This document shows, piece after piece, positions 1 to 39,530 of a stretch of 39,530 nucleotides of DNA (the first letter of the stretch is position 1; each line of letters starts with the position of its first letter). The notes under the pieces were generated by a model. That model saw only the letters and a list, made by a program, of their open reading frames with translations. It did no database searches and was not told the DNA's origin. The DNA comes from Lyngbya sp. HA4199-MV5 (GTDB taxonomy: Bacteria > Cyanobacteriota > Cyanobacteriia > Leptolyngbyales > Leptolyngbyaceae). Both the position numbers and the translations under genes were made by a program. The DNA lies in assembly GCA_019359375.1 (NCBI GenBank), contig JAHHHL010000055.1, positions 1-39,530 of the forward strand. Reading direction: 5' to 3'.

Positions 1-672
1 GATCCAATCTCTCAACATCTGAAGTGCCTCCGCGATCTTAGACCTATGATCAAAGTCTATGCTCCCACAACTTAGTCCTCAAGTGCCTGCCCTGCAACAT
101 TTCTGCTTCCTTTTGCGTAATGGATAGATTTGAATCACGGGCGGGTGAGCAACGCAGCTATCAGCCTTGCAGGACTTTTGTCAGTCAATCAAGTGTTGAA
201 CCTTGTTTTGCTGAAACCAGTCTAATTGAAACCAGTCTAAGGAACCTTGGCATTGGTTGCGATCGCTCACTACACCCATCAGGGTGAATCGGGTAGATGA
301 ATTGTTTCTTTGATTTAGTTGCTATTAGTGTAAATGAGCAAATTTTACCATCAAACTATTTGTGACAGTTGCACAAGAGACCCTTTTAGGGATGGATAAA
401 TTTACTCACAGCGCTATACCAAAGAAAGAAGAGTCATGCAGCTTTGACTTTTTTCGTTTTGATCTTTTCTACGTGGCGATTACGCTTTGAAGAGAGTCTC
501 ACAAATGGCTTCCTTTAACCTGATTGTAAAACTGGTTGACAGCGTACCGTATCCGTTCTTCCTCTCTTCCACAAGTCGTTAAATTGCTTGCCATCTCTGG
601 AACATATGCAACACAATTTGCGACTTTAAACTTAGCTGGATCAAACACCCTAACCTTGTGAGGAACTCTACC
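1..672. other. Gene-free leading stretch
   Basis: I see no convincing gene here. The first 75 bases are open in one plus-strand frame (about 24 codons before a TAG) and could be the tail of a gene cut by the window edge, but the peptide is not recognisable. A 14-bp direct repeat, TGAAACCAGTCTAA, occurs twice at 212-225 and 227-240. A HIP1 octamer lies at 259-266. The 3' part presumably holds the promoter and 5' leader of the gene starting at 673, but I could not fix a -10/-35 pair. Confidence 0.5.
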
Positions 673-1227
673 ATGCTATTCTCTCAAACCCTTTTTCCAA
701 CCCTCCGTAAAGCGTTGCCTGCTAGCCTCATTGCCGGAGCAGCGCTGGCGATCGCACCTGCCTTTCTGTCTGCGGGTGCCGCTTCTGCCCAACCCATCAC
801 CTTTAACGATAGCTACATTGGTGCTGGTGTTGCTGCTGGCGTAACCAACGGTGGACAAAGCGGTGATGCTGCTACCATTGGCGGCAACATTCAGGGACGT
901 TTTGCGATTCCTAATGCGCCTGTTTCTGTGCGAGGTGCGGTTTTATTTGGTGGCGAAAGTGCTGCAATCATGCCACTCGTTACCTATGATCTTCCGGTTT
1001 CTAGCAACGCGAACCTCTATGCAGGTGCAGGCTATTCCTTCGCGGATAAAGAAGGCAAACCATCACCATTGGGTAACAAGAACGCTCCCGTTTTAACGGC
1101 TGGCGCTGAAGCAGGCATTGGTCGAAACGTGGTCGTGTACGGTGATGCCAAATGGGGTATTGATGCGTACAAAAACAGCTCGGCAGATGCCGTTAGCTTC
1201 CAGGCTGGACTGGGCTATCGCTTCTAG
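673..1227 (+). CDS. Secreted outer-membrane beta-barrel-like protein
   Basis: About 184 residues, probably exported. I place the start at the ATG at 673 because a Shine-Dalgarno-like TGAGGAAC (659-666) sits just upstream; a GTG at 658 is in frame but would overlap that site. The N-terminus has a basic segment, a hydrophobic alanine-rich stretch and an AGAASAQP-like signal-peptidase site. The mature part is rich in glycine and in alternating polar/hydrophobic segments. It ends in GLGYRF, a terminal aromatic residue after a short beta strand, as in small outer-membrane barrels. This suggests an OmpA/opacity-like 8-strand barrel, inferred from pattern only. No catalytic motif is visible. It appears monocistronic: long leader upstream and a strong hairpin downstream. 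Confidence 0.65.
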   Translation: MLFSQTLFPTLRKALPASLIAGAALAIAPAFLSAGAASAQPITFNDSYIGAGVAAGVTNGGQSGDAATIGGNIQGRFAIPNAPVSVRGAVLFGGESAAIMPLVTYDLPVSSNANLYAGAGYSFADKEGKPSPLGNKNAPVLTAGAEAGIGRNVVVYGDAKWGIDAYKNSSADAVSFQAGLGYRF

Positions 1228-1593
1228 GTTTATGGACGATCGCAATCCGTTCTAAGCCAAGCCATACTGGTCAGTTCATAGCGACATAGGGGGTTAAAGA
1301 TTGATCTTTAGCCCCCTATGCCTTTGGGCGATTGAGCAAGGGCTTTCCCTGCGCCTAATGAAAGAGTATTCGGTTTTCACGACGCTCAAGAGGGCGGTTT
1401 TCCTGTCGTAGGAGGGACGCAAAGAGCAGCAGGGTTTGTCATGATCGGCTTAAGCAGTCAGAACAGGAAGAGTCAAGATACGGGCATGAGCGTTCGTTTT
1501 GGATGAGCATTCGCAAGCTTTCTAACGTAAATCTAAGCAAAACGGATGGCTGCTTTAGTTAGTAAAACTGTATTGATTTAGGAGTTTGTAACC
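1228..1593. other. Intergenic with possible structured leader
   Basis: Beyond the terminator hairpin I see no gene. Positions 1384-1427 contain GCTC ... GGACGCAAAG-AGC. The GCTC/GAGC ends can pair, and an inner hairpin (roughly 1399-1415) lies between them. The GGACGCAAAG string resembles the conserved strand of c-di-GMP-I (GEMM) riboswitches, but the second conserved helix is not evident, so I do not call a riboswitch. The gene at 1594 has a good AGGAG ribosome-binding site at about 1580. Confidence 0.35.
1285..1320 (+). terminator. Strong hairpin, probable terminator
   Basis: A 16-bp stem (1285-1300 with 1305-1320) closes on a TTGA loop. All pairs are Watson-Crick except one G-T position. 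It starts 58 bp after the stop at 1227. Only a short T tract follows, so intrinsic termination is likely but not certain. Confidence 0.65.
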
Positions 1594-2424
1594 ATGTCCA
1601 CCCCAGTGCAAGATAAGCTTTCGACCGACCTCAAGCAGGTGAAGGAAGTTGGTAAATTACGCCGCGATCGCATTCGTGATATCGTTCGGGCAGCAGTCTC
1701 GCAAGTGACAGCCGAAGTGAAAGAAGGCTCTCGTGATTTTCGGACGATCATCAAAGATGTGTTCTCGTCTACGATCGCAGATTTGCAGGAAAGCGGGAAA
1801 GAAACAAAAGACGAAATTGCCGCCTCCATTGAAGGCATCGTGGAAGGCATTAGCAGCGTGCGCCAGCAAAAGATTGCCGAAACCGAAGCTGAGGTCAAGC
1901 GGTTGCAAACCAAACTTTCGGCACAGCAAGATGAACTGGAACGGGAAATCAATACTGGCTTAGAAGGCGTTCAAGACGCTGCCAGCACGGCTCCTACTAA
2001 AATCAGAGCACTGGTGGAAGACGCGATCGCCACCGCTCAGAACAGTGAAGAAGCTGCCTTGTTGAAAAAGCGTTACGCCCAGCTACAAACCCAAGCCGCT
2101 TTGCTGCGTGCCACCCTGGCTGCCCGCTCTGAGTCTTACTACGATCAGGCACAGGCTCACTTAGACGATGCTAAGCATTGGTACAGTCAGGCGCGCCCCA
2201 AAGCAGAAACGGTGAAAGGACAGGCTGATCAGAAATTCGCCCAATTTGAACAGCAAATTGGTGAAGCTGGCTCTGCTCTTGCTCGTCGTGAGCGCGAAGT
2301 TCGCAATCTGTTAAGTGCGTTGCTACGGCGTGCCTCTGATGCGGTGAAAGAAGAGGATGAAGTCATCGATCGCCCCACGCCTCAGCTTCCACCCGTTCCC
2401 AAAGATCCCTCAAATTCTCTGTAG
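1594..2424 (+). CDS. Amphipathic helical (coiled-coil-rich) protein, unknown function
   Basis: 276 residues, almost entirely predicted helix. There is no signal peptide and no membrane segment. Residues ~1-95 are charged with regular hydrophobic spacing. Residues ~95-125 (AETEAEVKRLQTKLSAQQDE) look like a classical coiled coil, and further helical repeats run to about residue 245. The tail is short, acidic then proline-rich. The architecture resembles apolipoprotein-, LEA- or phasin-like proteins that coat surfaces or scaffold, but no family can be assigned from sequence alone. The start is supported by AGGAG about 10 bases upstream. A hairpin at 2461-2499 follows the stop, so it is probably a single-gene transcript. 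Confidence 0.7.
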   Translation: MSTPVQDKLSTDLKQVKEVGKLRRDRIRDIVRAAVSQVTAEVKEGSRDFRTIIKDVFSSTIADLQESGKETKDEIAASIEGIVEGISSVRQQKIAETEAEVKRLQTKLSAQQDELEREINTGLEGVQDAASTAPTKIRALVEDAIATAQNSEEAALLKKRYAQLQTQAALLRATLAARSESYYDQAQAHLDDAKHWYSQARPKAETVKGQADQKFAQFEQQIGEAGSALARREREVRNLLSALLRRASDAVKEEDEVIDRPTPQLPPVPKDPSNSL

Positions 2425-2460
2425 ACCCATTCTCTATAGATCCATCCTTTGTGTAACTAA

Positions 2461-2499
2461 TAGCGGTCAGCGATCGAAAAAAGGAATCGCTGACCGCTA
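2461..2499 (+). terminator. Hairpin terminator
   Basis: Perfect 14-bp arms, TAGCGGTCAGCGAT (2461-2474) and its complement (2486-2499), are separated by 11 bases and followed by CTGTTTTG. It lies 36 bp after the stop of the helical protein gene, as expected for an intrinsic terminator. Confidence 0.65.
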
Positions 2500-2657
2500 C
2501 TGTTTTGTCATGCCCCAATCCATTCAACTCATCTAGGCTGAGGCGATTCACGTTACAATACCTGAGATACTGAGTTTCCAGCGTTGCTGACTGTTCCGAA
2601 CATTTGCGTCCTTCATTGCTTCAGAAATCGCTAAGGATCGTGGATTTAATAACTTGC

Positions 2658-2728
2658 GTAGGTTGGGTTGAAGCATGAAACCCAACCCCCTGGCAAACGT
2701 TGGGTTTCGCGGACTCAACCCAACCTAC
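2658..2728. repeat. Nested inverted repeat (MITE-like)
   Basis: Outer arms GTAGGTTGGGTTGA (2658-2671) and TCAACCCAACCTAC (2715-2728) are perfect complements. Inner arms GAAACCCAAC (2677-2686) and GTTGGGTTTC (2699-2708) are also perfect complements. The 71-bp unit has no coding capacity and lies in the sir leader region. Sequences of this GTAGGTTGGGTT type are dispersed in many cyanobacterial genomes. I see only one full copy here. Confidence 0.7.
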
Positions 2729-2895
2729 AAAAGTCGATGTTATTTAATCTTTGTTCCTAAGAACCCCTTGAACTGAAGAAGCGGTGATAGGATCTAAGTA
2801 AGATTCACATTATTCCGACCGACTTTTCGGGGATTGTGATGATGTCTTTTTCTGCATGATGCTGCCGTTCATTCTTCTTTCTTGCCGCCTTTCTG

Positions 2896-4854
2896 ATGGT
2901 TAATACTCAAACTCCTGCCGCTGTTCGCAAACCCTCCAAAGTTGAGGGACTGAAAGACCGTAGCAACTTTTTGCGCGAACCTGTTGCGTCTGAACTGCTT
3001 CTAGACACCACACATTTCAGCGAAGACGCGATTCAAATTCTGAAGTTTCACGGCTCTTACCAGCAAGATAACCGCGACAATCGCATCAAGGGTCAGGAGA
3101 AAGACTACCAGATGATGCTGCGGACGCGTAGCCCTGGTGGTTTCATTCCACCGGAACTGTATCTTACGCTCGATCGTCTGGCAGATGAGTACGGTAATCA
3201 CACGCTGCGGGCAACCACCCGTCAAGGTTTCCAGCTTCACGGCGTGCTGAAGCGCAACTTGAAAGCGACGATCGCGGCGATCGTCCACAGCATGGGGTCT
3301 ACCCTCGGTGCCTGTGGCGACCTGAACCGCAACGTGATGGCTCCGGCTGCACCCTACCGCAACCGTCCAGAATACGAGTATGCGCGGGAGTATGCCAACA
3401 ACATTGCCGACCTGCTCACGCCCCAAACCGGAGCCTATTACGAAATCTGGCTCGATGGCGAGAAGGCGATTTCTGGCGAAGAAAACCCCGATGTGATCGC
3501 GGCTCGACAACGAAATGGGAATGGCACGATCGTCCATGATGCTGAGGAACCGCTCTACGGCAAGCACTACATGCCGCGTAAGTTCAAAATTAGTGTCACA
3601 GTACCGGGCGATAACTCGGTTGACCTGTATTCCCAGGACGTTAGCTTCGTTGTTTTGACCAATGCCAACGGCGAACTGGAAGGCTTTAACGTGTTTGCAG
3701 GCGGCGGTTTGGGACGCACGCACAACAAGGAAGAAACCTTTCCCCGCATTGCTGACCCGATCGGCTACGTAGACAAAGCCGATGTCTATGACCTGATGAA
3801 GGCAATTCTTGCCACTCAGCGCGACTATGGTGATCGCACCGATCGTCGGCACGCTCGGATGAAGTATTTGATCGAGGACTGGGGGGTCGATCGCTTCCGT
3901 GAGAAGGTAGAAAGCTACTTTGGCAAAGCGATTTCTCCCTTCAAGCCACTGCCAGAATTTAAGTATCTCGATTTCCTTGGCTGGCATGAACAGGGCGATG
4001 GCAAGCTGTTCGTAGGCATTTCGATTCAGAATGGGCGCGTGAAGGACGAGGGCACACTCCAGCTCAAAACGGCGCTGCGAGAGATTGTGCAGACCTTTAA
4101 TCTGCCCATGCTGCTCACTCCCAGCCAAGATGCGATTCTCTACGATATTTCACCTGACCAAAAAGCCAAAATCCAGGCAATTCTCACTCGCTGCGGCATC
4201 AAAGGCGTTGAGGAAATCGATACCCTGGTGCGCCACTCGATGGCGTGTCCTGCACTGCCCACCTGTGGCTTGGCAACGGCGGAATCCGAACGTGCCATTC
4301 CTGACATCCTCGATCGTATTCGCGCCTTACTCACGAAAGTCGGGCTGGAGCACGAGCATTTCATCATCCGTATGACAGGGTGCCCCAATGGGTGTGCGCG
4401 TCCCTATCTGGCAGAACTCGGCTTTGTGGGCAATGGTCCTGATACGTACCAGATCTGGCTGGGCGCGGCTCCGAATCAAACGCGGCTCTCGCAGGTGTAT
4501 CTGGAGAAGCTCCATATCAACGATCTGGAAGCGGCGTTTGAACCGATCTTTGTGTACTTCAAGCAGTCTCGTCAGTCGGGAGAGAGCTTTGGGGATTTCT
4601 GCGATCGCGTCGGCTTAGCATCCATTCACGAGTACGTTGCTCAATATCAACCCGGAACCGATGCTGCAACGATCGAGCCTTCTGAAACTGATCAACCATC
4701 GCTAAAAGCTGCCAGCAAAACCCGTCGGCGTGTCACCATTCAGGAGGACGTTTACACCCGCTTACAGGAAGCCGCATTGCGAGAAGGCAAACCCGCCAGC
4801 CAATTGGCAAATGCGGCGATCGCGGCGTACCTCAGCACGTTAGAACAGGGGTAA
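2896..4854 (+). CDS. sir: Ferredoxin-sulfite reductase
   Basis: 652 residues. It reduces sulfite to sulfide with six electrons from ferredoxin in assimilatory sulfur metabolism, using sirohaem coupled to a [4Fe-4S] cluster. The cluster ligands are clear: C451 and C457 (ACPALPTCG) and C496 and C500 (TGCPNGC), the CX5C...CX3C pattern of the sulfite/nitrite reductase family. The N-terminal ferritin-like half contains [13 protein letters not shown], typical of substrate/sirohaem arginines. Sulfite rather than nitrite reductase is favoured by length and by the [10 protein letters not shown] and GGGLGRTHN regions. After about residue 605 there is a tail ([18 protein letters not shown]...) resembling a ribbon-helix-helix segment and not part of the catalytic fold. 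The gene is convergent with mnmE and stands alone; the cysteine/sulfate genes of the pathway are not adjacent. Confidence 0.95.
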
Positions 4855-4883
4855 TTCCCGTTTGTAGGGACGTTAAATGCTTG

Positions 4884-4911
4884 GTAGGGACGTTACATGT
4901 AACGTCCCTAC
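4884..4911. repeat. 28-bp perfect palindrome, dispersed family
   Basis: GTAGGGACGTTACA followed by its exact complement. A related half-copy (GTAGGGACGTTAAATG) begins at 4864. A second palindromic copy with arms TGTAGGGACGTT/AACGTCCCTACA lies at 15723-15752. This copy contains the mnmE stop codon (4908-4910 on the minus strand) and sits between convergent sir and mnmE, so it could act as a shared terminator. Confidence 0.8.
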
Positions 4912-6281
4912 TTACCAATGCAGAAGCGGCTGAAGATGCGATCGAGGACGGATTCGGTTACGTCTTCGCCAAGAATTTCGCCGAGTGCTTGAATGGCGCT
5001 GCGAAGGTCGATCGTCCAGAAGTCAAGCGGTAGGCGATCGGCGATCGTTCCCTTTACCTGTTCTAAAGCTGCTTTTGCGCGTGTGAGGGCGGCAGCTTGT
5101 CGTTGATTAATCGCCAAATCAAGGTTTGCTGCCTGGGTTCCAGCGTGAACGGTGGCTAGAATGGCAGTTTCGAGGGCATTGATGCCCTGATTGAGGGCGG
5201 CAGCGGTGGGAACAGTCGGGAGTCGGGAGTCGGGAGTCGGGAGTGGGGCAGACGAGTTGATCAGGTCAATTTTGTTAATAACCAGGATTAACGGACGGTG
5301 CTTAACCTGGTCGTAAATAACTTGATCCGCTTCTATCCAGCCTGCTTGTGCATCGATCGTCAGCAGCACCAGATCGGCGTTTTGGGCAGCAAGGCGCGAT
5401 CGCTCTACGCCAATTTTCTCAACGGTATCTTCGGTGTCTCGAATGCCTGCGGTGTCGAGTACCTGAATGGGAATGCCGCCAACAACCAGTTGAGACTCGA
5501 CGACATCGCGAGTGGTGCCGGGAAGATCGGTGACGATCGCGCGATCGCTGCGGCTCCAGGCATTCAGCAAGCTGGATTTGCCGACATTGGGACGACCGAC
5601 GATCGCGACCTTGAGTCCGGTACGCAGCAGTTCGCCGCGCTCGGCGGTTGCCAGAAAGTGCGTGACATCAGCCAGGAGTTGTTCTAGCTGCGTTTGGATG
5701 TCGGCTTCGTTCAGGGGTGGCAGGTCTTCTTCAAAATCAATACGCGCCTCCACCTCTGCCAGAATGTCCAGACAGGTGGCGCGAAGTTGCCGAATGGGTT
5801 GAGCCAGTTTCCCTTGAAGTCCCGCCAGCGCAGTTTGAGCCGCTTGGGGCGATCGAGCACCCACCAGATCCGTAATGCTTTCTGCCTGCGTGAGATCCAA
5901 CCGCCCATTTAAAAAGGCTCTAAGCGTAAATTCTCCCGGTTGTGCCAACCTTGCTCCTTGCTCCAGGCAAAGCTGCAACACTTGCTGCACAGGGATAATG
6001 CCACCGTGACAGTGAAACTCCACCACGTCTTCTCGCGTGTACGATCGCGGAGCCAGCATCAGCAATAAAAGCGCCTCATCTACCATCTGATCCGTTTGGG
6101 GGTGGCGCACATGACCGTACAGAATGCGATGGCTATCCCAGGCTTGCTGACCGGGTGCGTGGAAGAGGGCGCGGGCGATCGCCACCGCTTCAGTACCCGA
6201 CAGGCGCACAATGCCAACGCTACCCTGAGCGGGCACAATAGCGGTTGCAATGGCGGCGATCGTGGTTCCTGAGGGGGGCAT
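4908..6281 (-). CDS. mnmE: tRNA uridine-5-carboxymethylaminomethyl modification GTPase
   Basis: 457 residues from the ATG at 6281. The frame is open further upstream to 6350, but family homology starts at [13 protein letters not shown]. With MnmG it makes (carboxymethyl)aminomethyl-uridine at tRNA wobble position 34. It has an N-terminal folate-binding domain (1-120), a helical domain, and an inserted G domain: G1 GRPNVGKSS (229-237), G2 TTRD (256-259), G3 DTAG (276-279), G4 NKID (336-339). The C-terminal FCIGK carries the family's invariant catalytic-site cysteine. Odd: just after G4, residues ~345-358 ([13 protein letters not shown]) are encoded by a heptamer tandem repeat at 5214-5248. The stop codon lies inside the palindrome at 4884-4911. 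Confidence 0.95.
5214..5248. repeat. Heptamer tandem repeat inside mnmE
   Basis: AGTCGGG is repeated four times exactly, plus a fifth copy AGTGGGG, 35 bp in all. It is read on the minus strand as a Pro/Asp/Ser/Arg/Leu-rich loop just after the NKID motif. Seven-base units are not multiples of three, so each unit gained or lost would shift the mnmE frame. Confidence 0.85.
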
Positions 6282-6647
6282 GAGGGGGAGGGTGTAGGGT
6301 GTGGGGTATGAGAACTGGAAGAAGTGATTAGGGATGCCTCTAAAAAGCATTCACCGCTGGCTTCAGTCTGAGTGGTCAGAGAGAAAACAGCGGTGAAACA
6401 AAAATGAGCAATGATGCGGCTGTAGAGCCATTAAGCAGTAGTCATGAAGCTAGCGACGAATCATGTCACTGTGGGACTCTAAGGATTGTGAATTAAATAA
6501 CTTCGACAACCTCAGCCTTCTAGTTGTACGGGCGCGGCATACCCTGCGGGAAGCAAGCTACGGCAGACGTCTCTGGGCGAAGGTAAGGACTTTTTACCGA
6601 ATGCCACGCCCCTACGCAGAGAATTACACCTTAATAAAGCCACGATC
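6282..6647. other. Intergenic between mnmE and gap2
   Basis: No convincing gene. An imperfect inverted repeat, 6526-6542 with 6599-6615 (14 of 17 positions pair; arms like GTACGGGCGCGGCATAC), encloses a CTGCGGGAAGCAAGCTACG segment. This is typical of dispersed non-coding cyanobacterial repeats. A 62-codon open frame over it (6463-6651) runs through the repeat and overlaps the gap2 stop, and I do not accept it. Confidence 0.5.
6526..6615. repeat. Imperfect inverted repeat, about 90 bp
   Basis: The left arm at 6526-6542 and right arm at 6599-6615 pair at 14 of 17 positions. Non-coding, next to the 3' end of gap2. Could be a dispersed element or an unusual terminator for gap2. Confidence 0.5.
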
Positions 6648-7661
6648 CTAAGCGACCCACTTCTCAGCGACCAGTTCGGCGAGGTCTACAACGCGCTGGC
6701 TGTAGCCCCATTCGTTATCGTACCAGGCAACCACTTTCACCAAGTCGCCACCCATCACCATCGTCAGAGCCGCATCGATAATGGAGGACTCATCGGTACC
6801 CGCGTGATCGCTGGAAACCAGGGGCAGGTCGCAATATTTCAAGATGCCTTTGAGCGAGTTCTCGGATGCGTCTTTCAGCACTTCGTTGACCTGCTCTGCA
6901 AACGTGGTTCTCTCCACCTGCACCACGAGATCGACGATCGACACGTTTGGCGTTGGCACCCGTAAAGCAATCCCGTTCAGTTTACCCGCCAGAGCAGGTA
7001 GCACCATTGCGACGGCTTTAGCGGCTCCTGTAGACGTTGGCACAATGTTCATCGCGGCGGCTCTTGCTCGACGCAGATCCCGGTGGCTGGCATCTAGCAG
7101 GCGCTGGTCGCCCGTGTAGCTGTGGGTGGTTGTCATCACGCCTTTGATGATGCCGAATTGCTCATGCAGCACTTTGGCGATCGGCGCGAGGCAGTTAGTC
7201 GTACAGCTTGCATTGCTGATCACCCAGTGGTTTTCGTGGGTGTAGTCCTGCTGGTTAACACCTACCACAAACGTCCCATCGTCGCCTTTGCCAGGAGCGG
7301 TAATCAAGACTTTCTTAGCGCCTGCTTTAATATGCTTTGAAGCCCCTTCTTTGCTGACGAACACGCCAGTCGATTCAATGATGAGGTCAATGTCCCAATC
7401 TTTCCAGGGCAAGTTTTCGGGATTACGATCGGACGTACATTTAATCGTGTGACCATTCACAGTGATGGTGTTCTCATCCGCACTGATGTCAGCATTAAAG
7501 GTGCCCAACATCGTGTCGTATCTGAGCAGGTGGGCATTGGTTTTGGGGTCAGAGGTGTCGTTAATGGCGACTACTTCTATCTGACTGTTGGCACGAGTCA
7601 ACCAGCACCGCATGAAATTGCGTCCGATACGTCCGAATCCGTTAATCGCTACTCTAATCAC
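6648..7661 (-). CDS. gap2: Glyceraldehyde-3-phosphate dehydrogenase, Gap2 type
   Basis: 337 residues with a GTG start. It interconverts 1,3-bisphosphoglycerate and glyceraldehyde-3-phosphate, in cyanobacteria mainly as the NAD(P)H-dependent reductive step of the Calvin cycle. NGFGRIGRN forms the Rossmann phosphate loop. Catalytic C153 lies in SNASCTTN and H180 in [10 protein letters not shown]. The cofactor strand ends in AINDTSD rather than the glycolytic ND(P/L)F type, and [21 protein letters not shown] closely matches chloroplast GapA. Both support Gap2 over the glycolytic Gap1. No CP12-like C-terminal extension is present. The ~210-bp upstream gap to nadD should hold its promoter. Confidence 0.95.
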
Positions 7662-7871
7662 TGCGTCTTGCCCTCTGTCTGTTAAAGAGATTCTTGGTAG
7701 TCAAAATTGATCATAAGACTCTAGGGATACGAGTGCAATAACTCGCTCTACTGTCATCGTGTGTAGAAGCTGCCTGCTGCCAACGATCGCGTCACTGGTA
7801 AGAATTTTAGCCCCAACGCTCGATGTGAACTTACATTGCTATTTGTATCTTTGAAGCCTTGAGTAGGTATT

Positions 7872-8543
7872 TTAACCTGTTTGGTACAAATTTTGTTCAT
7901 CAATGTAACAACGCACGGATTCAGGCACCAAATAGCGAATAGAGCGCCCTTCCTGGCAGCGTTGCCGAATCAGGGTAGACGAGATGTCAAGCAACGGTAG
8001 CTTTAACAAGTGCCAGTGTGGTTGTAAAGCAGGTGTAATCGATAGAGAGGCTTGACGCGACACAAACAGAGGCGTTGCGCTTTTGCCTGCTGATGAATCT
8101 TGTAACGCATTCTGCTCCGACACTTGACTAAAGGTGTTTGACCCAATTCGGGGTGCCACTAGCCAGGTGCATTCTGCCATTAACAACTCACTCGCATACC
8201 AGTTGGGCAAGCTTTGAAACGCATCGCTCCCAATAATCCAATACCAGCGAGCATCGGGTTCCAACGCTTGCAGCGTCTTGAGCGTGGCGATCGCATACGA
8301 AACCCCCTGCCGTTGTCCCTCGATCGCAGAAACGGTAAAGGCTGGCTGATCGGCGATCGCACGACGCACCATTTCTAGCCGATGGTCAAAGGCAAGCAAT
8401 GACTGGGATTTGTGTGGCGAACGAAACGTCGGCACCCAGATCACGCGATCGAGCTGAAACTGATCGATCGCAGTTTCGGCAAGCAACAGGTGCCCCCAAT
8501 GAACCGGGTTGAAGGCACCGCCAAAAATGGCAATCTCAGGCAT
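7872..8543 (-). CDS. nadD: Nicotinate-nucleotide adenylyltransferase
   Basis: 223 residues. It transfers AMP from ATP to nicotinate mononucleotide, the penultimate step of NAD synthesis. The N-terminus has GGAFNPVHWGH (8-18), the nucleotidyltransferase GxFxPxHxGH signature. The C-terminal ISSTLIRQR is the (I)SST-R loop that binds ATP. A low-complexity stretch at ~135-155 (SQVSEQNALQDSSAGKSA) is a variable loop. The gene lies upstream of gap2 on the same strand, but the 210-bp gap suggests separate transcription. Confidence 0.92.
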   Translation of the reverse strand: MPEIAIFGGAFNPVHWGHLLLAETAIDQFQLDRVIWVPTFRSPHKSQSLLAFDHRLEMVRRAIADQPAFTVSAIEGQRQGVSYAIATLKTLQALEPDARWYWIIGSDAFQSLPNWYASELLMAECTWLVAPRIGSNTFSQVSEQNALQDSSAGKSATPLFVSRQASLSITPALQPHWHLLKLPLLDISSTLIRQRCQEGRSIRYLVPESVRCYIDEQNLYQTG

Positions 8544-9212
8544 CTGAACCGTGTTTATACGCCGACTCTGGCGGGTAACAACTCACTGAATGGTGCTTTA
8601 ACTCAATCACTACAACGAGCGGCTCATCATGGCGCAGGCGTTACAGAAAACAATGACGTGAAGCCAACACAGAGGCACTAACGGTTGCATTCATCAACGT
8701 TATTTCTACAAAAACACCGTTGGTTCAGCGCTGCTAAAGATCCAGTTGATGATTTTTGTTGCGACAATCGGGAACGCATCACACTCAATATGTAATCAAC
8801 CTGTATAACGTTCGTAGTGTTTTCAGTGATGCTGAACCGCTCACGAAATCAGGGAATGGTGTCTTAGAGGTTGGGCGCACATCATCGGTATCAAAACGAT
8901 CAGTATAAAAACGGTCGGTATCAAAACGATCGTTGAACGGCTGCAGTAAGAGCCGCAAGATCGGCATATAGCCAGATTCAACCACAATCGCTTTGCCAGT
9001 ACGATCGCGGACACCTCAGTAGAAGCATCAAAGCTGATTGGTCATGCCAAAACATGAGGCAAGACGGCATGGTGTTTGGAGAGACGAACGCTTACGCATC
9101 AACATTCCCTCTTCACTGTGAAGCCGTGAGATTTATAAGAAAGCTGTATCCCGAAAAGATAATCCTTGATATGATAGCGCGAGACATTGGTGTGGTGTGT
9201 GAGGAAGATAAA
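8544..9212. other. Intergenic between nadD and murC
   Basis: Divergent promoter region with no convincing gene. It contains three 15-bp repeat units at 8886-8930. A 66-codon minus-strand frame (8785-8985) reads through them as FDTDRFYTDRFDTD, but there is no homology or good start context. The frame upstream of the chosen murC start (9054-9212) is open but does not match MurC. Confidence 0.5.
8886..8930. repeat. Three 15-bp tandem repeats
   Basis: Units CGGTATCAAAACGAT, CAGTATAAAAACGGT and CGGTATCAAAACGAT; first and third are identical. They have the same period as, but a different sequence from, the repeat inside murC at 9533-9622. Confidence 0.8.
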
Positions 9213-10871
9213 ATGCTGAATTCCGTTGATTTCAGCGGTAAGCCATTTCATTTCATAGGCATCGGTGGCATTGGGATGTCAGCCCTTGCTTACGTGCTAG
9301 CGAAACGTGGACTACCCGTATCTGGTTCTGATTTGCATCTCAGTCGTATTACGCAACGACTTCAGGAAGAAGGTGCTCACATTTTTTGGAGCCAAGATCC
9401 CAGCAATTTAGAGTTTTTTCAAACGACTAAGCGACCAGCACGCGAGACACTACCAGCAACGACAATCGGTCTTACGCCTCTAACTGTTAGAGCAGAGCAA
9501 ACAACTAGAGCAGAACAAGCGACACTGCCACGATCGAGGGCAAACCCATCGAGGGCAAACGCATCGCGGACGAACCAATCGCGAACAAACCCATCGCGGA
9601 CAAACTCACCTCTGAGCAACCCATCGCTGGTTGACCTGGTTCCAGAAACGCTGCCACAAGTCATTTGCTCTACGGCGATTCATCCAGCCAACGCCGAATA
9701 TTTGGCAGCACGGGATTTAGGCTGCCCGATCTTTCATCGCTCTGATGTGCTCGCAGGACTGATGCAAGAGTACGAAAGCATTGCTGTCGCAGGCACTCAC
9801 GGCAAAACCACGACCAGCAGCATGATTGGCTATATGTTGCTGCAAGCAGGACTTGACCCCACGATCGTCGTTGGTGGCGAAGTCAACGCTTGGGAAGGGA
9901 ATGCTCGTCTCGGTCAGGGTGCTCATTTAGTAGCCGAAGCCGATGAATCGGATGGCTCTCTGGTAAAAATGGCGGCCAGCATCGGCATCGTGACAAATAT
10001 TGAACTCGATCATCCCGATCACTACAGCAATCTGGATGAAGTCATCGATATTTTCAAAACCTTTGCGAGCCACTGCAAGACGCTGATTGGCAGCATTGAT
10101 TGCCACACCGTAAGGGATCAACTTCAGCCCACCATTAGCTATAGTCTCGATCGCGCCTCTGGTGCAGACTATACGGTGGACTGTGTGACGTGTCGCGCTG
10201 ATGGTACGACCGCACGAGTTTGGGAACGCGGCGTTATTTTAGGACGTTTGAATGTCAAGCTGTTGGGGAAGCATAATCTCAGTAATGCCCTCGCAGCCGT
10301 TGCCGTTGGGCGCGCGTTGAAGCTGGAATTTGCCACGATCGCTCAGGCGATCGCCACCTTTGAAGGGGCACGACGACGGTTTGAACGGCGCGGTGAGTAC
10401 AATGGCATCCTGTTTGTGGATGACTATGCCCACCACCCTAGCGAGCTGCGTGCCACGCTGGCAGCCGCTCGCCTGCAAAGCTATGGCACATCGCCATCGT
10501 CTAAGCGGCGAGTGGTCGCTATTTTTCAACCCCATCGCTACAGCCGTACATCTACCTTTCTAGAAGACTTTGCCATGTCGTTTAGCGATGCTGATGTGGT
10601 AATGATCAGCGACATCTACAGTGCTGGTGAAGCCAATCCAGGCAATATCAGTGGTCAACAGGTTGCGAGTTTAATTGCAACTTATCATCCTCAAGTCGAG
10701 TACCAACCGTCGCTTCAGGCGGTCAGTCGCCGCTTAACTCAACTGCTTGAGCCTGGAGACATTGCCCTCTTTTTAGGAGCGGGGAATCTCAACCAACTAA
10801 TTCCCGAAGTCATGGCGTTTCATCAGAGCATTGAGCCAGGAACATCGCAGGCATGGTGCAACCAAGCCTAA
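9213..10871 (+). CDS. murC: UDP-N-acetylmuramate--L-alanine ligase
   Basis: 552 residues. It adds L-Ala to UDP-MurNAc, the first amino-acid step of cytoplasmic peptidoglycan synthesis. Start chosen at the ATG at 9213: GAGGA (9201-9205) sits 7 bases upstream and homology begins at FSGKPFHFIGIGGIGMSALA. The longer open frame from 9054 adds 53 unrelated residues. The UDP-substrate loop is GIGGIGMSA, the ATP loop GTHGKTTT (about residue 193), then EADESDGSL and DDYAHHPSE (Mur ligase C-terminal domain). Odd: residues ~68-146 are an insert rich in Thr, Ser, Arg and Asn between the N-terminal Rossmann domain and PQVICSTAIHP. Part of it is encoded by 15-bp tandem repeats (9533-9622). murB follows 77 bp downstream. 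Confidence 0.95.
   Translation: MLNSVDFSGKPFHFIGIGGIGMSALAYVLAKRGLPVSGSDLHLSRITQRLQEEGAHIFWSQDPSNLEFFQTTKRPARETLPATTIGLTPLTVRAEQTTRAEQATLPRSRANPSRANASRTNQSRTNPSRTNSPLSNPSLVDLVPETLPQVICSTAIHPANAEYLAARDLGCPIFHRSDVLAGLMQEYESIAVAGTHGKTTTSSMIGYMLLQAGLDPTIVVGGEVNAWEGNARLGQGAHLVAEADESDGSLVKMAASIGIVTNIELDHPDHYSNLDEVIDIFKTFASHCKTLIGSIDCHTVRDQLQPTISYSLDRASGADYTVDCVTCRADGTTARVWERGVILGRLNVKLLGKHNLSNALAAVAVGRALKLEFATIAQAIATFEGARRRFERRGEYNGILFVDDYAHHPSELRATLAAARLQSYGTSPSSKRRVVAIFQPHRYSRTSTFLEDFAMSFSDADVVMISDIYSAGEANPGNISGQQVASLIATYHPQVEYQPSLQAVSRRLTQLLEPGDIALFLGAGNLNQLIPEVMAFHQSIEPGTSQAWCNQA
9533..9622. repeat. In-frame 15-bp tandem repeats in murC
   Basis: Six units of 15 bp, beginning ATCGAGGGCAAACCC at 9533 and diverging to ACCTCTGAGCAACCC at 9608. 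They encode SRxNx-type pentapeptides (SRANP, SRANA, SRTNQ, SRTNP, SRTNS). Period 15 preserves the frame whatever the copy number. Confidence 0.85.
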
Positions 10872-10948
10872 TGTGATGAGCCGCATGACGACCTAGTCCA
10901 TCGCACCCACTCGCGCTAACGGGTTGGGTCACACCATGATTTAATACC

Positions 10949-11950
10949 ATGACGCTTTCGTACGATCCCCCTACAGTGACTCTTCCTGAAACAGTTCGCC
11001 TGAATTTTGATTCACTTAAAAGCAGCACCCAGGCAGATGCTCAGCCCGTGCGCCTGTTCGGCACAGACTGCCTCATCAAACCCCATATACCTCTAGCCTC
11101 ATTAACGTCCTTCCGGGTGGGCGGTCCAGCTCAGTGGTATGTCGCTCCCAAGCAAGTGGCAGAGCTACAAGCTAGCTTTGACTGGGCACGGGTTCACGGG
11201 CTTCCAGTGACCCTCCTGGGTGCAGGCTCAAATTTGCTGATTAGCGATCGCGGTTTACCCGGTCTGGTGATCAGCACGCGCCGATTGCGCCAGAGCCTGT
11301 TTGATCCAGAGTCAGGGCAAGTAACCGTCGGGGCAGGTGAGCCGTTGCCTCGGTTGGCATGGCACGCGGCTGCACGCGGCTTGCAGGGGCTGGAATGGGC
11401 TGTAGGGATTCCCGGCACGGTGGGCGGTGCGATCGTGATGAACGCGGGTGCTCACGGTGGCTGTACAGCAGACTATCTCGTCAATGCGCATGTGCTGCTT
11501 CCAGATGGCACCACAAAGATTTTGACTCCACAAGATTTGCGTTACCGCTACCGCACCTCAGCCCTTCAAGGCAAAAACTGGCTAGTCACCCAGGCGACGT
11601 TTCAGCTTCAGCCAGGGGTTGACCCGGCTACACTAACAAAGCTGACAACCCAGCACCATCAGCATCGCCGTACCACGCAGCCCTATCACTTACCCAGTTG
11701 TGGCAGCGTTTTTCGCAATCCACGCGATCACAAAGCAGGATGGCTCATTGAGCAAGCTGGGCTCAAAGGCTACCAGATCGGCGGTGCCCAAATAGCGGAG
11801 CGGCACGCAAACTTCATTCTGAACTGTGGCAATGCGATGGCAAGCGATATTTTTCGGCTGATCCATCATGTGCAGCAGGAGGTTGAGCAGCGATGGTCGC
11901 TACACCTGGAGCCAGAAGTAAAGATTCTGGGCGACTTCCAGGCGGCATAG
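10949..11950 (+). CDS. murB: UDP-N-acetylenolpyruvoylglucosamine reductase
   Basis: 333 residues. It reduces UDP-GlcNAc-enolpyruvate to UDP-MurNAc with NADPH and bound FAD, the step before MurC. The FAD-binding domain has TSFRVGGPA and LGAGSNLLISD, followed by GIPGTVGGAIVMNAGAHG. The catalytic serine is in PSCGSVFRNP and the C-terminal acid in LEPEVKILG. The ~40 residues before the TSFRVGG region are longer than in the minimal enzyme and not recognisable. It lies 77 bp after murC on the same strand, probably co-transcribed. A hairpin downstream is shared with convergent tab2. Confidence 0.95.
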   Translation: MTLSYDPPTVTLPETVRLNFDSLKSSTQADAQPVRLFGTDCLIKPHIPLASLTSFRVGGPAQWYVAPKQVAELQASFDWARVHGLPVTLLGAGSNLLISDRGLPGLVISTRRLRQSLFDPESGQVTVGAGEPLPRLAWHAAARGLQGLEWAVGIPGTVGGAIVMNAGAHGGCTADYLVNAHVLLPDGTTKILTPQDLRYRYRTSALQGKNWLVTQATFQLQPGVDPATLTKLTTQHHQHRRTTQPYHLPSCGSVFRNPRDHKAGWLIEQAGLKGYQIGGAQIAERHANFILNCGNAMASDIFRLIHHVQQEVEQRWSLHLEPEVKILGDFQAA

Positions 11951-12013
11951 AAGTCAGAAGACATGCCGATTTGTTTGGAGGATGAGGCAGATCTGAATCG
12001 GCGAAAGGGGAAG

Positions 12014-12060
12014 GGTTAAGGGCAAAAGGGTGATCGATCGTTCCCTTTTCCCCCTTAACC
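12014..12060. terminator. Bidirectional terminator between murB and tab2
   Basis: The left arm GGTTAAGGGCAAAAGGG pairs with the right arm CCCTTTTCCCCCTTAACC (one bulge/mismatch) around a GATCGATCG-containing loop. It lies between two convergent genes, so it can serve both strands. Confidence 0.6.
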
Positions 12061-12104
12061 AAGAGGTATTGTGTCCTAACCTTTGTAGCGACAGCTATAC
12101 AGCT

Positions 12105-12950
12105 CTAAGCGTCTGGCTTTAATAGCCAGAAACCGCTGTAGGTCATACCAGAGTCGTCGGGTTGTACCAGCAAGAAATGGAGACCTTGACTGAGCTGTTT
12201 GCGGTGTTCAAACGTGTGTCCAGCCGTGGCAACTTCAGTATCCTCAAAGGTGGTGAGAATCCAGCGATCGACCAGACCAGCCTCCAGAATCAACCCATCC
12301 GGTGCGCCAGGAATATAGTTTAGCGAGACAGGGTTTACCGTTTGCAACCAGCGTGCCAGACGCATCGCCTGCCGTCCGCTATCCATCACGACACCCGGAA
12401 TGAGTGTGGTAGAAGCCAGCCCTAAATTCATGGGCAGCAGGGATTCTGGCAGATCGAGGATGGGGATCAGGCGATCGCGAAACGCCTCGACCAACTCAGC
12501 CGCAGGTAAGGCTGCAAACCGCCAGCGATCGCCCCACAGCGCTTCTGGCAGCGGCACGGGCGGCGGGCGATCAAGCGCCAATGGCTGATACGGTTGTTTT
12601 GTATAGCCTGGTAGCGTCAGGTATTCGTGCGCTTTTTCTTCCAGCCAGCGTTTGAGGGTTGGCGTGCGTCGGGTGGCTTCGATGGAGATCCCCAACGGGT
12701 TGCCAGCAGTTTCTAAGAGATTGAGGGTCTGGGGTCGAAACACATGGATGCGATCGGGTCGTGGATGCCCCGCATCGACTAGCGCTTGCAATTGAACCAG
12801 CAACCAGTCAGCCCTTGCTTCAGCTTGAGGACAAACCGCCACAAACCGAAAGTCCCCCACAAGATCGCAAACCAGCAGTTCCCAAAGCGGGTTGCCAGCT
12901 TCATCCTGTAGGGGACGACGGTAAAAATCAAGCTCCCAAGAGTGTGTCAC
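12105..12950 (-). CDS. Tab2/Atab2 (DUF1092) family RNA-binding protein
   Basis: 281 residues with a GTG start. In algae and plants Tab2/Atab2 binds the psaB 5' region and is needed for translation of photosystem I reaction-centre mRNA. Cyanobacterial members are presumed to act similarly but are little studied. Family marks: the N-terminal WELDFYRRPLQDEAGNPLWELLVCD, with LVCD-type strands; LPEALWGDRWRFAALPA in the middle; and PDGLILEAGLVDRWILTTFED near the C-terminus. No membrane segment or signal. It lies 179 bp downstream of glgP on the same strand. A repeat tract (12951-12988) abuts its start codon and no good ribosome-binding site is visible, so the start is less certain. Confidence 0.85.
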   Translation of the reverse strand: MTHSWELDFYRRPLQDEAGNPLWELLVCDLVGDFRFVAVCPQAEARADWLLVQLQALVDAGHPRPDRIHVFRPQTLNLLETAGNPLGISIEATRRTPTLKRWLEEKAHEYLTLPGYTKQPYQPLALDRPPPVPLPEALWGDRWRFAALPAAELVEAFRDRLIPILDLPESLLPMNLGLASTTLIPGVVMDSGRQAMRLARWLQTVNPVSLNYIPGAPDGLILEAGLVDRWILTTFEDTEVATAGHTFEHRKQLSQGLHFLLVQPDDSGMTYSGFWLLKPDA

Positions 12951-12988
12951 AGTTTTTAGTTGTTAGTTGTTGGTTTTTAGTTGTTAGA
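12951..12988. repeat. AACAAC/TTGTTG low-complexity repeat, copy 1
   Basis: TTTTTAGTTGTTAG-type units, immediately upstream of the tab2 start. It is roughly complementary to the tract at 13098-13127, so the two bracket the glgP-tab2 gap as an inverted pair. A similar tract occurs at 26633-26662. Confidence 0.7.
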
Positions 12989-13097
12989 AGGCTTCGTCTA
13001 ACTTAGGGACACACCAGATGGAGGCGAACAGTCGGTTGAAAGGCTCTAACAACACGCTGCTAGAACCCTATCCATCCTATGCCTCTACCTCTCTTGT

Positions 13098-13127
13098 CTA
13101 ACAACCAACAACCAAAAACTAACAACT
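13098..13127. repeat. AACAAC low-complexity repeat, copy 2
   Basis: Built of CTAACAACC/CAAAAACTAACAAC units, ending 2 bp before the glgP stop codon. It is in inverted orientation relative to 12951-12988. Confidence 0.7.
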
Positions 13128-13129
13128 TC

Positions 13130-15343
13130 TTAGGTTGGAACGCTTGCCAAACTGCGACCGACTTCAGCTACCGCACCAGGGGCGTAGACCTGCGTAACAT
13201 AATCGGCAATCATCCGATGGGTGTTGAAGGCAGGCGCATTGGTTTTGATAGATGCCTTCATCATTTTGACCCAGCCGTGCGGAATGCCTTGATCGTCCTG
13301 GTCATAGTAGAGCGGCGCAATTTCGTCTTGCAGGAGGGCGTAGAGCGCTTGGGAGTCGATATCGTCCTGAAGTTTCTGGTCGCTGGTGTGAGCATCTTTG
13401 CCGATCGCCCACCCGTTTAGCCCTTTGCCGTTTGCATCCGCTTGATAGCCTTCGCACCACCAACCGTCCAGCACGCTACAGTTTAGCCCACCGTTAAAGC
13501 AGACTTTTTGACCGCTGGTACCAGAGGCTTCTAGTGGACGACGAGGGTTATTGAGCCACACATCTACGCCCTGCACCAGTTTCCGGGCGGTGTGCATGTC
13601 GTAGTCTTCGATGAATGCCACCCGGTTCCAGATGCCTGGTTGCTTGCACCATTCCATCAGGCGTTGAATAATGCGCTTGCCTTCTTCATCGGCTGGATGT
13701 GCCTTGCCAGAGAAAATGATCTGCACCGGACGATCGGTGCTGGCGAAGATTTCCAAGGCGCGATCAGCATCCCGCAGCAAGAGATCGCCTCGCTTGTAAG
13801 GGCTGAAGCGACGAGCAAAGCCGATCGTGAGAATGGTGGGATCAAGCACATGATCCGCCGCCTGAATCGTGTCCCAATGTTCTCCACGGCTTTCCCGCGC
13901 TTTTTTCAGCTTGGAGCGCGTATGTGCCACCAGGCGTTCTTTCAAGGTTTGGTGGCGCTGCCAGAGTTCGGCATCCGGAATTTGATCGACTTTTGCCCAC
14001 ACGTCAGGATCAACGGCTTTGGTTGCCCAATCGTCACCCAGATACTGGTTGTACAAAGCGCCAATCAGCGCTGCCGTCCAGGTCGAGGCATGGACACCAT
14101 TGGTAATGTAGCCGATCGGCACCTTGTCTTCCGATCGCTCTGGATACAGCACCGTCCACATCTGGCGCGAAACGTGTCCGTGCAGTTCGCTCACCCCATT
14201 AGCAGCACGACACAGACGTAAGGCAAGCGGGGTCATCCCAAACGGTTCCCAGGGATCGCCTAGCCGACGAGCACCCAACGCCAAAAACTGTTCACGAGAT
14301 AGTCCCAACTGGGACCAATAGCTCGCAAAGAAGGAATCCATGAGATCCGCTGAGAACACGTCATGTCCAGCAGGAACGGGTGTATGAGTGGTGAAGACGC
14401 AGCGATCGCGGACGGACGCTTCAATATCGTAGAACGACTTGCTGGTGCGCTGAATTTCTAACCGTGAGACTTCCAACAAGCAGAAAGCCGCGTGACCTTC
14501 ATTCAGGTGATACACACCCGGTTCGATGCCCAGCGCTTGCAGTGCCCGCACACCACCGATCCCCAAGATCACTTCCTGGGCGATCCGGGTTTCCTGGTTG
14601 CCGCCGTAGAGGTGTCCAGTGAGCCAGCGATCGATCGAGTCGTTATCCTCCCGGTTGGTATCGAGTAGATAGAGGTCAACCCGTCCCACGCGAACGCGCC
14701 AAATTTGCACCTTGACTACGCGATTCCGCACCTGTAACTCAACGGTAATGGCATCACCGTGCTCATTCTTCATAAGTTCTAGCGGCAGGCGATCGAACTC
14801 GTTGTCGATGTAGTAATCTTCCTGCCAGCTTGCCTGATTTAGTCGTTGATGAAAGTAGCCCTGACGATAGAGCAGCCCGATCGCCACCAGTGGCACACCG
14901 AGGTCAGAGGCAGACTTGAGGTGATCCCCAGCCAGGATGCCCAAACCGCCAGAGTAGACCTGAAGCGATTCATGCAGCCCAAACTCAGCGCAAAAGTAGG
15001 CAACAGGATGCTCTTTGGAAATTTGGGGCGCAACGCGGCTTGCCCAGGTGTTCTCCGCCGCCATGTAGCGATCGAACTTCTCAACGACCACATTCAGGCG
15101 CTTGATGTATTGGGGATCGATGGCGAGTTGCGTCAAGCGATCGTAGCTAATGGCTTCTAGTAAGACGACGGGATTATGTCCGCAGCGCTCCCATTCATCG
15201 GGGTTCAGCGTTTCAAACAGCGAAACCTGGTCAGCCGTCCAACACCACCAGTAGTTGTAAGCAAGGTCTGCCAATCGTTTCAGCGCGTGCGGTAGCTTGG
15301 CACTCAAACGGGCAGTCGGTGTAGTAGCAGTGGAATTTACCAT
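13130..15343 (-). CDS. glgP: Alpha-glucan (glycogen) phosphorylase
   Basis: 737 residues. It releases glucose-1-phosphate from glycogen, using PLP. The pattern is that of the shorter, distantly related alpha-glucan phosphorylases (GT35, TIGR02094 type) rather than the ~830-residue GlgP: an N-terminal DUF3417-like YNYWWCWTADQ segment, then AYFCAEFGLHESLQVYSGGLG, HLNEGHAAF and TTHTPVPAGHD. The PLP lysine is K613 in EASGTSGQK, where the common form is GTSGMK. It is followed by FNGGLNCSVLDGWW. The C-terminal ~50 residues contain YYDQDDQGIPHGWVKMMK. It is likely transcribed with tab2 downstream. Soluble, no signal peptide. Confidence 0.93.
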   Translation of the reverse strand: MVNSTATTPTARLSAKLPHALKRLADLAYNYWWCWTADQVSLFETLNPDEWERCGHNPVVLLEAISYDRLTQLAIDPQYIKRLNVVVEKFDRYMAAENTWASRVAPQISKEHPVAYFCAEFGLHESLQVYSGGLGILAGDHLKSASDLGVPLVAIGLLYRQGYFHQRLNQASWQEDYYIDNEFDRLPLELMKNEHGDAITVELQVRNRVVKVQIWRVRVGRVDLYLLDTNREDNDSIDRWLTGHLYGGNQETRIAQEVILGIGGVRALQALGIEPGVYHLNEGHAAFCLLEVSRLEIQRTSKSFYDIEASVRDRCVFTTHTPVPAGHDVFSADLMDSFFASYWSQLGLSREQFLALGARRLGDPWEPFGMTPLALRLCRAANGVSELHGHVSRQMWTVLYPERSEDKVPIGYITNGVHASTWTAALIGALYNQYLGDDWATKAVDPDVWAKVDQIPDAELWQRHQTLKERLVAHTRSKLKKARESRGEHWDTIQAADHVLDPTILTIGFARRFSPYKRGDLLLRDADRALEIFASTDRPVQIIFSGKAHPADEEGKRIIQRLMEWCKQPGIWNRVAFIEDYDMHTARKLVQGVDVWLNNPRRPLEASGTSGQKVCFNGGLNCSVLDGWWCEGYQADANGKGLNGWAIGKDAHTSDQKLQDDIDSQALYALLQDEIAPLYYDQDDQGIPHGWVKMMKASIKTNAPAFNTHRMIADYVTQVYAPGAVAEVGRSLASVPT

Positions 15344-15611
15344 AAATTAGCGTCAGTTCTGGAAGTGATTAAGTCTGAAGCGAGGGAACGGCAACCTGGA
15401 ACCATGCAGGCATCTGGTAAGGACTGGTTTCACAACCTCGCGCCGTAGTTCAGGTGTAGGAGGGAACCCCACTTGTATGCTTTGTCCAAGCGATCGAGTT
15501 CTGCGACAAATGAACAGGTGCTTGATGGTGCATCTGTCGGGGCATTCACGGGCTAAAAAGAATGCAACCCTATGCAGTACACCAGTGTATCGTGCAAGGC
15601 TAATCGTTGGG

Positions 15612-15647
15612 GTAGCGTTTTTTCACAGCACGTAGCGTTTTTTCACA
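15612..15647. repeat. Two 16-bp direct repeats, 20-bp period
   Basis: GTAGCGTTTTTTCACA occurs twice, separated by 4 bp. A spacing of about two helical turns would suit a dimeric regulator, but nothing further supports that. Confidence 0.6.
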
Positions 15648-15722
15648 TTAGTTGAAGTTTTACGGCGATCGCAGCTAGGTAGGCGATTGAGGAATGCGGA
15701 TTTAATAGGGTGCAATTCTTTC

Positions 15723-15752
15723 TGTAGGGACGTTCCATGAAACGTCCCTACA
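15723..15752. repeat. Palindromic repeat, second copy
   Basis: Perfect 12-bp arms TGTAGGGACGTT and AACGTCCCTACA around CCATGA. Same family as 4884-4911. Confidence 0.8.
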
Positions 15753-15859
15753 GAAGGGCAATGGTTCAGATAATGAATCCACAATTCTAAGCGGGGCAGA
15801 CACTTTCTGAGTGCCATTTGACCCCGCGACGGCAGACTTTGGCTCATAGCTCACACGCC

Positions 15860-17062
15860 TTAATTATCTTGCCTCAGCTCTCTGGCAGGCAACGGTTCTG
15901 GTTTCACGGTGAGGGTCTGCTTTTGCCCGTTGCGGTTGACGACGATTTGCAGTGGACTGCCGATCGCCGCTGCTTCGACCTGCTGCTGCACCTGCTGTGC
16001 CGTTTGAATGGCTGTACCGTTAATGCTGGCAACGACATCGCCCTGGCGCAAGCCTCCACGTGCCGCTGGCGAGTTGGACTGCACAGCCACAATGAGAACG
16101 CCCTGATCCTGATTGACCGTAAAGCCTGCATCGCTCTGATTAAGTTCATTGCGAATTTCAGGCGTTAGCTCTGCCATCTGGACACCCAGGTAGGGATGCT
16201 GTGCTTTCCCGGTGGCGACGATCTGCTCAGCTACCCGCGAAGCCGTGGCGATCGGAATGGCAAACCCTAACCCTGCCGCTCCTTGAATGATGGCAGAGTT
16301 GATGCCAATCACTTCTCCTTCAGCGTTGATCAGCGGTCCTCCAGAGTTACCAGGATTGATCGCCGCATCGGTTTGAATAAAGTCTACCCGCTCGGCTGGC
16401 ACACCCACATCCGCCGCCGATCGCCCGGTGGCACTGATGATCCCCTGCGTGACGGTGAAGCTGAGTCCTAACGGATTGCCGATCGCGATCGCAGCTTGCC
16501 CTGGCAGCAGGTTGTCCGAGTTGCCCAACTTCACGATGGGTAAATTTTGAGCGTTGATTTTGATCACCGCCACATCGGTCGTGGAATCGGCTCCCACCAC
16601 CGTACCCTTAAAGCGTCGCCCGTCCCGCAGCACCACAGTAACGCTGTCGGCACCCTGCACCACATGCGCGTTCGTCAACACCCGTCCATCAGATGTGGTG
16701 ATAAAACCTGAACCTGTACCGCGCTGTACCCGTTGCGATCGCGGCACTTGACCACCAAAAAAGCGCTCAAAGCCAGAATCTCCAAACGATTGCGCGACCG
16801 TCCGGGTAGAGTCAATGCGTACAACAGCAGGACCCACGCGCTGCACAATCTGAGCCACATAGTCCAGACTCGTCAGCTTAGGTGGGGTAAGGGGCGACGT
16901 TGAAGGGTTTGTTTGTAGGGGCGCGATCGATTCTTGCGGGGTTGGAGCGGTGCCAAGCTCGTTACGAACCACCCCACAGCCAGCGCTACTGCCCAACAAC
17001 AGCAGTGACAGATAAAAAGAGGGTTGCTTGAGACAACGGTGATAGGGCAAGAGTAATTTCAT
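15860..17062 (-). CDS. HtrA/Deg-family serine protease, predicted lipoprotein
   Basis: 400 residues, the HtrA/HhoA/HhoB group that degrades or refolds misfolded envelope proteins. The N-terminus has a hydrophobic segment ending in LLLGSSAGC, a lipobox-like site with the cysteine at 29, so the protein may be lipid-anchored. A Pro/Thr-rich linker follows to ~60. The trypsin-like domain has catalytic H133 (TNAHVV), D163 (TTDVAVI) and S240 (GNSGGPL). One PDZ domain spans ~295-390 (YLGVQMAELTP ... RGGLRQGDVVASINGTAIQ). One PDZ and a length of 400 are normal for cyanobacterial Deg proteases; I cannot tell which of the three paralogue lines it belongs to. Repeat-rich DNA separates it from the DUF1345 gene upstream. 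Confidence 0.92.
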   Translation of the reverse strand: MKLLLPYHRCLKQPSFYLSLLLLGSSAGCGVVRNELGTAPTPQESIAPLQTNPSTSPLTPPKLTSLDYVAQIVQRVGPAVVRIDSTRTVAQSFGDSGFERFFGGQVPRSQRVQRGTGSGFITTSDGRVLTNAHVVQGADSVTVVLRDGRRFKGTVVGADSTTDVAVIKINAQNLPIVKLGNSDNLLPGQAAIAIGNPLGLSFTVTQGIISATGRSAADVGVPAERVDFIQTDAAINPGNSGGPLINAEGEVIGINSAIIQGAAGLGFAIPIATASRVAEQIVATGKAQHPYLGVQMAELTPEIRNELNQSDAGFTVNQDQGVLIVAVQSNSPAARGGLRQGDVVASINGTAIQTAQQVQQQVEAAAIGSPLQIVVNRNGQKQTLTVKPEPLPARELRQDN

Positions 17063-17109
17063 ACAGTCGATCTTACCGCTTCGATGGCTCTACGCTTGCG
17101 ATCGCCGAA

Positions 17110-17150
17110 TTGGTCATTGGTCATTGGTCATTGGTCATTGGTCATTGGTC
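17110..17150. repeat. TTGGTCA heptamer repeat
   Basis: 5.9 exact tandem copies of TTGGTCA, upstream of the protease gene. Typical cyanobacterial short tandem repeat. Confidence 0.9.
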
Positions 17151-17232
17151 TCCAGCTTGAGATCTGTCACGTTCATACACTGAAGACTATTTCACTGCTC
17201 ACTGATGACTGTTCAAACCTTTTAGCCTTCAT

Positions 17233-17280
17233 CCTTCTGCCTTCTGCCTTCTGCCTCCTGCCTCCTGCCTCCTGCCTCCA
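17233..17280. repeat. CCTTCTG/CCTCCTG heptamer repeat
   Basis: Three copies of CCTTCTG, then three of CCTCCTG, then a partial unit. It ends 4 bp before the stop codon of the DUF1345 gene. The same family recurs at 26593-26627 and weakly at 23461-23480. Confidence 0.9.
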
Positions 17281-17284
17281 CTCC

Positions 17285-18037
17285 TCATCCTTGAACCAAG
17301 CCCGCGATAATGTTGATGCTCATCGCCACGATCGCCGTGTTGAAAAAGAAAGATAGAATCCCATGCAGCAGCGCTAGTCGCCGCATCGAGCGAGAGGCAA
17401 TTTGCACATCAGACACCTGACTGGTCATGCCAATGACAAACGAAAAGTAGAGAAAATCCCAATAATCTGGCTCAATGTCACTAGGGAAATCCAGCCCTTC
17501 TGCCTTATCCGCATCCAGCGATTTGCTCTCGTCCCGGTAATACTCACGGGCGTAGTGCAGCGCAAAAATGGTGTGTACCAGCAGCCAGGAGCCAAGAATC
17601 GTAACGACTGACAGCACAATGTGCAGCAGCACGATCGCACTCGACCCGCTTTTGGCATCTTTGAGCAAAAACCCGATCGCAAAAATGCTGGCACATGCTG
17701 CCGCTGTCACCAGTCCCAAAATGACTAACCGCCCTTCATCCTGCCGCTTGGCATTGAGCCGCATGGTTTCTGGCGTTGCCCGCAGCATCACCCACCAGCT
17801 TAAAAAGAGGAAGGACAGCATTCCTGCATCCCAGATACACAGCACGCGGGTGGGTAGGTGCAACCAGGAGGGGAGTAACGCAGCGACAACCCCAGCCATC
17901 ACCAGAGAAGCAATCAGGTGGGTTCTCACATAAAATCGTCGTCGGGGCGTTGAAGTAGGTGTCACAACGGGTTCAAGCTTCCTTGCTGAATGGCAGTATA
18001 TCGACGAATGCACGCAGCAATGAAGAAAATTGTCCAT
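17285..18037 (-). CDS. DUF1345 family integral membrane protein
   Basis: 250 residues if the first ATG is used. Residues 1-24 are not membrane-like, so a start near VVTPTSTPRRRFYV (about 17965) is possible. About five hydrophobic segments: ~40-60, ~65-85, ~105-125, ~133-158 and ~225-248. The motif PDYWDFLYFSFVIGMTSQVSDV (about 190-211) is the DUF1345 hallmark. The family is widespread and of unknown function. Nothing nearby indicates a role. Confidence 0.85.
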   Translation of the reverse strand: MDNFLHCCVHSSIYCHSARKLEPVVTPTSTPRRRFYVRTHLIASLVMAGVVAALLPSWLHLPTRVLCIWDAGMLSFLFLSWWVMLRATPETMRLNAKRQDEGRLVILGLVTAAACASIFAIGFLLKDAKSGSSAIVLLHIVLSVVTILGSWLLVHTIFALHYAREYYRDESKSLDADKAEGLDFPSDIEPDYWDFLYFSFVIGMTSQVSDVQIASRSMRRLALLHGILSFFFNTAIVAMSINIIAGLVQG

Positions 18038-18104
18038 AACGCGATCGGCGACTTGAGGGCTAACGGCGATCGAACTCTAAGCAAAAGCATCATCGTTTGT
18101 TATC

Positions 18105-19001
18105 GTGGCGAAGCTCAATGGTTGTTCCATGACGGTGACTAAAGGCATTGCGATCGCCCATCCAACAAACCTCGGCACGTTATTTTGTGGCGATTCATTA
18201 ACGTGGTTAGCAGCCTTATCAGATGAAACCGCTGATCTTGTGTTTGCCGACCCGCCCTACAACCTCAAAAAAGCCGCCTGGGATACCTTTGCGTCGCAGG
18301 ATGACTACATTGACTGGTCGTTGCAATGGATTCAGCAGGCAGCAAGAATCCTCAAACCGTGTGGCTCACTGTATATTATGGGTTTCTCTGAAATTCTGGC
18401 AGACCTCAAGCGCCCATCATTGCAGTATTTTCAAGCCTGCCGTTGGTTGGTGTGGCATTACAAAAACAAAGCCAATCTGGGCAACGATTGGGGACGATCG
18501 CACGAAAGCATTCTGGTGCTGCGGAAGAGCACCAGCGCCAAAATCAACCTCGACAGCATTCGGATTCCCTATGGCAACCACACGCTGAAATATCCCGTCC
18601 ATCCCCAGGCAACGACGAGCCAGTATGGGAAGGGGAAGGCTCACGATCGCTGGACACCCCATCCCCTCGGCGCAAAGCCAAAGGATGTCATCGAAATCCC
18701 CACCACCTGCAACGGCATGGCTGAGAAGACGAGCCATCCCACCCAAAAGCCAGAAGAACTGATGCGAAAGCTACTGTTTGCCGCGAGCGATCGCGGTGAT
18801 CTGGTCATCGATCCCTTTTCTGGTTCTGGCACCACGCTCGTCGTCGCTGAGCAATCAGGTCGGCACTGGCTCGGCTGCGATATTAACCCGGAATACAATG
18901 CGTTGGCGATCGCCCGTTTACAAACCATTCTCCCCTTAAGCGATGCCGAATGGATTGAGCGCGATCGCCAAAACGCCCTGCGCCGTCAGAGCATCCGTTA
19001 A
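18105..19001 (+). CDS. Solitary DNA methyltransferase, beta class (adenine-N6 or cytosine-N4)
   Basis: 298 residues from a GTG at 18105; the ATG at 18129 (residue 9) is an equally good start. Motif order is IV (FADPPYNL, DPPY at 49-52), then a recognition region (~100-210), then motif X/I (HPTQKPEELMRKL ... DPFSGSGTT ... GCDIN). This is the beta class of amino-methyltransferases. DPPY is commoner in N6-adenine enzymes, but N4-cytosine enzymes cannot be excluded. No restriction endonuclease or specificity subunit is adjacent, so it looks like an orphan methylase. Cyanobacteria conserve several of these; it may correspond to the GGCC- or GATC-type enzymes, which I cannot decide from sequence. 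It is divergent from the DUF1345 gene. Confidence 0.9.
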   Translation: MAKLNGCSMTVTKGIAIAHPTNLGTLFCGDSLTWLAALSDETADLVFADPPYNLKKAAWDTFASQDDYIDWSLQWIQQAARILKPCGSLYIMGFSEILADLKRPSLQYFQACRWLVWHYKNKANLGNDWGRSHESILVLRKSTSAKINLDSIRIPYGNHTLKYPVHPQATTSQYGKGKAHDRWTPHPLGAKPKDVIEIPTTCNGMAEKTSHPTQKPEELMRKLLFAASDRGDLVIDPFSGSGTTLVVAEQSGRHWLGCDINPEYNALAIARLQTILPLSDAEWIERDRQNALRRQSIR

Positions 19002-19145
19002 AGGCTCTATGCAGTCTGAGGGATAAAAGTCTCGCCGAAAAAATCAGCATGCCAGAACTGACTGCATCCTGAGCGATCGTGAGTCTCTGGTTATTTTTGG
19101 GAATTATACAGAAGCATTTACAGAGTACAGCGACTATCTGTCTCT

Positions 19146-20255
19146 GTGCTTAAGACAAACTTCCTGCACCGCATTAGAACAATGACGATACAGAGCGCCC
19201 AAGCGAGTAATGTAGACAGCAATGACGTTGCCGAAAAGCTTCAAACCCAACTTACTGAGAAGATGATGGGGCTTTTCGCTTTAGTTATATCAGAGCGTAG
19301 CAATTACTTTGACCAAAATCATCATGAAGTCTTTGATCAAGGATCTGTTTCTTCTATTATTCATTCATATTCTGTGAAAAACGCGGGCATTTCAGGTGCC
19401 GCTAGCCTTGTTCCTGGTCCTTTCGGCATGTTAGCACTGATTCCAGAACTCGTATCAGTCATTCACAATCAGCTTGCCATGATCTATGACATTGGTGCGG
19501 CATACGGAAAAAAAGATGATATGAACAAGGAACTTCTTGTCGGCATCTTTCTTACCGCGCTAGGCTCAGGTGCTACTTCCGTATTGCTGATGCATGGTAG
19601 TAAGGTTCTGGTGAAACGTGTAACTCTGCGTGTTTTTCAGAAAGTTGTTGTTCTACTAGCAGGACGAATCACACAGCAAGCGCTAAAGTCGGCAATTAGT
19701 AAATGGCTTCCGGGTGTCGGTGCAGTAGCAATGGCAGCATGGACGGGTTACATGACTCTTCAAGTTGGTAAAAAGGCTGAAGAGATTCTGAGTAGAGAAA
19801 TTGAGCTTTCAGATGAGCCGATAGAGGATATTCCGACCGTTAATGTTTCTGCTCAGACGCTCCCTGATCCAACTTTTGAACAGGCAACTTATAAACGTTC
19901 AGAAAATGTAGCTTTACCAAAGATTCAGACATTGATCAACCTGATGAAAGTAGATGGCGCAGTACAGCCTGAAGAGAAGGAATATGTGAAAAATATTCTT
20001 TGCAATGCTGGTTTGAAGGCTGATGAAATAGCAGAAGTACGCAGCGTATTAAGTACAGGCAAAAACTTCACTGTAAACTATTCAGCGCTAGCAGGTTCGC
20101 CTGATGAAGCTATTGGCTTGCTGGTAGATTTAGTTGCTCTTGCCAAGCGTGATGGCACGTTTCATATAGCTGAAAAAATTTACATTAAGCAAGTGGGAAA
20201 ACTGCTTGGATTTTCGGATAGTGATATTGAAGAAACAATGGCTACCATAAGCTAG
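19146..20255 (+). CDS. EcsC-like and TerB-like domain protein
   Basis: 369 residues from a GTG at 19146; the ATG at 19182 (MTIQSAQAS) is more plausible and gives 357. An EcsC-like domain spans ~70-215: GISGAASLVPGPFGMLALIPELVSVIH followed by QLAMIYDIGAAYGK, with glycine-rich hydrophobic helices that may associate with membranes. A TerB-like helical domain spans ~255-369: KIQTLINLMKVDGAVQPEEKEYV and later LVALAKRDGTFHIAEKIYI, two acidic metal-binding-type repeats. TerB domains occur in tellurite/stress and phage-defence contexts; the role here is unknown. Base composition is more AT-rich than its neighbours and HIP1 sites are missing, hinting at acquisition. Convergent with tilS. Confidence 0.75.
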   Translation: MLKTNFLHRIRTMTIQSAQASNVDSNDVAEKLQTQLTEKMMGLFALVISERSNYFDQNHHEVFDQGSVSSIIHSYSVKNAGISGAASLVPGPFGMLALIPELVSVIHNQLAMIYDIGAAYGKKDDMNKELLVGIFLTALGSGATSVLLMHGSKVLVKRVTLRVFQKVVVLLAGRITQQALKSAISKWLPGVGAVAMAAWTGYMTLQVGKKAEEILSREIELSDEPIEDIPTVNVSAQTLPDPTFEQATYKRSENVALPKIQTLINLMKVDGAVQPEEKEYVKNILCNAGLKADEIAEVRSVLSTGKNFTVNYSALAGSPDEAIGLLVDLVALAKRDGTFHIAEKIYIKQVGKLLGFSDSDIEETMATIS

Positions 20256-20324
20256 CTCGTAGGGTTTTAACGAAGAAGTCTACCCACTCTAATTACGAAG
20301 CTACTGATAGAATCGTGCGATCAG

Positions 20325-21326
20325 TTAATACGTAAGCCAGATCCAACTGCTTTCGATGTAAGCAATCGCGCCACCTGGAAAGGGATCAGTCTGCGATCGG
20401 TTGGGTGCGGTCATTAAACCGACTACTTTCTCAATGTGGTCAAAGTTGGGAGCGCAGGGTAGGGTTTGCTGGAGAAATTGACGCACGACGCGACGTTGAA
20501 GGGCAAGGGGAGATTCCTTGAGCAGAGAGCGATCAAGTCCTGGGCGATCGGGATGCTGTACCTGTTGCAATAACTCTGTTGCCTGCGTTTCCAGATACTC
20601 AACGTCTGCCTGGAGGAGTTCGGCGGTTTGGGACAGGGCATATTCTGTCTGCGGATTGAAGTGCGTTTGCAGATAGGGCAAAAGCTCTTGACGAATGCGA
20701 TTGCGGGCGTAGGTCAGGTCATGATTAGTTGTATCGTCCCAAACTTGTAGCTGGGCATCCTGGCAAAATTGTCCAGTTTCGGTGCGAGTGAGAGCCAACA
20801 GTGGACGGACTAATTGAATCTCAGGCGTGAGGGGGCGCTTCCAAACCAGGGCTTGCAGTCCATCGGCACCGCTGCCGCGCACGAGATTGTACAGGAGGGT
20901 TTCTGCCCGATCGCTGGCGGTATGTCCGGTTACGATGCTGGCATAGTTGTGCTGATGGGCGATCGTAGTCAGTGCCTCATAGCGCCAATCTCTCGCCGCT
21001 GCCTCACTGGTAGCAACGGCTTCAGCGGTCTGTTGGTGATAAGGACACTGCCAGGTTTGGGCAAGTTGCCGCACGTAGTCAGCGTTTGCGTCGGAGTCAG
21101 CACGCCAGCGATGGTTGCAATGCGCGATCGCCAACTCCCATCCCCATTTCGCTTGCAGATCCAGCAACAGCTTGACCAGACACAGCGAATCTTGCCCACC
21201 CGACACTGCGACCAAAACCCGTTGACTGCGTTCTAAAAGCTGCCGTTCCTTCAGCGTGCGATGCAACTGCGCGTGCAGGGGTGTCCAGATGTCCTTGGGC
21301 GTAGTCTGCATGGCATTGCGCCTCAT
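20325..21326 (-). CDS. tilS: tRNA(Ile)-lysidine synthase
   Basis: 333 residues; the start may be the second ATG (MQTTPKD, 21311). It converts C34 of tRNA-Ile(CAU) to lysidine using ATP and lysine, allowing AUA reading. The PP-loop is AVSGGQDSLCL (~40-50), followed by AHCNHRWRADSDANADYV and VTGHTASDRAETLLYNLVRGSGADGL, the family's tRNA/ATP-binding region. RPLLALTRTET and DDTTNHDLTYARNRIRQELLP complete the core. A short C-terminal domain (~240-333) is typical of cyanobacterial TilS. HIP1 sites are present. Confidence 0.95.
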   Translation of the reverse strand: MRRNAMQTTPKDIWTPLHAQLHRTLKERQLLERSQRVLVAVSGGQDSLCLVKLLLDLQAKWGWELAIAHCNHRWRADSDANADYVRQLAQTWQCPYHQQTAEAVATSEAAARDWRYEALTTIAHQHNYASIVTGHTASDRAETLLYNLVRGSGADGLQALVWKRPLTPEIQLVRPLLALTRTETGQFCQDAQLQVWDDTTNHDLTYARNRIRQELLPYLQTHFNPQTEYALSQTAELLQADVEYLETQATELLQQVQHPDRPGLDRSLLKESPLALQRRVVRQFLQQTLPCAPNFDHIEKVVGLMTAPNRSQTDPFPGGAIAYIESSWIWLTY

Positions 21327-21412
21327 CCTTCTACGATCGGCTAGAAATCGCTTGAAGGTTCAATCATAAAGTGAAATACTCAATTCAGAGAGCAGCCCTC
21401 ACAGCCTTGAGT

Positions 21413-21688
21413 TCATGTCGTCTGGTGAATCTCGGAGCTAGCTAACCGTCCTTCCAGCGGTTCAAACTCATCTTCTAAGAGCCAGGTTTGGGCTGCTTCA
21501 TAGCTCTGAAAGGCTTTCACAACCTGATAGCGCTCAGCGGGGTCAAAAATGTAGCACCCTTCTGTGTCACCGAGCAACAGCAGCACATAGGGAGGTGATT
21601 GCATTGGATCTACCCAAACCTCTAAAAAGCTCCAGCTATCTTTCACTTGGTCGGGTGCGAGGAATGACGTGGTATCGGTTCTCTGCAT
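21413..21688 (-). CDS. Small conserved hypothetical protein
   Basis: 91 residues from the ATG at 21688; a TTG one codon earlier is in frame, and a GAGG ribosome-binding site lies upstream. Acidic, no membrane segment, no cysteine cluster. The core WSFLEVWVDPMQSPPYVLLLLGDTEGCYIFDPAERYQVVKAF looks like a small alpha/beta domain. No known function. It follows the glycosyltransferase gene by about 11 bp on the same strand, so the two are almost certainly co-transcribed. Confidence 0.7.
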   Translation of the reverse strand: MQRTDTTSFLAPDQVKDSWSFLEVWVDPMQSPPYVLLLLGDTEGCYIFDPAERYQVVKAFQSYEAAQTWLLEDEFEPLEGRLASSEIHQTT

Positions 21689-21699
21689 CAATTTTTACC

Positions 21700-22974
21700 T
21701 CACCGTAGAGTTGATACAGATTGAAGCTGTTTTTCGATCGCATCACACGCCATCCTAACCCCATCTTCAGCTTGAATGATACGCCCGATCGCGTCCGCTT
21801 TAGTGGCATACCGAGGGTCTTCTAGCAAGGCGCGTAACGCTTTGGCAACTCGTGCAGCGACATAGCGTTTGCGGGGAATGGTTCGTGATGTGCCCAAACG
21901 CTCGACTCTTGCCGCGTTGTCTGGTTGGTCATGACTGTAAGGCATTACCAGCGTTGGACAACCTGCCCGTAACGCTTGAGCCGTCGTGCCAATCCCACCC
22001 TGATGGACGATCGCACAGGCACGCGGGAAAATCTGCGAGTACGGTACATAGTTCACTGCCAGAACGGTTTCGGGAAGATTGGTGGGCGGAGCATTCTTAC
22101 CAATGAGCAATACGGCTCGTCGCTGTAAGAGGTTTGCCGCATGGATGCTTTCTTCATAGAAATGACCAGGAGCCATCACCGCTGCTGAACCCAGCGTAAA
22201 CACGATCGGGGGGTCGCCTGCATCTAAAAATTGCTGAAGTTCTGGAGCCATTGGCATGCGATCGCCGCCATCGTAGAAAGGAAACCCTGTTATCACTGTG
22301 TTAGGTGCCCAATCCCGTTGAGGCTTGGCAAAGGCTGATGAGAACATCGCCAGCACTAAATAGGGAGAATACTTGTCATTAATGAAGGGGCTACCAGTCA
22401 AGGGCGGTAGCTCAAGTTCGCGGCGTAGTTGATGAATCGGTTCTGCCCAGGACTTCGCCATAATTTTTGGTAACTGAATTACGCCTCGATTTGCAACAGC
22501 ACCCAGCCCGCGCAGTTTCGCTAAAAATGGTAGCACTGGGAGAACGGATGGATCGTAAACAGAGAGAAAGGACGCAGGTTGGAGTACCGCAAACACCCAG
22601 GGAATGCCTAATTTCTCCGCCACCAGTCGAGCCGCGACGACACCTTCGCCTGTAATGATCAAATCCGCATCTTGAGCACTCTGCTGTAGATCAGCATAGG
22701 TTTCCCGCAAACTGGCACAAACCCAATGTTTGATGACGTATTCAGTCCCCGTTTTCAAATCCATCATTCGCGCCATCTCTTGAGGATCATTGAGCGCAGT
22801 GTTGTCGGGGCGCATCCGATGAAACCCAAGCCCCAGCGCTTCGATTTTGCTCTGATACTCTTTGTGGGTGGCAATGATTACCGTATGCCCACGCGATTGT
22901 AAGGCAAGCGCGATCGCCAGTTTGGGATGCAGATCGCCTAAAGAGCCGATCGTTGTAAAAACAATCCGACTCAT
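21700..22974 (-). CDS. UGT-like (GT1/GT28 family) glycosyltransferase
   Basis: 424 residues. The N-terminal TTIGSLGDLHPKLAIALALQSRGHTVIIATH is the acceptor-domain signature of bacterial sterol/macrolide/rhamnosyl transferases. The C-terminal nucleotide-sugar region has VNYVPYSQIFPRACAIVHQGGIGTTAQALRAGCP and the closing DQPDNAARVERLG, with the HxGGxGT and DQ positions of the family. FTLGSAAVMAPGHF marks the start of the second domain. GAGAGG precedes the ATG at 22974. The acceptor is unknown: sterol glucoside, carotenoid or glycolipid transfer are all possible. Followed by the small gene at 21413. Confidence 0.88.
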   Translation of the reverse strand: MSRIVFTTIGSLGDLHPKLAIALALQSRGHTVIIATHKEYQSKIEALGLGFHRMRPDNTALNDPQEMARMMDLKTGTEYVIKHWVCASLRETYADLQQSAQDADLIITGEGVVAARLVAEKLGIPWVFAVLQPASFLSVYDPSVLPVLPFLAKLRGLGAVANRGVIQLPKIMAKSWAEPIHQLRRELELPPLTGSPFINDKYSPYLVLAMFSSAFAKPQRDWAPNTVITGFPFYDGGDRMPMAPELQQFLDAGDPPIVFTLGSAAVMAPGHFYEESIHAANLLQRRAVLLIGKNAPPTNLPETVLAVNYVPYSQIFPRACAIVHQGGIGTTAQALRAGCPTLVMPYSHDQPDNAARVERLGTSRTIPRKRYVAARVAKALRALLEDPRYATKADAIGRIIQAEDGVRMACDAIEKQLQSVSTLR

Positions 22975-23010
22975 AGTGCTAACCTCTCAACAGCAACGCT
23001 TATATGGATT

Positions 23011-23379
23011 TTAGTAATCGTCGTCTACATCGCCGTAAACGTCGTCAAATTTGGGGTCTGGTTTCTCAGGGCGGCGAGAAGGTTTCTCACGGGGCACATC
23101 CAGCATTTTAGGCTTGCTCGTTTCGGGCACAAACTCCAGGCGAATGCGAACACGTCCACGCTGCCAGCCCGGAGTGCCAAAGCGGAGTGCTTCACAGGGC
23201 AACCCTTCGCCAAACCAGCCTTCGTTGTCATCAGACCAATCGCTTTCACGATCGCTAATCGCCTGAGCCAGTGCATCAATAAACTCGCCTACTTTAAAGG
23301 TAGGGTTGACCATCAGCACCCGACCCACGTTGATAAACAGCACCTCGTCGTTATTCAGCGGTTCAAATTGGTTATCCAT
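23011..23379 (-). CDS. KGK-domain protein
   Basis: 122 residues. The KGK domain is a small family found almost only in cyanobacteria, with no known function. Here: FEPLNNDEVLFI ... FKVGEFIDALAQAI, then CEALRFGTPGWQRGRVRIRLEFVPE, where the family's GWxKGK appears as GWQRGR. The C-terminal third is charged and disordered, ending in DVYGDVDDDY. It is 36 bp upstream of the glycosyltransferase gene on the same strand and may share its transcript. No ribosome-binding site is obvious. Confidence 0.78.
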   Translation of the reverse strand: MDNQFEPLNNDEVLFINVGRVLMVNPTFKVGEFIDALAQAISDRESDWSDDNEGWFGEGLPCEALRFGTPGWQRGRVRIRLEFVPETSKPKMLDVPREKPSRRPEKPDPKFDDVYGDVDDDY

Positions 23380-23420
23380 TGGGAGAGGGGGGAGGAGGGG
23401 AGTTATGAGTTTTGGGTTAA

Positions 23421-23446
23421 GTCAGGAGTCAGGAGTCAGGAGTCAG
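23421..23446. repeat. GTCAGGA heptamer repeat
   Basis: 3.7 copies of GTCAGGA between ccsA and the KGK gene, followed at 23461-23480 by CTTCTGC/CTCTGCC units next to the ccsA stop. Confidence 0.85.
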
Positions 23447-23480
23447 CTTTTTAGCCTTTAGCCTTCTGCCCTCTGCCTTC

Positions 23481-24494
23481 CTACAAAAACCAGCCATAGC
23501 TATGCAGTCCTTTGCCTAGCAAATTTACGCCCAAATAGCAGACCCACACGACGACGAAGCCGCCTGCTGCCAGGAGTGCGGGGCGGCGACCTTGCCAGCC
23601 TTTGGTGATGCGGGAGTGCAGGTAGGCGGCAAAGACAAGCCAGGTGATAAGTGCCCAGGTTTCTTTGGGATCCCAACTCCAGTAGGAACCCCACGCTTCG
23701 TTTGCCCACACGCCGCCTGCAATAATGCCGATCGTCAGGAGTGGAAAGCCCAAGCCAATAATGCGATAGCTAATGTTATCGAGCGTATCGGCAAGGCTCA
23801 ACCGTTGAGGTGAAAGAGGAATGGCAGTCGTAGCAGTTGGTGCATCCAGTACGGCAGTGGCAGACCCATTTAATTCGGCTGGTGCCGTTGAGAACGTCGA
23901 TGCAGGGACGACCAGTTCTCCTTCACGGCGTAATTGATAGGTGCGATCGCGATAGGCACCTGTCCCCACCGAACTGCCGCGCAATTCAATGTTTTGACCG
24001 CGTGTGACGACCAGAAAGGCGATCGCTAGCAGCGACCCTACCATCAGCGTGGAGTAGCTGAGCATCATCACGCTCACATGCATCATCAGCCAGTTGGATT
24101 TCAATGCTGGCACCAGTGGCGCAGAGGCTTGCATATCCTTGGGCAAGGTCAGGGCTGCAAATGCCGTAATGCCCATGGCTACGGGAGCCGTTGCTACACC
24201 GACAAGACGGCTACCGCTCATGTTTTCGGCAATGAGATGAACGGCTGTGATGCCCCATGTAAGAAAAAACAGCGATTCGTACAGGTTGCTAAGTGGAAAA
24301 TAGCCTGCCTCTAACCAGCGTGCGCCCAAAAGAGCGGCAATACACAGGTTGGCGATCGCCATGCCCGTTGTTCCCAGCATGGCAAGATACGGGACACGGG
24401 GAAAGGCAGCGCCCACCCAATACACCAGCGCCGTCACCAGGAGGATGGCGAAGGACGCGTTATCAAAAATTGTTTGCAGTCTAACCAAATCCAT
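23481..24494 (-). CDS. ccsA: Cytochrome c biogenesis haem lyase, CcsA type
   Basis: 337 residues (also labelled CcsB in bacterial System II nomenclature). It delivers haem across the thylakoid/plasma membrane and attaches it to apocytochromes c with its partner Ccs1, not in this window. About eight hydrophobic segments. The tryptophan-rich haem-handling motif [18 protein letters not shown] lies near residues 265-285, with conserved histidines in [12 protein letters not shown] and AYLHSR. The ~75-residue loop at ~165-240 is variable. GGAG precedes the start. 90 bp separate it from the DUF3352 gene upstream on the same strand. Confidence 0.95.
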
Positions 24495-24584
24495 GCCGTG
24501 TTCTCTCCGGGCGTTGAACCAATGCCTCTCTCTATCCTACGATTCTTGTGAAGCGTTTTGAGGGTAATGCTCACTTTGAACGCG

Positions 24585-26360
24585 TTAAGGCGAGGGCACT
24601 GGCGACGGGACAGACGGAAGCTCTAACGCCGGGTTGTTGCTGGGGGATGGCGTACTCGACGGCACGGTAGGACTCGGCAGTGGTGCAGGTTTGCCCGCTT
24701 TTTGCAGCAGCAGCGAGACATCGTAGCGGGTACTGCGATCGTCGCTAATGGCGGCTGTCACCCCGATCGATCGCACAGCATCCAGCAAATTCTGATTCCC
24801 CAGCGGCAGTTGCGGTAAGGGAAGCTTCTTCGCCTTGTAGAGATCCAGATTGGCAAAAAAGTTACCGTTGTTGGGATTCGGGTCAGCGGGCACACTGGCT
24901 TTAAACGGTTGACTGGCACCCAGGGAGGCGGCGGGTTTCGGCAGAATATCGTTGACCACCGAAACATTAGGCGACCCCAGGGCAATAAACGCCACATTAT
25001 CGGTTAACCAACCGTGGGTGACGGCAAACCCGATCGTGGGGAGTGTCCAGTTTGTAACGGCTTGATCGCCGACTTTCGCCTCTTCCACTTTGAATTTGTA
25101 CTTGTCTGCTAGCGTCTGGTCGAGTTGTTTTAGGGTCGCTTCTGTCGCGTTGCGATCGCTCGATTTCACCATAAACAGCAGATTAAACGGCAACCCAGAG
25201 GGGCTTCCGTCAGGCACATTGGTCATCGCGACAGCAAACTCACCATCCATCCAGGCAAGAAAGTCTTTCTCCAGATCCATATTAATGGTTGACTTTAAAG
25301 CCTTTTGTAACCAGTCTGATTCACTGGGTTTGCTATTTGGCAACGCGAAGTTAAGCGCGGTTGCACCCTGATTATAGTTTTGCCAAAACTGCCTTAAATT
25401 CCCTCCCGATGCCATCAAGAGAGTGTTTGCAGGTAAGCGATCGGGCATCGTTTTTGCCTTATTCTCTACCTGATACGTTTTCTGACTGTCAGGCTTATAC
25501 CAGGTAACGCCCTTAAAACGCATACCTTCTGCTTCAAGACTCATTGTTGCCGCTACGCCCTGCGTTTCTGACATAGGAGCCGTCTTTGAAGCATCTGCTG
25601 CCTTACCAGTTGTCGCTAATGTAAAGGCTGTGGCGGCTGGCACATTGAGGTATAGCTGCCCAAATGTTTGTGTCGTTTGAATCTTGCTTAATGCCTGCGC
25701 GATGCCGGGAATGGTTTTCAGCGCTCTTTGACCCTGTTCTCCTTTATAGGTGTCGATCGCCCGATCCATCACCTTCGGGTCAGTCGTCACCACCAACAGC
25801 TTCCCATCAAACACCGTCACCGAAAAATTCTCTGCTTTGCCCTGCGTTTCTTTAATTTGGAAACCTTTGTAGGTGCGATCGACGAGCTTGCCTGCCGTTT
25901 GCGATCGCGGCTTTTCGAGCAGTTGCTTTGCCTGGAGCGGATTTTGAATCGGCAAGACCACGATCGCCACAGGTTTTGGTAACACAGGCGCGGCATTCGG
26001 TGCCGCTGGTGGGGCTAACAGCGCAATGCTGACTTCCTTCCCAATCCAGGGCTGAATATCTTTCTCGTAGTCATAGCCATTGGCAGTGAGGAGGCGATTG
26101 CGTAGTTGCACCAGGTTTTGATCAAACGCTGCCTGACTCTGAGGCGTACCAAACTCGCGCAACTGCTGCCACTGCCCCGGATCCGTCGAAACCGACAGCG
26201 TCATCAGCGCATCCTGCGGAATCACCTCTGCCCCCACAGGTAAATCTCCTGAGCCAATGCCTCCCTTTGTCAGCACCCAGTAGGCAGCAGCACCCCCACC
26301 TACCAGCAGTACAGCAGCCCCGATCGGGAGCAGTAGGGACGGCTTCTTCTTTTTGATCAT
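24585..26360 (-). CDS. DUF3352 domain protein, membrane-anchored
   Basis: 591 residues. One N-terminal transmembrane helix follows KKKKPS (residues ~10-30), so most of the protein is probably periplasmic or lumenal. The body is the DUF3352 fold, a cyanobacteria-rich family of unknown function: VIPQDALMTLSVSTDPGQWQ, YEKDIQPWIGKEVSIALL and LEKDFLAWMDGEFAVAM, the last two being internal repeats of the same unit. The C-terminal ~35 residues are Pro/Ser-rich (PSPTVPSSTPSPSNN). Non-enzymatic appearance, no catalytic motif. Confidence 0.88.
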   Translation of the reverse strand: MIKKKKPSLLLPIGAAVLLVGGGAAAYWVLTKGGIGSGDLPVGAEVIPQDALMTLSVSTDPGQWQQLREFGTPQSQAAFDQNLVQLRNRLLTANGYDYEKDIQPWIGKEVSIALLAPPAAPNAAPVLPKPVAIVVLPIQNPLQAKQLLEKPRSQTAGKLVDRTYKGFQIKETQGKAENFSVTVFDGKLLVVTTDPKVMDRAIDTYKGEQGQRALKTIPGIAQALSKIQTTQTFGQLYLNVPAATAFTLATTGKAADASKTAPMSETQGVAATMSLEAEGMRFKGVTWYKPDSQKTYQVENKAKTMPDRLPANTLLMASGGNLRQFWQNYNQGATALNFALPNSKPSESDWLQKALKSTINMDLEKDFLAWMDGEFAVAMTNVPDGSPSGLPFNLLFMVKSSDRNATEATLKQLDQTLADKYKFKVEEAKVGDQAVTNWTLPTIGFAVTHGWLTDNVAFIALGSPNVSVVNDILPKPAASLGASQPFKASVPADPNPNNGNFFANLDLYKAKKLPLPQLPLGNQNLLDAVRSIGVTAAISDDRSTRYDVSLLLQKAGKPAPLPSPTVPSSTPSPSNNPALELPSVPSPVPSP

Positions 26361-26446
26361 GAGAGGGGGCTTTCCTATCGAGACAGCACAAGCAATGCCC
26401 CTGCCACTTTAGCAAACCTGACGCACAACGGGGGAGGAAGATTGCG

Positions 26447-26500
26447 GGAAGAGAGGAGAGAGGAGAGAGGGGAGGGGAGCAGGGGAAGCAGGGGAGAAGA
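26447..26500. repeat. Purine-rich GGAGA/GGGGA tract
   Basis: GAGAGGAGAGAGG then GGGGAGCAGGGGAAGCAGGGG units. Low complexity and non-coding. Confidence 0.75.
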
Positions 26501-26526
26501 GTTCTGCGTTGATCAAACGGTTAGCC

Positions 26527-26546
26527 GTCAGCGGTCAGCGGTCAGC
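26527..26546. repeat. GTCAGCG heptamer repeat
   Basis: 2.9 copies of GTCAGCG. Confidence 0.8.
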
Positions 26547-26592
26547 CTAGGAGTTTTGAGTTTTAGCTGCCTCTTCTGCTCCCCTTGCTTCT

Positions 26593-26627
26593 CTGCCTTC
26601 TGCCTTCTGCCTTCTGCCCTCTGCCTT
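26593..26627. repeat. CTGCCTT heptamer repeat
   Basis: Five copies of CTGCCTT, one varied to CTGCCCT, just downstream of cofH. Same family as 17233-17280. The whole 26361-26646 gap is repeats, with no gene. Confidence 0.9.
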
Positions 26628-26632
26628 CTTTA

Positions 26633-26662
26633 CTAACAACCAAAAACTAACAACCAACAACC
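26633..26662. repeat. AACAACC repeat entering the cofH 3' end
   Basis: CAACCAAAAACTAACAACC-type units related to 12951-12988 and 13098-13127. The cofH stop (26647-26649, minus) and its last codons (GVVGC) are made from this repeat. Confidence 0.75.
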
Positions 26663-27783
26663 CCATAAAGCGTATCCCGCTGCCGATAGGGTCGATCGAG
26701 CGACGCGATCGACCCTACCAGCGTCTCTACCTCCATACAGGTACCGCCCTGTGCGCCTGCCATTGTGGTGATGTGCTCTTCCATGAGCGTGCCGCCGAGG
26801 TCGTTGCAGCCCCAGGTCAGGGCTTCTGTGGCACCCGCGAGACCCAGTTTGACCCAGCTAGGCTGATGGTTGGGAATCCAGCGTCCTAGAAAAATGCGGG
26901 CTACAGCCGTGAGCTGTAGGGCATCGGCAAGGACAGGTTGATCGCGTCCTACTCGACGGCGCAGGGGTTTGGGCGCTTCCTGTCCTACAAAGGGCAACAG
27001 GATGAACTCGGTGATGCCGGGGTAGCCTTTGGCGAGGGACGATCGTTGGAGCGATCGCAACAAGTCCAAATGGCGCATCTGCTGTTCTGGCGTTTCAATG
27101 TGCCCCGACAGCATGGTGCTGGTGGTATGTAACCCCTGCTGATGCGCAATACCGACAATCTCTAGCCAGGTTGCGGTATCGATTTTTTCAGGACACAAGA
27201 CGCGCCGTACCTCGTCATTCAACACTTCTGCCGCCGTTCCAGGCAGCGAATCCACACCTGCATCCCGGAGTGCTGCAATGACATCCGCATAGCTCAACCC
27301 ATCTTCTCTGGCGATAAACTGCACTTCCTGAGGCGAGAAGGCATGCAGATGTAATTGAGGAAATTTGTCCTTCAGCGTTTCCACAATTCGCAAGTAATAG
27401 GACAACGACGACCCGTTGAGCGTTGCCTTAGGATTCAAACCGCCCTGCATACAAAGTTCCGTTGCGCCACGCTGTACCGCATCCGTCGCCTTCTCCAGCA
27501 TCTGTTCCAGATTGAGCCAGTAGGCACCTTCATCGCCCTCATCCCGCCGAAACGCACAAAAGCTACAGTGCTGCTCACAGATATTGGTGAAATTGATATT
27601 GCGGTTGATCACATAAGTGACAACATCGCCCGATTGCTGATGTCGGAGCGTATCCGCCGTTCTGCGAATGCGATCGATCGCCTCTGCCGATCGCGCCTTC
27701 AGCAACACTACGCCATCTTCCCACGACAGTTCGTACCCGTTTAGAGCGCGATCGAGAATCGCTTCCACCGTTACAGTTACCAC
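26647..27783 (-). CDS. cofH: 5-amino-6-(D-ribitylamino)uracil--L-tyrosine 4-hydroxyphenyl transferase (CofH)
   Basis: 378 residues with a GTG start. A radical SAM enzyme that joins tyrosine's hydroxybenzyl group to the ribitylaminouracil; CofG, not in this window, then closes the ring to give FO (8-hydroxy-5-deazaflavin). In cyanobacteria FO is the light-harvesting chromophore of some photolyases. The [4Fe-4S]/SAM motif is C69, C73, C76 in [10 protein letters not shown]. Other marks: [20 protein letters not shown] and the C-terminal [12 protein letters not shown]. The last five residues come from repeat DNA. It is 75 bp downstream of the ferredoxin/SCP2 gene on the same strand and may be co-transcribed. 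Confidence 0.93.
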
Positions 27784-27858
27784 AAGCTACCAGAGCGACA
27801 ACATCTCCCATTGTGGCAAGGATGGACGCTTTTTTAAGGCAAACTGGTGCTAGCCCTA

Positions 27859-29190
27859 TCAAGCTGGAAAGCATTTGCCAAATGCCTGAAGCAGTCTGGG
27901 AGAGCCCTTGAGGCGGATTTTGCGCCGCAGCAATGCCCAAATTAAGTTTCGCTCTTTTGCCAGAAACCCCAGCCAGGTTTCGCTCTCTGCCACGATCGCC
28001 AAATCGGACGTTCCTACATGCCCCTGTTCAACTTTTACGGCGCGATCGTGAATCGTCACGGTGGCTTGATGCGCTTCTGCCCCAAAGAATGTGAAATGAT
28101 AGACCGCACTTAAGTCTTTGGACTGGTCGCGCTGAAACAACAGCGGCAACCCAAAGAGAAAGCCAGGAATGGATGAAGGGCGAATGCCACTACTCACACG
28201 CCGGATGGTTTTATGGGGAAAGCGACGAGCCACGTAAGCTTCGGCATCTGACCCTGGCACCACATAGATGGGTTCGGCTTTCTCTTGCAAGGGTTTGATG
28301 ATGTCTCGCACAAAGCCGGGACGATCGCTCAAAAATGGTGCAATCACATCTTCCCCCGCCGGACACGCCGCAACACAATAAGCCGCTTTGTAATTGGCTT
28401 TAAACGATAAGCTTTGCCACATAGAAGCTGATTCTGAACCATTCACTTTTTGACGGTAGGCGTGGGCATTTTTGCTGTCGGCGATCGTCTCTGCCCAATC
28501 GGTAAAACCGCTCATCAACTCACGATAGTTGTGGGTGTAGCAGGCAGAGAAGTTAAAGTGACCATCCGAGGCGATCGCGCCGACGGGACAAGCCGCCACG
28601 CAGAGTTTGCAGTCGATACAGGGATTGTAATCAATCGGTTGATGGTAGTCTGTCACCTCTGTGTCGATTAAGATTGTGCCTAGTGAAATGAAATTACCAA
28701 ACTTGGGATGGATCACGTTGCGGTGCAGCCCCATGTGACCTAACCCGGCTGCCACCGCTACAGGTTTATGAGACACAACCCAAACCTTACCTGGAAAGCG
28801 ATCCATCTCCATCGGGAACCCTGCTGATGGATACAAGGCTCTCACCCCAATCTCATCGAGCCGTTTGACGATCGTCCGTGCGACCGTGTTCACCTCCTCG
28901 TAGTTCGCGTGAAATTCCACATTAGCAACCGATCGCGCTGGTGTTCGCACATTTTCCCGATTCATGCGACAGACAATGCTAATCAACGCCTGGGTCGGGG
29001 CAAAAGCGGCTAAGATGTCTGCCCGTTGGTCGGCGATCGCGGGTCGATTCAATTCAACAAAACCAACATCGTCGGCTCCTGCTTCCAGGCAGAGCGATCG
29101 CAGCGAATCTGCATTCAGCTTGGCACGCGGTGATGCAACAAGCTGTTCACGCCACCAGCGGACTGTGGGATGATCATCAATGTTTGCCAT
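27859..29190 (-). CDS. 4Fe-4S ferredoxin-type protein with C-terminal SCP2-like domain
   Basis: 443 residues. The N-terminal part recalls epoxyqueuosine-reductase-type iron-sulfur proteins: GADDVGFVELNRPAI, then AGLGHMGLHRNVIHPKFGNF. A ferredoxin motif is at C191, C194, C197, C201 (CIDCKLCVAACPVGAI). A further set, C217 and C272/C276 (YCVAACPAGED), could complete a second cluster. Residues ~345-430 resemble an SCP2 sterol/lipid-carrier domain (VYHFTFFGAEAHQATVTIHD ... GTSDLAIVAESETWL). Function unknown: an electron-transfer or reductase protein acting on a hydrophobic ligand is an inference. No signal peptide. Upstream of cofH. Confidence 0.8.
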   Translation of the reverse strand: MANIDDHPTVRWWREQLVASPRAKLNADSLRSLCLEAGADDVGFVELNRPAIADQRADILAAFAPTQALISIVCRMNRENVRTPARSVANVEFHANYEEVNTVARTIVKRLDEIGVRALYPSAGFPMEMDRFPGKVWVVSHKPVAVAAGLGHMGLHRNVIHPKFGNFISLGTILIDTEVTDYHQPIDYNPCIDCKLCVAACPVGAIASDGHFNFSACYTHNYRELMSGFTDWAETIADSKNAHAYRQKVNGSESASMWQSLSFKANYKAAYCVAACPAGEDVIAPFLSDRPGFVRDIIKPLQEKAEPIYVVPGSDAEAYVARRFPHKTIRRVSSGIRPSSIPGFLFGLPLLFQRDQSKDLSAVYHFTFFGAEAHQATVTIHDRAVKVEQGHVGTSDLAIVAESETWLGFLAKERNLIWALLRRKIRLKGSPRLLQAFGKCFPA

Positions 29191-29236
29191 GGAGACTGCC
29201 CCGATAAGGTTTTGACAAAAAGCAGGTGAGGTACTA

Positions 29237-29304
29237 AAACCTCGGAGGTTTAAGCCGATCGATTGGTCACAATGCTGAAGACCTGGTTCAAACCTCCGAG
29301 ATTT
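29237..29304. repeat. Inverted repeat AAACCTCGGAGGTTT
   Basis: 15-bp arms at 29237-29251 and 29290-29304 pair at 14 positions. The left arm is itself partly palindromic (AACCTCGGAGGTT). It lies between the SDR gene and the next gene on the same strand and could terminate SDR transcription. Confidence 0.6.
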
Positions 29305-29327
29305 GTGTAAGTTTTAAGCGAATGTCA

Positions 29328-30104
29328 TTAGCCGACAAAGGCACCCGCACATACCGTAACCACCTGCCCAGTCATGCCGCTTGATGCATCAGAAGCGAGG
29401 AATGCCGCTGTGGAAGCCGTCTCTGCCACCGAGATCGGGCGACCGAGGGGAGGCAGTGACATGGGCGGCATCTCGCCAAAAATGCGTCGTTGCCCTGCCA
29501 TGGTTTCCTGAATGGTGCGGGTTTCTGGCATAGCAGAGCCACGTACACAGTTGACGCGCACGCCAGCTCGACCAAACTCTCCTGCCAGCGATCGTGTGAT
29601 GGCTTCAATCGCACTACAGGTCGCGCTGATGCCTGCCATATTTGCCGCTGTCATGCTGCTCAAAGTGGCTGAAAGCGTCACGATCGACCCACTGCCCTGC
29701 TGCATCATCTGTGCCCCCACCGTGCGCGAGGTGAGAAACGTCGAACCCAAAATAAGCTGTAGCGGCTTCAAAAATTGGCTTAAGGCAACTGTTGTTGATG
29801 GTTCTGGATAGCCCAGATCGATGGGTCGCCCACCAATGCCGTTGAAAACCGCATCGATTGACCCTGCGATCGTCGCAATCCGAGCCACATAGTCTGTCAC
29901 CGCCTTTGCATCCGTCGCATCGACCACATCCGCCTTGGCAGTGCCGCCCTCGTCTGCGATCTGCTTCACCAATGCGTCTAGAAACTCAGCGTTGCGTCCC
30001 GACACCCAAACCTGCGCCCCTTCACGGGCAAATTTACGAGCGACTTCACGACCGATCGCACCCGTTGCTGCAAAGACCAGAACATTTTTAGAAGACAAAA
30101 GCAT
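29328..30104 (-). CDS. SDR-fold protein lacking the catalytic Tyr/Lys
   Basis: 258 residues from the ATG at 30104, where AGGAAGG lies 5 bases upstream; the frame is open to 30140 but the added residues are unlike the family. It has a Rossmann fold: VLVFAATGAIGREVA as a shortened nucleotide loop, NGIGG, and the catalytic-type serine in IVTLSA (S145). At the YxxxK site it has I159-SAT-C163, so both catalytic tyrosine and lysine are missing. The C-terminal SDR end (ASSGMTGQVVTVCAGAF) is normal. Related SDR-like proteins with VACAAIEGLSRSLA-type sequences also lack YxxxK, so this is a real subfamily rather than a damaged gene. Dehydrogenase activity is doubtful. Divergent from tetR, which probably regulates it. 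Confidence 0.85.
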   Translation of the reverse strand: MLLSSKNVLVFAATGAIGREVARKFAREGAQVWVSGRNAEFLDALVKQIADEGGTAKADVVDATDAKAVTDYVARIATIAGSIDAVFNGIGGRPIDLGYPEPSTTVALSQFLKPLQLILGSTFLTSRTVGAQMMQQGSGSIVTLSATLSSMTAANMAGISATCSAIEAITRSLAGEFGRAGVRVNCVRGSAMPETRTIQETMAGQRRIFGEMPPMSLPPLGRPISVAETASTAAFLASDASSGMTGQVVTVCAGAFVG

Positions 30105-30129
30105 GAATACCTTCCTGGTTGACCGAACT

Positions 30130-30185
30130 AATCTAAACACCGCTTAGAATCTGAACACTACTAAGATGCGGTAGAATCTAAGCAA
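30130..30185. promoter_or_regulatory. Candidate operator for the divergent SDR/TetR pair
   Basis: GCTTAGAATCT (30142-30152) and AGAATCTAAGC (30173-30183) form an inverted repeat with 10 of 11 positions matching. A direct repeat AATCT(A/G)AACAC occurs at 30130-30140 and 30149-30159, with a looser copy at 30175-30185. The sites lie between the two starts, as expected for TetR autoregulation. Inference from position and symmetry. Confidence 0.5.
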
Positions 30186-30213
30186 TGTCAAGATCTATTT
30201 TTGAGCTACGCTC

Positions 30214-30843
30214 GTGCCGCCAAAACCCACCAAAAGACCCGATACTTATCACCACGGCAACCTGCGACTGGCTCTCCTGGAGGCAGCACGCACCGTGATG
30301 GAAGAAGCGGGCATTGAAGCGCTTACGTTGCGGGAAGTGGCGCGACGGGCTGGGGTGAGTTCTGGTGCGCCCTACCATCACTTCAAAGACAAGGCTGATC
30401 TGATTCAAGAACTGGTTTCTCACGGGTTTCAGAGCCTCGATCGCGCCTCCCATAATGCCCTTCAAGGAAAGACGACTCCGCATGAAAAACTACAGGCGAT
30501 CGGGGTCACCTACGTCATGTATGCGGTGCAACACCCCGATGAATTTCGGCTGATGTTTCGCCCTGAGATGGGTTCCCCTTTAGAAGATGAAAACCCAACC
30601 TGCACGCCAGTCTTCCGGGTGTTGCTAGAGGTGATTAATGAATTTCATCTGGAGGAGCGCGATCGTGATACGGTCGCCATTTCGGTGTGGAGTCTGGTGC
30701 ATGGGCTGGCATCCCTACTCGTTGATGGACCACTACATGCCATGACGGCTGATCTTGAAACAGTTCACACCCTCGCGCTTCAAGTTACCAGCGCGATCGA
30801 CCTGACAGCCCCCAACGTCAATAGTGAAACCATCACATCATAG
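30214..30843 (+). CDS. TetR/AcrR-family transcriptional regulator
   Basis: 209 residues with a GTG start; no better in-frame ATG upstream. The N-terminal helix-turn-helix is clear: LLEAARTVMEEAGIEALTLREVARRAGVSSGAPYHHFKDKADLIQEL (residues ~19-65), the recognition helix being GVSSGAPYHHF. The C-terminal ligand/dimer domain (~80-200) resembles the TetR_C WHG type (YVMYAVQHPDEFRLMF). The ligand is unknown. Divergent from the SDR gene, so local repression of it and autoregulation are likely. A GGCGATCGCACC inverted repeat (30851-30897) follows the stop. Confidence 0.9.
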   Translation: MPPKPTKRPDTYHHGNLRLALLEAARTVMEEAGIEALTLREVARRAGVSSGAPYHHFKDKADLIQELVSHGFQSLDRASHNALQGKTTPHEKLQAIGVTYVMYAVQHPDEFRLMFRPEMGSPLEDENPTCTPVFRVLLEVINEFHLEERDRDTVAISVWSLVHGLASLLVDGPLHAMTADLETVHTLALQVTSAIDLTAPNVNSETITS

Positions 30844-31287
30844 GTTTTTCGGCGATCGCACCCTGCCGAGCGCTCTAGACTAAACGGTGCGATCGCCACT
30901 ATTACTATCCATTAACCATTTAACTTCCGCTGCATGACCGTTTTTGCTGTATCCATTAAATAATCTCCTATACTGAAAAGCTGCGAAATGCCTATTAATT
31001 CGTTGGTTATTTAGAGCGGCAAAAAGTTAAAGTTTTATACTAAAAAGGCGTATTTGCGAAAAGATGAAATTAGCAGAAAAAATAAAGTTCTATACTACGC
31101 CAGCAGTCTAGTACGAGCCTATGCAGTTGTTCACCCATTGGCACTGTCCTGCTGTGCAAGAAGGCTGTCATTTTTTCCCGTATAGGCAAATTAACTGAAG
31201 AATTTTTGATGTTGCACAAGGATTGGTACAGATGGTTCTGCCAAAGTTGTTCAGATGCAGATATACAGGTTGTTAAGCTTGGCACTG
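30844..31287. other. Intergenic between tetR and the GT4-GT2 gene
   Basis: Convergent gap. Apart from the inverted repeat at 30851-30897 I see AT-rich sequence and no gene. A 128-codon minus-strand frame (31070-31456) overlaps the glycosyltransferase 3' end in another frame and is rejected. Confidence 0.5.
30851..30897 (+). terminator. Inverted repeat after tetR
   Basis: GGCGATCGCACC (30851-30862) and GGTGCGATCGCC (30886-30897) are perfect 12-bp complements, each containing a HIP1 octamer, 8 bp after the tetR stop. No T tract follows, so termination is uncertain. Confidence 0.45.
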
Positions 31288-33537
31288 TCATTCTCGGCGA
31301 AGACGCGATCGCGCTAAGAGTAGCAACTTCCTGAAGATTAAAGCAATACCACCGTCGCTCCGCATACGCTTTAACTTGTTGACGGCTAGCATGAGAATTT
31401 CCATACCCGTCAGATCTGTCGTTGCGATCGCTGCGTTGCGAGACGGGTGATCCCACAGCCAGGAAGCACCATTTTGGTTCAGTAGGTGATAGATTTCACT
31501 GCCGTACTTGCTGTACAGGTCTGGATGGAGACGCGCGATCGCCTCATACAAATACAACAGTTGCTCCCGATTGCTAGTGCCTAAGCGGGATGTGGGGCGA
31601 ATCCGGTAGAAGTAATGCAGTGCTGGCAAAACCACTCCTACCCAGCCTTGCTCACACAAGCTAAGCCAGCACTCATAGTCTTCCAGGTTTTCGGCTAGGG
31701 CTGGTTTCATACCGCCCACCGCTAAGTAGGCAGACTTTCGCACGACGGTACACACGCCCACCATATTGTGGCAGAGCAAGTAGGGAAATTCGGGATTCCA
31801 GGCAAGCCAGACTTTTTGGGAATTACCAAATTCTTGGAGCCAGGAGGCGACAAAGCCCACGTTTTGGTACTGGTCTAATACTTTGACGGCTTGAGTATAA
31901 AAGGTGGGCGATACTTTATCGTCGGAGTCCAGAAACGCGATATATTCACCGCTGGCGATCGCAGCCATCTGATTGCGAGCGGTGGCAACCCCTTGATTCT
32001 GGGTACGAATCACCTTCAGGTCTGGGTAATGGCTTTGAAGCTTTGCCAGTTTGCTCAGGCTCTGCGGGTCAGTGCTGCCGTCGTCCAACAACAGCACTTC
32101 GAGATCTGGGTAGTCTGAGGCGTAAACCGACTCTAGCGTTTCTGCAATGAACTGACCGTGATTGTAGAAGGGAATGCAGACGGAAACTCTGCCTTGAATA
32201 ATGCTCTCGCTAGTTGAGCTTTGAGGAAGGGGAGTATAACCGTGCGGTGGATAGTTTAAAGATGGGAAGAGCGTTCTTTTGGTGTGGCGATCGATGACTT
32301 TTTCCAGGTACATCAGTCGTTGCGAGAGTACCTGGGGATGTCCGGCGATCTGCAATATCAAAGTACGTGCCTGCTGCCCTGCTTGCAAAATGTCTTCAGG
32401 AGTGAATGCCAGAATTTGTTTGAGTTGCTGCTCAAAATCACCGGGCACGTTCCAATCAAAAAGGATGCCTGCCTCTCCTTTAGTAGTCCTGAGCATCTCA
32501 ACATGACCAACGCCGGGGCTTGCCAAGATCACCTTTCCCAGCAGCATGGCTTCTAAACAAGTGTTGGGGAAGTTCTCCCAGAGTGAAGGAAGCACTACAC
32601 ACCAGGCTTTAGCAATGCGATCGTAGAGTTGAGTTTGAGCCAGGGGTGGGGAGAGGATGAGTTGACCGGACTCAAGGTAGCGTCGATACTTCTGCTGCAA
32701 GTACGTCTTCATGTGGCAGCCTTGGAGGTGATACCAGGTGTCACCGCCGATCACCGTCAATTGAAACTCAACCCCGGCATCCCACAATCGACTACAGGCT
32801 TCGACTAATGGCAGAATGCCTTTCCGCACTTCGAGTCGTCCAAAGTACACAATATCGCCCGGTGTCGGTTGAACAGGAGGAAGTTGATCTGTGTGCAGAA
32901 GTTGTTTGGAGGCAGGTAACGGGATGATTTCAATGTCTAAGTTGGCACCTAATGCGGCGATCCCCTGATTCGCAATGTATTGAGTCGGTGCCACAATACC
33001 ATCTGCCGCCAAGGTGCAAAGCTTTTCCATCCGACCGACCCAGTAATCAGCAAGCCGATAGCTGGGCATCTGGTCAGCAGGATAGAGCATGTACTGAGAA
33101 CTGTGCAGGGTGAGAACGATCGGCACTCCTTCTAGTTCTGGACATCCAATAAGTTTTCGCTGCATGAGAAAGTAAGCGATGCCGCTAAAATCTTCGCTTT
33201 CGATAGCATCCGGTTTTCCATATTCACGAATGTGATCAATCACAGCTTCCGCGAGCTGGTAACTCAAGGCTCCCCAATAACCCATGACGTTGTAAGGAAA
33301 GGCAGGATGACGTTCAGACAGGGGATGCGCTCTCGTTGGAGCCAGGAGATGCACGTCTTTAGGTGCAATTTTGATGAAGGTGCAATGTCCCTGCTGTTCA
33401 ATACCCGATTGCTGGCTGCGGGCAAAAACGGTGATGTCGTGTCCAGCATCAGCAAACATCGCGGCTGCGTTGCCAATATAAGTGGCAATCCCACCTGGCA
33501 CGGGAGGACATTCGCTGGCGATCAAGAAGAGTTTCAT
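31288..33537 (-). CDS. Two-domain glycosyltransferase, GT4 then GT2
   Basis: 749 residues, no signal peptide. Residues ~1-410 are a GT4-type GT-B fold: SECPPVPGGIATY at the N-terminus, YFGRLEVRKG (231-240), and the EX7E site ENFPNTCLEA (321-330). Residues ~450-700 are a GT2-type GT-A fold: VSVCIPFYNHGQFIAETLESV (451-), DDGSTD (485-490) and the metal-binding FLDSDDKV (DSDD 537-540). Each domain probably adds one sugar to a surface polysaccharide, in the cytoplasm. The ATG overlaps the TGA of the restored cysC frame (ATGA at 33534-33537), indicating translational coupling to cysC upstream. No specific sugar can be inferred. Confidence 0.9.
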   Translation of the reverse strand: MKLFLIASECPPVPGGIATYIGNAAAMFADAGHDITVFARSQQSGIEQQGHCTFIKIAPKDVHLLAPTRAHPLSERHPAFPYNVMGYWGALSYQLAEAVIDHIREYGKPDAIESEDFSGIAYFLMQRKLIGCPELEGVPIVLTLHSSQYMLYPADQMPSYRLADYWVGRMEKLCTLAADGIVAPTQYIANQGIAALGANLDIEIIPLPASKQLLHTDQLPPVQPTPGDIVYFGRLEVRKGILPLVEACSRLWDAGVEFQLTVIGGDTWYHLQGCHMKTYLQQKYRRYLESGQLILSPPLAQTQLYDRIAKAWCVVLPSLWENFPNTCLEAMLLGKVILASPGVGHVEMLRTTKGEAGILFDWNVPGDFEQQLKQILAFTPEDILQAGQQARTLILQIAGHPQVLSQRLMYLEKVIDRHTKRTLFPSLNYPPHGYTPLPQSSTSESIIQGRVSVCIPFYNHGQFIAETLESVYASDYPDLEVLLLDDGSTDPQSLSKLAKLQSHYPDLKVIRTQNQGVATARNQMAAIASGEYIAFLDSDDKVSPTFYTQAVKVLDQYQNVGFVASWLQEFGNSQKVWLAWNPEFPYLLCHNMVGVCTVVRKSAYLAVGGMKPALAENLEDYECWLSLCEQGWVGVVLPALHYFYRIRPTSRLGTSNREQLLYLYEAIARLHPDLYSKYGSEIYHLLNQNGASWLWDHPSRNAAIATTDLTGMEILMLAVNKLKRMRSDGGIALIFRKLLLLARSRLRRE

Positions 33538-33606
33538 GGTGATAGCGGCTGAGACTCGCGATCGCCGTTGGCAGAAGCAAAACTTTCTGATCCTTGTAAA
33601 TAGCCT

Positions 33607-34143
33607 TCACTCTCCAGCCAAGTCATGATTTTTTTTAGCAACGTTCTCCTCTACCGTTTCTGCGGCAGTGTAGCAGGTGATGTCAGGGTTGAGTGGTGTT
33701 TCGTAGGGGTCATCAACGCCTGTAAAAGATTTGATCTGACCCGATCGTGCTTTAGCATACAGCCCTTTCACATCTCTGGCTTCACACACCTCTAGTGGTG
33801 CGTTGATATAGATCTCAACGAAGTGGTTGAGCGTTGAGCGGAGTTCATCTCGAATAGAACGATAGGGACTGATCAGAGCCACGATGACAATGACTCCATT
33901 GCGGCTGAGGAGGTTTGCGACGTAGCCAACGCGACGGACATTGGTATCCTGGTCTTCGCGGCTAAAGCCCAGCCCTTTTGAAAGATTCTGACAAATAGCA
34001 TCCCCGTCTAACCGTTCAACTGGGCGATCGCGTTCTTGTCGTTTATGCTCTAGGTGCTGGGCGATCGTCGTCTTCCCTGCTCCGCTGAGTCCAGTTAGCC
34101 ATAAGATTATGCCACTATTCTTTAAGGGAGAGTCATTAGTCAT
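33607..34143 (-). CDS. cysC: Adenylylsulfate kinase, 3' end apparently frameshifted
   Basis: 178 residues as sequenced. It phosphorylates APS to PAPS, the universal sulfuryl donor. The P-loop is GLSGAGKTT, with RLDGDAIC and FSREDQDTNVRRVGYVA (APS binding), ISPYRSIRDE and the lid AKARSGQIKSFTGVDDPYE. After VEENVAKK the frame ends abruptly as NHDLAGE. Removing one base from the 8-A tract (33629-33636) gives KKIMTWLESEGYLQG, matching the usual CysC tail. The restored frame stays open to a TGA at 33534 that overlaps the next gene's ATG (202 residues). The catalytic core is intact in both forms, so activity may survive. Divergent from the sulfotransferase, implying dedicated PAPS supply. Confidence 0.9.
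   Translation of the reverse strand: MTNDSPLKNSGIILWLTGLSGAGKTTIAQHLEHKRQERDRPVERLDGDAICQNLSKGLGFSREDQDTNVRRVGYVANLLSRNGVIVIVALISPYRSIRDELRSTLNHFVEIYINAPLEVCEARDVKGLYAKARSGQIKSFTGVDDPYETPLNPDITCYTAAETVEENVAKKNHDLAGE
33629..33636 (-). other. 8-A homopolymer at the cysC frame break
   Basis: Eight consecutive A on the coding strand (T on plus). With seven A the CysC tail is restored. Such tracts are prone to sequencing error, mutation and RNA-polymerase slippage. Confidence 0.85.
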
Positions 34144-34236
34144 GCTTTAGCAGGGAGACGTCATGGTCCATTATCTGAAAACCAGCTAGAAAAAGCTTTT
34201 GAGATTTCAAAGAAGTTCTACATTTTTTGAGGAAGT
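34144..34236. promoter_or_regulatory. Divergent control region of cysC and the sulfotransferase gene
   Basis: 93 bp shared by two divergent genes, AT-rich. GAGGAAG at 34229-34235 is the sulfotransferase ribosome-binding site. No -35/-10 pair assigned. Confidence 0.45.
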
Positions 34237-35679
34237 ATGTCTAGTGATGAACAACTGGTTAAATTAATTGAGCATTATCAGAAAGCGTTGCTAATTAATC
34301 CACGCAGCGATGTCATTTATCATCAGTTAGCTGAACTTTACGATGAAGGAGGTAATTTAGAGAAAACCCTTGAAACCTATCAAAAAGCCTTGAAAGTTCA
34401 GCCCCGATCGAAGATGGCTTTTGAAGCTTTAGCCAAAGTCTTCGCTCGATTAGGTTTTAACGAAAAAGAAAGAGAGTCTTTACTGGAATCCTTTTCAAAA
34501 ACTTTGACTTTAGAAGCAGCTTTTGCAGTTTTGGCGGATGTTGTAAAGCCGCTGGAAGAATTGAGAAGTAAGACTGATGCTACAACGTGGAGAGATGCTC
34601 TTATTCTGGCATCTGCGCTTGCACAGCAAGAAGATTGGAATAACGCTTTGAAGCTAAGTTCTAAAGCCATTTATCTAGAGCCAAGCTTACAGTTTCCTCA
34701 TTTTACAATTCAGTATTTTGTCTTGCCTGAAATCGATGAGTTGGGGTCACTAGCCAACCTCTATTTGCAAGTGATACGACTTCCTAAGATTCATCGTCTG
34801 GCTTATGCAGTATTGGGAGACATACTGACGAAACAGAATAGATTGCCTGAAGCAATCCAGGCTTATAGACGTGCATGGCTAAAATCAAATTACCAAATAT
34901 CAGCAGAGAAAAAAATATCTCAGCAGCAAACGGTTATCGACTATTTAATCATTGGCGTAGGTAAGGCAGGAACTACCTCTCTCTTTCACTATCTATCACA
35001 ACATCCTCAAATTATTAATCCACATGAGAAAGAAATACAATTTTTTAATGAACGATATGAGTATGGACTCGATTGGTATTTGGCTCAATTCCCTCCACGC
35101 TCATTCAAGAAGGAGACGTTTTTAACAGGCGAATCAACTCCCTGGTACTTAGGAAAACTTGGAGCAGAAGAACGAGTCTTTAATGCTTTCCCTCTGATCA
35201 AATTAATTACTCTACTCAGGAATCCAGTTGCTAGAACGATTTCTCAATTCTATATGTCTTCAAAAGCAGGCTTGGATCATCGTACTTTAGAGGTAGCGAT
35301 CGCGGATGAGATAGCCATTTTAGGAAATGCAGAGAGCCTTGAGCAGATTAACGAGATTTACTGGAAAACAGAACGAGGCTATCTTTGGTTCAGCCTTTAT
35401 CTACCTTTCCTAAAGAAGTGGATGTCATTTTTTCCTAAAGATCAGCTTCTCATTCTGAAAAGTGAAGAACTCTATAATACGCCTTCCGAGACGTTAAGCA
35501 GAGTTTTCAAGTTTCTGGGTGTCTCAGACTGTGATTTAATCAGTTATCCAAAATTGAATTTGGGATCTTATCCGATTGTTGATCATGAATTACGAAAGAT
35601 TTTGTTTGATTTCTTTTACAAACATAATCAAGAATTAGAAGAGTATTTGGAGATGAAGTTTGGCTGGAATGATCTGTAA
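34237..35679 (+). CDS. TPR-domain sulfotransferase
   Basis: 480 residues. It transfers sulfuryl groups from PAPS to an acceptor, here most likely a sugar hydroxyl. Residues ~1-225 are TPR-like helical repeats (e.g. QLAELYDEGGNLEKTLETYQKAL at 30-52, PEAIQAYRRAW at 204-214). The sulfotransferase domain runs ~233-470: the PAPS 5'-phosphosulfate loop GVGKAGTTSLF (240-250), KEIQFFNERYEYGLDWYLAQFP, and the 3'-phosphate site RNPVARTISQF (328-338). This is the heparan/chondroitin-type family. Start supported by GAGGAAG. Base composition is clearly more AT-rich than its neighbours and HIP1 is rare, suggesting transfer. Divergent cysC would supply PAPS; flanking glycosyltransferases would supply the acceptor. 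Confidence 0.92.
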   Translation: MSSDEQLVKLIEHYQKALLINPRSDVIYHQLAELYDEGGNLEKTLETYQKALKVQPRSKMAFEALAKVFARLGFNEKERESLLESFSKTLTLEAAFAVLADVVKPLEELRSKTDATTWRDALILASALAQQEDWNNALKLSSKAIYLEPSLQFPHFTIQYFVLPEIDELGSLANLYLQVIRLPKIHRLAYAVLGDILTKQNRLPEAIQAYRRAWLKSNYQISAEKKISQQQTVIDYLIIGVGKAGTTSLFHYLSQHPQIINPHEKEIQFFNERYEYGLDWYLAQFPPRSFKKETFLTGESTPWYLGKLGAEERVFNAFPLIKLITLLRNPVARTISQFYMSSKAGLDHRTLEVAIADEIAILGNAESLEQINEIYWKTERGYLWFSLYLPFLKKWMSFFPKDQLLILKSEELYNTPSETLSRVFKFLGVSDCDLISYPKLNLGSYPIVDHELRKILFDFFYKHNQELEEYLEMKFGWNDL

Positions 35680-35706
35680 TAGATCCGCCTCAGAGAATTG
35701 CACTAC

Positions 35707-38028
35707 CTAGATTTCTTCTTCTTGAGTGAATCGCAGCCACCGCTTCAGCTTGAACCACCGTTTTCGCAACTGCCAAAACTTAGACGTTTCCATCGCTCGC
35801 TTTTTCCACGCCAGTTCGTGCCGTTCTGCTTCCAAGCGTTGCTTCTCTTGCCGTAGCTGGTCTCTTTCTCGTTCCAGCCAGCGCTTTTCTTGCCACAAAT
35901 TGCCGAAGGACTGCTCCTGGTGCAGGTATTCTAGAGCCATCAACAGCATCTCTGCCGCGATCGCCCACTCCACTTCCACGTTGGGCTTAGTCTGACATAG
36001 AGCGATCGCCTCTTCAAAAATCGCTTCCATCTGGTCAGCCATCCTTGCCAAACTGAAAGATTCAACGATGCGCTGACGTGCGTGATCGCCCACTTGCTGA
36101 CGGAGCGACTGACTCTGAATGAGTGGCAGCAATACCTGTAAATACGCTTGCACCTCCTGTTCATCACCCTTGCCTTTAGCCACAAGAAAACCCGTTCCAG
36201 GAGTCACTAATTCTGCTTGTCCTCCCACCTCTGACGCAACAACGGGGAGTTGCATTGCCATTGCTTCGTAAATTGAGAGGGACACGCCTTCGTAGGCTGA
36301 TGGCAACAGCAAAATGTCAGCGGCAGAGTAGAAGGCGAGCATTTCGGCTGGGGCAGCCGGAGGGAGGAGGTGAACGTAAGGCTCCAGCTTCAGGTGGCTG
36401 ATTTTGGCTGTCAGGTCAGGCAGCAACTCTCCATCACCGATTACGATGACTGCGATCGACGCAGTGTGAACACTCAGCGCTTTAACCAGATCGACGAGAA
36501 AGAGCGGACGTTTTTGCTCAACCAGTCGGGCAGGAAACAGCAGCACTACCGTTTCATCGGCAAGGTTCAATGTTGACCGTAGTTGCTGACGCTTCTGGCG
36601 ATCGCGCACCCATCGCTCAGCATCAATATTGGTATAGCAAACTCTCAATTTCTCTGGATCGATCGCGCGCTGGTAAACCGTTGCTAAAAACTTAGATGTA
36701 ACAACCTGATAGTCGAGCCATTGACTAAACTGACAGGAAAGCCTGGGGTAGCCATTGCCACGCCAACCCGGATCGATCGTATGCGTAAAGTCAACAAAGG
36801 CAACGTTGGGAAACGCTGGGCGGAGCAGGGGCAAGAAATAGTAGGCAACATAGCAATTGGAGATCAGAACAACATCGATTTGTCGTGACTCAAGAATGTA
36901 TCGAGTAAACGACAACCAGTGCTGATCATCTAAAAAATTGGGTAAGTGAAAAATATCTGGAGTGACAGCATAGAAGTGCTGGTGCCAGCGATGGTTGGAC
37001 TTTAAGGTGGTGGCGATCGTGAACTCGTAGCCCCGTTCGGCTAGCAGTGTCAGCAAATCTAAGTTGAAGCGATCGGCTCCACCCACTTCCAAAAAAGGGA
37101 AGAAGCAAAGGACTCGTTTATGAGTGCTATACCGTTTCAGCGGTTTTTTGACAGCGATCGCGGACTGGATTGTCTGACTGTCAAAGCGGCGGCTGTGGAT
37201 GGCAAAAGGGTGAAAACGATCGCGGACGAAAAAGGTGCGATAGCGGTCTTGAATAACATCGATTTCTCGCTTGTTTTCGATCGGATCGTTGAGCAAGGTT
37301 GCCAACAAACCAGAATCAGTGCGGCGGTAGCAATCCAGGTATTCAGGTATCGTCCAGCCCTTCTGTCCGTTGACAATTGCCTTTAACCAGCGCTCCCAAT
37401 CGCCATACACTTTCAGGTCGGCATCAAAGCCACCCAAGCGATCGAAGTCAGACTTGCGATAGAGCAAGCGACCTGTCACCCAGTTCTGTTCAATAAATCG
37501 GGCAGGCTGATCAAACTCGTGATGCCACCAATATTCCTGAGCCTGAAAGCCAACGGAGTAGGAGTTGACGATCGAGAAATCGGGATGGGTCTCCAGAAAC
37601 AGTACGCACTTTTCGATGTATGTGGGATCGATCAGGTCGTCTAAGTCGATGAAGAAGAAGTATTTACCCTGAGCGTGGGCGATCGCTGTGTTCCTGCCTG
37701 CTGATAAGCCCTGATTCACGTCATGCTGCAGCGTTTTGATTTTGCTGGACTTGGTTGGTAACCTTTGGAAGAGTGCGATCGCTGCTGGATCGCTGGAGCA
37801 ATCATCGACCATGATCCACTCAAAGTTCTGGAAGGTCTGATTGATGACGGATTGGAAGGTCTCTTCAAAGTACTGATGGGCATTGAAGAAAGAAGAGATG
37901 ATTGAAACTACGGGTACGCTAGGCTCGTCAGTTGAGTAAACCGCCCACTTTCTCGTTTGCAGAAGGTGGATGAAGGCACTCACGCTGTCGGCTGGGGTCA
38001 TGGGCAATGGGCGATCGCTCACGATCAA
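35707..38028 (-). CDS. Two-domain glycosyltransferase, GT2 then GT4, with coiled-coil tail
   Basis: 773 residues; residue 10 (ATG, MTPADSV) is an alternative start. Residues ~39-290 are GT2 (GT-A): VVSIISSFFNAHQYFEETFQSV, VDDCSSD (74-80), and the DXD-type FFIDLDDLIDP (126-136). Residues ~305-690 are GT4 (GT-B): LCFFPFLEVGGADRFNLDLL, FPARLVEQKRP, and the EX7E site EGVSLSIYEAMA with PVVASEVGG. The last ~70 residues form a charged coiled coil (KRWLERERDQLRQEKQRLEA) ending in FWQLRKRWFKLKRW. Domain order is the reverse of the 31288-33537 gene. Divergent from the exporter genes. It probably builds the same surface polysaccharide; linkage unknown. Confidence 0.9.
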   Translation of the reverse strand: MIVSDRPLPMTPADSVSAFIHLLQTRKWAVYSTDEPSVPVVSIISSFFNAHQYFEETFQSVINQTFQNFEWIMVDDCSSDPAAIALFQRLPTKSSKIKTLQHDVNQGLSAGRNTAIAHAQGKYFFFIDLDDLIDPTYIEKCVLFLETHPDFSIVNSYSVGFQAQEYWWHHEFDQPARFIEQNWVTGRLLYRKSDFDRLGGFDADLKVYGDWERWLKAIVNGQKGWTIPEYLDCYRRTDSGLLATLLNDPIENKREIDVIQDRYRTFFVRDRFHPFAIHSRRFDSQTIQSAIAVKKPLKRYSTHKRVLCFFPFLEVGGADRFNLDLLTLLAERGYEFTIATTLKSNHRWHQHFYAVTPDIFHLPNFLDDQHWLSFTRYILESRQIDVVLISNCYVAYYFLPLLRPAFPNVAFVDFTHTIDPGWRGNGYPRLSCQFSQWLDYQVVTSKFLATVYQRAIDPEKLRVCYTNIDAERWVRDRQKRQQLRSTLNLADETVVLLFPARLVEQKRPLFLVDLVKALSVHTASIAVIVIGDGELLPDLTAKISHLKLEPYVHLLPPAAPAEMLAFYSAADILLLPSAYEGVSLSIYEAMAMQLPVVASEVGGQAELVTPGTGFLVAKGKGDEQEVQAYLQVLLPLIQSQSLRQQVGDHARQRIVESFSLARMADQMEAIFEEAIALCQTKPNVEVEWAIAAEMLLMALEYLHQEQSFGNLWQEKRWLERERDQLRQEKQRLEAERHELAWKKRAMETSKFWQLRKRWFKLKRWLRFTQEEEI

Positions 38029-38145
38029 AATCTACTCAAGGAGGAAGCTCTCCGATACTATACAAGAGTCACACAGTGAGCCAAGGATCAGGAGACCTTC
38101 GAGTAGCCAAACTTTTATGTCGAAACCTGAGCGATTAAACAAGCT

Positions 38146-38923
38146 GTGTTGATTCATAACCTTTATCACTACCGTCGTTACATTCTCCATAACGCCTGGA
38201 ATGAACTGCACTTTCGCTATGCAGGCACAGGCATTGGCATCTTTTGGAATCTCATCCATCCCCTCTGCAAAATTATCATCTATACGATCGTGTTCTCGCT
38301 GCTGCTTTCGCGTGGCACACAGGGGCATTCCTATGCGCTCTACCTCACCAGCGGGTTACTGCCCTGGCGCACGTTTGCCGATGCGATCGTGCAGGGTGGT
38401 AATGCCTTTACGCAAAATGCCACCTATTTGAAGCGATTAGCGATTCCCCCGGAAATTTTTGTGGCGAAGGTGGCTGTCACCTCTTTTTTACTGCTGTTCA
38501 TTTACCTGATATTATTATTGCCGCTCAGTGCTGCGTTTGGTGGACACCTGGGTTTGAGCCTCCTGCTCTTACCGCTGCTGGCAATTTTGCTGCAAGGGTT
38601 AGGGTTCGGTATGGAGCTGGTGCTGGCAAATCTGCAAACGCTGTTTCCCGACATCCGGCAAAGCCTCCAGTTTCTCATTCCCCTGTGGAGTTGGACGATG
38701 CCCATCTTTTATCCCGATGCGGTGATTCCGCCAGCGATTCACCCGTGGCTCTATCTCAATCCGCCCTATGTTTTGATTTGAATCCATTCGCTATGTGATG
38801 CTTGAAAATCGACTGCCAAGCCTTCAGAGTTGGATCATCATCACAGCCTGGATCATGTTCTTTGTTTGGCTGGGGGCGATCGTCAATGCCAAGCTGCAAG
38901 ACGATGTGCGAGATGTCGTATGA
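38146..38923 (+). pseudogene. wzm: ABC-2 type polysaccharide export permease (Wzm-like), frameshifted
   Basis: GTG start at 38146. As sequenced the frame stops at 38781 (211 residues, ...PPYVLI). Deleting one T in ATTTGA (38777-38779) restores YVLIESIRYVMLENRL and about 50 residues including the last transmembrane helix (IIITAWIMFFVWLGAIV), ending at TGA 38921-38923, 258 residues in all, the usual Wzm length. That TGA overlaps the ATG of the ATPase gene. The N-terminal amphipathic ELHFRYAGTGIGIFWNLIHP and five further hydrophobic segments identify the family that exports lipid-linked polysaccharide across the inner membrane with Wzt. If the frameshift is real, the protein lacks its last helix and is probably inactive. 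Confidence 0.85.
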
Positions 38924-39408
38924 GCGATATAGTGCTGCAAGTCGAGAGTTTGGGCAAGTGCTTCAAGATCTACCGCAATCCCTGGGATCGAGCGCGGGAG
39001 TGGATTAGTCCTAGACAGCAATATCATCAACCGTTTTGGTCACTCAGGCACGTCTCTTTTGCAGTGCGACGGGGTGAGTTTCTGGGCATTATGGGCGAGA
39101 ACGGTGCGGGTAAAAGCACGTTGTTGAAAATCATTACGGGCGTATTGAAACCGACTGAAGGCAGCTATCGGTTAGAGGGCAAAGTGCTTTCCCTGCTGGA
39201 GTTAGGCACGGATTTTAACTTTGAACTGAGTGGACGAGCCAATGCCATTTACAGTGCCGAACTGCTAGGGTTTCCACCCGGTTTTGTGCAGAGTCGCTTA
39301 CAAGAAATTGAAGCCTTTTCGGAGTTGGGCGAGTTTTTCGATCGCCCCATGAAGCTCTACTCGTCTGGCATGAAAGCCCGGTTAGCCTTCTCCCTCTTTG
39401 CCTTTTTA
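38920..39408 (+). pseudogene. wzt: Polysaccharide ABC transporter ATPase (Wzt-like), interrupted
   Basis: ATG at 38920 overlaps the permease stop (ATGA). 163 matching residues: LQVESLGKCFKIYRNP, Walker A GENGAGKST (59-67) and the signature YSSGMKARLAFS (147-158). Family members continue FAFL-E-PD-(hydrophobic)-DE with Walker B. Here the sequence leaves the family after FAFL at 39408 and continues in unrelated DNA that stays open to the window edge only by chance. With no Walker B or H-loop the product cannot hydrolyse ATP. The break coincides with the end of a probable insertion sequence. Confidence 0.88.
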
Positions 39409-39530
39409 GGTGATTTCCGGCAAAGAAGATACCAAATTAAGCGGGTTGGATCAGGATATCCCACTTGGGTAACAACGGCTTGCGTTCTAATCTTCGCTCC
39501 ACTGCTTTCATCGCTGCTTTGGAGAGCGAA
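39409..39530 (-). mobile_element. Insertion sequence end (family not identified), cut by window edge
   Basis: Begins where wzt similarity stops. On the minus strand a frame enters from beyond the window edge and ends at TAA 39437-39439. Its last residues are RRLERKPLLPKWDILIQPA, basic and typical of a transposase C-terminus. About 28 bp of non-coding end lie between the stop and the wzt junction, the usual spacing for an IS terminus. The opposite end, target duplication and family lie outside the window. Confidence 0.6.
39437..39530 (-). CDS. Probable transposase, C-terminal fragment
   Basis: About 30 residues visible (SLSKAAMKAVERRLERKPLL then PKWDILIQPA), running off the right edge. Basic, helical and with no other plausible identity. 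Called a transposase only because it sits at the disruption point of wzt. Confidence 0.5.
   Translation of the reverse strand, partial: SLSKAAMKAVERRLERKPLLPKWDILIQPA

Follow-up and report, generated by a model that had tools for sequence, protein, structure and literature searches.

Tandem repeats lengthen a variable, predictedly disordered loop in the N-terminal domain of a cyanobacterial MurC

Results

The murC locus

The window analyzed here, a 39,530-nucleotide stretch of the filamentous cyanobacterium Lyngbya sp. HA4199-MV5 (contig JAHHHL010000055.1), carries murC on its forward strand at 9213 to 10871, encoding a UDP-N-acetylmuramate--L-alanine ligase of 552 amino acids. The protein scores 503.5 bits against TIGR01082 (cut-off, 335.1 bits), covers profile positions 2 to 448 of 449, and contains all three Pfam domains of the family, Mur_ligase, Mur_ligase_M, and Mur_ligase_C. 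Its ATG start at 9213 aligns with the starts of most of the best 80 relatives' loci, and murB lies downstream of murC in all 21 relative loci tested, several of which are one genome represented twice. The ATP-binding motif GTHGKTT (residues 194 to 200) is unchanged in 46 of 46 aligned sequences, the window's included, and a search of the 6.9-Mb genome returned a single MurC-grade match (E ≤ 1e-60); the L-alanine ligase activity itself is putative. The AlphaFold2 model of the protein has a mean pLDDT of 84.2, and in a fold comparison its enzyme body matches Haemophilus influenzae MurC (1p3d) with a Z score of 48.6 and 1.9 Å over 448 residues.

The murC leader and probable promoter (9093 to 9212) are strikingly conserved, being 85 to 97% identical to those of several other genus members over 77 to 115 nt. 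TG.TATGAT (9167 to 9175) and AGGA (9202 to 9205), with the GT-rich GTGTGGTGTG between them, are invariant in all 28 aligned sequences, and the arrangement looks like an extended -10 promoter followed by a short leader and a Shine-Dalgarno sequence. The leader had no Rfam match at the gathering score, and a search of the whole window for RNA elements likewise returned neither a tRNA nor an Rfam match at gathering scores. A noncoding 15-bp array lies 280 bp upstream of murC (8884 to 8932; ATCGGTATCAAAACG; 3.3 copies); weak matches to it of 33 nt were found in one relative (as two loci) among the 21 loci compared.

Position and predicted structure of the loop

Alignments and pLDDT values delimit a variable loop of 76 residues within MurC (residues 71 to 146; 9423 to 9650, forward strand), bounded by NLEFFQ (from 9405) and LPQVICST (from 9651). 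In the AlphaFold2 model it connects the helix at residues 63 to 69 to the strand at residues 149 to 152, within the N-terminal domain, and it lies in the alpha3-to-beta4 connection of that domain. A sequence-only reading of this DNA had put the segment between the N-terminal and central domains; that placement is wrong, as the strand at residues 149 to 152 and later elements precede both Mur_ligase_M, which begins at residue 192, and the GTHGKTT motif. The same reading had described the insert as rich in S, R, N, and T. Over an 86-residue span that includes the flanking SNLEFFQ and LPQ, T (14), R (10), S (9), and N (7) are indeed among the commonest residues, but so are P (10), L (9), and A (8).

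Structure prediction, one of the checks proposed in that reading, gave pLDDT values below 50 for residues 74 to 143 (9432 to 9641). A separate prediction for a Microcoleus MurC, whose alignment contained many close relatives, gave values below 50 for residues 76 to 116, and neither of the two predicted MurCs has any structure in the loop. By the criterion of a low-confidence, unstructured prediction, the loop is predicted to be an intrinsically disordered region. No Pfam family was found within 9420 to 9650 at E ≤ 10 (HMMER filters on). In Rossmann-type folds, helix-to-strand connections are on the side away from the strand ends that bind ligand, so the loop should be remote from the ligand and its site permissive.

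Architecture of the repeat array

The complete 15-bp array consists of seven consecutive forward-strand units at 9534 to 9638. Five of them encode SRxNx pentapeptides (SRANP, SRANA, SRTNQ, SRTNP, and SRTNS; 9534 to 9608), and two decayed units encode PLSNP and SLVDL (9609 to 9638), which a side-by-side reading sets opposite PLTTS and SLTSL of the nearest relative, Stenomitos rutilans. Just upstream, at 9489 to 9524, are two copies of an 18-bp unit (RAEQTT and RAEQAT), which side by side with S. rutilans corresponds to a single copy in that species. Tandem Repeats Finder reported arrays of period 15 at 9533 to 9627 (6.3 copies; score, 92) and of period 45 at 9541 to 9627 (score, 111), and the lag-15 self-match score of the loop, 40.2, was reached by none of 200 codon shuffles of that loop. 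The 15-bp in-frame array recognized in the sequence-only reading therefore stands, but its six SRxNx units are in fact five, the sixth being PLSNP and followed by a seventh, SLVDL. Most of the segment lies outside the array, which accounts for 35 of the 76 residues, with 12 more from the 18-bp duplication.

The five SRxNx units are 10 to 14 of 15 bases identical to one another, with a pN/pS of 0.48 that is based on few sites. The net charge of the loop, +6, is the highest of 131 loops, the next being +5. On the opposite strand an 81-codon open reading frame (9419 to 9664) spans the array, and the matching frame is open in S. rutilans too, probably because the sense strand is T-poor (12%), which tends to empty the frame of stops; an antisense gene there was considered and is not favored.

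Comparison with Stenomitos rutilans

S. rutilans (loci L002 and L031) has a MurC protein 93% identical to that of the window. Its loop contains one RAEQAT and three 15-bp units (SLTTP, PLTTS, and SLTSL), against seven 15-bp units in the window. Counted from Q70 to the residue before PQV, the loops are 23 + 12 + 3 + 35 + 5 = 78 residues in the window and 23 + 6 + 3 + 15 + 5 = 52 residues in S. rutilans, and the 26-codon excess of the window is exactly 18 bp plus four times 15 bp. On the same count four other genus members have loops of 47 (L003), 42 (L004), 40 (L005), and 40 (L006) residues, so that a gain of units by the window is a simpler history than a loss from S. rutilans and is the direction that the comparison suggests. 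The largest difference in loop length among 36 other close pairs was 9 residues, which makes the window and S. rutilans an outlier pair. Nonsynonymous divergence between the two is also concentrated in the loop (dN of 0.32, versus 0.023 in the rest of MurC).

Loop length across the class

We recognized murC in 191 of 217 sequences (216 loci plus the window), with identical segments merged to give 167; the 26 left out were 20 loci from the repeat search and 6 murC loci missed by the motifs (L027, L161, L197, L199, L200, and L205). The sample leans toward near relatives, the 80 named loci being the best 80 matches of the search, and from the 146 genomes covered by a murC search we used the 30 top matches together with a set picked by hand; the comparison takes one genome per species and includes seven searched genomes of the genus. 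Among 160 distinct segments taken as class members, the span from GIGG to GTHGKT ranged from 106 to 184 residues (median, 142; 10th percentile, 114.9), and it was 106 to 114 in seven sequences assigned to the phylum's other classes. Of the 160, the window has the longest span, at 184, and the next is 168. Nostoc relatives in the sample have loops of about 25 residues. The stretch that follows the loop is 43 residues in 163 of 167 distinct segments and 44 in the other four; given this near constancy, length change is confined to the loop. A loop at this position is thus common in the class, with length and repeats alone being peculiar to the window.

The assertion that other cyanobacterial MurCs have a shorter linker was true of all 159 other distinct class members examined. 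That these linkers are also unrelated was only partly right: the array of S. rutilans, with three 15-bp units, is homologous, and some loops from other families share a weak aliphatic motif (see below). The observation named in the earlier reading as counting against a variable loop, namely relatives with an insert that is identical and conserved, was not made.

The history of the loop can be sketched from a tree of 119 MurC proteins with the loop removed, a quick tree in which several branches are long and forks near the base, at 81 to 86, are open. Across the tree sample the loop counts ran from 2 to 80 residues, the window having 80 on that count. Sequences with short loops diverge near the base (L153, L162, L163, L155, and L188) and reappear within groups of long-loop members, both in the window's own family (L146, L147, L158, L015, and L016, with very short loops of 7, 7, 11, 12, and 14 residues) and elsewhere (L177, L178, and L182). 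In outline this pattern would fit a short ancestor, growth within the class, and repeated shrinkage. The loop is at least 20 residues long in 131 of 168 distinct genes, and in being kept at that length it may pay for itself.

Rate of change

Of 38 close pairs, 37 aligned over 8 or more loop codons and 35 had a defined loop dN/dS. Loop dN was higher than dN elsewhere in the gene in 35 of the 37 (median ratio, 5.3; sign test, P = 1e-8), the pairs in the opposite direction being L053/L057, in which the loop did not change, and L055/L070. Median dN/dS was 0.44 in the loop (35 pairs) and 0.067 in the rest of MurC (37 pairs). Values below 1 in the loop, together with the pN/pS among the SRxNx units, suggest that the loop may be under some constraint. 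Loop length was equal in 24 of the 37 pairs and is thus often stable. The earlier description of a tolerated, hypervariable loop is well supported by the near-constant stretch that follows it, the elevated dN, and the disorder predicted in two MurCs.

The earlier reading held that copy number could vary freely, although the five SRxNx units have already diverged. A related possibility is a size-variable contingency locus, in which the array would be selected to change its number of units and thereby tune MurC. The 15-bp period keeps the reading frame, and the two nearest species do differ by seven units to three. The same frame-keeping period, however, gives no off state, the divergence among the SRxNx units should slow slippage, and most close pairs are equal in loop length. 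We regard selection for changing copy number as very unlikely.

The repeat in its own genome

A search of the genome with the array returned only other matches of 25 bp or less at E ≥ 0.17, with no second copy, and a 24-base pattern spanning roughly one and a half units matched a single one among 42 family genomes, where this murC site was the only place. These results bear on whether a mobile or dispersed repeat element was inserted and captured in frame. The units contain partial CGATCG letters, which we take to be HIP1-like, as such an element might; the genome sample itself, however, holds 3.8 CGATCG per kb, S. rutilans has a homologous shorter array at the same site, and the several copies by which a dispersed repeat is recognized do not occur in this genome. 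The mobile insert was rejected, and we consider capture of such an element most improbable. In 12 sequences from the genus and its near relatives, CGATCG occurs 9 times in 1.7 kb of loop (5.3 per kb) and 33 times in 16.5 kb of the rest of the gene (2.0 per kb); HIP1 may have seeded the loop, the numbers being small and the genome average high.

A 400-kb survey of the genome, with crude calling of open reading frames (ORFs) of at least 100 codons, found 139 arrays, with 59 inside ORFs, 66 outside, and 14 that straddle an ORF edge and were not counted on either side. Periods divisible by 3 were found in 34 of the 59 internal arrays and in 14 of the 66 external ones (Fisher test, P = 4e-5). Period 15 accounts for 13 of the 59, and seven in-frame arrays in the sample score at least 92. 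The murC array resembles a product of this genome's usual minisatellite process that happened to arise in a tolerant loop. Of 131 loops, counting that of the window, 14 were self-similar at P ≤ 0.05; chance alone would give about 6.6.

Other arrays were seen in the course of the survey. In the same genome, a 21-bp array of 11.4 copies lies in a 363-codon stop-free frame (L217, 18928 to 19167), and a 15-bp array of 7.3 copies lies in a 1,063-codon stop-free frame (L219, 3161 to 3269). The MurC loop of a member of another family (L215) has an independent 15-bp repeat, NGHRS NGHRG (lag-15 score, 18.8; 0 of 200 shuffles). Heptanucleotide repeats, the commonest period in the 400-kb sample, form perfect or near-perfect arrays in the window at 17109 to 17150, 17225 to 17279, and 26592 to 26629.

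A candidate aliphatic motif

A Gibbs search of 29 loops of the window's family returned an eight-residue aliphatic motif with a score of 216, versus 160 to 178 in six shuffled sets; in the window it corresponds to the semiconserved ATTIGLTP (residues 82 to 89; 9456 to 9479, forward strand), for which this search and the transfer to other loops are weak evidence. On 50 loops of other families the motif gave a z score of 4.1, equaled by none of 300 shuffles. A width-10 version scored 231 against 183 to 190 on discovery and was weak in transfer (z = 1.7; 12 of 300 shuffles). The best transferred sites lie mostly 5 to 12 residues into the loop, others at 22 to 28. Before the Gibbs search, five regular-expression motifs were counted on 77 nonredundant loops: A.?[VI][GA] occurred in 33, against 9.7 expected, and NG-type motifs in 14 and 8, against 3.2 and 0.8 expected. 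All five were chosen after inspection, and none of these counts is a test. As the Gibbs motif was also sought after the loops had been inspected, and the shuffled null takes no account of relatedness or local clustering, it is a lead rather than a result.

The loop could instead be a functional disordered element, a docking or regulatory tether to the membrane or to MurB or other Mur enzymes, in which a short aliphatic motif would be the contact and the repeats a flexible, positively charged spacer. The transfer of the width-8 motif, the loop dN/dS below 1, the highest charge among the loops, the murB downstream of murC, and spans longer than those of other classes in most class members (10th percentile, 114.9, versus at most 114) are all consistent with a tether. 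Against it stand the weak transfer of the width-10 motif, the post hoc search and its null, the near absence of the loop from several lineages, including some in the window's own family, and a loop devoid both of predicted structure in two models and of Pfam families. We judge a docking or regulatory role unlikely. The fuller proposal, in which a disordered MurC-specific tether in most class members docks MurC to a partner (MurB, other Mur enzymes, or the membrane) through a short aliphatic anchor and repeat expansion tunes its reach and charge by lineage, also seems unlikely.

Discussion

Our findings are best explained if a minisatellite grew almost neutrally in a permissive, disordered loop that is common in the class and was lengthened in the window's lineage, a reading that we consider likely. 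In-frame tandem duplication, most likely via slippage or unequal recombination, would have added one 18-bp copy and four 15-bp units there. The lengthening would have persisted because the loop, presumably lying away from the ligand-binding strand ends, tolerates change in length and sequence, and the frame-keeping period would be what selection leaves in a coding array. The segment looks like a tolerated, fast-changing one rather than a new functional domain, and the MurC loop of the window is a somewhat extreme example of an ordinary phenomenon.

Loop counts of 2 to 80 residues form a natural length series within a domain that is folded and belongs to an essential enzyme, useful for asking how far a Rossmann-type fold tolerates disordered sequence. 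The series is also a warning that cyanobacterial MurC should not be modeled or targeted from proteobacterial structures alone, and, if the weak motif is real, it would mark a clade-specific contact of the cell wall pathway. This MurC loop is not described in the titles and opening lines of abstracts of the literature matches listed, which cover subscription journals in part, and the words "insert" and "loop" are absent from the main text of PMC7231273.

Comparison with known systems places the loop more precisely. The MurCs of H. influenzae (1p3d) and Escherichia coli (2f00) share with that of the window the three Mur ligase domains, the GTHGKTT motif, and the fold (Z scores of 46 to 49), but the three solved MurCs compared (of 41 matched PDB sequences), all noncyanobacterial, hold 4, 5, and 4 residues in the gap where the window MurC has 81 to 83. 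Pentapeptide-repeat proteins, with the consensus A(D/N)LXX, have the five-residue period of the murC array, but the array has P, A, Q, P, and S at the central L/F position, and a pentapeptide-repeat domain was rejected, as the Pfam search of 9420 to 9650 found no match to one. Cyanobacterial heptanucleotide repeats are known as STRR; tandem repeats are common in the genome of the window, but the murC array has a period of 15, in frame, and not of 7. Coding minisatellites in disordered loops are a general phenomenon, and the murC array resembles them in a period divisible by 3, a composition of the disorder type, and a change of length between near species. It differs in its setting, since it is not in a surface protein or a tail but within a folded domain, and that of a housekeeping enzyme that is essential.
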